Source: Hirudinaria manillensis (Eukaryota > Annelida > Clitellata > Hirudinida > Hirudinidae). From it: a DNA stretch of 64,000 bases. Both the position numbers and the translations under genes were made by a program. Shown piece after piece: positions 1 to 64,000 of this stretch. The first letter of the stretch is position 1, and every line of letters starts with the position of its first letter. The notes below the pieces were generated by a model. That model was not told the DNA's origin. It saw only the letters and a program-made list of their open reading frames with translations, and ran no database searches. The stretch covers positions 9,318,501-9,382,500 of the forward strand of contig CM067534.1 of assembly GCA_034509925.1 (NCBI GenBank). Reading direction: 5' to 3'.

Positions 1-969
1 TGTTGCACCCTCTGCGCTCGACTGCTGCAACATCCTTGAAACGATCTCGTTCAACTCCGGCACGGTTTTAACCGTTATTTCGACTTGGCTGCCGGACTTC
101 TTCAAAATCTCGACTATGGTCTCCCTATTCGACGTCTCCACGTTCATCTTACCAACTTCCACGATGCTGTCGCCCGGCAAGAACCCCAAATTGATGTTTT
201 TTGATCCTGACTCTGCAAAGATGACTTGCCTCCAGACATCAGATTCTCCAGGTTTCGTCTTTCGAAGCACTGTCACACCTTTCCTCAAGCTGAAACCAAA
301 GTCTCCAGATTGCAATCTTTTCAGAACAATCTTCCTAGACTCTAAATGGCTAACAGGTATTAAAGGAGCTATCTTGTCCTGTAATATTTCATATAGTTTA
401 TTCGATGGGCTATCTGTTCTCTGCATACCCTGAGATTTTTTTGGAACGACTGGCTTCATTCCATGAATGCTAGTTTTCTTCTCGTGGACATCTTTAGATT
501 TTTTCAAACTAGAAATAAAAATTCTTTTTTGTGGGGACTCTTTTGGTTGATGGCTGGCATTTGTCTCAATGCTTTGAGATGAAGATATCTCCTTGGCTAG
601 GCCTGCTTCGCCTTGGAAACTCATTTCAGATTTGTGTTTTGAATCTTTCTGAACGTCATTCACGGCACTAACTACTTCTCTGCTAATTCCTCTCTTGACT
701 GGCTTTGGGTGGATAATGGGCGGAGGACCCCGTGCAGATTTAGAGTTTGTGCTTCCGTATGATTGAGCTTTAAACGTATAATCTCCTGGAACTACATTCA
801 CATAACTCTTCTTCTGTTGGAGTGATTGCCTGGCTTCTTCCAGTCTAAATAACTCGTCAGCTGTCATGCCGTTATTTAGCTTTTTCTGATCTTTCTCAAG
901 TCTTTCTTTTCTTTTTCTTTCCTTCTCTTCTTTATCCTTATCTGTTAATTTTTTCATAAATCCAAACAT
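1..969 (-). CDS. MYO18A: Unconventional myosin XVIII (MYO18-like), N-terminal exon, partial
   Basis: Open frame of 323 codons that starts with ATG at 969 and is still open at the left edge, so only the N-terminus is here. It begins MFGFMKKLTDKDKEEK and continues as a Lys/Glu-rich stretch with a coiled-coil look, the KE-rich region known from MYO18A. A PDZ domain follows: SGDFGFSLRKG is the carboxylate-binding loop, then LGFLPGDSIVEVGKMNVE. It ends in PELNEIVSRMLQ, matching the PDZ-to-motor linker of MYO18A. In this family the PDZ isoform ties actomyosin to membranes and Golgi, and the motor has little ATPase activity. Motor and tail must lie left of the window. The start is supported by the conserved Met-Phe-Lys-rich opening. 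I cannot tell whether further 5' non-coding exons exist between 970 and 2942. Confidence 0.85.
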   Translation of the reverse strand, partial: MFGFMKKLTDKDKEEKERKRKERLEKDQKKLNNGMTADELFRLEEARQSLQQKKSYVNVVPGDYTFKAQSYGSTNSKSARGPPPIIHPKPVKRGISREVVSAVNDVQKDSKHKSEMSFQGEAGLAKEISSSQSIETNASHQPKESPQKRIFISSLKKSKDVHEKKTSIHGMKPVVPKKSQGMQRTDSPSNKLYEILQDKIAPLIPVSHLESRKIVLKRLQSGDFGFSLRKGVTVLRKTKPGESDVWRQVIFAESGSKNINLGFLPGDSIVEVGKMNVETSNRETIVEILKKSGSQVEITVKTVPELNEIVSRMLQQSSAEGAT

Positions 970-2942
970 TTTTACCTGTCTATAAATTGCACTTTACGCC
1001 TACAAGAACAAGCGGAACATAAACATAGTTAAATAACTGATTGATTGAGAATACGAATATACTTTATATCCATACAAACACAATGTTGAAGCGCTTAATT
1101 TTAGTCCTTTTTGAATATAGTTTCAATATACTACAAAATAAATTTGCAAGTTTATAAATTATTTCCAATTTTAGCATGGTTATGTTGGTGAGAATCATAG
1201 ATGATCTGATTCCGGTTGCTAATAAAGAAAAAAAATGTTATTATTTGGTTTAGTAGAAATAATTTACTGTTGAATTTTGATAAAGTCAAATATATAGTAT
1301 ATTTTAAGTGGTCATGACCTGATAGCCAGTTAATGGCGCGTACGCCCTGGGTTAATCAGATGTTCTGATTGCGGCACGTATCCCTTTTTTGCTGAATCTT
1401 AAAAGTGAGTTGATTTTGTGTCGTTCATGTTTGTTACCACATTCTTTGGACGTGCTGTATAATTTATTAATCGGAATTTTTTGGAAACCCTAGGTAAACA
1501 GATACATTTCTATTTTGATAAAGTCTTCGTAGACGAGTTTCTTCTACTGCCTTAAAGGCACCCATTTTGGGATTTCATGCCACCCTTGTTTAACCATATT
1601 TTACTTGTCACAGTTCTGCTTGGTTCGGCTTTCTTGGAATATGTACCAGGTTAAAGAGATGTTAGGCTTGCTAAAAAAAATCATAATGTTATCCATAAGT
1701 GAATTTATATTCTAGTCCCATATAAATTGGCCTTACATTGAAACAATTCAGAGTTAAAAAAAATATGTAGAATTTTATGATTTGATTTTGCCATCAAGTA
1801 GTGAACTCATTGCTTTGTCAGGCAGGCAATTCAATGTCTCCACAATAGTGGCAGGCCGGGTCATCACTTGTGATGTCCCTCTCCTCAGCGAATCATTGAC
1901 GTTTCCACATGAAACTTGGTCATGTCACAACATCAAGTAAATATTGTAAAAGTCATAAATTTAATCCTTTACCGAGATTCAATGATGATTTTGTTAACCA
2001 GCACGCTGATTCATAATTTAAAAATTAGGGTTGATGAACTGGAATTGCCTGCCCCATCCCGAAACCATAAGCAAAATATGGAACTGGAAACTGACCTGTT
2101 ATCGATTTGCAATCATCTCCTTGCAAGTCATGGTATTGAAGGCCAGATAAGGACTGTTTTGACAGTTAGTTATGTCATGACAAACTACTTAATGATGCAA
2201 TTAATGATCAAACCGTTTACCGTTTGAAAACTTATACAAAATTTGACATGAGCTCTTGTAGTGAATGATTTAAATTTATTTATTGATAAAGACGAATTAA
2301 TCAACAGGTAAATGTTGCTTCCGTTGGAGAAAAGATGGCATTTGTGAGGCAAGAGCAGAACTTTACCTGGTCCAACTTAACTGACAGAGGAACAGCTTTG
2401 AAGATCCTGAGGTGTGTGCTGGCATAACTCAAGTCAAACTCAAGCAACGTGCCATTATTAAATTTAAGTTGTTGTCTAATTGCCAACTTGCCAACAATTG
2501 CCTTAAGTTGTCACTCTGTATCTGTGTTGGGACTGATTTAACACTGGTTAATAACGTTTTAACATACCAATCGAGGTTTTATTTCATTATTATTTTCACA
2601 TTAAACAAGCAAAGCATGAAAATAGATGTTTGAGTTAGAACCAGGATAACATTCTACTTATTTTTAATGATTATCATTATTCGACTACTTTTACTTATTG
2701 ATTCATAAATATGAGTCAAGGCCACCAGCAGAAACTTAAATATCTGGAAGCATAAAGATACAAGGAGATATAATTAATATATATAAAATATATTTAATAT
2801 ATGTTTATTGATCAATAATGCAATTATAATAACCAAATTAAGCACTGATCAGGAGTGAATGAAATAAGCAAAAGCCTCAGTCAAATCCTTTTGATTGCAA
2901 GCACAGATGTTAAGCTTCAAGCTTTGTCTATCTTATTGAACT
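970..2942. other. Intergenic / 5' region of the MYO18-like gene, no gene recognised
   Basis: AT-rich stretch of about 2 kb between the myosin start codon and the end of the quinone reductase gene. Short open frames at 1916-2227 (+) and 2412-2633 (+) have no recognisable similarity and the low-complexity look of chance frames. It may contain the myosin promoter and 5' UTR. The part around 2770-2830 is almost pure A/T. Confidence 0.5.
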
Positions 2943-4635
2943 TCAATCGATGTTGATGACGATTTTTCCGAATGATCCTCCACTGTGCTCAATGACCTCT
3001 CTGTGTGCTTCCTGAACTTCCTCCAGTTTGTATTCCTTCCCCACCACAGGATTCAACCATCCCTCCTTCTGTCCATCATCAAAGAACTTTCCCATTTCTG
3101 CCCACTGCTCCTAAATAAATTATAAATGACAAACGTCTTACATTTACTTTAAGTCAACAAATATTTATGAAGTATTTATAAGGTGTAATTTGCTGTAGAC
3201 AATAGTTACCAAGAGTAACAATTTTGTGTGATACAACCGTCGCAGTTAATATTGCCTTTTGTTTTTTGGCACAACATACCTTCGTGGTCTTATAAAGCGC
3301 AACTCCGGTCACCACAACCTCCTTTGCGAACAGTGTAAGAGGGTTAAATTCTGTCCTTCCTCTGCTGCCTATGAACTGATTGGCAAATCATTTTTTTCGA
3401 ATCACCTTTGATTCATGAGTTGAAAATATCAAAATTATATGAAATATATAAAATAAAGGCTTAGTGTTATTACCACTATTGTTCCAGCTTCTGCAACCAA
3501 TTCAAGATCTTTCTCAAAGTTCTTGTTGGCCATCATCTCCATGATGATGTCTATGCCACTACCAGAATGTTTCTGTAATAATGTAATTCATCTATGCATC
3601 AATCTATGTATCTATGCATATCTTTGATCGTGTACAAGGTACTAATATTACCAAAACAACATGATGTCTGGATGGAATACTTCTTGTAAGAAATTAATAA
3701 CTGAGTTTTATTTGAAGAAATTGCCAAAATTCACTTTTATTTCATCAGTGTAATCCTCTTTATTGTGATTGAAAGCATGGTTTGATCCATTTTGCTGTAT
3801 GAGTTTCAATCCTGCCTCAGTTCCTGCTGTGCCAAAAACTTGCAATCCCAGGTGCTTGGCTATTTGGCAACAGGCCAAACCAACCTAATAAGAAATCAGT
3901 TTTAAAAAATTGCTATTTTTAATGGTAATATTATAATGAATATTTAATGGTTAACTTGAAAACTTATAAAGCTTGCAAATAATCCGCTGAGTGAAAAGTA
4001 AGTAGCAATTTTAGCAGATGCCTCTCAACACATCAGATAATGTTACCCCTCCACTGGCACCATGAATCAAAACTGATTGCCCCTTTTTAGCTCTAGCAAA
4101 AGTTAGCAATGCTCTATAGGCTGTGAAGTAAGGAATCCCAATAGCAGCTCCTTGTTGGAAAGAGAGAGAATCATGTAACTTGAAAGTGTGGTCTTCAGGA
4201 GCTGTGCAGTATTGTGCATAACTGCCAAACACACTCGAACAAAAGTAAACTCTGTCTCCAACCTGTAATGTAATAAAGATATTGTAAACATATTTTCCAG
4301 GCTATGTTTAGTTGTAAATTTCCCTTGAATCTTTTCACATTTGCTCCACAAGCATCAACAATACCGGCACCATCTTTTCCTGGTGTATATGGCAACTCCG
4401 GCACTAAAATTTCTCCTTCTCTTATGTATGTATCTACAGGATTTACTCCTGAGCTCTTAACCCTGATTCTCACCTGAAACAAAAATTAAAATACATAGTT
4501 ACATAAAGAAGTCGAACCTCCAAAGTTACTGAAACGTACTTGATCTCCAATAAGAGCGGGTTGAGTGGTATTGCAAAGTTCTAAAACTTCCAAACCACCA
4601 AACTTTTTAACTACCACCGCTTTCATGGACGACAT
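2943..4635 (-). CDS. CRYZ: Quinone oxidoreductase (zeta-crystallin), zinc-free MDR family
   Basis: NADPH:quinone reductase of the zinc-free medium-chain dehydrogenase/reductase family, probably cytosolic. Seven exons (minus): 4540-4635, 4324-4473, 4047-4262, 3735-3884, 3474-3572, 3280-3375, 2943-3110; 975 nt, 324 aa, close to human CRYZ (329). Landmarks are [11 protein letters not shown] at the N-terminus, [37 protein letters not shown] and the nucleotide-binding turn HGASGGVG across the exon 3/4 junction. The C-terminus is [11 protein letters not shown]. The ATG at 4635 was chosen because it gives the family N-terminus; the open frame further upstream has no ATG. The intron after exon 2 starts GGAAAT instead of GTAAAT (see findings). 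The start lies 824 bp from the divergent TFDP start. Confidence 0.9.
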
Positions 4636-5459
4636 TCTGGAGTCACTTTTGCTATATTGCAAAGTGCCGTTTGTTCCAAGTTCTATTGAAACGCTCCCTG
4701 TCAAAGGTTACAAGTCCACGGGTTAAGTCATCTGCAATTGGTCGAAATAAGTAGGTCGGCAATCTATTAACAGAAAAGACAGTGTCATCACGTATTATTA
4801 CTATTTTCACGAAATTAACGTATCTGGTGGATACGAAGGCAGTGTTTCCCTGACATTCAAAAGCTGTGTTAAATCAGAGGCAACATTTCTAGATGTAAAT
4901 TATGAGGAAATATTGTGCAATTTAATGCAGTAGTTTACATTATAGTTCTTAAAGTTTATAGATAAATAGTTTTAAAATTTTTGAATCATGTTTAATATAA
5001 TGACTTCCAGTCAATGTTTCATTCCGCCAAATTTTATCCCGCGAAAACTGTCATGGAGAACATAGTAAAAACGATTTAAAATATTTAGCAAATATTAGAC
5101 AAGTTTAATAAAATTTTTGTAAAAAGTTTGATTGGGTAAGACAATCACATGGTGCAAAAAAATGATCACGTGGGCAAATTGCTGGCGGATGAACTGAAAT
5201 TAAGGATTGTTTGTATGGGGTGAACTTTCTCTGATTCTTTTCTAAGAAACGACTTCTTTAGCTCCGGTTCGTTCTAATCCACCAGTCTTATTAATTACCT
5301 ACTTTTCTTTTTTTCACAATTTTCGTAACAACCATAAAATTGTTAAAACGCCTCATTCGGGCGCCATTTTGTTAAAAATCGCTATTTATCGTATCTGAGG
5401 CTTCGGTCGAGTGTATACTAAAGCAGCGGTTGTCTATTGTCTATACAGGTTCAACGTTT
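4636..5459. promoter_or_regulatory. Divergent promoter interval, CRYZ / TFDP
   Basis: No coding sequence is visible in these 824 bp, which separate two genes read away from each other. The region must hold both promoters and 5' UTRs. GCGCCATTTTG at about 5359-5369 lies just upstream of TFDP and contains a GGCGCCA-like core that could be an E2F site; this is a resemblance only. Confidence 0.35.
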
Positions 5460-8400
5460 ATGTCGAATATGAACTCGCAGGGTGCAGGATCGGATGCATG
5501 GGTCCATTCTGGAGCGGGTAAATTGTTTTGCTTGGCGCGCGAAAATTCGAGCAGTTGGTTTGTTTTTAAGTCGTAAAATATCCATGGTGTGCGTCATGTT
5601 GCAATTGAGATTTCTATGCTATTCGGGCACGCTTAATTGCTAGAAAGCTGAGACAACAATGACTTTGTAACAATTAATTTATTGATTCACTAAAACATAG
5701 AATCCTTGTGTGTATCATAATTACTATCTTGCTATACTAAATGACCTTGCTTAACTGCTTGAAGCTTTAATTGATCTCAGATACCAGTTTTGGTAGAATA
5801 GTCATTGAAATCCCTAAATTATTAGCATTGGATTATTAGCATTATGACTCGAATTGTTTCAGTTGTTCATTACAGAATTGAAACTATAAACACATTCATA
5901 TTTAGCTTCCACATCCATGAACTCGACACTGCCCGATGACATTTTGTCCTTTTATCCCGACTCTGGGCTTGACACGATAGCCAGAGAGGTTGTTTTTCTA
6001 TCTGATTTGGTCAATGATCATGACCTGTGCTTGCCTTCATTCATTTGTTCCCTTTCCTTTCCTTCTCTAGGCGGGAGTCATCGAAGTAGAAGTGGCGACG
6101 CAAGAAGCCCCGGCCGTGATCCAACCTCAGAAAAACAAAAGTCAGTTTTGCATTCAGTTTGATATTAGTTAAAGAACTGTCGTGTCAAATATTTATTATG
6201 TATCATTTGATCTGATTGCATTTGGCTATTTTGGCAGTTTTGATTTGTTTCATCAGCATTCAAGATCATAGCAGTAACAGTCCCCCCAAAACATCAGCTG
6301 ACCACTCAAATTGGTCAAACACCTCAATTTTACTTCACCTCTCCAACTCAGGTCATTGTTTATTTGCGACCGGTCATTGATTTATTAGTTAGGCTAACTG
6401 TACTTAACGATGACATTTAGTTTATGATAATGATGCTCCCTTGTGGTCTGTCTGTGTTTGTTTGTTTAAAATTAACCTTAAATTACTTGCATTCAATGCA
6501 AGCCAAATTTCTCTCAACCACTTTTATGCTCTAAAGTGAAAGAGAGTTGTAAAGTTATTTTTGGCAGTCTGCCTTGATAGATTATGACTTTAATTTATTG
6601 TTTGTAGCCTCTTTCCCTGGTGACATAGCTGCCTAAGCTCATGTCCTTTATAAATGTAGATTAAAATAGTGCAGCATTTTAGGAATTTTTCGACTTTTGA
6701 TGTGGATAATAATGTTCTCAGAACTCAATTTTTATGCTCGATGGCAATGAATAAATCTAAAATCCCTTTACAGATGACGACCGAGTTAAAAAATCCGAAC
6801 GCACCAAAGTTTTATCAACTCGTTTCACCTGCAAAACCGACCAATCAGACCTCGTGGGCCGTCCCCCAGATCAAGAAGAAGCCAATCGACAACCTCGAAT
6901 CCTACATTCCTGAAAGGTAAACAGGCCAAATTTTGTCTTTGCTTGGTTTGTTGTTATTTCAATGGTTTACCTTCTTTTTTGTGATGTTGTGGCATCCATC
7001 TGTTTGGTTTAACCAGGCTGTCATATAATTTTATCTCATAAATTTTCATTGTATTCAGGTGTTCTATATGTTTATACCTGAATTTGATTGAGAATTGAGC
7101 GATGATTTGCTTTTCAATAATTACAATATCAAATAATTATTTCAAAAAGAAATAGAGAATAATTAAGTCGAATCACTTTTCACCATTCATAGCCGAAGGA
7201 GAAAAGGCAGTCACAGTGGCAAGGGTTTGAGGCACTTTTCCATGAAAGTCTGCGAAAAAGTTCAAAGGAAGCAAATCACTTCCTACAATGAGGTGGCAGA
7301 TGAACTGGTCAACGAGATTTTTGATCCAATGACAGGAGAGGTCGTAGTTCACGAATGCTTTCTTGCACTTGTATGTCTGTATTTATTGCTCGGTGCAATC
7401 CTTTGCTTGCCTTTGTATCGACGTGCAGTTAATTTTTTTTATTATGCTTTTATTATTAATATTCTGAAAGTTTAACGGAATATTTCTCGAGAGGTTTAGG
7501 CGTAACGTCTTTATCTCTAGCCATTTGGTGTCGTTTCAGACCGACCAATCGTTCGACCAGAAGAACATCAGGAGAAGGGTCTACGATGCCTTGAACGTAC
7601 TCATGGCCATGAACATCATCTCGAAGGAGAAAAAGGAAATTAAGTGGATCGGGCTTCCGACGAACAGCGACCAAGAGTGCCAAAACCTCGAGGTTCTCTT
7701 GTCGTGATCTCGAACGAGTTTTACAACGTCGCGCATTCTGCATCGTGCGTATGATGTATGCTTTTGACTGAAAGACTGTTGTGGTTTTTAGATTTGAGAT
7801 TATGTTTATCTCCCGTCGAGCTGATGCTTAGCAAATGTTTAAATAATAGAATAACCAAATTTTATGAGACTATGTAGTGTGTCGTGTAATACAAAACAAT
7901 AGATCTTAATGAGTCTCGTATACTCTAGTCCCGATCGAGGCACGATGCAGTCTGCTCTCAAATAAGCAAACGTTAGTTTTAATTGCAACTCGATCTGCAC
8001 ACCTAACCAGGCCGAAAAGCGTGACATTCTCGAGAGGATGAAGAACAAGTCTCAGCAACTCAGAGAACTCGTCCAGCAGGTAAGTCGCTGACGAACTAAT
8101 TCGACGTTCGAGAACTTCCGTCGTTCAGTCGACTTCGTCATCGTCGCAGCAAATCGCCTTCAAGCAGCTCGTCGAGAGGAATCGCAAATCCTGTCAGACG
8201 CAGGGTCTCCCGCCTCCGAATTCGACCATTCAACTTCCCTTCATCCTCCTCACCACGTGCAAGAAGACCGTCATAGACTGCAGCATATCGAACGACAAGT
8301 GAGTTCCATTTCTAGCGAGAATTGAGAGATGGTGTGAATGTTAAGTGCAAATTGAAATTCAACAGGTACGAGTTTCTCTTCAACTTCGATCAAGTATTCT

Positions 8401-8874
8401 CGATACACGACGACATCGAAGTCCTCAAAAGGATGGGACTCGCACTCAACCTCGACAAGGGCTCCACCACCGAAGAGGAGCTCAAAAAGGCCACGAAGAT
8501 GGTACCGGCAGCCCTCCACAACACGCTTTACGGTAAGTTCGCGACCCCGCGGTTTACTCGGTTTACCTACCCGTCGAAAAGTTTTCTGACCGAGCGTTTT
8601 TCTTTTCGACAGAAATGACGAACAGACCCAAAAGGATAAAGCTGGAGCCGGGGACGAGCTCGGGGTATGATGCCTCTTTGTAGCGTGCTCGAGTCTTTTC
8701 CCCTTTTTATTACCTCTCGCTCTCTCTCTCCGCTTTACCAGCTTCCATGCGGACGAAAGTCTGGACGGAGAGGTGACGTGGGGCGGGAGCATGGACGCTT
8801 CCAGGCAGTCGAGTTGCGCCTCCCGATCCGACCAGCCTTCTCCGGACTACACGGACAGCGTGGACTCCGACTAG
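5460..8874 (+). CDS. TFDP1: Transcription factor DP (E2F dimerisation partner)
   Basis: DP subunit that pairs with E2F in the nucleus to bind cell-cycle promoters. Twelve exons: 5460-5517, 5906-5988, 6071-6140, 6257-6351, 6774-6916, 7193-7343, 7540-7692, 8011-8079, 8150-8298, 8366-8532, 8613-8664, 8742-8874; 1323 nt, 440 aa. The DNA-binding winged helix shows [27 protein letters not shown] and then [16 protein letters not shown] (the DP/E2F RRXYD recognition helix). [18 protein letters not shown] follows. The dimerisation part has [32 protein letters not shown] and [11 protein letters not shown]. The tail is acidic and ends [11 protein letters not shown]. Exon 6 could end at 7340 or 7343 (GTCGTAG), changing one residue. 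The 3' half is visibly richer in C, G and CpG than the 5' half. TFDP1 and TFDP2 cannot be told apart from an invertebrate single copy. Confidence 0.95.
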
Positions 8875-10490
8875 GCCCGGACCTCGCCGTGGTTCTCGAG
8901 GGACCGATCCGTTTTTTCTTTTTTATTAATTTCTCTTTTGTACACGAAATTACCGAGGCCGCAGGGTTCTTCAATTTTCTTTCTTTTTTTTTCGATATTT
9001 TGTTTCTCAAGAGACTACGATTGTTAACCTGGCTTGACCTTGGTCGCTCTCGAAGGAACGCTGCCTTGATCATGTATATAGTTTACCTTTGACGGCCTTC
9101 TGTAAAAATTCTACGATATTTTTGGAGCTGCAACACTTTAAATTTTTTTTTTTTTGAACACCTGTGTGAAATGCGTTTTCAAAAGACTGGATGGAATCAA
9201 GGGAACAGCTCATTCTTTTTTTTCCTGTATTTTATTTTTATTATCATCGCGTTTGTTGCTTTGAAAGTCACAGGATAAAATGGGTTCTATATTTCCTTCG
9301 GGTTAGCGGGTATTTTGGGAATCCTAATGCCTAGGAAAGCTGATCTGTTGTTCGGATCTATGTAGTGTTTGCAAAGAGGCTCATCATAGGATTCGTGGAT
9401 ATGGGTGCCTAATGGACGCAAATATCGTTTGAAACTTTTATGGATGCTATAGAGGTCACTTTTGGTTGGACAGGGGATAAGATTGATAAGCGATTCTAGA
9501 ACGATAGCCGTGTAGTGGTATCGCTCGTGTGAAACAAAAACAAAGCTCTGGGTTTTGACGTGTTCCAGATGAACGTGTGCGATTTTCTAATTTACAAGCG
9601 CGTGAAAAGCCTTTGTATTCCGGCAGTCGTTGAGTTTGGACCCCAGAAATTTACTGCGGAGAAAATTTCCATCTAATCGTTTTCATTGGCGCTCATGGAT
9701 TTCTGAAAATGATTAATTGGTCTTAGGTGAGAATGTATTTGTTTTTTGTCTGATTAATAGCTGTAGTTCAATTTAGAAACTATTTATGATTATTATTGTT
9801 GTTCACTTTTAAAATAATAAGAAGTGGGTTGGTACCGATAAAATCGGAAATGTGATTGCCCTAAGTTTGTTTGGATGATAAGCATAAAATTGGTGCGTCA
9901 TTCGCTTATCTTGACCTAATTTGATGTCCTCTCATTTATAGCATTTAACTGCAAAATGTCAGCACCCCACCGCTGTTCAATAAGGTCTGCTGTGAAAGTT
10001 CGTATAGTTGCAATGCTTCTTCAGACACTATAACTTGTTCTCAATAATGAACGCCGTATATCGATTTCCAGCTTCATTGACACTTCGAATGAGTTCTAGA
10101 CGATCGGTTGAATAAAATATAATTCGTGAATTAACTGGCTGTACATGTCAATTCGATCCAGGCGTCGTAAAGCAATCAGAATCCGCCCAGTTCTGTTCAA
10201 ATCGACGATAAAAATGTTCCAAACCAAGTCCGAATTCGTCGGCGTATGAGCCGTTAGGGACTCTTTCCGCATCGGTTCTTGCAGCAAGGACCCGTCCTGT
10301 CCAATAGCGTTTACAATGCCTCTGCAGCTTTTCATAGGAGCACAGACGTTTATTGACATCCTTTCGGAACGGAGTTTTTCGCAAGACATTTTAAATATAT
10401 CTGTCTTCAAATGACAGTTTTAAAATGAATTATTAAATCTCTTAATTAATTCATTTAGTTAATTCATCGTCGCTAGATAATTTGTGATTC
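8875..10490. other. 3' UTR and intergenic region with one doubtful small ORF
   Basis: Follows the TFDP stop codon. The first few hundred bases are probably TFDP 3' UTR with poly-T runs. On the minus strand at 10096-10410 an ATG-initiated frame of 104 codons (MSCEKLRSERM after an upstream Met) overlaps a second open frame of 78 codons (10148-10384) in another register. This patch is more GC-rich than its flanks. I recognise neither protein. It could be a small intronless gene, a decayed gene copy or chance. Confidence 0.3.
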
Positions 10491-11778
10491 ATGGAGCGCA
10501 AAACGAAGCAGACGTCAAAAGCCAAGATCGACAAAATGGTGGCTGACGGAGCTCGAAACTATCCTGCTTATTTGAAACTGATTTATACCGGAGAGTCCGA
10601 GCTCTCCTCGGAAGATGAATTTTCTTCTGCACAAAGTCGTAGTGACCATCGTACGTCGCCGGTTTTATCTTGCCGTTCACTGGCCTCCTGCTTTGACACC
10701 ACATCGGATGGAGATTTGAAGACTGACTCGCCTTGCTCAGAGTCGGCAAAGCTGAAGGACGAAGGTCGAGAAAAAATCTCGACACCCTCGACTGATTCCG
10801 TTGCCAGTTCCTTAAAATACAGTGAGTTCCGTTTGAACTATTTCCATATTTAAAAAGAATCCATTGGCAACGGCAATGTAAAATAACTATGCAAATGTCA
10901 ATCGCTGTTACATTCCCATTTATTACCGAGTTTACTGAATGAGAGTGATCACGTACTTCCGTCAGATGAAATAGACATCCACGACCCAAATCACGAACTA
11001 GATTCATTCAAGATGGAAAAAGAGAAAGAGCTCTTCCAAGTAACGTTTATTTTGCTCCTAAATTACTGAGCTTATTGTAAAGATTTTACCACAAAAGATT
11101 CAGGAAGAAATTGCATCCCTCAAGTCTCTCTTGGAAACAAAAGTGGCACTCGCAAATCAGCTGAAGAAAAAATTGGGCCTAACACCCATGACGGAATTCA
11201 AACTGAGTCTCAGAAATCTCAAACGTTCCGAGACGTAATTTTAATCGTTTTAACATTACTAAAGACATTGAGATACACAAATTAAGTGAATAATTTAATC
11301 CATTATAGGTTCATGAAAACGAACGCAGCTCTGCGCTCTCTGAGTAATCTCGCTTCTAAGACAATAGGCAACTGGAGGTAATGCCTTGGCCTAATTACAG
11401 AGAACTAGGTTGAAAAATTGTAGCACGTGTCTACAACCCAGCAAACGATTTATTTCAGGATATCATCCCCTTTCTCAAAGCACTCCACAATTCGCGAGAA
11501 CAGCTACATCAAAGTTAGTTCCAAAGAAAATTAGCAAAATCTTAAAATTAATCAATTTACTCAATTTTTGAAATTCCCAATTCATAAAACCAGTAAAACA
11601 TTCAAAAAATATTTTCCAGCAGTCCAAGTCACTGGGCAACATGTATGAACAGGTACGTAAACCCAGCTGCCATTCCAACCAAACCAATTAATCACCTAAT
11701 AGCATTATTTCTTAACCCCAGTCCGACCCATCAATGTATTCCTCTGCCACGAGTCTCAAGTTGCCAGCAGGTGAATGA
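10491..11778 (+). CDS. Tumor protein D52-like (TPD52 family)
   Basis: Small coiled-coil adaptor of the TPD52 family, linked in other animals to vesicle traffic and secretion. Seven exons: 10491-10821, 10966-11039, 11104-11234, 11309-11377, 11459-11513, 11620-11652, 11722-11778; 750 nt, 249 aa. The N-terminal 110 residues are Ser/Asp-rich and not conserved. The coiled coil EEIASLKSLLETKVALANQ leads into KKKLGLTPMTEFKLSLRNL, the family signature (KRKLGINSLQELKQNI in vertebrates). LRSLSNLASKTIGNW and a short Ser-rich tail follow. The acceptor of exon 6 is a tandem CAGCAG, so inclusion of one extra Gln could be variable. The ATG at 10491 is the first in frame. It converges with RPN2, whose stop is 302 bp away. 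Confidence 0.8.
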
Positions 11779-12079
11779 ACAACTATTTCCAAACCCGTCC
11801 TGAAAGCTTCTCTCGGACAATAGAAATAAAAGGATTTGAACAATTTTATTACCAGAAAACCACAAGTGAAGTTGCAAAATTAGCATCTAGGCTCACAATC
11901 ATAAATAAAATGATACACATTTCCTCATTTGAAGTTCTTAAACAGAAAAAAAAACAAAATAAATGGAACTGTCAACTTCTGCACAAACAAGACACAAACA
12001 CTTGAATGGGAATCACTTCCTGCAACACAACACAACACGTTACAAACATGTACACAAAGTATTTATGAAATGTGATAAG

Positions 12080-15000
12080 TTAATTATAATTTGAGGAAAT
12101 CCCAGATCCCAACCTCTTTGATGCAATGTAGCTCAAGAGCCTGTGACCAAAGACAAAGGTAGGCATGCCAATCAGGCCCAGATATTTGAGCGTCTCAAAC
12201 ATGTTCAATTTCCAGAAGTACATCCCATACAATCCAAATATAGCTGAAAGCAAATAAAAAGATCAGAAAATAGAAATTCACAATAAAAACAAAAGATGAC
12301 CTAATTTAAATAATAAACAAACCTCCAAGTCCCAGGTGGAATCCTAAAGCAGAAATTGACAATGGGAAGTTAGACACATTGGCACCGAGTTTGATCCACT
12401 GTTGGAATTGAATGAAATAATTTTATTAAATATTTTAATATGTTACCATGTTCATGTTACCAGTAATTAAGCTATTATATGACAAGCAATGTTTGTACCC
12501 CTTAGACCAAGGCAGACACGAGTCTCCTGGGTGGAAGACACAGTATAATATGGCATCTTATAAGAAGCAGAAATATCAACGACAGATCCGCTGATAATCT
12601 ACAAAATGCCTCCTACTAGTATTTTATTTAATAATCGCTTGTTTGCACCTCTTAGGCCATCGCAAACACTTGCATGAATGGGTGGAAAATGCAACATTAG
12701 TCTGCATTGAATTTAAAAGGCAATTATCAAGTCCAACTTTCACAAAATAATTGTGAATGGCTGCCATCAATGCACTTTTATTAGATAACTTAGCAGGCAA
12801 ACTGTTTGTACCTCTTAGACCATTCAGACAACTGAGGAACATCTGATGGGTGGAAAATACAAGCTTCCATATTGCACTGGAGTCTTATGGGAAATGCAAA
12901 TACAGACAACACCACTCATGAGACCCAGTGCATACTCTGTTTCTTATCTGATGGGTGGAAAATACAAGCTTCCATATTGCACTGGAGTCTTATGGGAAAT
13001 GCAAATACAGACAACACCACTCATGAGACCCAGTGCATACTCTGTTTCTTATCCATCAATAAGACCTTAGAATGTCTGCACCTCTTAGACCATCTCAAAC
13101 ACTTGTATGAGTGGGTGGAAAATGCAACATCTCTCTGGCATTGTTTAATGAGCTATTGAGACCTGAACCTCCATGTGCACGAGACACACACGAAAGATGC
13201 TCACAATGCCAAAGGTTCATAAGCTACAAACAAGTGTCTGCACCCCTTAGACCATTTAGACGATCAAAATCCATCCAATGGGTGGAAGATGCAGGATTTT
13301 ATATGGCACTCCATTGTCATGGATGTATACACAAATACACTCCCAAAAACACAACAGAATGCCATATGCATGTCGATGAGTCCGGTTAAAAAAGCAAATG
13401 AACGAATGCCCACCAATGCAAGGAGAACGAGGAATGGCAGAGCAACGAGGACCGTGAAAAAGTTTGAGACTGCAGTTAGGGGGCGCTTCTCGGGCTCTCT
13501 GAACAAGTGCTGAAAAAATCATAATGCAAAATGTTGACAAAACTCTAAATTGGATTTAAAAAAATAAAACAGTAAAGGAACATGGTGCATACAGATATTT
13601 CTGGCTTCTTGTCAAACTGGCCAGCTTGTGGCAGGGGTGTTGCCTCGTCATTGAACGTCAACTTCACATCACCCTACAAAAGGGACATTCATTAAAAATA
13701 AATTTAGAAATAATAAAACAAAATAAATCCAGTCATGGCATAACATTTATCCAAAACGAAGCCTTACCAGAGGCCAGGATGTCGGGTTCTCAATGACAGC
13801 ATCTCCGACGATCAGGTCCAGCGAATATTTGCCAGAGAGATTATTGAAATCCTTTCCTTTGGTACCAACATCCTTTAAGACAAAGCATAGAACATTATTC
13901 AACTTTACAAAGTTATGAAAACATAAGCAATTTAAAAAATAAAAGTTAATTACCAGGTCGAACTTGTACGTTCGAGCCGAATCCTCTTCGGCAACGTAGA
14001 CGACCTCGTGCTGCGTCTTCTCGTTGAGCAGACGAACGAACGTTTGGTGGGGCGAGATCGGAGCGCCAGTCTGCTGGTCGGTTACCGTGAACTTCAGCAA
14101 GAACTTCTGATGGAAATCCGCCTCGACCGAGATCTTGTTCAGATGGTCGATTCTTCAATGTTGGTCGTTTATTTCAAATAAACTCATTCACCAATAAAGC
14201 CAAATTTAAATACGTGGTTAGACAAAATGCTCACTTGATGCTCTTGAGAACAGTTCCCTGCTCTCTGTCAACAACAGCCACCTCCAGGTCTTTAACTGAA
14301 ATTGTCGTCGTGACTTTGACAATAATCTGCAACCAAAAACATGATCATGACACCAAGGCCATATAGGAACATTTATTTAATTAGACAAACCTCAGCCTCT
14401 TGATTTCCAAGGAGCTTCAGTCCTTTTGGAGCAGGCGACGAAGACAGGAACAGGCGATAAAAGCCGACGGCCGGTTTCAACCCGTAAAGGTCCAGTTCAA
14501 AGAGAGATCTAATTTAATATAATCCATGTTAAATAACACCTATATAGAGCCAAATATAATTCATAAACTTACGAATCTTCATTTGAGCGAACCAGTGGCT
14601 TCTTGCTGAGGATGACTGCATTTTCTGCAATGTGTCTACCCGTGTCTGCCAGGACGGAGATTCCAGGAACCGGCCTTCCGAGCAAATCGCAGACTCTGAC
14701 CTGCGAATGGGGGAAGCAGTCGGTCAGTCTCTTGCAATAACAGACATTGAGAAAAACATTTGGTTAGTTGTAATCACTCACCACAACGTTGGGAGATTTG
14801 CTGTTTATCGACACAGGACCCTCGAGGGAGGTGGAGATTGGAATGTAGAAGTTGTTCGTTGCCAGTCCATAGAGTGCAGACAGTAACGGCGATGCCTCGG
14901 CGGCCGTTCCGACGTGCTTCCTGTTGAGCAGGTAGTTGCCAAACTTGACCACTTTATCCTGAGGGGTTGAAATTTTAAGTTGTTCATTTCTTTTGTTCTT

Positions 15001-16791
15001 TTATAAATGTCACTTCATGGCTCAGCTAATTATAAGTCTAATCATGGTAAATATCATTGGATTGACAGATTATTAGTAAACATCATTGCCATGTTCATTT
15101 CATAAAACATGCTAATTAAATACAAAACCAATGCAGATGGCCACTCAGACAGTAAAACTAATCATTTATTCATTGGATTGACAGATTTCTAAATATCATC
15201 ATAGGTAACCATTTGCAATTGGCACAATATACATATTTATAATTCTTAAGCACATTTGGGTTCAGAGATATTGTGAAATCATAATAATCTCATAGGATTG
15301 ACAGATATAAATGGTCTCATCACAACCAATAATGTAATGTTTGACTAAAGAGATTTATGAGTGTTTTATGAACTTATCATCCTCCTTTGGCTCAGTTCAC
15401 AAAGTGAAATCAGGTAATTCATTGGATTGACAGATTTTAAACATCATCATCGCCACTGATAAGACTTAAAACATCATGCAGTTGTTCTATTACAAAACTT
15501 GTATTGTAGTTTAATGGCCGTGGTTCAGAGATGAATTGAAATCACATCGATATCATGGGATTGACAGATTATTATCATCATCATCACCGACGGATATGAA
15601 ACGTGCATAAACCTAAACCGTGACGTGGCATAGTAAAAGCGTACCTCTGCAACAGCCGGTTGAACTTTGAGTGACTTGGAGAGAGAGTACACAGAGTCAA
15701 TCACAAGAGCTGTGCTGACCAGATCAGAGTACTGGAATTGCATCAAACGGCCAAACTATTTCATCAAGCACTGCACCACTCCACCACCCTCCGCCAAACC
15801 TGGTAATAGTGGTCCCCGACTTCATCGGCCTGTGCAATGACGTCCTCAACCAACTCGTGGATTTTGAGGGCATTCTCACGTGGCAAATGTAGTGCAGTGT
15901 AGAAAGCATAAGCATAACTACAAAAGTCAATAGTATGTTCGTGTGCATATAAGCATAAAAATCTGAGTTTCAACCCGTTACAAACCTTGCAGGCATGTCA
16001 TCGTCCTTAAGAGCCGAAGTCAAATAGGAAGCAACTTCCTTGGGTACTGCAAATAATCAGAACATCAGCATCTTTTAGGAATGTTCAACTTTAACAGTAA
16101 ATAAAACCTACTTGGCTTCCCAAAGTGCTTCAAAGAAGCAACAGCATGATATAAGACACGTGTGCCTGTTCCAGCCTTAACAGATGATGATGCTGTTGCC
16201 TCTGATGCTCCCCAAGGTACCTTACACATAAAAATCAACAAATCAATGACCAAGCACTACATAACTTTAGCACCACCTAAAACCATACTTGGCAAGCTCC
16301 ACCATCAGCAGCAATCCTATCACTTATAACTGTGCCATAATACACAGATGAAACGTCGGCTGGATTCAAGTTCTTTTTCAGAAGGCCGCATAGCTTCTGC
16401 ATAAATGTTTAAATGAACATGGAAATTCCTTCAAAGAGCGTAAGTTGCGCAAAACTTCTTCAAACGTCATCTAACCCACCTCCGCGTCAGAGAGTCGCTC
16501 GTTCAGAGCAGAAATTCCTCTGGCTCCGTGCGCCAGACTTTCCAAATCGTTGCTATTTAGTGCATCATTGAACAGCGTCCTATAGCGATTCCTATCAAAC
16601 GCGGTAATGGTAGGTGCAGGAATATGAGCAAAGATCTCTCCGAGGATCGAGAGAACTAGTATGAAAGCAACCCCTAACAAACATTTAGACTCAATAAATT
16701 ATCAAGCTTGATAGTGCCACCACCGAAACAAGTTTATGAAATAAATGAAATTACAATTACCTAAGCGAAACTCAACACCGGCAACCTCCAT
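12080..16791 (-). CDS. RPN2: Ribophorin II, oligosaccharyltransferase subunit 2
   Basis: Non-catalytic subunit of the ER oligosaccharyltransferase for N-glycosylation (Swp1 in yeast). Seventeen exons (minus), from 16761-16791 and 16480-16673 at the 5' end to 13414-13509, 12323-12398 and 12080-12243 at the 3' end; 1944 nt, 647 aa (human 631). Exons 1-2 give a signal peptide (LGVAFILVLSILGEIFA). The luminal part contains SPHQTFVRLLNEKTQ and EVVYVAEED, as in human RPN2. HLFREPEKRPLTAVSNFFTV opens the membrane domain, followed by WIKLGANVSNF and WKLNMFETLKYLGLIGMPT. Three hydrophobic segments lie in the last third. The middle exons are 14782-14958, 14573-14700, 14391-14508, 14235-14326, 13954-14152, 13768-13872 and 13593-13673. 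Two introns carry unrelated tandem arrays, listed separately. Confidence 0.95.
12490..13320. repeat. Satellite-like array in an RPN2 intron (about 150-165 bp units, one exact 105-bp duplication)
   Basis: The 908-bp intron between 12399 and 13413 is largely made of diverged copies of one unit. Each contains a C-rich start like CACCTCTTAGACCAT and, about 25 bases later, GGGTGGAAAATGCA. Copies start near 12497, 12645, 12810, 13079 and 13237. Within it, 12841-12945 is repeated without visible change at 12946-13050. Open frames here (12846-13159) arise only because the repeat lacks stops. Confidence 0.75.
15050..15580. repeat. Tandem array with GGATTGACAGAT core in another RPN2 intron
   Basis: Five copies of (A/T)GGATTGACAGAT(T) occur at about 15058, 15175, 15295, 15423 and 15559, spaced 117-136 bp. 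The bases between them are similar but diverged (AT-rich, with ATCATCATC pieces). The array fills most of the intron 14959-15644. It is unrelated in sequence to the array at 12.5-13.3 kb. Confidence 0.7.
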
Positions 16792-17244
16792 GCTCCCTCT
16801 TCAAAATGGGAGACACCTCACTTCCGATAATAAAAGCCACGCAGAGAAATAGTTTAATGATCACATACGCAATGATTTATAAATTTTATTCAAAATTTAT
16901 GAAACTGGTTAAATATTTTCTGTCAGGTTTTAATTAATTTTTATAATATATTAATAAAAACGCTTTAGTAAACTTACAAAAATAATTTCTAAACTCCTGT
17001 AAAATGGACAAAAATGAATTTATATAAAACAAATTTAATTTGTTGCTTAACCTATTAAACGTACCTATTAAAAATTAAAGAGATATAGCTTTATAAGCGC
17101 AATCCATTATTCTGCTAAGGTTATGTTTATGTTCTCTTAAATATTCGTATTATCGTCGGGACCTTGATAGGTTTGCGAGCCTGGATAGAGTGGATTCAGT
17201 CTTGCATTATATAGTATTTTTTTCACACATTTTACAGCTAGGCC
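16792..17244. promoter_or_regulatory. Divergent promoter interval, RPN2 / MRPL2
   Basis: 453 bp between two start codons that face away from each other. Both are housekeeping genes, so a shared bidirectional promoter is plausible. The interval is AT-rich and I see no clear TATA box or known operator. Confidence 0.4.
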
Positions 17245-18901
17245 ATGATTAAGACATTTCAATTAGCGACATGCTTATCAAAGTTTGCGATCAGTGCTAC
17301 GGAAGGACTTATATCTAAAAGGTTATGCTTTGTCTAGTTTCGTCAAGAAAGGATTTATCCTCAAATCTAAAATTTCTGTTTTTTTTATAGGTTGTTTTCG
17401 GTAACCAGCGAGTTATGCAGTAAAGTAGATAGTAGATCACGTCCTCCCTTCAAGCTTCCTACTTTTAAGAACAAGAGGTGGATTGAAATAAAGCCCATCC
17501 ATGAACAGTACAAATACACTACAGATCCTTTGCCTATTGCTAGGACTGGTGGCAGAGGACCAAATGGTAAATGGCATTAAATTGTAAACAATGTTCTCTG
17601 CATATGTGTAATACATTAAAAGGCATTCACAAATATCATCAGTAACATTTCCAACAGTAACCTATTATAAGGACTTTATAATTTGTTTATTGTTCCTTTA
17701 TTATTGCTAGCACTGGTTTTTTCAATTGATGAAAAAAGTGCAAAAATTAAATTTCTACCTGGGAACACACCTCTCACAACCAATCAATGATTCACTCTTA
17801 ATACTTTTTTATTTGTTTTTTTTATTAACATCTGATTTTTTGACTTGCCCAACATCCAGGTAGGGTATGGAACCACAAGAGAGGAGGCGGTCTCAAGAAA
17901 GTCTATTTTATGATTGACCATAATAGGGTCAACCCTCTGCTCCTCAAAGAAGGGCAGAACAGCTTAACCGAAAGGGTAACAAAAATTTTTTTTTCATGTC
18001 ACATGTTATCTCCAGCTTATTTAATTGAATCATTCATTAGTCATACTTATGGCAAATTAAATACTCATCTGAATTTTTCTAATTTCTAGATTTATGAAAT
18101 AAAAGAAGACCAAAACAGGTCTGCATTCATAGCATTGGTGGCAAGCGACACACACAAGAGATACATAGTGGCCACAGAGAACATGAAAGTCGGGGACCTG
18201 ATAGTCTCTACGAACGAGATCTCCAAGAATCCAAGTTCGTGCACGATTCAGACTCAATAAATACGCTCAGGAACAAAAGCTTTGCCAAAAATTGACGTCA
18301 TTATTTAATTTCAGTTCGTCCCACCATGGGCAACTCCTATCCCCTCGGCTCTCTTCCCGTCGGCACGATGGTCTGCTGCGTCGAACTGGTACCTGGAAAG
18401 TCCATCTACATGGCCCAGGCGGCCGGGGTTACCGTTCCTCTGGTCAGGAAGTTTCAGGATGAAGATGGCAACGACCTGTGCGTGGTGAAAATGCCGTCTA
18501 AGAGGGAAGTAATCCTCTCCAACAAGTGCCAGGCGACCGTAGGCAGGGTTTCCAACATCGAACACAACAAGTTAGTTGGCTCTCTGGTGTAATGTTAAAA
18601 TAGCAAATCTTATGAAAATTTTTCATAACCAGGTTTCACTTTCTGAGAATTTTTTTTGTTTTTTTTCTCAATGGTCATCATGTCTTTGATTTCCAGGGAA
18701 CATTATGGAAAAGCAGGTGCCAAAAGGCTAGCAGGCATAAGGCCCAGAAGTGGTCTCTGGCATAGGAAGACTGGACACCACGGTAGGAAGATTAGGCCTC
18801 TTCCAGCCCCTGTGAACATGAAGCCCATGAAAGAGAATCCGAAGATAAAGCCTTTCCAAGTTTTAGGCCGTGTGGGACTTGTTCAAAGACGGTCTTACTA
18901 G
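17245..18901 (+). CDS. MRPL2: Mitochondrial large-subunit ribosomal protein uL2m
   Basis: Universal ribosomal protein L2, mitochondrial form, placed near the peptidyl-transferase centre of the mitoribosome. Six exons: 17245-17321, 17391-17566, 17860-17975, 18090-18234, 18315-18570, 18697-18901; 975 nt, 324 aa. The N-terminus ([19 protein letters not shown]) is basic and Ser/Thr-rich with no acidic residue in the first 20, as expected for a mitochondrial presequence. The L2 signatures are [31 protein letters not shown] and the C-terminal [21 protein letters not shown] at 18972-18977 is a candidate poly(A) signal. The stop lies 168 bp from the convergent STAT stop. Confidence 0.95.
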
Positions 18902-19069
18902 CCAGAGAAGCATAAGAATTCTTAGCAGCAGAAATACAACCAATTTTAAATCTGCCATTATCAACATTGACAATAAACTTATTTCAATGACAGATACAAT
19001 CTTGAACGATCGTATTCCAAACAAAAAAAACAAACAAAACATTCGTCAGAAACGAGACTGACGAAATTC

Positions 19070-22000
19070 TCAGTTTATGTCGAGAGTATTTGCCAGTTGA
19101 TTCTCAATGGAAGAGTTCCACTGTACGTCCTGTGACGAGGGACTGTCCAACACCATGTCCATGAGAGAGAAGGAACCTAGAGACGGATTTAAGGCAGACG
19201 CCACGGGCTGGAGCTGATCCTGCAGGGGCGCTTGAGGCATCTCTTGGAAACTTTCACCAGGTTGCGTCTCCATGTTGGTCGGAGCGTTTAGAAGGAACAT
19301 GCTGGCCTCATTCGACTGAGCCTGGAAATGTTTAAAGATAGAACCTAGAAAGTAATGTAATAGGAAAATAAAAATAATAATAAATAATAATGTAAGATTG
19401 ATAACTTTAAAGGTGTGTCTATATTTGACAAATACTCCTATGATACCTTTTTGCCATTAAATGTCATATTGTACCTGAGGAGTGATGGTGGCTATGGGCC
19501 TGCTCAGCTTTTCAACTTCATGAAGGAATGAACCTGGTGACATTGGTGACATGGCATCGAATCCCGACGGGGAAGTTGCGTTTACGCTCGAGGCCTTGTC
19601 TGGCTCTCCGATTTCCATGCTGCTTTGTTGCCCCGAAGAGTCCCTTTATTTTATTAAACGTTAATAAATAAATAATTAAATAAATAAATTAGTTAACTTT
19701 GGCATCGATATTGTTTAGGGTTATTCTAAAAGTTTGAATGTTTAGGATTCATCCTCAAGAGATTATTAGATTATTAGTTTGGTTTTGAATGGAAAGCAAG
19801 TTATAAAATCTGTGAACAAGGACTTTGAAATGTTAATTGAAATGCTCTTAAAATCTCCCATTTTAAGGATTGATTATAAATCATCAATCAAATAACATCA
19901 CGTTCCAAACAACAGCATTTTACAAACAACAGCATTTTTTTAAAAAAGTAATCGAATCAAATTACAACTAACGAAGAGGATAAAATGATCTCTATGACGA
20001 ATTCCGTCTTCTCGTATCCATCTTCGCTTCCTGTCAAAGGAATGAGGAAAGAGGGCAGTGCACAGAGAGGTAGCGACAGCATAAATCAATTCAAATGCCT
20101 TGAAATCCTACCTTTAGGAGTACTCCTTGGACCAAATACTTGCTCGAAAGTCTTGTCCATGTAGGGCCAAAGATGCTGCAGCAGGGGCCTCTTGACCTCG
20201 GGATTCTTTTCGTCTGCAACCCTGAAAGCTTTCAGGATGTTGGCCAATCGGTGCTTCCCAGTTCTCTCGTTCCTCAGGAAGTCCGGCTGGGTCAGGTACT
20301 GTCGGACGTGGAACAGCTTTCTCTTCTCTGAAGGTGGTTGTCGTTTGTTGAGAAAAGACGTTTATGAAACCGTTGCTATGCTTACAGATTATCAGCTTTT
20401 ATGAATTGAAAAGTAAAATTAGGAAATGAAAACACTGAAAATAAAAGAAATAAATAAATGCAATTCACATAACTAATTGTTTATAAATGATTAGCTGATA
20501 AATTAAAAGATGATAAATTAATTCACTAGTAGTGATTAATAACCACTAGTTAGTGACTAGCTGATTGATAGATCAAATAGAGGTTATCCAGGGACATAGA
20601 GGTAGAGAGAAAGAGAGAGTAGGCGATGACGTCGTTATCATATACGATAGAGAAGCGATAAACGATACTGGTGAGCGGATCGTTTTCCAGGACGGCCATC
20701 GTGAGGTGTCCGCACATGTCGGACTTGTTGGAGTTCTCGATGGTCGTCTCGCTGAACCTGAGCAGGAAAGTTCCGCACGGAATGTCGTCAGAGAGCAACT
20801 TTCTCTTCACCTCGTCCTTCGAGATGAAGCCGTAGATCCACCTGGAGAGAGGAGGAGGAGGAGGAGATGAAAGATGATGGCAGTGGTGGTGATGATGACT
20901 ATGATGACCATGCTGATAAAGGATGATGAAGAGAGAATCTCTTCGGAAAGAATTCTCACCCGTTCTGCCACTCGATCTTTATGTAGGTCACCACGAGGTT
21001 CAAACAAGCCACAAACCACTTCCAAAGACTGAAATCCCTCTGTTGCAACTTGTTCTGCAAATGATGTTTTTCCGATGAAATTAAAAACCATTGAACGTGA
21101 AAATTGAACTCTGTTTACTCCGCCCAGGTTTGATTTTTGGAAGAAAATTGCAAACGATAACAACATCACATAGGATGAAAAGAGGTACTACTAATATTAA
21201 TTGAAATTTTTCAACAGACATTACACGCAGGCACGCACGCACGGGCACACACGGGATCACCTTGATGAACTGCTTCTCAGAAATCTCCCTAAGGGCAAAG
21301 TCTGTAGATTTTTCATCTCCTGAACAAAGCAACAACGAATTTAGTTGAGAGGCTGACAAATTAAAACTGTTGCAATTATAAATATAACAACTATTATGAT
21401 TATAGATATGATAACCACCACGATTACAAATATAATCAGGCACTGTAAATTGTCACCCATTAACCCAGAAACACACTCATGTTGCTGGTTTCTACAAATT
21501 CAGGGATGATTTCAGAGAGATCATTTCAGATTTCTTCCTGGGATAGGTTCAAACCCTGATCCTGGTCAATTTTCAGCAAATGGGAAAGAATTCCCCCTTC
21601 CAAAGACACCTCTTGAACTGAGCATTGCCATTCTCAAAGCACAAAACAACAAAACTCTGGACTCACTGAAGAATATTTGGGCCAAGTAGTGGAGGTGTTC
21701 ACTGAGCAGTTGTCTGTCTGTGGCGTGGTAGAACATGTAGTTCAACACGTTGGCCAGCTCAGACCACAACACCGTCTCCCGATAGGCAAACGGAACTCTG
21801 ATCTGCCGACAGATGGCAACAGAATTTTCGTCGTTTATTTATAATCACAAAAACAAAATCAATAAAAAGTGATTAAAAAAAATTTAACTCAATAAAATTC
21901 TAAAATATGGATATCTAGATTCTCCGTTTTCGTTTTTCAAATGTCTCAAAAGCCAAAACATGTCACAACCAACTGGCTTTGCGTTCGATCGATCCATGTC

Positions 22001-25000
22001 ACGAGAAATCACAACAACTACATCAACAACAACAACAACTGCATCAACAACAACAACAACAGCAACAACTCACCTCTTCGGAGAAAGCCGCATCCCACAG
22101 GAGGCTCCCTCGTGCGTAAATCTCTTGCGACGAGTGAGTGATGAGAATAAAAGGTGGAGAAACGAGCTGACGAAAACAAAGAAGACGAGAATCGAAAATT
22201 GAGCTTAAAATTATGGCATTCGTTGCAGGGCTGGATTAAGGTACGGATTAATACTTAAACATTAATCCACAATCAACTGTAATTAATAATAATTACTAAT
22301 TATTATTCATCACAATAATTACTATTTCTGGCTAAAAAATCACTCTTCTTAGAAATGCATTAAGCCCCAGTGTTGTTAACAAAAAGTTCAACTGTCACAT
22401 TGTAGCTGCAATGGATGGATGGATGAATGAATGGATGGATGGATGGATGGATGGATGGATGGATGGATGGATGGATGGATGGATGGATGGGTGGATGGGT
22501 CTACCTTGACGGGAAAGAACTTGTTGCAGACGTTGATGGAGGTGTAGAAGACGAACGCAAACTTGTGTTCACTCAGGTCCTCGATCTTCACCCTTTCTGG
22601 CTTCTTGAGGTTCTTGAGTTGGATGCTCAGGAATTGAACCACGCAGGCGTTGGTCGAGTGATGTAGGACGAACACCTGAGTTCGGGAATTGGAAAGGGAA
22701 TCCGAGGTAAAAACGATCGAAATCCGGATTTCGCCATCGAGGACGCGTTCGGAATATTTACGATTGCGTTTTGCAATCGAAAGCGATTCTAGAAAGGTTA
22801 TTTTTAGCCGGCATATCGTCGCCATGGCTATGACCAGACGTGTCTCGTCACACGTTGCTCGTAAAACTTCGCCATTGTGAAAGCAATTTTTGCGTCGTAA
22901 AGAATTCATTCTAAAGAATAATTTATCGACCTTCTCGTCTCCGTTCGAAATCTCGCAGAATCCAGGAGCATAAACGTCCCCGGGCGGTATGTCCTTCTCG
23001 TGGAAAAGCGCGACCTTGACCTTCGGCTTTGTGAAGTTCAATCCCAGTGCTTTGCCTCCCAAAAGTCTTTTGCACGTACAATAATAATTAATAAAGGAAT
23101 TTATGAATAATTATTTAATCAACCAATCAATCGAAGAACAGTGCAAAGCAAACCGCAGACCTGGCGCATAGGTTGAACGTGTTACTTCTACTATTGCTGA
23201 ACCTAATGATTCTCTCCTTCCAAGTCATTTGTTCAAAGATGAACGCCCTGCGAATGAAAGAAAGTGTCGACACAAAAGGATAGGACGATAAGGAAGGCTA
23301 TCGAGTTTTTTTTCTTAAGTCGGCCATAATTTTACAATATCATTTCACCGGCCATAATTTTACAATATGATTTCACCAGCCATAATTTTACAATGTCATT
23401 TCACCAGCCATAAGAACATGAGAATCAACATCTCAAGGACTGAGAAGCACTTATTTTCATTCCAAAAGATCCACAAACACATGTTTTCAAACATTTTCGA
23501 AGCCAGTTTTGCTGCAACCAAATATTCGGTCAAAATGGCCGCTCATAAACAACGTCTAAAATTCAACGACACGGAAAGCTCACCTCTGCAAGAACATGGG
23601 CAGATAGTCGAAGGTCAATTCCTTGAGGACCATTTCCATCTGCTTCCTCTTCTTGTCGTCCGTGTAGTTGACCTTCTTGTAGAGATTCAAGGCGGCGTCG
23701 ACCTGCTGCATCATCCTGTAGAGGTGGTGGCCTCCCTGCTCGAATCTGAATGCGGTGAATTCGAAAGGATGCGATGCTTGCTTACGAACGTTGTTCAGTG
23801 TAGAATGAAACGCGTGATAGTGAAATAAACAATAAGCATCATGATATATTTGACAGCATGGTACAAATATAATAGCAATAACAACAACAGCAACAATGAC
23901 AACTTCAACAAGCAATTTCTTTTCTAGCATATTTTTGAAATCACAAAAATGGGTCGTAACAACGTCTTCAACATTCGACAGTGAGAGGCCATGGACCCCG
24001 AATGGCTCGCACGTCCGCAATTTCGCACGGGCTCCTGCCATCGATCAGAACGACTCAGATCTTCCGTGCACTCACAGTTTGTCGAGAATGTCGAGGGATC
24101 CCTTCTTGACTTGTGCCAATCCGACCGATTCCAGTCGGGCTTCGAGATTGTACTTCTTGGCCTCTGACCAAATGGCTTGGAGGATGTAGGCGAGGTTCGT
24201 CGCCAGGGAGATGTGCATGTCTGCCATTCTCTTGAGAACGTGAAAGGTTAATGAACGTTGAATGTTTTCATGTTGAATGATTTAAGAGAAAAAAAACAAA
24301 AAACAATAAATAAATAAATAAATAAATATTGTCACCATAAAAATGTCACTTTATTGTTTTATTTACTTTATCAGATGTTATAAAAACGTTGAACTCTAAA
24401 TTATCAATGACTGTTGATGAATGAAACCACTGCCTTAGAAATGGCAGACGACTTTGCTGAGGAAATTTTAAAAGTGACTCCAGAAAAATTACAAGAGACA
24501 TTCATTGGACTAAAAGTGTTTGTTTGACTTAACTACCCGTCGACATCTATTTAAAAGCATAATAAATCATTCGACTCAAGATACATTTCTCCTCTGAAGA
24601 TTCTCGAATGCCAGCTTCTCTCTTTCTTCTTCAATAAATTTCTTTTCCTTCGTCAGATCTTCTTTTTGTTGAGCCGTGGCCGAAGTCATCTTCTGTTCGA
24701 TGCTTGCAACGTTCTCTAGAGAAATGTTAAGCCATTCTTGATTGCTATAAAATGCTGAAACTTTGAATTTTGTCATTCGCCACCATGTACTAACCACTGA
24801 GTCTTCTGTACTTCACAGAAAACAGTTCTTGCTCTTTCTCTGCCAGGATCACTGCATCTTCAGCAGCCTATTGAGAAGTAAAATTTGAATTTCCAACTTC
24901 CAAAACGAGCGGACGTGGCACAACAACATTGCCAAAGAACAAACTTTTAGTTTTTAAAATTTTGCTTACTGTTATTTCATGATCTATAACTGACAATTTG

Positions 25001-25683
25001 TGTTTCATCTCAAGATCTTCTTTGGCATAACAAGAGAGCTTTTTTGGCTTTCTTTTTAGCTCATCCTAGATACAATGAAACAATCAAGGCTTTGCTAAAG
25101 TCACAGTTGCAGTCAATAAACAATAATAGCAAATAATCCCTTACTGGGTCCTCATTACAAATAAGCAAGCTCCTCTCTTCTGCCAAGCATCTCTTCAGTT
25201 CAGTGACAAACTTGTACAGATTGGAATCAAAATTTTGCTGAATGAGTACATAAAATGAAGTAGTTCCCACAAATTCTCAAGAGAAACTTGAATCAAATTA
25301 AATGAATCTAACTCTCATCATTTCTCTGGATGAGGCAAGATCCAAACTTGCTTCAAAGTTGAAGTCTGGACTAGAACTCAGGTTTCTAATCGTCACTTCA
25401 ATTTGGTTCAGGAGGTCTTCATACAATTCTTCAACCTGCTTTTGCCCATTTCCAGAGTCTACGTCTATTGATTGCCTAAAACACAACTGGCATGTCATTT
25501 AAACGACTGAAGTCATACAATAGAAATGAAATTAATCAATTACCAATCTGTTGCTTCAATCCACGCTGCATATCTCGAGCGTATCTTATACGGAAAACTA
25601 CTGGTTATGTATAATTCGTTCACGGCATCTTGCAACGATTTATTTTTTATGCACAAACTAGTTAATTTCTGCCACTGCGACAT
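19070..25683 (-). CDS. STAT: STAT transcription factor, full length
   Basis: Signal transducer and activator of transcription: cytoplasmic until tyrosine-phosphorylated (by JAK in known systems), then dimerises through SH2 and binds DNA. Nineteen exons (minus): 25544-25683, 25313-25475, 25145-25237, 24970-25065, 24795-24867, 24585-24715, 24076-24230, 23584-23745, 23161-23247, 22931-23066, 22505-22675, 21667-21802, 21261-21319, 20960-21054, 20669-20841, 20112-20327, 19973-20030, 19475-19643, 19070-19321; 2565 nt, 854 aa. N-domain opens [10 protein letters not shown] with [10 protein letters not shown] long coiled coil, a poorly conserved DNA-binding region and the linker ([15 protein letters not shown]) follow. 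SH2 has GTFLLRFSE with Arg594. DGYEKTEF puts the activating Tyr at residue 701, in a 58-nt exon. The transactivation tail contains [10 protein letters not shown], like the PMSP serine site of STAT1/3. The donor of exon 15 (GTATCG) was chosen to keep SH2 intact. Confidence 0.9.
22409..22499. repeat. (ATGG)n microsatellite in a STAT intron
   Basis: About 22 units of ATGG on the plus strand with a few changes, close to the donor of the exon ending at 22505. The open frames across it (MDGWMDGW on one strand, HPSIHPSI on the other) are repeat translations. Confidence 0.95.
23319..23413. repeat. 27-bp tandem repeat in a STAT intron
   Basis: Three and a half near-identical units of the type GGCCATAATTTTACAATATC followed by ATTTCACC. 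Units differ at single positions (TATCA / TATGA / TGTCA). Confidence 0.85.
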
Positions 25684-26593
25684 TTGACCCGAGAAATTTT
25701 CAAAACATAACTCGATAAAGAATCGACTGAAGACGACTGCAGCCTTAAATATAACCTCAGAGGCGAATTTCGAAATAACCCGAACAATTACGGCTCAGAG
25801 TTCGACAAGATGATAAATATTCAAACGAAAACACCTTAAAGGCCAGCGCTTGGTTTAGTCAGCTGCAAATTATTTTTTTTAACAAAACGCAATTTTAATA
25901 AAGGTGGTGAATGCCTGGTATTACGATCGAGCCTCAACCTGTAGTTGTATGCATATATAAACTAAGAATGCAATTCTTTATTATATAATTATGGTTCTTA
26001 GAAAGGAAACTTGCAGATCCCATTTGCCTAGTGGCACAATTGCCCAATGTCACTTAGAAAGTCCTATTTCCATTGCAATTAGAATGATCGAAAAAAGAGT
26101 GAAACCATTGTTCCTAAAGGTCTTTTTTATTAATATTTCGTCTGTGTCCGGCCTTGAACTACCTAACTTGTATTCCTCTTTAGCAAACGCCTATTTTGTA
26201 AAGCAATATAAAGTTCGTGAATCCTGTGCCTCAACCTCTTAGGGCAAACTGTAGGTTATGTCTCGTAATCTACTTACCGCGAAGACGAAAAACTAACAGC
26301 TACTCTTAAGTATAATGACAAAAGAACACTTTTAGAAAAGCGAGAAGCAAAACTTAAGCATTATATAAAAAAAAAAAACAGCAGAAGCTCCGCTCTAAAC
26401 GTCAAGAGAGAGGGCAGACAAAGCAATTCAAGCCTAATGCTAAGACAAGGACACTTAGCAGGATCTCCCAAAATAGTCCTAAGCCATTGCATTTCTATAT
26501 ACACCTTTACTAATCTGCCCACGCTAGTCCTCACCGAACATGTCGATTTCTAAATTGCAATGTTGAGATTCTACCGGGATTGAATATCTTTTG
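25684..26593. other. Divergent interval STAT / TfR-like, no gene recognised
   Basis: 910 bp between two start codons facing apart. An open frame of 83 codons at 25991-26242 (+) shows no similarity I recognise and no splice-site context, and is probably chance. The stretch should contain both promoters. Confidence 0.4.
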
Positions 26594-29483
26594 ATGATGT
26601 CTAATTATGATAACAATAGCGGAAGAAAGAAGAAATCAAAGCCGCCAAGAAATAGCCTCATAACCGTCAAGAAGTTTGCAGCAATCGCGACACTATTATG
26701 TTGTTTCTTCCTGGCGGGTCTGCTCGTGGGGTACTATGCATTCTTCAAGACACAGGGCAAGTCGTGCCCCTCCATGGCCAGCGTCGAAGAGGTTGAAGTG
26801 CTTGACTACGACTTAGACGCCGAAACATCCCAACAAACCATGCGATACGGACTCCAAGATATGAGCAAACAATCGGACGATATCCCAGATTTTTTGATGT
26901 CCGTAGCCGTTAAATTTTTGAAAACACTAGTCAATTAATAGCACTTTCCTGCAACATTTATTCCCTTCAGGAAGTCGCACCTACTGAGTGACCAATCTGC
27001 CGAGGAAATAAGGAAAAGATTTAACCTGTCACACAAGGAACGTATTTCGACCCACAAATATTTCGTCGGTATCCCAAGATACGAGCGCAACAAGAAAAGT
27101 TCGATTGGATTCTATTTTGACGACGTGACAGTCAGCAGGGAGCAGCTGGAGGGATCGACATTGTTCAACCCGTTCAACGGAACCATTAAGGTTTGGCACA
27201 AAATACTTTCTTGGGTCACAAAAAGCACACGATACTACCATCATTTAAATTGCATTAAAGGCAAGAGTAGTCCTGATAGAAGGAAGAACTAAGCTTGAGG
27301 ACCTCAACGTCAGCTTAGTGAAAGGAGCCATCATTGTGACCCCTCTTGACACATTCTCATTTGACAAAGTTAGAATTAAAATATTAAATTTTTGACATTT
27401 TTAATGACATTAAATAACTGATTCTTATGGCTTAGTAAGTGAATAAAGTGTTGTTGTATATTGGACATATAATCAAATTTTAAGCAAATTTGCCACAGTT
27501 AATCTATAATAAAGAATTTGGAAATGACAATTCCCTTGTGCGGCATTATTGTAGGCGAGATTCTTTGAAGCTATTGGAGCCAAGGCTCTTTTGTTCTACA
27601 AAGAGAAATCTTTAAAAGACTGCCATCAAAATAACAGCTATTCCATGGAAAAACCTTTTTGGTGGTACAATGATGCATCAACACCAGGTTATGCAGCATC
27701 AGGTTTGAGCTATCAACTTTCAGATTTATGTGGCATAGCATCACTCATAACAACAATAAAATTCCTTTCACAGAAGAGGTTTACAGGATTCCCCCATCAA
27801 ATTGGAACTTACCAAAAATACCACTTGTAATTGTTCACTGCCAGATTATTTTGGATATTTTACCTCACCTAGACATGAACCGAACTTTGATAGGAGAGCT
27901 TGACGTAACCTCTACCCTTAGCAGCACGACTTTATCAAACCTCATGATTTCTTTCCAGGGCCAGAAAGAACCCGGTATGCTTCTACCTTACTTCCTTTAT
28001 TTATTTATTTATTTATTTATTTATGATGAATTCACTACTATCAGTTGAAAGCTTAAAATAATCAAGGTTAATTAATATAGATATAAAAAAAAATAGACAT
28101 CAATAAAATCCAACAATGGAAATTGATTATATCCAAAATGACGTTTCAGACTCGAGCATCGTGATCGGAGCGAGCAGGAGAAACTCGCTCGGCACAAAGA
28201 GACTGGTCAGAATCCTGAGATTCTTCTCGTCGATGGCGAACGAGCACGATCGGGCACCTGCACTTACCACGACTTTCGTCTCCTGGGATGCCGTCGGACA
28301 AGGGATGTCGGAGTTCTTCGAGGTAAGAAATGGCAGAAATACGATCTCGATGAGCCAATACCACGACGAAAAATTCTTTTCGATAACAACTTCTTTGGCA
28401 ATACCAGCCCAATGACCTATAAGTTATCTTCCATGCAGGCATACAAATCCATGTGGTCAGAAAGAATAGCAATGTATATAGACCTCGACCATTTGGAATC
28501 AGAAAATGAACGTGACCATTTAATGACCACTTTGTCTCTAGAGAATTATGCCAAATCAACCTTGGAGAAGGTTCTTGTCTAATTCCTTGCTAATATGAAT
28601 TTTAAACAGATCTTCTAAGCTTAAATCAATCTGACCTTGTGTGAATAATAAATGCTTTTATCATTTCCAATTTCAGGCTTCAGTTAACATAAATATCAGA
28701 AGAATGAAAAACGTCACAACATCTTTTCCCAATAGTTTTCCTGGCTTGATATTTGAAGAAAAACTTGGTGTCCCCTTTATTAAAGGATTCTTGTCCAAGG
28801 AGGAAAGTGATGAGCACAAACTTCAAAGGATTTTTGGACTTCTTTTAATGTCAGCATCCATCACCGGTCCACCTCGAATATCACTATTGAAGACAATGGG
28901 CGAGTTATCAAGAGCCATAAAAAAATTAGTTGATAGGTACTCGTTCGTAAAGAACCACGTTTCAGGTTATTTAAATAGATTCCAATTTCATTTAAGATAT
29001 ATCATCAGCATCACAATTGAAACTAAAGATGAAATATCATGACTCTTGCTACTTATTCTTAAATGTCAGTTTTGTGCAATTATCAATTCAGTACACCATT
29101 TTATTTTCACAGCCTTACCTTCAGTTCTTCTAGAAGTTAGAATTTCTTTGGAAAAGTTTGAGAACGACACTAATTCTGATTCAGCTCTGATCTCTGATAA
29201 AAATAAAATGGCTTCCAAAATGAAAGCAACAATTGAAAGTGCGCTAAGAATTTCTCTCCATAGACTGAAATATTTTGTTGAGAGTCCGTTGTCAAAATTC
29301 CTGCAGTCAAACAATTCTCATATAGGAAGCCATGTCTATGCTAGAATTTTCAGAAACTTTTTTGAGAGTGATATCAATCAGTGCTTTGACAGCAATAATT
29401 CCATTTCTTCCTGCATTCTTCATGAGTTATCTATTATTTTGTCCAAACTTAAAAACATCGCAAAGGCCCTCACAGCCAAATAA
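26594..29483 (+). CDS. Transferrin receptor / glutamate carboxypeptidase-like protein (M28B pseudo-peptidase)
   Basis: Type II membrane protein of the TfR/GCPII family. Nine exons: 26594-26898, 26971-27190, 27261-27368, 27555-27702, 27774-27974, 28150-28322, 28439-28570, 28677-28965, 29113-29483; 1947 nt, 648 aa (human TfR1 760). A basic cytosolic tail precedes a membrane segment at about residues 28-51 (FAAIATLLCCFFLAGLLVG). A protease-associated-like region (FNPFNGTIKARVVLIEG) follows, then the M28-like fold (SSIVIGASRRNSLG, TTTFVSWDAVGQGMSEFFEAYK) and a helical C-terminal part as in the TfR dimerisation domain. Zinc ligands are missing: GCPII has GGHRDSW and SWDAEEFG where this protein has GASRRNS and SWDAVGQG. 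It should therefore not be a peptidase. Ligand unknown. The exon 1 donor (GTCCGT) is weak and is the least certain junction. Confidence 0.75.
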
Positions 29484-30101
29484 ATCACCAGCCGAAATTC
29501 GTATGGTCGCAAGGCATCCCGAAACGTCCACAGAAATTGTCTTTCCCCCTTTTATTTATATTCTTTTTTTTGATCTGCAACTCATTTTTTATGATTTATA
29601 AAAATTGTAATACATTTATTAATAGTTCTTTCTGTTTATTAAAGTTCACTTACAGTTATTTTGCCACCAATTACAGAGTTGTCTTCTAATGGGTTAGGGT
29701 ATGTAAAATTGTAAAAAAAAAAAAAGAAAAGAAGTCGCCCGTAATAATGATTATTTTTGGATACTATCAAAATATGTAACCCCGCTAAAGCTTTTAAAAA
29801 TTTTACAATCTTTCATTCTTAGTTGTGCAGAACCGTTACTATTAAGAACCGAAATTCCTTTCCATAAAACCTAAATTTTCTACTATATAGTTTTAACAAT
29901 TATAACAGTTTTTATTCAAAGTTTATTTTAATCTTTCAATTTCATTTCTAATCAAAAATAGTTCCAAAATGAAATAAAATACATCTCATTTCCATAGTTG
30001 CGAGAACTCTCAGCTCCTTGGAAACAATATTGTTTAGATACTTGAGTCTGTTCAGGTTCGCGCAATAGTTCTGATAGCACTCTTTTAGACTAAAGTTTGC
30101 C
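29484..30101. other. 3' UTR and intergenic, nothing recognised
   Basis: AT-rich spacer between two genes on the same strand. AATAAATAGTT-like stretches and a poly-A run near 29711 suggest 3' processing of the upstream gene. No coding signal. Confidence 0.4.
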
Positions 30102-33100
30102 ATGACTTTACCATTTCTACCTGGGAACTCTTTCGACAGAAATGTTTGTATTTTTAAACTTTCAAATGAAATTATTGACTATTAATAGATTCTCTAGCCT
30201 GATAGGCATTCGATTTTTTGTGTTATATTTTGTCAAACTACTTTATATTTTTAAAAGATGTTTTTAAATTAATTAAAATAAATTAAATAAATTAAGATCT
30301 AAGTTTTGTGGAATTAAACGGTCCAATCTTTAAAATTAGTTTCTCGAATCCCCATGCGAACAAAACAATAATGTTAACATTCTTAGATCTATGGACTATT
30401 TAGAAAATTCTTGACTGACCAACTTTCTTTTCCAAGGTCGGTAGAACTGCTTTCCAAAAATCTCAGAAATTTTTCTACAGCAACAACATTCAAACGAATG
30501 TCTTCAACAACAAAGAAAGAGCAATTGATCTCAGCGCTCTTCAGCCGAGCCACCACTTTTCCAATAAGCCGGCAGTTCCTTCTTGGGTCGTTTATGACAA
30601 ACAAGTTCTCAGTTTTGATGGATTTTCTTGCGAATCTGTAACTGAAAGGCCTGACGAGAGCCAAAGGGTTCACCGGTGCAAAATCTACTACTTTTTGGAA
30701 GACGGAACCATGAAAATAACTGAACCTAAAGAAGATAATTCTGGCATGGAGCAAGGTATTCATTTTTAAACGCCGATACTTTCGATCGTGCTGAACAGAC
30801 TAAAGATGAAAATAATAAATAAATTGCTCTCCTAATGAAGACTAAATTTGGGAATTATTTATTTACCAATTTAGATAACATTTACACATTTACAAAATAA
30901 ATATTTCATAATATTATGTATTTACCATAGAAATAAGCTTCCAATTTAAATATATTACTTTTATTTATTTAATTTCAGGCGTATTGGTCAAGAGACACCA
31001 CGTGAACAAACCATCTCCAAATGGAGATGACATTTACACTGTCGACGATTTGAACATTGGAAGTCGTTTGTTTATTTACGGAATTTCATACACACTGACA
31101 GATTGCGATGAATTCACGAAGAGGTTTTTGAGGAAAATCGGAGTAAAATTGGGTGAACCGATGATGATAGCGACGAGGGAAAAGGTAGTCGTAACCGAAC
31201 CTTTGCTATCATTTGCTATTAAAGACAAATTTGTATGTCGACGATGTATTGCATCAACTAATTTAGTGATAGATTTATCTCACGAGGAATAGAATTTCAA
31301 GAATTATAAACAAAATAATTTAAAATCGCACAGAAAAATGTCAGAGAACAAAAAACCACAGAATTCAAAAACAAGGAATCGAAATTCTGGAAGTATGACG
31401 GTCAGATATTGAAGTTCTTTTGTCTTTGGGAAGATGAGAGCAATCAAGAAAGAAGAAAGATGGTCCTTAAGTACTACTTGACAGACGATACCATTGAGAT
31501 CAGTGAGGTTGGTGCGGGATATTTCAAAACTGAAATGCATATTTATCTTTGGATGGTCATTTTTTTTAACAAACTTAAACTTCGATCTGAAAATCACAAC
31601 AAAATTTAAAAAAAAAAGGTACACAAGCCAAATTCCGGCAGAGAAGGTATAACCTTCTTGAATCGATGTAAACTGCCAAAGCAGAGGAAATGCCTGGATG
31701 TGCCTGGAAATTCAGCTTCAAATCATCTGCTGTTGAACGTCTTTGAGAACAAAAACAAGACCCACAGGTGTATGATGGACAGTGCTCAGGTTAACGAGAA
31801 TGAATTGTTTGTTTTTTTTTTATAAATTTCCTCTTATTTTCAATTTAACAACTTTAATAACTTTATTCGTTAAAATGTAAACAAATGAATGTTCGAACGT
31901 GTATGTGTATTTCCTATTCCAAGTGATTTAAAACATGTTTAAACATCATCTTTTATGATAAATTCTCTATAAGTTCATAATTAATATTTAGTAAAATGTT
32001 AAATATTACGTACAAATCAGCAATTTTTTTTTAAATTCTGATTTTCCAATTTATGAATTGCTCTCACAAACAGGTGGGCGACTCGCTCGACTCTTACCTG
32101 GATTGTGACTTGAGACTGGGGTCTCTGATCGACGTCTTTGGCAGGAAGTTCTTGCTCTGCGATTGCGACAATTTCACCAAGGAATTTTACAGGAACAAAT
32201 ACGGAATCAGTGAGAAAATTAATTATTATTTTAAACGATAAGGATTCAATGGCTCGATAGCCACCTCATAGGAGCAGGTCAAGGGGTTAGGTTAAAGTTA
32301 AGGTTAGGGTTAGGGTTATCTACTAAAGATCCCCGGCCGTGAGTTGGCCTTCTTGCATGTCATTTCTCTAACATTTAGCACGAGTTGACAGTATATAATA
32401 AGGATGACTAGCAAGTCCGACATAATTTTCAGCAAACTTTATTCCAATCGAATTGGAATCCAACGCCGAATCACATCGACCGACCGTGCCACTCCCACCG
32501 CCTTACAACGGATTCGGTAGCCACGAGGACAGCCTCAACTCTTCAGTACAACTCATACCTCGGCCGCCCAGGAAGGATTTCATCAAATTCTTGACCAACG
32601 ACAGACAGGGTCTCGACGGCAACGTACTCAGATATTCTGCTCAGCTGGTGACAGAAGATGACATCGATGCTGCTAGGAGGTTCATCATGTCCTTCTATCT
32701 TGTCGACGACACTTTGCAAATATACGAAGTCGTTGCAAAGAACTCGGGTGAGATTTTAACAGTCGAATAGTTTCAAGTCGGTTGATTTGATTTGTTTGAA
32801 CGTTTGTTTGTCTTAGCGTTTCCTTCAAAACTCTGTTTTGGGTTGTTGGATTATATGGTGTTGATAGTAAATCGGTCGAGAAAAAGCGCTACATAAATTA
32901 CAACCTAAATAATCCTAGGCCTCACAGGAGGGAGGTATCTCGAGCGATGCAAAGTTCCAAAACCAGGGCAGGAGAAACGCTTGAGAAGTCTGCCGGAATA
33001 TTATCAGAAATATGACTTGGCCATTGGAAAGCTGTTGGAAGTGAACGGACGCCATTTTATCGTAACTGGAGCAGACGAGTACACAATGAACTTTATGGAG

Positions 33101-34361
33101 AAGCATCACAAGGATGTCAGCTTTCCTGTCAAACTTTAATAAATTTTATTGTGCCTTTAAGTAAAATAATATTAACTATTAATCCTTTAAATAATATTAA
33201 TTATTATTGTTATGTTAATGCCTACGTTAGAGAATTATAAAAATTTGTAAAAGGATTTGTTTGTAAACAATTTCAGTTTCCAGAATCAGACGTCCAATCG
33301 ATTCTTTCTAAATTATCATCATCTTTGACACCCGAGAAGATGCAACAGTGCGATTGGAGCAGGAATCTGTCGGAGGCGGAGCTACACCAGCTGTTGGACG
33401 ACTTGACCAATCAGAAACTTTCTCTCCAAGAAATTCACTCCATTTCTAGGTCAAAACTTTGCACTTTGACCTAATTTCCAGATGGCTAAATCTAAAATTG
33501 TTAGAATTCTTCTTTGTTGTTTTTTTGAATAGACACCTGGTGAATAAATGCAAAACGAATGAAAAAGATTGCGATTTTGACCGGTTACTCGATGAGGTCA
33601 GAATTCAACTGAAGAGGAGTGGCTTCCAGGAGTTCCATTCAATTCTGGAGAATTGTTACCATTTCGATGTCAACAAGTGAGAAACTGTGAATAATAAACG
33701 CAAAGACTTAACAAAAGCACAAACGATTCACATTCCAAATATTACTTAAGCATAATGACCAAAAGGGCCTTGAGTTTCTTTATTAACATAAAACGTTACG
33801 ATGGACGATGGCGATTATGATAACGATGTTCAATTATGATAATGAGTTCAATATTCCAGATCTAAGCTTCTACCAGTAGCCAGGGTTGAAATGATCCTGA
33901 AAGCAATGAGACTTCCGGTCGACGGTCAAACCCTGAATCGATTCTTGAATGCATTGGCACGGTTGGTTGAGTTGTTGTTGTTAAGATGTTCATTAGTATT
34001 CACAAAAGTTAATACTAACCACTGAATTATTCATTACGGAATACTAGGTTTGTTACCTATTGAGGTATTCATTATGTAACACTTACGTTACTGTATACAA
34101 AATAACTATGCAGGCCAAATAAAGTTGAGCATCAGTTTCGTTTTGCCTGCTTAACCTTAGATTGGAAAATCCAATCCTTCATTTTATAGGATTCAGTGTG
34201 CACTCCGTGAACTGATTAATTACGAAGAGTTGGTGAACCTCTTGAACTGGAAAACAGTTGAATCCTTTGGCGGATCTCCTTCCACCAAGGAGCTGGAAAA
34301 GGCTGGAAAAATTGATGCGCTTCAATTGAGGACAATTTTCATGGAACTTCTGAGAGATTGA
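30102..34361 (+). CDS. EFHC1: EFHC1/EFHC2-type ciliary protein with three DM10 domains
   Basis: Ciliary microtubule inner protein family. Twelve exons: 30102-30143, 30437-30755, 30979-31184, 31334-31507, 31619-31789, 32074-32209, 32433-32747, 32919-33115, 33277-33449, 33533-33676, 33860-33961, 34190-34361; 2151 nt, 716 aa. Exon 1 has only 14 codons (MTLPFLPGNSFDRN) but matches the family start LPFLPGTSF. Three DM10 domains follow: IYYFLEDGTMKITEP with DCDEFTKRFL; LKYYLTDDTIEISEVH with DCDNFTKEFY; MSFYLVDDTLQIYEV with GADEYTMNFMEKH. PPPYNGFGSHEDS is the conserved linker before the third DM10. The C-terminal 200 residues are helical with an EF-hand-like end but no clean calcium loop. Its presence implies motile cilia. 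EFHC1 and EFHC2 are not separable here. Confidence 0.9.
32284..32319 (+). repeat. Interstitial telomere-like tract (TTAGGG orientation) in an EFHC intron
   Basis: Degenerate run ending GGTTAGGGTTAGGGTTA, preceded by GGTTAGGTTAAAGTTAAGG. It reads TTAGGG on the plus strand, whereas the longer tracts near 38 kb and 58 kb read CCCTAA. Confidence 0.85.
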
Positions 34362-35183
34362 ATGAGATGCAACTTTTTGCTTTATTCATTCATTTGTTTG
34401 TTTATTCATTCATTCATTCATGAGTTCAGTTTTCCTATTTATTTATTTATTTATTTATTTATTTATTTCCATTTTGTATGAATATTCAGAATGTAATGTT
34501 TACGTTCAATAAATAATGTTTGAACACTCTTAACGGGGAACTAAAGTTGCATTCGATTAAAAGGATTTAATTATTAATTTTATTAATTTATTCACAATTT
34601 CTGAAATTCTAATTTCTTTCTGAAAAATGAAACATTTCGATGGAACGTAAATTAAAATTTATCGATTATATTTATAGATCTATTTCCTAAAATAAATAAA
34701 TAAATAAATTGAATTTAAAAGATTTTAATTAAACAAAAAAAAAAGAAAGAAACTCAACACTACTTCGTCACACCCATTGGACCAACATACGATGACGTCA
34801 TAAGAACTTACATAGCGACGCCTCAAAATGGCTCGCTTGTTGAAACTTCCTTGAAAAAAAAAGCAATGGAAAATATTTGGATGACAACATGGCTGCTCTT
34901 CACCATCAACATCAAAGCAGGCTAGCTTGGCTATGCTATTGTTATTGTTGTTGTTGTTGACGTGGATATGAATCATTGTCCAGTCGTTATTGTTATTGTT
35001 GCTGTTGGTATTGAATGTCTGGATCCTCGGGTCAATCAAGCACAGGAACTGTGGGCTTAGGAGGACAGAAATATGGCGAAACGACGAATTAAAAGATGTA
35101 TTTTGGTTCCTGAGTCACTCAGGGTTCGATGAATAAAACGAATTGGATTGTAGAATCTGTAGGGATTGGTCGGTTTTCTTTTT
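34362..35183. other. Intergenic, short A/T repeats
   Basis: Contains (ATTC)n near 34384-34420, (ATTT)n at 34437-34468 and an AAC/GTT-rich run near 34940-35010. The 104-codon minus-strand frame at 34725-35039 is mostly Asn runs from that repeat and is not taken as a gene. Confidence 0.5.
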
Positions 35184-38100
35184 ATGATGCTCTTATGGTG
35201 TTGGGTTGGGGGAATACGTTTTGTTGATAAACAAAAGGGATCGGCCGTTTTATTTAGTCTTTTACTGCGGATGGAGATAGATATTCATTCTTGGGATTCA
35301 CTGTTTACGACACCTGTCGCCAATTCGAGGATATTTATTTTCAACGCTTTCAAATCGAACGATTATTCTATGTAATAATATTAATAATCTTATAGGCACG
35401 TGTCACTTCATTTAACTATCCAGTATCCTTTTCTCAATTGCAGCTTCATCACACGTTGTAACGGATTTGATTACATTGACCGATCCGGTCAGCTTGGAAT
35501 GCGATATCCATCGCAAGACTAACAAACTAACGGACAGGATCATTGACCCTCACGAATTCGCAGTTTATGAAGTACCTTGTGTCAGGCAGTCCAAGCCCAT
35601 CCTCATATTGATTGAAGAATCAAACAGACTCGCGGCTATTACCATCCATGCCGGTTACACTGAGGAATCAAGTGGGATGTTTTCTCATAATGTTTTCTAA
35701 ATTATTTCTAAACCTAACTAAATTTTCTTTATTCAAAATAAAAACAAAAGAGAAAAGGAGGCTAAATTTTGGTTAACCAAAGACTCAAAGGCTTCTTACT
35801 GCGTTCACTTTTAGTGATAAATTTGCGTCGTAAATAAATGCGGCGTCTGGTCGCCATTAAAAGTGATCATTTGTTATAATCGTTGCGAACAAATTCTTTT
35901 CCGATTAATATTTATCGATCAATTAAAACTAAATTTAAAAAATAATCCTAATCTTTTAATAATAAATGATTAATCTCAACAAACTAATCTAAGTTTGCGA
36001 TGTCGGTCGGGCTCAAATTCAGCAAGGCTCGTATAACAGACTGTCATTAACATTACGACGGGATGTCCTACGATATGATGTAATAAGTTCAGGATTAATA
36101 AGTACAGCAATTATACTATGACATGGACCTTAATGAACACTTTGAATGCGTTGTGTTTCAGCGTCCATTCTCGACTTCTTTCACGTGAAGTTATTCAGGC
36201 AAGACAGGAGCCAAGAGGTGTGCGGGTGGTGGCCAAAGACCTTTCAAGGACCCAACAATTCGATGAGAGTCAACTGTAAGCTTTTGAACGAACCCTTCCG
36301 TTCTGTGGCCATCCTCCCGACCGCCAGGACCGTCCAAAAGATGGCGGCCAACGTCAGACTGATGCAAAAGATTCCAATCTCTGAGGTCGAAGTCGTCACG
36401 AAAGGTCATCCTCATTTATTCGTTTGATTTTTAAATTTAAATCTTGAAATATGCATTTATTTGTGCACGTATATGTTTCCGATCCTGTTCATTGTTATTA
36501 TTAATGATTATATTGTTATTAAAGCCTATTCTTAGGTCAATTTTCCTTATCATCCTCGGCTGTTCAGTAACACTAACAATAAGAAAATCGTTAAGGAAAT
36601 GTTTGTCAATGCAGAATATTCTACGGCTGTGGGTTTCTACGGTTGTTTCGAGTCCTTTGAGGGTGAAGCGTCCAAGTACAGTGGTCAGTGTAGGGACGTC
36701 TGTTATGACGAGTCGCATATTTTTGCCAGCTTCAGGACAGATTCGGTCAGGCTCGTGATGATGATGAAGATGACGATGATGATGATGATGAAGATGACGA
36801 TGATTAACTAATTATTATAACACGATGCTAATATTACACGGAACGATATACGTACGTACGACTAAAGCGTTTTATTATTTTTTAAAGAATCAGCATTTAC
36901 AATGATAAAATTATTATTATTTTTTTCCTTTATATTTCGTAATATTATTAATAATAGAGGCCATTTTAATATTTTAATTAAATGTGCAACTCAACTCAAC
37001 TCGTATCAGTGTCTTTGCGGATCGAAAGTACCAACGAACGTTCTGTCGACTGAAAATTGCTTCCCTGAGTGTAAGTCACAACCTGGTTACTTGTGTGGCG
37101 GCCCCACTGCACATGCCGTATACATTGGTAGGTGCTTTTTTTATTTTTTTCTGCCTTTCAGTTATTTTCAGTTTTTGCAATTATTTTATGTGATGTTGTT
37201 CATTCGTTTCTTTCCTCAAAGTTAGCCATGATTTTATAGCTACAGTGAAACTTTAGGATTGTCTTGTGTTTTTTTTCGACCACAGCGAAAGCTCCTCACA
37301 TATTCAGTCTCGGCTGTTTCGAGTACAGGCCACCCGATGATGCCACGCCCGAAGAAAATTTGACCCCTGTGACATGCATCAAGAAATGTTCCAAAGAGGG
37401 AAAGGCATTCGCCTTTGTGTCGGTGAGTTATCAGAATGTCAATCGTCTACGAGGGTATAATATTATTATAATACTATTAATGGTATTATAATATTATTAT
37501 AATGGTAATCGTGATGGCTGTTGGTGCTATTGCTGTCGGCACTGCCTTTATTGCTTCCGATGCTAGAATCTATTGTTTGTAAAACACAGGAAGGAGTATA
37601 CTGCATCTGCGAAGAAGACGAGCCATCAGGGGAGACCGAACCCGAAGATTGCGATTTCAACTGCAGTGGTGATCCTCTCATGAACTGCGGAGGAGAAAAG
37701 AGTACTTTGGTCTACTCCGGTGAGATTGATAAGGGGAATGATCAGAAAACAATAAATAACTATTGTTATTTATTAAATAATAAATTTATTTCAAATTGTT
37801 TTTAATATTGCGTGATTCAAGTTTTTTTTTTCGGAGTTTTCGTATTTTTTTTGTAAAATATCGTTTAGTAATTTATTAATAACAATCGATACCGTTCAGT
37901 GACCTTCTTAAAGATAAGTTTTCCTCGAAAAGTTAAGGTGACCCTAACCCTAACCTTAACCCTTACCCTAACCCTAACCCCGACCCTGAAGTCGCTGGTC
38001 TGACATTGAAATGTATTCCTTTATGTGCTTTCTCAGGCTGCCTCAGTGAAAGGAAAATTTCATGTCTGGATGTTTACAAATGCGAAGACGAGAACATCGA

Positions 38101-39070
38101 TGTGTTCGGTCAATGCTTGAGTTCGTGCATGGAGGGTTGGTTGTTACCCTACTGTCTCAGCAGAGGTCTGCATAACGTGTCTTTAATCTTTTATTTTTTT
38201 TTCCAACTTCCTAAAAAAAAATTCCTTAATATATTATCAAATATATATAATTTATAATTGAATTTTAAATAATTGGTCGGTAACAAACAAACAAATAAAA
38301 AACTGTAATATAAAGCAAAAAAAAAAATCACAACAACAACAACAAACTCTCAAACTACTCAGAGCTCCCAGTTTTCACGACCACGGGTTTGACGACTACA
38401 ACCGAATCTACGACCACAGAACCGATTGCGACAACAACCACCAAAAAACCTCTGCCCGTCGTTACCGAAGCCCCGACCACGGAGAGAAAACGGACCACCG
38501 TAGAAACGACTCCACCACCAGAAAAGGTCGAACCACAAGATGAAGGAGGTGGAGGCCTCGTGTTCGTCGTTTTGTTGCTGGGCGTCGTCGCAGCTGCTGG
38601 AGCTTCAATGTAATCATTCCTGAATGAGTTCTCGAAATCGTTTTTATTCTTCGTTTTAACATTTCTAAATATTATCGACGTTGTGATTATTCTACCTAAC
38701 CCTAACCTTAACCCTAACCATAACCCTAACTCTAACCTTAACCCTAACCCTAACCCTAACCCTGACCCTAACCATGACCCTAACCCTAACCCTAACCTTA
38801 ACTCTAACCCTGACAGTCTAACTGTTGTTCTTACGAATGTGGGCGTTTAATTTCAACCTAATTTAAGTTAACGTTTCCTCTTTCTTGGGTTAAATTATTT
38901 CAATTATTTCAATTATTTCAATTATTCTTGAATGTATGTCACAATGAATTTTGTCTTTTTGTCGCAGTTGGTACGTTAAGGTCAAGAAAGCAGGACAATC
39001 ACCAATCGCCCCGCCCGAGGGGTCTTCAGAGCCGGCCCCAGAACCCCAGGCCGCAGAAGCAAACGAGTAG
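35184..39070 (+). CDS. WSC-domain single-pass membrane protein with N-terminal lectin-like domain
   Basis: Putative cell-surface protein. Exons: 35444-35671, 36162-36404, 36615-36745, 37010-37127, 37286-37422, 37590-37719, 38037-38165, 38363-38609, 38968-39070; first exon proposed at 35184-35217 (about 499 aa in all). The first two large exons look like a galactose-binding/F5-8C-type domain (ends IPISEVEVV, as fucolectins end LCEVEVY). Two WSC domains follow: VGFYGCFES, QCRDVCYDE, CLCGSKVP; then FSLGCFEYRP, CIKKCSKEG, YCICEEDEP. A further Cys-rich piece leads to a Thr-rich mucin-like stalk (TTTTESTTTEP), a membrane segment (GLVFVVLLLGVVAAAGAS) and a short Pro/Glu tail. Matching intron positions inside both WSC domains support the exon at 37010. 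The signal-peptide exon (MMLLWCWVGGI) rests on a weak donor, GTTTTG, and is uncertain. Confidence 0.7.
37940..37988 (-). repeat. Interstitial telomere-like tract in a WSC-gene intron
   Basis: Degenerate CCCTAA repeats on the plus strand, about eight imperfect units, 50 bp before the exon starting at 38037. Confidence 0.85.
38694..38815 (-). repeat. Interstitial telomere-like tract, about 20 units, last WSC-gene intron
   Basis: Around 120 bp of CCCTAA and close variants (CCTTAA, CATAAC, CTCTAA, CCTGAC). Purest in the middle. Lies in the intron between 38609 and 38968. Confidence 0.9.
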
Positions 39071-39270
39071 AAAAAGCAGAGAAGAGTTTGGTTCTGGAAG
39101 AATGCGTCTCTTGTCGTTCACTCCATCTGACGATCCATCCATCCATCCATCCATCCATCCATCCATCCATTCCAGCGACCGACCTACGTTCTGGTTTTAA
39201 TAATAGCGAGAAAAATTTAATAACTAGGCCGGGGCAAAGGTTAACACGAAAGAGCGACATCGTTTTGCAG

Positions 39271-39301
<31 letters not shown>

Positions 39302-40166
39302 TTTCTATCTCATCGAAACAACGAAATTGAATTGTCCAATTAGTTGCCAGCAACGTCACCAAAGATGATTTTGTTTTCCGAATAAAGTTTCGTCAACATC
39401 TTTTAAGACTTTTAATGTCGTAGGTTAAAGAATAATAATAATAGGATTAAATAATAATAATAATAATAGGGTTAAAGAATAATAATAGGATTAAAGAATA
39501 ATAATAATAATAGGATTAAAGAATAATAATAGAGTTAAAGAATAATAATAGGATTAAAGAATAATAATAGAGTTAAAGAATAATAATAGGGTTAAAGAAT
39601 AATAATATGATTAAAGAATACTAATAATAGGGTTAAAGAATAATAATAGGATTAAAGAATAATAATAATAGGGTTAAAGAATAATAATAGGATTAAAGAA
39701 TAATAATAATAGGGTTAAAGAATAATAATAGGATTAAAGAATATTAATAGGATTAATTGGGTCTATGAAAAACGTCGTTCGATTTAGATTCAAGAATTTT
39801 TAAGAAAAATATTTGCTTTAAAACCTTTTAAATACGAAATACAGAAATAAACATTCAATATCGATATTAGAAAAAAGGCGAAACTCCATCTTTTAAATTG
39901 GGAAGCAATTGCATATTATAAATATGTATTATATGTTTGTATTATAAGTAAATAGATATTATAATAGAGAAAACAATTATAAACATATTTATGAAGGCAG
40001 CCCCGTCCATCCCTGCCCGAACAATCTCTTTTAAAGGGTGCGTTTTGTCCTCCAACGTCTTTATTATTCTGGAAAGAGCCGCTATCAGTTCGCTCTGTCA
40101 ATGATGCACTCGTTGCATGAGTAGAGATGTCCTGCATCGAATAAAGGTAAAATTCTACAAGTCGTC
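39071..40166. other. 3' UTR and intergenic region rich in simple repeats
   Basis: Holds (ATCC)n at 39129-39170, (ATTT)n at 39270-39304, the minisatellite described next, and then AT-rich sequence up to the next start codon. AATAAA at 39381-39386 is a candidate poly(A) signal for the WSC gene. No coding signal. Confidence 0.6.
39428..39755. repeat. Minisatellite with AATAATAATAGGATTAAAG-type units
   Basis: About 330 bp made of 18-24 bp units: a variable number of AATs, then AGGATTAAAG, AGGGTTAAAG or AGAGTTAAAG. Unit length varies through the AAT count, a pattern expected of slippage plus unit duplication. AGGGTTA resembles the telomere motif, but the spacing is not hexameric. Confidence 0.9.
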
Positions 40167-43100
40167 ATGGATGCCTTTGAGTTCAGCATGTCGGATGGAA
40201 AAGGTGGAGACAGAGGAGACGGAGTTGTCATCCAGGTCCCGATGACTTACCTCAGTCCTGCCGTCAGCAAAACAGATTTTGGTAGGGCAGGCTACGAACC
40301 AATGGCGGGCTACAGGAAAAATTCTTGCTTAGACGTTTCAAGGAGAAATTCCTCGACTTCATTCAGTCAGAATCAGGTGAAGATCAAGTATAAAGATTTC
40401 CTTCCGGAGTTTTGCAGAAGTTCTAAGGACATCAGAAACGATAACTGGATGAGAACGAGAGATTTCAAGTGAGTTTATTATTAATAATCGTTGTTGTTAT
40501 TGTTGTTGTTATTCGTGATCTTTGATATTTAAACATCAATTGCCTTAATATTGTATCTCTATAGTTTGTATTCCTAACTCTTATTGTTTTCTCATTTTCA
40601 CGTCTTCAATTCATCAGATAATTTCACATAATTTCCAGGAGACGTTTTGAATGTCCCGAGAGATATTTTTCACGAATATCTAATAATTTATGTCACTTAT
40701 ATCACGTGAATAGTGGAAAAATCTTCTCTAGGTATTTTAACACCCTTTTAACAGCTTTTAACACCTTTTAACAGATTAATTAATTATCTGGAATCGTTAA
40801 CAGCTACGAAGTGTGCTCTCCACAAATGAACTCTCACAAAGCGATTGTTTATGCAGAGCCAAATGCGAGCCCGAGTCGTCAAAGTCTTTTGTTTTCTTTC
40901 AAAACATTGGCATCAAACGCAGGGGAAATGAGGAAGCTTTTTCGTTTCTGTCCTTTGCAGTCCACGCTTTCCAACTGTATTTCTGATTGATTGCGATGAC
41001 TATAAAGGCGACGACGACGACGATGATGATGAAGTGGAGATAGATCTCAGATATATCTGAGTCCCTTCTTGTTTCTCATAAGCAATCGAGTATCATTTCG
41101 TTGATGATAGTCGTTGTTAGTACTGAATGTATCAATAGGCTGATTGTTATTTAACAAAATATTTATTTACAATTTATATTTATTACAAATATTTCATAAC
41201 CACTACGAATACTAAGACAGTGAACTAAACTTCATTCGTAGGAAGCTCTTGGAATCGGCAAACAAGTGGTTGTCGGAAAATCCCGGAGTTGAACTCAAGA
41301 GTTGCGAGTCAATCATTTGGTCGTCGGATGACGTCAGAGACCTTGCAAGCCCCAGTGACCTCATGGTGACCTCGGTTTGTCTCGAGGAGGATATGCCGAC
41401 GTTTTACATTCTCGGATTCAGGTTGAATCAACGCGTGATTGAGAAGTGTCTGAAAGTGACAACGTGTGACTGAAATGCAAGAAATTGGATGACTGCGATG
41501 TTTTACCATTGCGTTGGGGCTCTTGTACTTAAGGTCACACTTTTTAACCTTGCGTTAGGGTTAGGGTTGGTGTACTTTAGGTCAATTAATGTCTTTACCC
41601 TTGTCTCCATCGTTATCTCTAGCTCTAATTCTAAACTGGCCCAACACCGTTCCGTAGTTGGAAAGTAATCCAGAAATGACTTTATTTTGACTTGGCTTTT
41701 GTCTTTATTAGTTAGTATTAATAATAAAAATACAATTATTAATAATAACAATAATTACATTATTTTCATCAAAAATCGATTTTTCATTCCACTAGACTAT
41801 GGTACGTGGTCTCAGCCTACGCCAGGGTTTGCACCATCAGTCTCCTCGAATTCATCCCCCTAGCGACCGATTCCACCGTACAGGACCTGGTTCGACAAAT
41901 CGATTCCGATATCCGATCGGGTTCGGTTTTTTGTTTCCAGAAATTCTGTGTCTATCTGTACGTTTTGAGCAATTAGGCATATTCAGATTCGAGGAAAACG
42001 GCTTTTATTCCACTATTTATGCAGAATTAGTTGAAAATTAAAAACTAAATTGATTTAACTGTATCAAATAATATTTTATCATATTTAATAAACTATTCAT
42101 CATTTATTTCGTTAAATGAAAGTAAAATCATAGAGGAAATTCTGAACTTGGAAACCGTTTCATTGCCTCTTCTCTCTGGCTACTTGGACAGCAACCTCAC
42201 TTCTTGGAGGGTGACCATGGACTACACCAGTACCTACGCCTACTTCCTCAGATTGTACCTTCTCAAGGACAAGGTCGTCAGCGATAAGATCAGTCCGGTC
42301 ATCAGCCACCTTTGTGAGTTTCTGCAGTTTCAGAATTCGGTATGCAAAAGAGAGGTCGCCATCCAGTTAGGCAAAAATATAAATTAAAATTTTCTGTCCA
42401 AAGCTATAGAGGACTTTGTGCCACGGTTGAATGATGACGGACAGTACGAAGGTTTCTCCGAACTCCTCCAGAGATGCAACCAGTGGAGCAGCACGAATGA
42501 CGTTACCATCGTCAACATCCAATCCATATTCGCCAAGGAGGATCCAGGTAAGTGTAACGCTTGAACACATCCTGGAAAATCCCAAGCAGATTAAACTAGA
42601 AACTAAAGTAGGAGCCCAATCTTGTACGCATTGATGGCACCAGCAATAATGATAACAACAAGAATGATGACGATAGAAATAATAATAATAATATCCTCTG
42701 CATTTTTTAAAATAACTTGCAGTTCAACACGAGGACACCGGTAAATCGTGCTTCTTCGAGAAGCCTGGACTCAACCATCCAGATTCGGTCGACTATTTCC
42801 GCATCCTAAGGGTGGTCTACATGTCCAGCATCTCCTGGCAAGTCGTGGACAGCTTGCAAAACAACAATTTGTTTCGGAAGAAGAAATCAGAATCACCGCC
42901 GATCTGTTACGAGATGTTCACGCCTGAACTCCTTAATGCACCACTGGCCGGGGAATCGGGGGTAATGGCAAAACGGCTCTCGCTTACCAGAGGGCCTGCA
43001 GTAGAAGGCATGAGCACGACTTTTGCCAAGATGGCCGATTTCATTTCCGAAGGAGGTTAATTTTTTGGCAAAGAAAAATTTTTTCCCAATTTTCCAAGTT

Positions 43101-43854
43101 CTTAGCTGTTGACTTCAACATAGATAGAAGGGTATTATTAATCAGTTTTTAAGCTTTTCTTTGAACCACATACATGGGTGGCAAAGTTGATTTCTGGGTT
43201 CAAATCGATGATCTCTTATCAATCCAGACTTGGACATCGTGAATGCAGAGATGGTGAGCAATCCGGTGCAGTTTAGATGCCAAGAGAGCAAGAACAATCT
43301 CAAGTTTCTATTTTCGATCAGGTTACAGTTTGTCACGGGTATTAACAAATGTAACAAATGTGCAGTGCTTCATGGATCGAGAGTGATTCCCTCGACAATG
43401 TGTACACTGTACAGCTTGTGATAGTCTAATTTAATACCAGTATTAGAAACTGTCAAATAACTTCAGTGATAACAATAATAGTAGAAGAATAAACAAATGC
43501 TGAAAGATTCAAATTGCATCACATCTCATAACTAACACACTTCTTTTCATTAATTTTCACTATAACTTGCCAATTGACATGTGAATTTCACCATGGCATT
43601 GCAGTAATCTATATTATGTCTGCAGACTATTTTATCGCCCTCGGAACTATCGTCGCGAAAGCAAGATGTTTGCCAGTCCAAAGAAGACCCAAATCAGTTC
43701 GGGCCAAATTAAACCGGGTCCCATATTCCTGAAGAACGTCGTCAGTCGAAAGTTTCCGTATCGCTGGCTCGTGCTCTCCTTGACGGCCTTTGCTAGCATG
43801 ACGATCATCGTGGCCATCAGCATCATTTACAATTTCAAGTTGAACTCGACTTGA
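40167..43854 (+). CDS. Unrecognised four-module protein with C-terminal membrane anchor
   Basis: I do not recognise this gene. Eight exons: 40167-40468, 41242-41421, 41796-41920, 42134-42313, 42404-42547, 42723-43055, 43228-43321, 43626-43854; 1587 nt, 528 aa, all phases consistent. After a 70-residue polar N-terminus come four similar modules of about 75-140 residues. Each opens with an aromatic-acidic-Phe-x-Pro motif (YKDFLPEF; LLEFIPLA; IEDFVPRL; YEMFTPEL), then a helix, then a short strand with SI or NAE-like ends (LKSCESIIW; LNLETVSL; VNIQSIFA; VNAEMVSN), and closes with a hydrophobic strand (FYILGFRLWYV; AYFLRLYLL; YFRILRVVYM; KFLFSIRLFYR). The last exon adds a membrane segment (WLVLSLTAFASMTIIVAISII) near residues 497-520 and eight more residues. 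No signal peptide is visible, so a tail-anchored or type II-like topology is likely. Function unknown. Confidence 0.75.
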
Positions 43855-45116
43855 GTCATTCGAGGGGGGAAAGAACCACGAATCCTGTGCGAACATCTTT
43901 AGACAACATTCTCGAATCAAGCCGTAACCATCCTATGCCAACTTTGTATTTTCTAAACTTGGACTTTTTTGTGAATTTAGAAGGTTTGAAAGAAGAAGGA
44001 AATTGTCGTGCATTGAATCTTGAATAACATTCAATCGATCGAATAACTTTCAAAAGTTTGCTGAGAGTTGTCTAAAATAATTATATTAAATAATAATCTG
44101 ATAATAAATAAACAATAAATAAATAATAATCTAATCGCAATTTCCCAATTCGATTTGTATCTTCCTAGATTTCGTAATTGCTATTGGCCGCACACGAGCT
44201 TTAGCGGCAGGTCACGGACCTCGAATTTGTGTTTCGAGTTAGCAATACAAATTATACGTCTATGTCCGCCAAGTCTTTCATAGCATCGCCGAAACTACTT
44301 AATCGTGACGTGTTTCCAAATCTGAAACGTATTTCCACTTTTAAACGATCTCTTCCGCCTGTTATCGACTCTTAATTTTCTTCTATATTGTATATATTTA
44401 GAGTGTTTTGAATCTTTATTATATTTTGTTAAAGAATGTCTGCATTTAAGGAATCGCATTTATTATAATATTTGTTTGAAATGATCCTATCCAGTTTAAA
44501 TTATCATTAAATCGTTAATCGTTTTATATGTTAAAAGGGAGATTAAAGCATACCACCCTTCAGATCAAGTTGGTCCATCATTGCTGGTCCAGTTAAGGCA
44601 TTTCATCAGCACCCTGAAAGTGAAAATCATCTCCATTAGCATCAAATACTTGTCATTCCAATGCTTACACCTGTCAAAATATTTACCAGCTTTTCCATAT
44701 CGTGTTTGTGGTGAAGCAGCAAAATTAGAAAGGGTCTTAATAAATAAAATAATATGAAATTAATTTTTTATTAAATACTTGCAATATCTAAATAATTATA
44801 ATAATAATAATTAAACAACTGAAATCCACCAATCAGCAAGTCCTCTTACACGATGGTTCATTATAAATTGGCAGACGCATCTCAATTCCTTCAAAGCTTT
44901 ATTATTATTTATTATTTATTCCAAAAAATCCATTTCTTTTTCCAAAAATTCAAAACAAAACAAAACCAAATATTAATTATATTAATTAACAATTACTTCA
45001 CAACTAGAAATTGATTGCAACCAGAAAAATAATTAAAAACATAAAAAAAGAAAAAGAAGAAAATTGGAGATTGCAACGGATGAGTTTTGCAGAACAAACG
45101 AATCGACGGTCGAAAG
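43855..45116. other. Intergenic, no gene recognised
   Basis: AT-rich spacer between the membrane-protein gene and the cystatin stop codon. On the minus strand an acceptor-like TTTCAG near 44611 is followed by a short open stretch with stop, which could be a terminal exon of an extended cystatin transcript, but nothing supports it further. Confidence 0.4.
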
Positions 45117-46849
45117 TCAGAGGCGATGCACTGATATTCCACAGCGACTCAAAGTCTTCAGTATCGGACTGTCGGTCTTGCAGTCCAGGAGTTTACTTGA
45201 TGTTGTGTTTGCATTGAGAAACAGCAGTGCCTTTGAGATCTGGTTTAAAATAAAGTTCAAACCAGATTGTGCCAAAAACATGTCTTACATTTAAGAAAAC
45301 TTTAATTGCGTAATGTGTATGTTATTATTATTGTTATTATTATTGTTATTATTATTATTATTACTGTCATTGTTATGCAGGTTATTTTTCAGGAAGTGTT
45401 TTTTGGCCAGCGAGTTCTTTTCGAATATAATTACTAGTGGTATTAGTATTTTATTCATTGAAATTAATAATATTAGTATTAATATTGGTAATGTTGTTAT
45501 TGAAGTAAAGATTTGCTGCAAGCGATTACCGTGAACTGTTGATCTGCTGAAACACAAGGAGGACATTTGGAACGCAGGAAGACTGAGACTTTGTAGATCT
45601 CTGGCATCTGAAACGGTATTCAAAGTAACTTTCTTTAAAGATAATATTTCAAATCATTAGTTTAAAGATTTGCTGAAGAATTGCAATTAAATTAAATTAA
45701 ATTAAATTGGCATTTTCCCCACCTTGATGTTCACATACGCAGCCTCGATCCTGTTCAACTCCAGGCTCCTCCTACGCGGTCCAGACTTTGACAATTGACG
45801 TACGGCAGAAGACACGGAGTCGACTACGACTCTCGCGTCGGTCTGGACTTGCGACCACGCGGTTGTCTTGTTGCCACAAGAAGATGATGTGAGGCTGTAA
45901 TTCTGCTCCAAGGATTTGAATATTCTGAAGTCGCATGTCATGGTCTGTTGAGAAAAAAAATGTATGTTGTTGTTAATGTTATTATTATAATATTATTATC
46001 ATATTATTATAATATTATTATTATTGTAATATTATTATTATTGTAATATTATTATTATAATATTATTATTATTATTGTAATATTATTATTATTATTGTAA
46101 TATTATTATTATTATTATTGTAATATTATCGTTGCTACTACTTGTAACCAGGAATATGAGGTATGAGCAGGTCTTAAGAAAGTCGTGACTGGCTAAAATA
46201 TGTTCAAAGAAAAAAATGTGCGCAAGTAGTAGGCATTTGGGGCATGAATGTGCAATCCATACTGATATAAATGATACTATTAATAAATATTAATACCACA
46301 TTATATCAATATTAATTACCCATTCCAAAAAGCAGGCCCTGTGAAAGTTTTCCTTGGTGGGGCAACTGGATAAACCAATACTGAGTGTCAATTTGTAATT
46401 CATCCCAGCCACCACCTAATTTTAAATCACAATACTCAAATTAATTTTAAATTTCTTTATATCAGTTTTTTTTTAATTACATAGCATATAACGCAACTGA
46501 TTGCTCCATTAAGTCGAAAAACTACATTCATTGAAATTCAAAAAACAATTTTAGCAATAATTTAGGGTAATTGAAAGGTTAATCAACATATAATAACAGT
46601 TATTCTCTCATTACAATCATGCACCACTTTAGTAATAAAACTTATTCGTACTTGTTGCGAAGCATTCAGTATTTCCAAGAGCAATAATTTGTTGGCATCT
46701 TGTCCTCGGTATAAATTTAAAGCATTTTTAGCAGCGTCTATAACATCTTTCGATGTTACGTTTGCGTTATTCCATCCTCCCGGCAACTGACCATAACCAC
46801 CTTGAATCGAAATCAAAACAGCAAGTAAACCGATAACTTTCGAAGCCAT
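45117..46849 (-). CDS. Secreted two-domain cystatin-like protein
   Basis: Predicted secreted inhibitor of papain-like cysteine proteases. Five exons (minus): 46652-46849, 46320-46415, 45723-45944, 45530-45607, 45117-45239; 717 nt, 238 aa. Signal peptide MASKVIGLLAVLISIQGGYG. Domain 1 has the N-terminal glycine region (LPGGW), a helix (VIDAAKNALNLY) and QVVAG across the exon 1/2 junction (residues 66-70), the canonical QxVxG loop. Disulfide cysteines follow (SSCPTKENFHRAC; MTCDFRIF; SSSCGNK). Domain 2 repeats the layout (VVVDSVSSAVRQLS; IYKVSVFLRSKCPPC; LDCKTDSPILKTLSRC) but has IKMPE in place of QxVxG, so it is probably not inhibitory. The PW loop is absent from both. The last exon is too short to stand out by itself but fits in phase and supplies the expected cysteines. 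Confidence 0.75.
45961..46130. repeat. ATT/TAA trinucleotide repeat in a cystatin intron
   Basis: About 170 bp of (ATT)n blocks separated by TATAAT or TGTAAT pieces, inside the intron between 45945 and 46319. Confidence 0.85.
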
Positions 46850-47471
46850 ATTAGATCGAATAAGCTACTGAATCAGCATAAACTTTCAACGATTAACGTT
46901 CCGAATGCAATCTTACTCAGTTAGGCCTCTTTTAATCGGTTGTGACAGGAATATTTGCATAACCAAGGCTTGAATGAATTCCACAGCAATGAATGACTTC
47001 AAATGCCATTGTCTGAGAATGAACAAAAAGAAGCGCGTCAGCCCCCATACGTCACCAGCAGCAGTAAACACAATCAGTGTGAGTCTTCAAAGAAGTCTTT
47101 GACGCCACCACATCCTCAGAATAATATTAAATAAATAGATCCGGTTATTCGCATTTAATAACGTGAATATTCTTAATTTAAGATGGTTTACTTAAATTTT
47201 GCACATTCACTTCAAGTTGGCTGTCACTCATTAATCACTCAAAATGAGGGAGTGATAAACAGCTAAAATCATTTAGTGAAAATTAAATCATCAATATAAG
47301 TAAAATAAAGTGAGTTTAAATGGCTGAAACTATCTCTAAAAAATCGGATGAAAAAATAAATTGACACGTTTGCTAACGAATCTGAAATTTCTTCAGACCC
47401 ATGTAAACAGATGTTGGCGCACAATCGGGGTTTTTTGAAACTTTCGCCTTTTGACTCAAGATTTGATTGGG
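46850..47471. promoter_or_regulatory. Divergent promoter interval, cystatin / PrimPol
   Basis: 622 bp between diverging start codons. No coding signal beyond short frames; an ATG at 47320 is followed by only 14 codons. It should contain both promoters. Confidence 0.35.
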
Positions 47472-50400
47472 ATGACTAGCAGATCTCCGATAAAGTTTTA
47501 TTCGAAAAATCTGTCAGTTTTGTTTAATTCAATGTTCCGAATTTGTTGCAAAATACAAAATAACCAATAAATGATCAATATTTTAGGCCAAATTTGAAGC
47601 TACTGAAAAAGGAAAAAGAGCTTAAGGAGCTATTTTTACCGACGCTTTTCTCTCCCAGGTTTAGTGACATCATTACTATAATTTTACTATGATTTCCTAA
47701 CATTTTTGCAATCATTAATGTTAATGAGCAAACTAATAAGTTGTTCCATTATTAACAGTTTCTCTGATGATGTATTATGTCGCTGTTGGAAGGTATGTAG
47801 GAGTCAGCAGAATGCTTTGGAATCTGCTAGAAACATGAAGGTATGTTCGGAGATGACGCTGGTGTTAATACACTGGATTTAAATGCTTGAATTGTATTAA
47901 GTGGTTGATGTTCTAATTTGATTGATTCCATTGATTGACCTTACCTTTTGAATCCTAAAAGGGACTTCATGTGTTTTCGTACGAGAGCAATTCCTTTTTG
48001 GAAAATTCTGGTCAGAGGTTGTTCCTGACCACAAGTTATGAAGAGTTTTGGCACAATTACATGTAAATTCCAGATTTTCAATTTGTGCTTATCTAGTTTC
48101 TTGAAATCGAGTACAGAAGTTGGTCAGGAATATTGGTTTTTATTGGACTTAGTCATTCTACTGAATAGATTCAAAAGATAATTTGAGATATTAATTACAC
48201 TTTGATTATATTCTTATTAACTATAAGCAGATTTAAATTACTGAATCATTTTATTCTCACAATTGGAGTTAAGAATTTGTTAACAAATCCACAAAAGATG
48301 TGGTCAACTATTGACAGGGCAGGACAGTCTTGTTAGGTAACATTAAGAAGTGGATAATAATTACAACGATAGGCCTCGTGCTTCACCAACGTAGTTCATG
48401 CTCTATGAAAATAACAGGCTGTTATTTTTTGTTATTTTTCAGAATATGTATTAAATGCTTTTTTTATGCTTCTTAAAAAGTTGTTAAGTTATTATTAATA
48501 AGTTGTTATTAATAAATTATTATTAATAAGTTATTATTAATATTCAGTCAACTGAAAGAAGAACTGAGAATCCATTACGAAGTCATCCCTGAAAGTGAGC
48601 AAATCAATTCATCAGATTTCAGTATTAATGTTTCTAATATCTATTATAACGGCTTGAATTTATCGATTTATCAAATTTAAAACCACAAAATAATTAATTA
48701 ATTAATTATTTGTTTACCAATGATCATTTCTTCTGCTGCAGACACTCCATGCCACTTGTATTTTGACATCGAGTTCAATTATGAATGCAATCCGACCAAA
48801 GATGGCAGCAGGATGGTCAAGGATTTTGTAAAGGTTAATTTATTGCATCATCAGGCAGAAAATTCCTCCGTTCATGATTATCACGTCACAACAGGATTGT
48901 TTGACAACACTTGTGCTTCTTCTATTGTCACTGTATTTCTTTAAGCTTTCTATCAACTGTGGAGTTTAATCTTTTATCAATGAGATTGTTATCGGTTTTT
49001 TAACAGGTCGTGTGCTTTTGCCTCAGAAATTATGGCATTGAATGCAACGATAGCCATTTCCTGGTGCTCGCCTCAAAGTCAGTGTTTGTTGAATCAGTTC
49101 GCTTGCCAAAATAAAGGATATTAATGAAGTTAAATTTAAAATTTTAATTCAAAAGATATTTATTCTCTGCAGTTCTCCATCCAAATTTAGCAGGCACTTC
49201 ATTATCCATCTGCCCAATGACATGGCTTTCTCGAATAATTTTGAAGCAGGTAGATTTTCAGAAACGATAACACACCTTTCAAATACTTAATAACATTTTT
49301 CTATTATTCATGAATTAAGTTAAGAGTTAAGCGATTTAAGATTCTTGTTCTTGTATGAAAGGAGCCTTTGTTAGGCACATCTGCAGCACATGTAAATCTA
49401 ATGCATTGGACGAGATTGGGGTAAGGTGCGAAGACCTTCTGGTCAGGGGTCGATCGGAGGATGAGAATGTTTTCTGCGACCTAGGTTTGTCAAACCTCAC
49501 TGAAAAAGCATTAACTGCTTCATGACTGGATGGGTTAGACAATCCTCAAATTACCTCATTGCAATGATTTTTGTTTATCCTTAGGTGTTTATTCCAAGAA
49601 CAGAAACTTCAGACTGTACCTTTCCAGCAAAAGAGGGAAGGCAAATGCCTTGAAATTAGCCCCTGAAAATTGTTTTCCTATTTCGACCCAGGTTTCAGAC
49701 ATTTGTGCACATCATAAAGAAATTTTCCTATCTTCATTGGTTTGCAATGTCAGGTTAGAAGGAGCATTTCATTTTTATCATATAAAATTTGGCCTTCCTA
49801 TTGTTCATCCTGGTGTGATTATCTTGATGTGGTTGCAACAAAAATTTGCTTTTAAACGTAAAGCAAAGATTCAAAGTTGCTGCTTCTGTTTGGGAGAGAT
49901 GGTTTAAAATGTTCACAAGACACTATAAAAGATGCATTTCAATTGAGAGACAATTCAAACAAAGTAGCAAAATGTAAGTGCACTAAGTGAGGTGACTAAG
50001 AGACAGCCTATGTGATTGGAATTTTTTGGCAGGTCACTGGCCAAGCTCAGAAACCTCGATACTACCCTTTTCCAAAGACTGCCTCACGAACTTGGACAAA
50101 TTCATAACTTCCCTGATCCAAATAGGTGGAGTGGAAGGAAAGATATACAGGAAATCAATGAAGGAGTCCAAACTCGTCGTTTACGACATCGTCAAGAACA
50201 GATGGTGTCGGAACATCGGAAGATTCCACAAGAGCAACAACGTGAGGTTAGTCTCCAATAAGATGTCGAGATGGATTCTCAGATGCTATGTCCGCCATTT
50301 GACGAAGGAATTCTGAGGAGTTTTATGCTTTGATATCAGGATTTTGGTGGACCTGAACAATAGAGTTTGGTTCCAGAAATGTCACGATCCAGACTGTAAG

Positions 50401-50819
50401 AGCACGAATTATAAGTCACCAGGTTAGATGAACTGATAGCAGAATGCCATCCCAAGCATTATTTCCCAAGTAGTTTTTCTTAAATCCCAGAATATAACAT
50501 TCCTGAAAGCATCAGAATTGAGGAAGAATCTAAACCAGACACAGATGAAATAAAAGTAACAGATGCAAAAAACATGCCCGTGCTTTCTGAAGAAGAATGG
50601 GATATGATGTTTTCAGACTCATTTGAGCCTCTAGCAATGCCATTAGACAAAGGAAATGAAACTGCAAGTGCTGATATCAGCACTGAGGTGATGAACCCCT
50701 TCAGTCATCAATTTGAAAACGACGAACCAGGCAACAATGCAAAACAAACTGGGGATATGGAAACCGACTTGTTTGCTAGTGATGTATCTGATGAAGACAT
50801 TCTTAATGTTAGACTCTAA
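47472..50819 (+). CDS. PRIMPOL: PrimPol, DNA-directed primase/polymerase
   Basis: AEP-family primase-polymerase that reprimes stalled forks in nucleus and mitochondria. Fourteen exons: 47472-47512, 47587-47658, 47759-47840, 47962-48062, 48548-48594, 48742-48833, 49007-49077, 49173-49249, 49362-49484, 49585-49753, 49864-49973, 50033-50246, 50340-50422, 50491-50819; 1611 nt, 536 aa (human 560). Active site: LYFDIEF with Asp123 and Glu125, FSRHFII with Ser175 and His177, FCDLGVYSKNRNFRLY with Asp234. Zinc knuckle: RWCRNIGRFH then WFQKCHDPDC (Cys387, His394, Cys414, Cys419), needed for priming. The acidic C-terminus has EEEWDMMFSDSFE and VSDEDILNVRL, resembling the two RPA-binding motifs. The first exon (14 codons) and the acceptor at 49863 are the least certain parts. 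All catalytic residues are present, so it should be active. Confidence 0.92.
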
Positions 50820-50851
50820 TGTTAATAGGATTTTGTTTAAACTATTTGTTA

Positions 50852-50857
50852 AATAAA
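50852..50857 (+). promoter_or_regulatory. Poly(A) signal AATAAA, PrimPol
   Basis: AATAAA 33 nt after the PrimPol stop codon, the first such hexamer downstream. Cleavage 10-25 nt further on would fall on top of the opposing CRNKL1 signal. Confidence 0.65.
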
Positions 50858-50873
50858 ATGTTTTTAAATTCTG

Positions 50874-50879
50874 TTTATT
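50874..50879 (-). promoter_or_regulatory. Poly(A) signal AATAAA, CRNKL1
   Basis: TTTATT on the plus strand, AATAAA on the minus strand, 45 nt after the CRNKL1 stop codon. Confidence 0.6.
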
Positions 50880-50924
50880 TTTAAAACAAATTGTCTGCTT
50901 CTTAATGAAATTGTTTTTTTTATT

Positions 50925-53900
50925 TTAAGCGACTTCCGATTTCTGTAACTCGTAGCCCAAAGCCTTGGCTTTCAGTTTGCTGTAAATCTTAGTGTTTTCT
51001 TCGTCGGGGAAGATGTATTCGTAGTGTTCTTCCCAGCTCACTGCGGAGCCGTCCGTTTTGTTGACCCTGCTCGAGACCACCCTACGAGGCAGCAGTTTCT
51101 GGACGACTGCCAAAGAACTGTCGTCTCCGTACTCGCTCTCGAATTCCATCCACTTCTCGAGGAGTGTGGCCCTTTCCTCGTCCCTCGTTTTCTTGAGCAA
51201 CTCCCAATCCTCGTGGTTCTGCATGGCCACTCGTTCCTCGTTCTTTCTCTCTTTCATGAACTTATTGGCCGTCTTGTAGATTTCCCTGGACTTCTCGATG
51301 CAGTCGTCATCTCCCGTGGAGAGTTCGAATAGGGCATAGCTCAACCACACCTTGATGTGCGGAGTCTTCTCGAGCAGCCTCTTGTAAATGTCTCTGACTT
51401 TGTCGAATTCGTCCAGGTTCGTCTCGAAGTCGATGTAGGCTTTCCACATGACTTCGGGCATGTCGAGCTGCTGGGCGATGGCCAGCTCGTAGATGGCACG
51501 GGCCCTGTCTACGTCCGTGAGGTTCGTCTCCATTTCGGCGAATTCCGTCCACGTCCTGCAGTTCTCCGGGGAGAACTCGAGAAACTTGTGGTACAGAGTC
51601 CGACACCTTCCGAATTCTTTCAGTTGGAATTCTAGATTTATGTATTCCCTGAAAAGCTTGTCTTTCGGACACTTGCCTATCGCCGAACCCAGAATCTTGC
51701 GGGCCACGTCGAGTCTTTTCTCTCTGATTTCGAGCTTTGCAAACATCAACCAAACCTTAGCAAAAGTGAAAACTTTGTGAGGGATGTTATCGAGACAAGC
51801 CTTGTAGACTTGTCTAGCCCTATCAATGTCCTTCATCTCAAGCTCTTCATAAAGGGCATAATATATCCACAGGTAGATGTATCTCCTCCAGTACCTTTTT
51901 TCCTATTATACATAATAATACATAATTTACATTATAGATACTTTTCAACTATTGCTTGTTTCAAAATGCATTTAAATTTAAAAATATGACTTTAAATTTA
52001 TATTGTAAGTATTAGTCGCACTACTTACAATTTTAAGAGGTACATTTGCAATGGCTCTCTCATAGAGCTCCCTGACCACTTCTGGATTTCCATCATCTTC
52101 CATTAGGCGGATGTAATTGAACCAGGCATCATAATTATAAGGATTAGATTTCAATTCCTGAAAAAACACAACTGAAATATTCATTTTTTAAAATGGAAAT
52201 TCCATTAATTATACAATTATTTTCTTTACTAAATAACTATTATTAGCACGACCACATGGGTAATAGTTATATGCCGACCTCTTCGTAATGATTCTTCCTT
52301 TTCTCGATAAGGGCTCCCTCTATGGCACTCTGGTCTCCGTACTTTTTCTCATGTATTGTGTAGAGCCTATACAGTTCTTTGCACTTTTCCTTGTCAAAGT
52401 GATTGATGGCCCACTTATAAATGGTCCTAACCCTTTCATGCTGTGTTGGAAAATTTACAATTAAAATTAAATCTCTCTTCGAATTCGCACAATTCAAACA
52501 ATTGTGCAGACATTATCAAATGTAGGCATTGCTCATATTGCTTACCTCTTTCTGGTTCTCTTCAAATTTGGCAAAGGCAATTACAAATTGCTCGCTAAGG
52601 TGCTCAGTACCGAAGTACTCGTTGGCCCTTTCAAAGATCGTCCGAGCACTGGCTATGTAACCGTGCCTCTCTTCAAATTTGGCATATTTGATCCAGTTCT
52701 GAACCTAAATGGAAAGCTTACTTCAGACAATTGCTTCCAAATATTCCATATTTGTAATAGAATTCATAAAGGAATGATTTAATACAAAATGATAAGTACA
52801 TGCAAATTCATTCATAATAATAATTAATGTTTAGTTAATTTTGTTAACTTGCCTCAGGATGCACAATGACAAATCTCTCATAGATTATTCTTGCATTATC
52901 CAGCTCTTTGCATCTGAGTTCAAAGTTGATGTATGCATGCCACGCTTGCTCATTTGGCCTCCACTCCATCCATCTTTCAAAAACCTGTCTGCATCCTACC
53001 GACCAATTACAGTTATTACATTACCCATTCAATGTTACACTAAAACAAGAATAACTAAAATGCCTAGAACCAGGTGATGGCTTACCTGACATGTTCTGTA
53101 AAGTCTCCTCCATATAGGCATACTTTCTCCAGAACTGATCAACTCTGGGAAGAATGGCAACAGCTCTGTCCAGTATGTTCCTTGCAGAGTTTACTTGTTT
53201 GTTTCTGATGAATTAGAATTAATTTAGTAATGGTTTCTATACATAGTTATGAAACCCAATTTTGGGAGACCTGTAAAAGCAACTTACCTCATCTCCATGT
53301 CTGCATACTTTAGCCATATCACAGGAGCTCTGTGTTCAACATCTAAGGCTCTCTCATAAACTGATCTCGCACTAAAAAATGATGGTGGACATTATTTTGT
53401 TGTTGTTTATAGTTAACAGATGCATATTTTAAGTATCTTATGGATTACATAACATTAAAATGGAAGTTGCTAATAGACAAATTTATCCTTAATAGTTTTG
53501 ATAAAACATTTACTTACTTTCTAAGAGCCTTTTGTGTCTCCTCCCAAGCAGCATACTTTAGCCAGTTGGACAATGTGAATCTATTCTTTCTGATGTTGTC
53601 CTCAAAAGCCTAACACAAAACAAAATGTCTTAAATAATCTCATTGTTTAATGAATTTATAATGCAAAACCCTGAGAATGTTAAGAAATAATGATAAACCA
53701 CAATCAATGAGTCACTGCAGTAATGTAAATTAGATTTTGAATTCTTAATTCTAATGTTAGTTGCAGCTTGTTTTTACCTTTCTCTTCCTCATCTGATAAT
53801 CCCTCAGCTCAGCAGCATCTGAAATCTTCTGCCTAGGAGGTGCTTGGACAAGTTCCAATTCCCTTTCCTTGGCTTCCCTCAATAACTGCTCAGCAGTGAT

Positions 53901-54233
53901 CTGCACTGGAGCTGGAGTCTTATCTTTGACCTATCATAAGAAATGAAAATATGTAAATATATGGATGAATGGTTGAAATAGTCAGTGTTTTGGGAATTTA
54001 AGTTACTGAGGTAAGACATTCAGATTAAATCGAATCACTTTTCTGGAAATGTTTTCAGTAACATTGCAAAATGCTACAGTTTAAGTGCAAGCGTTTTTTT
54101 TAGTGTTTCAGGTCCATCCGACGAGGGCATAAATATGTCGCAAATTTTTTAGCGATAGCTACGTTAGACATACCTTAGCCACTTTTGGCGTTTTGTTCTT
54201 TCCATATCCCGTATCGTCGTCAGCAAAATCCAT
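50925..54233 (-). CDS. CRNKL1: Crooked neck-like protein (Clf1/Syf3), spliceosome NineTeen complex
   Basis: HAT-repeat scaffold that helps assemble the activated spliceosome with Prp19/CDC5L. Ten exons (minus): 54174-54233, 53778-53930, 53518-53609, 53288-53371, 53086-53204, 52853-52995, 52546-52704, 52279-52440, 52029-52157, 50925-51902; 2079 nt, 692 aa. The repeats run throughout: [88 protein letters not shown]. The C-terminus has [14 protein letters not shown] as in animal orthologues. Start MDFADDD at 54233. The intron after the exon ending at 52853 begins GCAAGT, a GC-AG intron. The last exon is unusually long (978 nt) for this window. Confidence 0.95.
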
Positions 54234-55089
54234 ATTTGTCTAATTTTAATGGTTTTAATGGGAAGACAACAAATATCCCCGCTTGTAATTCCGATGTCCA
54301 ACAAAACAAAAGGGCGATAACGAGCTGCTATACAATAGACAAATAATCACATTTTAAAATTTTATTTTTATTAGAGCGCAATAAAACATTTAGGTCGCAT
54401 GTAAACCTAGATTCTTATTAAATTACTCAAGTAATTTATATAACTTTTACTCATCGATTTTTAGAAAGTTTGGTGGCTGATCCCAGATGCCAGCCCAAAA
54501 ATGCCCGAAAATCCGGCAACTCTCCGAGCAAAACTCGACATTTAAAATTCACCTACTATCAAATATGAAAAAGACACTTCAAAAACTAAAAAAAAACCAA
54601 TCCCGTTAACTTATTTAATTGACAAAAAGAGCAAAACCCCAAACAGAAACAATGACTGAACAAAGTTCTTGAATACTCTTCAGAAATTTGTTATTGAAAC
54701 CACAGTCCTCATAAATCTGCACAAAAGTAAGTTAAACAATTACTAGACAAGAAGATGTAACACTTTGCAAACAAGTAATGATATTGTTGAAGTGAAAGCA
54801 AGGATAATAAAACAATTACTAAAAAAACAATCTTTAGAAGTTTCATTTCATATTTTGCAGGAAGCAATGGTGTTAAAAGTTCATTGCATAACTAGTAAAG
54901 CTACCTTTCATTTGAGTATAAATCCATGAAATTGAATCAAATTGGTGAATTCAAGACATTATCATCAGTATGTGGAATGCATTATCATTTCTTAATAATC
55001 CAAAATTAACCTTAAAGTAAACAAAGTACTATTAAAATGCCTTAATTCAAAGATCAGTAACATAACAAAGGAAGGTATCGCCAAAATGA
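54234..55089. other. Intergenic, nothing recognised
   Basis: Promoter side of CRNKL1 and 3' side of the JIP-like gene. Homopolymer-rich, with many CAAAAC stretches. No open frame with coding character. Confidence 0.45.
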
Positions 55090-56811
55090 TCAGTTTTCCT
55101 CCTTTTCCCTGCCCCAGAAGGAATTGAAAAATCCCCACACAGCCGAAGTTTTGCTCCTCTTGGTCTCCTGGACAGCCACCAATTCTGGATGAGCCCTCGA
55201 AGCTCTGACAGTCTCCGCCCATCTTACGGCTTCCTGCAACTCCATCCACTTCTCCTTGTATTGGTTCCTCTCCATAAGAATGCGAACCAGTTCGCCTCTG
55301 GAAAACGTCGTCTTGTCAACTTCTTGCTCCTTGGCTTCCAACTTTGACTGCAACTGGGCCACTTCCTCCCTGCATTTCTTGAGCTCTTCTTCCAGCTCGG
55401 CAATCCTCAAATCCAGTCTTCTCTTTTCTGCTTGAGACATGATGAGTTCCTCTCTCGTCAATTCCAATTCTCCGGACAATTCTTCGACATCTGCTATGAG
55501 GTCATCTTTCAGGACATTCAATGCGTTCTTAGTTGCGAGGAGTTCTGCATTCTCCTGGATTAGCTTATCTACCTCCGCTCCTACGCTCATGAAATCTGCA
55601 CCGACATCTTCTTCCAAGATGGAGAATTCTTCAAAAAGCGACATGTCTTTTGCATTCTCGTTCTGGGACTCTGTGGATCGATCGACTTCCATGAGAGCTT
55701 CAGAATCATCCTCGATGTAGAAAAGATGATTTTCAGAATTTGAATCCACTGCACTGGATTTGCATGCAAAAGTGTTTGAGGCAATCAAACATTCACCGTA
55801 CATGTCGTCCATTGCGGTCATGGAACCCTCCTGAGACACGGTATCGAAACTGTCGAGGTTTTTGCCGATCTTTTCTTTGCAAATTTCGGTCACATCTCGC
55901 TGATTGAGAGGAGGATTCGATGACTTTTGTTGGATCAAACTGTTGGATGTCCGTTGATCATCCGAAATCTTCTTTTCAGGAATCAGTTCATTTTTAATCT
56001 CAACTGAGTCGACAGATTTTGAATCACTGCAGAGCAATGCTGGGGGAAAATTAGAAGCTGTTGCTGCTGCAATTTCAGAGTGTAGGCTAACTTCGGAGGA
56101 GTGTGGAGAATCTCGAGTTGTTATGAAAATATTCTGAGGCATTTCGTAAGATGATGCGACACTTCGCGGTTCCGATTTGGGGAGTAATGAAGAGGGAACA
56201 TCTGCGGAGCAATTCAAACACTTTTTGCAAACTTCGGGTTCATTTTTTGATGGATTGACTTGAGTCGAATGATGAGATTCATTTGCCTTTTGTACAAAAT
56301 CTGTGTGGCTCTTCAGGAGGCTAGAATATTTGCTGTGAAGCTTCAAATAATCGTCTTTCAATTTGGATTCTTTCTCCTCCATCCTAAAGGCTTGATCCTG
56401 CAAATTTCGAATCTTCATCTCCAGCCTCCTGGCATTTGACTCTGAGCTGTTTTTTAATTGATTCAGTTGCTTTTTGGATTCTTCTAACGAGTCTTCCATC
56501 TCCAAGTATTTTGTGTCTGCAGATTTGCGAAGAGATTTTTCCTTGTCACACTGATTTTTCAGGTGCTCAATTTCCACCTTTGATAATTCAAGATCTACTT
56601 CATTCTTCTGTTTGTCCTTGATGTTGTGGTCTAAACATTCCAGAATATTAACTACGATTGGCATGAGACCTTTCACAGCATCACCACCAAATTTTACAAT
56701 CACAGATTCAAATTCCTTGTAAACTCCATTGGCAAGACTCTGCACTTTTTCATTCATGGCATGAAGATTATGTGAATCTTCAAACATTGTGTTTCCTTTA
56801 AAATGAGTCAT
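55090..56811 (-). CDS. JIP3/JIP4 (SPAG9)-like, N-terminal half only, intronless
   Basis: Related to the kinesin/dynein adaptors JIP3/JIP4. Single open frame of 573 codons. Residues 18-110 are the RH1 domain and first coiled coil (VQSLANGVYKEFESVIVKFG, LMPIVVNILECLDHNIKDK, EKSLRKSADTKYLEMEDS). A Ser-rich region of low conservation follows. The leucine-zipper coiled coil (VEELSGELELTREELIMSQ, AELEEELKKCREEVAQLQ) leads to the RH2 domain (GELVRILMERNQYKEKWMEL, QEAVRWAETVRASR, the part that binds phospho-Rab in JIP3/4). It stops 20 residues later, at FNSFWGREKEEN, so the WD40-like C-terminal half of about 700 residues is absent. No donor is visible near the stop. A TTTATAG just upstream of the ATG could be an acceptor of a 5' UTR intron. 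Could be a short paralogue, a retrocopy or a short isoform. Confidence 0.85.
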   Translation of the reverse strand: MTHFKGNTMFEDSHNLHAMNEKVQSLANGVYKEFESVIVKFGGDAVKGLMPIVVNILECLDHNIKDKQKNEVDLELSKVEIEHLKNQCDKEKSLRKSADTKYLEMEDSLEESKKQLNQLKNSSESNARRLEMKIRNLQDQAFRMEEKESKLKDDYLKLHSKYSSLLKSHTDFVQKANESHHSTQVNPSKNEPEVCKKCLNCSADVPSSLLPKSEPRSVASSYEMPQNIFITTRDSPHSSEVSLHSEIAAATASNFPPALLCSDSKSVDSVEIKNELIPEKKISDDQRTSNSLIQQKSSNPPLNQRDVTEICKEKIGKNLDSFDTVSQEGSMTAMDDMYGECLIASNTFACKSSAVDSNSENHLFYIEDDSEALMEVDRSTESQNENAKDMSLFEEFSILEEDVGADFMSVGAEVDKLIQENAELLATKNALNVLKDDLIADVEELSGELELTREELIMSQAEKRRLDLRIAELEEELKKCREEVAQLQSKLEAKEQEVDKTTFSRGELVRILMERNQYKEKWMELQEAVRWAETVRASRAHPELVAVQETKRSKTSAVWGFFNSFWGREKEEN

Positions 56812-59080
56812 TTCTGTGGCAAAGTCTATAAAAAAAATGTAATCATAATTTTACTTTGAAAAATATTAAAAACCGACGTTCATCAAAACTTTATATTACA
56901 TAGTTAATGCCAGTATGAAGGGATCACCAAAGGATGGGGAACTAATAGTCTGTGACGTGTAATCCTTAGACGGCTAGAAACTAATTTAATCCAACAAATA
57001 AATTTCACAAGTGTCCGCAACTAACATTGTTAACAATTTGTAACTTCGGCTAAGATGTTTTTCATCGTTTATGTACGAATCATTTGTTTATTTCAGAAGT
57101 CGAACCCCCTGGATACGTCTCAAGTACGCAGCAAAAAAATTATTTTACCATGTATTCCAGCTTTTGAAATGGTCTTTAGCAACCTTACAAAAATGTGAAT
57201 AATTGATTTAAGACTAATAGTAGCACAAAATCAACTAATTAATTGTTTTGAAATAACATAATATGCTTAAATGTAAACTTAATTTTTTTGTGGAATTTGG
57301 TACACATTTGTCATAACGCGTTACAGTATGTGTACTTAAATGAATTTTTTTTATTTATTGTCAATCAGTTATAAAACTAGATGGTTAATCTAGGACCAAA
57401 TCATTCTGTGAGCAGACGATTTTTGGTTTTCAGAAACATCATCTAACCAGCTATATTTAAAAAATTAACCTTAGGGGGAGAAGAAAATTCACGTATGCAA
57501 ATATTCAATTTAAATGTTAGATCTACTTCCCCAGGAAGTTCGCCAGTCGTAAAAATGGTTTTCTGTCGCTCCCTTGCCGTAGATCTAGATCGATGCCTCA
57601 TCAATCATTCTTGTCTTGTTAACAACTCGACAGACACTCATTTCAACTGATTTTCTTTGTATTTTTATTTGTGAACTATGAGAAAACAATTCCATTTAAT
57701 TTACGAATATACAATATTTGTCAATTTACTAAGGCACACATCAACAAATAAAATAAATAATAACTTTGAGTGGTTAATGCACAACGCAATTCGCTGCCTG
57801 AAATTATTCAACCGATCGCGGACGTTTAAATCTATGAAGTTAGTATGAAAATGTCAGACGAAAAAAGGCACCTTAGAGCAACCCCGAAACTGCAGCAAAA
57901 ACCAAAAACCCTAACACTGGTGAAAATATGGTGATGGCGAAAAATGGTGAAAATGTGGTGATGTGGAAAATGGTGAAAATATGGTGATGGTGAAAAATGT
58001 TGGAAAATGAAAAATGGCGAAAATATGGTGATGGTGAAAAATGGTGAAAATGTGGTGATGTGGAAAATTGTGAAAATATGGTGATGGTGAAAAATGGTGG
58101 AAAATGGTGAAAATATGGTGATGGTGAAAAATTGTGAAAATATAGTGATGGTGAAAAATGGTGAAAAATATGGTGATGGTGAAAAATGGTGAAAAATATG
58201 GTGATGGTGGAAAATGGTGAAAAATATGGTGATGGTGGAAAATGGTGAAAAATATGGTGATGGTGGAAAATGGTGAAAAATATGGTGATGGTGAAAAAAT
58301 GGTGATGGTTAAAACCCCTAACCCTAATCCTAACCCTAACCATAAACCCTAACACCGACCTTAACGCTAACCCTAACCCTAACAGTAACCCATATTGATC
58401 GAAAATATGGTGATGGTGAAAATATGGTGATGGTTAAAACTCCTAACCCTAACACTGACCTAATGCTAACCCTAACCCCTTAACTCTGACCCTAACCCTA
58501 ACCATAAACTCTGACCCTAACCCTAACCCTAACACTGACCCTAACCCTAACCCTAACCATAACTCTAACAATGACCTTAACGCTAACCCTAACCCCTAAC
58601 ACTGGTGAAAATATGGTGATGGTGAAAAACATCAATAAATCACATTGCTAACAATGAAGCACAATGAGACAGCCAGGGATTCACTCGTTGACGTTAAATT
58701 GAATAGTGGCCCTCGAAATGTGGCCCAGGGTTTGAAGCCCATCTTTGTTCTTTTAACGGAACACCTGCCGTTAACCTGTGTGATGTATCTTATATTACTT
58801 GTGATTACATCTTGTGAGTGCCTGGATAGGATCTTCATCCGAAGATCAAGTAACATTTTCATGTCCTCTACAATTACAGCTTCTCGAGGAGCAATTGCGT
58901 TCAATAATGGCTGCTGTCGAGTTGTCTTTCATTAGCACTTGCCCGAACAAAAATTCAATACACAAAAGTAAATATTAAAACACGCAGTTTGAAGGTTGAA
59001 GATCAAGTAAAAAAAAAACAACAACAATATCATAATTTCTTGAATTCGAGAAAGTTCGTTTTGATTTTTTTTTTTTTGCA
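56812..59080. other. Gene-free stretch dominated by tandem repeats
   Basis: 56812-57900 is AT-rich with no gene seen. 57913-58630 holds the mixed repeat block described next. At 58632-58935 open frames of about 90 codons exist on both strands with no recognisable similarity; this patch is less repetitive and could be a remnant of something, but I cannot identify it. Confidence 0.5.
57913..58630. repeat. 27-bp minisatellite interleaved with telomere-like CCCTAA tracts
   Basis: 57913-58315: about 15 units of GGTGATGGTGAAAAATGGTG plus AAAATAT, varying in length. 58314-58390: degenerate CCCTAA repeats. 58397-58435: two more GATGGTG units. 58437-58597: further CCCTAA tract with CTCTGACCCTAACC variants. 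58600-58630: one last GTGATGGTGAAAA unit. The 160-codon frame at 57873-58355 (minus) is repeat translation. Confidence 0.9.
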
Positions 59081-62000
59081 TCATTCCCAAGAAGTAAGCT
59101 GCAGTGACATGCTGCCAGCCGATTGATCTGGAATTGATTAAAAGTGAAATTAAATTAAAATTAGCTACCTTTATAACTCAAATGTTGGTTATAAAATCAC
59201 GAACTAACCTCTAATGTCGACGCTCAATCTAAGTCCGTCTGCCAGATTTTGCATGACCTGCATTATTCATTTTTTAAATGTTGAATACAAATATTTTGAC
59301 ATAAAATAATATTTTCAAAAAAATTAATTATTTAATTTAATAATTTCGACGGAAGGAAAAGGAGAAATGAGAATAACATGTGTCACATTTATGACAATGA
59401 CATCACCATCATCACAACACAACAATAGTACAGCATCTATAATGTAACATACTGTTGGGTTGTTACAATACATTTATATTATATTGTAATATAACACAAC
59501 ACAACACAACATAATACAATAACACAATATAATACATCACAACATAACACAACATAACACAACACAACACACTCACTCACTCACTCACTCACTCACTCCT
59601 TCTTAATGTTATTAACTCACCGAATCGTTAACGATGACGTTGATTCTTTCTGAACCTCTCCTCAGATAAACGGACCTGATTTGTGTTGGTTCGAGTGGAA
59701 AAACTGAACTCAATTTGTGAACGAGGTTTTCCACGTTCAACACTTCCATGAACAGCGCGTGTACGTCGCTCTCTACGTCTGCAAGTTGTGGCAATTAAAA
59801 AATATATAATTTGAAATTTATATTCTGAAATTTAAAATATATAAAAGTATATTAATCCCTAATATATTTTGGTTATTTAGTGAAATTATTTATTTATGGG
59901 AAATTGTGACAAATTGTGAGTATAAAATTGGAATTAAAATGTCTTACTTTGAAGATAAATTTATACGACATTATCAAGAATTTAATAAAAATCAGGATTT
60001 ATTAAAAATAAATTTAATCGATTTATTAAAAAAAAAAAAATAGACGTAAATGACAAGTTATTTAAAGCCTCCACCTTCTAAAGATAAAGAATGTCCCTTG
60101 TACTTTTTGCTTTGATTTTCGGCCATGGATTCTACAACTTCAAGACGAGAACAAACGTTTTTGTCCACACGAGTAACGTCTGGACTTCTAGAACGTTTCG
60201 TACCTTTCTTCAGTTTTTGAATTTCATCAGATTTCGATGGAACAGTTTCTGATGGACTTTCGCTTCTGTTTTGTTCAGAAATCGATGAAATCGATGAAAT
60301 CGATTTGGTCCTTTGAGCTGACGGATCGTCTTTTAAGGCGTCAAATCGGAGCGCTGGCAACAAGGTTTCATGGTTTAAGGATTTTAATGACAGGACTATG
60401 TTACGAGTTCAATACCTTTCCTGTCTGCCAGTTGTCCAATTGCTGCCACGTACAACGTAAGTCTCGGCCGTATGGGTCTTTTTAAATCGAGATTATTATT
60501 TTTTAAATTTTATATAATTTCAATTTAAATTGAAAAAAAAAAGAAAGAAAAGAAAAGTCTGTTTACTTCGAGTGCAGGGCATTGTTCAACCTGATGCCGT
60601 TAACTGTTCCGCAAATCTGAATGAGATCGTCTCTCGAGAGCCTCAGCAAATCGGCGCCTAAAAAAAAAAAGAGAGACAAAAAAGACCGTTAAATCTGGAT
60701 TGAAACTTTCAATCGAAACAGTTTCAATCAATCAACCGACCCGTGAACTCCTTGAAATGTTGAATGCAGGCATCGAACCGGTTTTGAGACAACCACAATC
60801 CGACCTGCATGGCATCCATGGTGATGTTGATTTGTTCGACTACTTTTGATTGGTCGACCGAGACCAGGGAGTTGGCAGAATGGCACCTGCTGGAATGCGA
60901 CAAGTCATGCAAAAGTGCTTCGTCCTGTCTTAAGGGACTCCCCCTGTCGTCGGATTTTGAAATGGCAGGCGATGAGGGCAGAGAGGTCGACGATATAACC
61001 TTTAATTGTTTTTTCATTCAATTAAAATTATTAATATTCAATTATTATTATTAATTTAAATTATTATTACTTTTTTAAACTGTAAACATCCAATGTTTAC
61101 TTTTAAGGCATCTTTCGTGCGGTTGTCATGGACGCTCGGCGATGCTGGCGATGGGACCTGTTTGTTGTTAATTTGGAATTGTATTACGTACGAATAAAGA
61201 ATGGTTTGAAGTGAACTTAAAGCTAGCAACATTCAAATAGGTTTTTGCTACATAATGGCCCGCATAATTCGAAATCGTCTGCTTTTGGATGGCTCTAATG
61301 ATGGCTAGAATAACTCTCGTTGTATTTATTCGTATTTGAATATCTCTACGATGGAATATCTCCATGACTCAGCATAATTTACATTTGCTCAGAATCAATG
61401 TCATCCTGGACCTGATAACGACGCCTACTCTGAATTCAAGACAGAATAATACTATAGACCTCCGTCTTTGCGTCTACGGTCTGCGTAGATTGCTATCAAT
61501 TTCGATGTTCGGTTACCATTTTCTTGACGATATCGGTCCACTATTGCATACCTGACATTGGAGTAAATGGGGACCCTGATTGTGCGCTGCCGATGGCCTA
61601 GAGGCGTTGTACGGGCTATAGATGACCCTCTTGACCTGTTCGGTGGGAATTTTGAGAGTGGAATTTCTGAGTGGATTGTCGTTTGCAGATTGTTGAAGTC
61701 GGGGTTGGGTAGGGTAGGGTATGGGATGTACTCACCTCACTTCCAGCTGGGGAGGTCGGATCGTTGGCAGGACTTATGACGCTCACGGTACACTCGTTAG
61801 TCTCGTGATGACGCTTTTGAGGTCAAGGTTATTAAGGTTGATTTTATATTTTAAAATTTTCTAGCAACGATTTTTAGTGTAAAGTTGAGTAAAGTTCCTT
61901 ACTCCTAAGTTTCGATTCCTGACAGGAGACGGAGATTTGTGGAGACGTGATAGATCGTTGTATGGGCTTGAAATTACCAAAATCAATTTTAAAAACCCAG

Positions 62001-63135
62001 TGTGTGTATGTGTTAATATGTAAAGTCAAATGAGCTTCTAATCGAAAATAGCTCGTGAGAAGCGTTAACACCAAAGGACACCACCACAGTTTTGGTAAAT
62101 AAACGTTGTTAAAAACTCACAAACAATTCAAAAAATTAGCCTCTGCCGTATTTTCCGAAGTTTCCGGTTGAGGCGTCGATTGGTAAAGTTGCTGGATGCG
62201 TTGGAAATCGTTGATTGACGACTGCAGGACGACCGAGTGGTCGTGGAAGACCGAGTGGTCGTCCAAGTGGAGAGATCCACGATTTCCTCCCATCTGCGAT
62301 GGACTCTTGAGAATAAATAGGTTGTAGGAAACTAATCAGTTCAGGTTGGTTTGTGAAAAAGAGGTTTGTTAAAAGAGGTTTTTTTTTTGTTTTTTATATA
62401 ATTTATTATTATATTTATATTAATAAATATATTTATATTAACAAATATATTAAAATTAATAAATATATTTAAATTAATAAATATATTTAAATTAATAAAT
62501 ATATTTATATAAATTTTTTATAAAATTGTTCCACCATTTTAAGTTCTGATTAAGGATTTGTGACTCCAAAGAAATACCAATGAATACCAATGAATACCAA
62601 TGAATACCAATGAATACCAATGAATACCAATGAATACCAATGAATACCAGTGAATACCAATGAATACCAGTGGATACCAATGAATACCAGTGAATACCAA
62701 TGAATACCAATGAATACCAATGAATACCAATGAATACCAGTGAATACCAATGAATACCAATGAATACCAATGAATACCAGTGAATACCAATGAATACCAA
62801 TGAATAAACATACCATCAGGTGGTATGGCGAACTTCCGATGACACCTGCCTCGTTGCATTGAGAGGAAAAGAAGGCTTCCGGATTGGCATGGAACGCGTT
62901 CTGGTTGAGTGGTTTCAGCTGGAAGTGTGACGTCGACGGAGAAGCACTGCAGTCCACAGAGGTCGAGGTCACGGATGGTTTGTTCAGACCGCTCTGTTGG
63001 TCCAGGTAGGAACGCACCTGTTCCAGAGGGATCTGCCAGAGATGATGACGATGACGATGAGAGTCACGAAAAAGATGATGATGATGGTGGTGGTGATGAT
63101 AATGATGATGATGATGGTGATGATGATGATGGTGG

Positions 63136-63167
<32 letters not shown>

Positions 63168-63433
63168 GCGAAGACGTTGTTGTTTATTATAAAGCTAGTT
63201 GCTTACTTCAGACAGGACCGTGTAATCGAAAGCTGGTTGGTACTTTTCCTGTTTGAATTAAAAAAAAAAGAAAAAATAAATTAAAAATAAATTAAATTAA
63301 AAATAAAATAAATTAAAAATTATTTAATAACAAAATAACAAAATTATTTTAACAAATAGGCGACCTTTTCTGCTTCGCTTTTCTTTTCTATTTTCTCTCT
63401 ATCCGTCTTGTACTTTCTGTCTGCACCTTTGGG
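59081..63433 (-). CDS. TFCP2: CP2/LSF transcription factor (TFCP2 family), C-terminal half, 5' end beyond window
   Basis: Grainyhead/CP2 superfamily, LSF branch. Exons seen (minus): 63365-63433, 63207-63248, 62814-63032, 62121-62305, 61736-61781, 61552-61635, 61101-61157, 60741-60999, 60567-60657, 60416-60477, 60075-60353, 59621-59778, 59209-59257, 59081-59127. [18 protein letters not shown] and [14 protein letters not shown] are the end of the DNA-binding region as in human TFCP2. A Ser/Pro-rich linker follows. The SAM-like domain reads [44 protein letters not shown] and [11 protein letters not shown] ubiquitin-like tetramerisation part follows ([19 protein letters not shown]), ending at SLQLTSWE. 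Exons 61552-61635 and 61736-61781 rest only on phase and splice sites. The DNA-binding core must lie right of 64000. Confidence 0.88.
59569..59598. repeat. (CACT)n repeat = run of GTGAGT on the transcribed strand
   Basis: About seven CACT units on the plus strand, so GTGAGTGAGTGAG on the TFCP2 sense strand. They begin 17 nt after the true donor GTGAGT (59615-59620). Confidence 0.9.
62571..62806. repeat. 10-bp minisatellite (ATTGGTATTC) in a TFCP2 intron
   Basis: About 23 tandem units of TGAATACCAA on the plus strand, with rare A-to-G and A-to-G/T changes (CCAG, GTGGATACC). It starts 8 nt from the donor of the exon ending at 62814. Long open frames over it ([10 protein letters not shown] repeated) exist because 10 bp units cycle through all frames without stops. 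Confidence 0.95.
63040..63173. repeat. (GAT)n trinucleotide repeat in a TFCP2 intron
   Basis: About 130 bp of GATGAT with GGT and AAT interruptions, between the exons at 62814-63032 and 63207-63248. Confidence 0.9.
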
Positions 63434-63592
63434 CTGACAAAAATAAATCACAGTTATATTTTGCTAGCGTTATTAATAGTAACATTATCAATATTAATAA
63501 TAATAATAACAATAGTAATAGTAATAGTCATTATTATTATTATTTATTTTATCTTTTCAGTTCTATTTTATTATAATAATAATAATACAATA

Positions 63593-63626
<34 letters not shown>

Positions 63627-64000
63627 TATTATTATTATTATTATTAATCATGCAACTCAATGAATAAATATAAAAACATAGTGACTGTAGGCAACGCCTA
63701 TTTTATAGCAATTCAAGGTTTAAGATTAGACTGAAAAAAAAAATATAATAATAGAATGCTATCAACATCATCATCATCACCATCATCATCATCGTCGTCA
63801 TCGTCATCATCATTGACGACTGTAGGCGGTCGTTCGGATTGTCGAGCGAGAATCACAACAGATGTCAGTGCAGAGCCAATCGACGTCAAACAATGGAGGC
63901 GTCTTTTGGCACACGTCGACGCGAGCTACTTCTATCGAGAAAGACATCTGCCTTCGACTGATTTTACAACAACAACAACAACAGACGACGACGACGACGA
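63434..64000. other. TFCP2 intron up to the window edge, simple repeats
   Basis: Contains ATA/TTA runs at 63485-63650, (CATCAT)n at 63766-63812 and (ACA)n/(GAC)n at the very end. The 63820-63960 part is less repetitive and on the minus strand could hide an exon, but I find no frame that matches the CP2 DNA-binding domain. Confidence 0.5.

Follow-up and report, generated by a model that had tools for sequence, protein, structure and literature searches.

A leech gene for a predicted tail-anchored protein of four homologous modules, in a family whose lipid anchor was probably exchanged for a transmembrane tail

In a 64,000-nucleotide stretch of the genome of the leech Hirudinaria manillensis (hereafter the window; GenBank assembly GCA_034509925.1, contig CM067534.1, forward-strand positions 9,318,501 to 9,382,500), we analysed a gene at window positions 40167-43854 on the + strand. 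We consider it fairly probable that its product is a tail-anchored, cytosol-facing scaffold of four modules, and that it belongs to a leech family in which a lipid anchor has been exchanged for a transmembrane tail. Here we show the structure of the gene, the homology of its four modules, the family and the clade within it, the two kinds of C-terminus and the last-exon acceptor that they share.

Gene structure and protein layout

Rebuilding the gene from its eight exons gave a single reading frame of 528 residues with one stop, and all seven introns are bounded by GT and AG. The exons are as follows.

40167-40468, + strand: exon 1, with the start ATG; ends in phase 2 within Lys101
41242-41421, + strand: exon 2, module 1 from helix to last strand; ends in phase 2 within Arg161
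41796-41920, + strand: exon 3, with the weak donor CGG/GTTCGG; ends in phase 1
42134-42313, + strand: exon 4, ends in phase 1 within Ser263
42404-42547, + strand: exon 5, ends in phase 1
42723-43055, + strand: exon 6, from the end of module 3 across the linker to the module 4 FTP and helix; ends in phase 1 within Asp422
43228-43321, + strand: exon 7, ends in phase 2 within Arg453, the module 4 equivalent of Arg161
43626-43854, + strand: exon 8, from the last strand through the linker to the membrane tail; anchored and CaaX paralogues differ in the type of this exon

The exon 3 donor at 41920 is the weakest splice site of the gene. A better-looking donor 37 bases further on, at 41957, was rejected, the reading frame being broken there; donor 41920 was preferred because it yields a phase-1 junction before the ETV strand, and the paralogue models have one at the same place. 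When codon usage was modelled from three other long reading frames in the window, the frame of the gene model was the best of six in all eight exons and scored positive in seven; exon 8, with its stop codon counted, scored -0.024 in frame and -0.08 to -0.46 in the other frames. GC content is 44-54% in the exons against 26-37% in the introns. Spliced alignment of the 528-residue protein to the window returned the same eight exons, which is only a self-test, since that protein itself served as query. Some 230-265 bases 3' of the stop there are five AATAAA/ATTAAA sites, which count as weak evidence because the DNA is AT-rich. The gene looks real, and the eight exons of consistent phase and 528 residues proposed in an earlier sequence-only reading were reproduced exactly.

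The encoded protein is laid out as follows.

40167-40376, + strand: N-terminal stretch, residues 1-70, preceding the modules and devoid of a hydrophobic segment
40377-41811, + strand, exons 1-3: module 1, residues 71-166; DFLP, helix, SCESI strand, GFRLWY strand
41830-42270, + strand, exons 3-4: module 2, residues 173-248; EFIP, helix, LETV strand, FLRLYL strand
42307-42826, + strand, exons 4-6: module 3, residues 261-345; DFVP, helix, NIQSI strand, ILRVVY strand
42896-43641, + strand, exons 6-8: module 4, residues 369-458; MFTP, helix, NAEMV strand, SIRLFY strand
43765-43830, + strand: transmembrane tail, residues about 500-521; hydropathy 2.36 over 19 residues

The tail, which bears out the C-terminal membrane anchor of the sequence-only reading, is preceded by the basic aromatic stretch RKFPYRW and followed by the seven residues NFKLNST, the C-terminus being LNST. 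By hydropathy only, it is the single hydrophobic segment of the protein, with none near the N-terminus (19-residue stretches that start within residues 1-40 reach at most 0.69). The protein has nine cysteines, and an N-glycan sequon at Asn223 lies inside module 2. The helix and strands of module 1 were assigned from the predicted fold of a paralogue fragment: the module 1 exon, running from helix to last strand, was predicted from an 11-row alignment headed by the C5 paralogue to form a helix, three strands and a short helical turn (mean pLDDT 81, pTM 0.53). The paralogue module 3 exon was predicted as a helix only (mean pLDDT 85). Together with the sequence pattern, these exon-sized predicted folds suggest the module order strand-helix-strand-strand-strand.

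The window also holds the following features.

18296-18589, + strand: exon of a ribosomal L2-type protein
20553-20978, - strand: exon of an SH2 protein, STAT-like by eye
30419-30766, + strand: exon of a DM10-domain protein, EFHC-like by eye
36866-39070, + strand: adjacent gene whose cysteine motifs are WSC-like (Pfam WSC at 22 bits, E 1.9e-4, below the 27.8 cut-off); by eye, it has a hydrophobic stretch towards its end
38695-38815: degenerate telomere-like (CCTAACC)n run between exons of the same-strand upstream gene; the window lies at 9.3 Mb of C9, far from the contig start
39415-39758: minisatellite (AATAATAATAGGGTTAAAG; unit length about 19-22 bp), upstream of the window gene
46586-46864, - strand: first exon of a probable secreted protein, cystatin-like by eye, with no Pfam match at E<=0.001
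50928-51902, - strand: exon of a HAT-repeat splicing factor, CRNKL1-like

Homology of the four modules and searches against known families

Each module of the window protein combines an F-x-P motif with a last-strand Arg in fixed order (DFLP, EFIP, DFVP and MFTP; GFRLW, FLRLY, ILRVV and SIRLF). When the modules were compared as single sequences, the pairs of modules 1 and 3 (1 of 2000 shuffles as good) and 3 and 4 (6 of 2000) stood out, and the others did not (modules 1 and 2, 1831; 1 and 4, 452; 2 and 3, 115; 2 and 4, 162 of 2000). Leave-one-out profiles of the four modules were likewise weak, with 42 to 610 of 2000 shuffles as good. Comparison by hhalign of profiles built over the family, from alignments of 12, 12, 12 and 8 rows for modules 1 to 4, scored 85 for modules 1 and 3, 55 for modules 2 and 3, and 42, 41, 40 and 38 for the other four pairs. 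The best score among column-shuffled controls was at most 18, and none of 60 was as good for any of the six pairs. At the level of family profiles, homology of all four modules is thus decisively supported in all six pairs, in line with the four related modules and old duplication claimed from the sequence alone. Furthermore, a phase-2 intron cuts the last-strand Arg codon in both module 1 (codon 161) and module 4 (codon 453), and a phase-1 intron lies between helix and second strand in modules 2 (codon 203) and 4 (codon 422), at sites equivalent within one residue. Given these matching sites, the module was probably duplicated together with its introns.

A module alignment over the family comprised 32 rows from nine of the 12 members, of which 26 were used, six with lost or noisy parts being omitted and one shortened. 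The proline of F-x-P is present in 26 of 26 rows and the last-strand Arg in 25, the remaining row being cut short; in module 1, a Leu, an Asn, a Trp, a Cys and an Arg are invariant among 11 paralogues. An invariant Pro, a near-invariant Arg and these five residues are what might be expected if the module were an enzyme or a ligand-binding unit, some copies active and others degenerate, with the anchor only positioning it. We regard this as unlikely, since no enzyme family was matched and the conserved residues could equally be structural; a membrane-bound scaffold is the reading we retain.

Searches against Pfam gave no match at cut-off for the window protein, its four modules, seven paralogue proteins or 26 modules, and NCBIfam gave none for the window protein. 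The flavivirus M protein (PF01004) was considered and rejected: it scored 11.7 bits with the whole protein and 14.9-15 bits with module 1 alone, and was taken as chance because it falls below the Pfam cut-off of 25 bits and is absent among the matches of any paralogue. Among PDB sequences no credible match was found by single protein or by profile, the six weak phmmer matches of the window protein (E 0.024 to 0.5) all being flavivirus M; a PDB fold search with predicted module fragments gave no significant match. The strand-helix-strands layout might be dodecin-like; dodecin is absent both from the three chance PDB matches of the module profile and from the fold list of the fragment lacking the first strand. 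There are presumably uncharacterised four-module proteins without assigned function in other invertebrates, with the motif order of paralogues C7:0.25M and C1:13.75M. The claim that the protein matches no known family was upheld for Pfam, NCBIfam and the PDB, and it is in this sense that the family is new.

The leech family and its two kinds of C-terminus

Searches of the same genome (23 contigs, 148,429,096 bases), begun with the window protein and continued with relatives, revealed about 19 family loci, several of them partial, a count that excludes weaker matches and includes C1:10.86M and C16 from matches without gene models.

C9 (window), C12:8.76M, C4:1.19M, C5:5.46M, C1:0.06M, C13:0.45M: anchored loci, found in the window-protein search
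C8:0.02M, C2:0.39M: weak matches with the window protein; C2 then used as query
C10:7.15M, C7:0.25M: weak matches with relatives; C7:0.25M then used as query
C1:13.75M, C1:1.64M: found with relatives as queries
C7:3.53M: weak first match; then used as query
C4:12.19M: matched by three relative searches, strongly in the last
C1:0.44M, C13:0.60M, C1:11.01M, C1:10.86M, C16:0.11M: found in the last relative search

Weak first matches were kept as family loci because multi-exon models with recognisable modules were obtained there. The matches at C16:113493-114898 and C1:10863214-10864620 have near-equal scores and are perhaps one gene present twice in the assembly, on an unplaced scaffold and on a chromosome. 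At C1:1.64M (L040), the paralogue has modules 1-2 and its second half runs into an N stretch; the paralogue C1:13.75M apparently has a very long Gln/His-rich open frame before module 1 (L042 1452-2771, C1:13.73M). The sequence-only reading had described a single undescribed protein. The module is indeed undescribed; the protein itself does not stand alone, being one of these paralogous loci, in six of which the anchor was found.

Twelve models were aligned (the window gene, L029-L037, C1:13.75M and C7:3.53M). The five anchored paralogues are 27-34% identical to the window protein, the other six 18-25%, and the exon borders and phases of the window gene recur in the paralogue models, some of which lack a border or have an additional one. 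In a 12-row tree built on modules 1-3 and rooted at the midpoint only, the six anchored genes make up one side of a branch with support 99/97, and the C2 locus adjoins this clade. The window gene has the second-longest end branch in the clade (1.11; C13, 1.36), and most paralogues have a module 2 that is longer by about four residues. Along with the weak exon 3 donor, these features could be read as marks of a decaying duplicate, which still reads through and is no longer used. Such decay is very improbable, however, given 528 codons free of stops and frameshifts, the in-frame coding scores and the retained transmembrane tail.

A search with the tail as query found six genome sites at E<=1e-9, each of which belongs to an anchored gene. 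In the anchored paralogues the tail reads approximately RQFKYRWLVLAISAFTCMAIIVxVSVVYSN, its basic aromatic stretch being RQFKYRW in three of five and RQYKYRW and RSYKYRW in one each; one to six residues separate the final Asn of the tail from the stop in the anchored genes, window gene included. Among the eight non-anchored loci whose last exon was seen, six have a C-terminal CaaX box, a count that leans to CaaX because two of the six (C1:0.45M and C13:0.61M) came from a search that used the C7:3.53M CaaX exon as query; at C13:0.61M the match ended before the CaaX letters.

C1:13.75M, C7:3.53M and C1:0.44M (about 0.45M): CSLM end
C13:0.60M (about 0.61M): CCIL end
C4:12.19M (about 12.18M): CNVM end
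C1:11.01M: CTVI end

The other two of the eight have neither CaaX box nor tail (C8, ...FHRLV; C10, ...ALVAGI), and a further splice is possible there; the loci C2, C7:0.25M, C1:1.64M, C1:10.86M and C16, whose ends were not identified, are outside this count. Module 4 strands and CaaX box lie in one frame in C1:13.75M only. For the other five CaaX genes the last exon was assigned by its proximity, lying about 0.7 to 3.3 kb past the module 4 helix exon on the same strand, the exon between the two not being identified. In these five and in C8, the last-exon acceptor would give a phase-2 intron in the last-strand Arg codon, like that of window exon 8. One intron thus separates body from anchor, and replacing the last exon would suffice to alter the anchor.

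The prenyl transferases that modify CaaX boxes are cytosolic enzymes, and we infer that the CaaX paralogues are prenylated, as predicted from their ends. Since the modules are common to CaaX and anchored forms, this would support placing the modules of the anchored proteins in the cytosol as well, a position which the sequence-only reading had surmised from the anchor and which the CaaX ends now back. Alternatively, the protein might follow the secretory route, with extracellular or lumenal modules and the C-terminal helix as a stop-transfer anchor in type I topology; the same-strand WSC-like neighbour gene offers such a layout nearby, and the nine cysteines would fit. This topology is nevertheless quite unlikely, as the first part of the protein lacks a hydrophobic segment and kin with the same modules carry an end modified in the cytosol.

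Proposed model and comparison with known systems

The analysis enables us to propose a putative model for the tail-anchored, cytosol-facing form. Four homologous alpha/beta modules, each a strand ending in F-x-P, a helix and three strands, the last with the conserved Arg, would lie in the cytosol, held to a membrane by one transmembrane helix at the extreme C-terminus. The tail would probably be inserted post-translationally. We guess that the modules bind a partner and that the protein serves as a scaffold or adaptor at the membrane, the type of anchor setting the location and tightness of membrane attachment. Several relatives would be attached by a prenyl group on the CaaX box at their C-terminus; within the six-gene clade, a transmembrane tail encoded in the last exon would have taken the place of the lipid anchor. 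The direction from lipid anchor to transmembrane tail is itself an inference; the anchored state could be ancestral, given that only midpoint rooting was applied to the tree. The wider proposal, of an animal scaffold family in which one terminal exon switched prenyl group to tail and the anchored form then multiplied to six leech genes, is offered tentatively, as somewhat less probable than its opposite.

About 19 loci in one animal genome, with a Pfam domain in none of eight tested proteins, make up a natural comparison in which the same modules carry either a lipid tag or a transmembrane helix, so that the role of the anchor in protein location becomes testable. They also raise the question of whether annelids swap CaaX ends for other anchors beyond lamins. 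As described in a study of annelid lamins (PMC10125929), these proteins, leech ones included, have lost the CaaX box for alternative C-termini, for which the authors propose membrane association, and in terebellid lamins both ends are made by alternative splicing.

The window protein resembles tail-anchored membrane proteins in its single hydrophobic segment seven residues from the C-terminus, its basic N-terminal flank and its lack of an N-terminal signal; it differs from known ones in that the rest of it consists of four copies of a module without Pfam, NCBIfam or PDB match at cut-off. To CaaX-prenylated proteins it is linked by the paralogues that share its modules and, in six of the eight with a seen end, carry C-a-a-X, whereas the window protein itself has LNST at its end, and a transmembrane helix in place of the box. 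As in the annelid lamins (PMC10125929), a C-terminal lipid box appears to have been exchanged for another end. The proteins are unrelated, however, and the lamin ends are short peptides, whereas here the exchange yields a full predicted transmembrane helix in a separate clade of genes.
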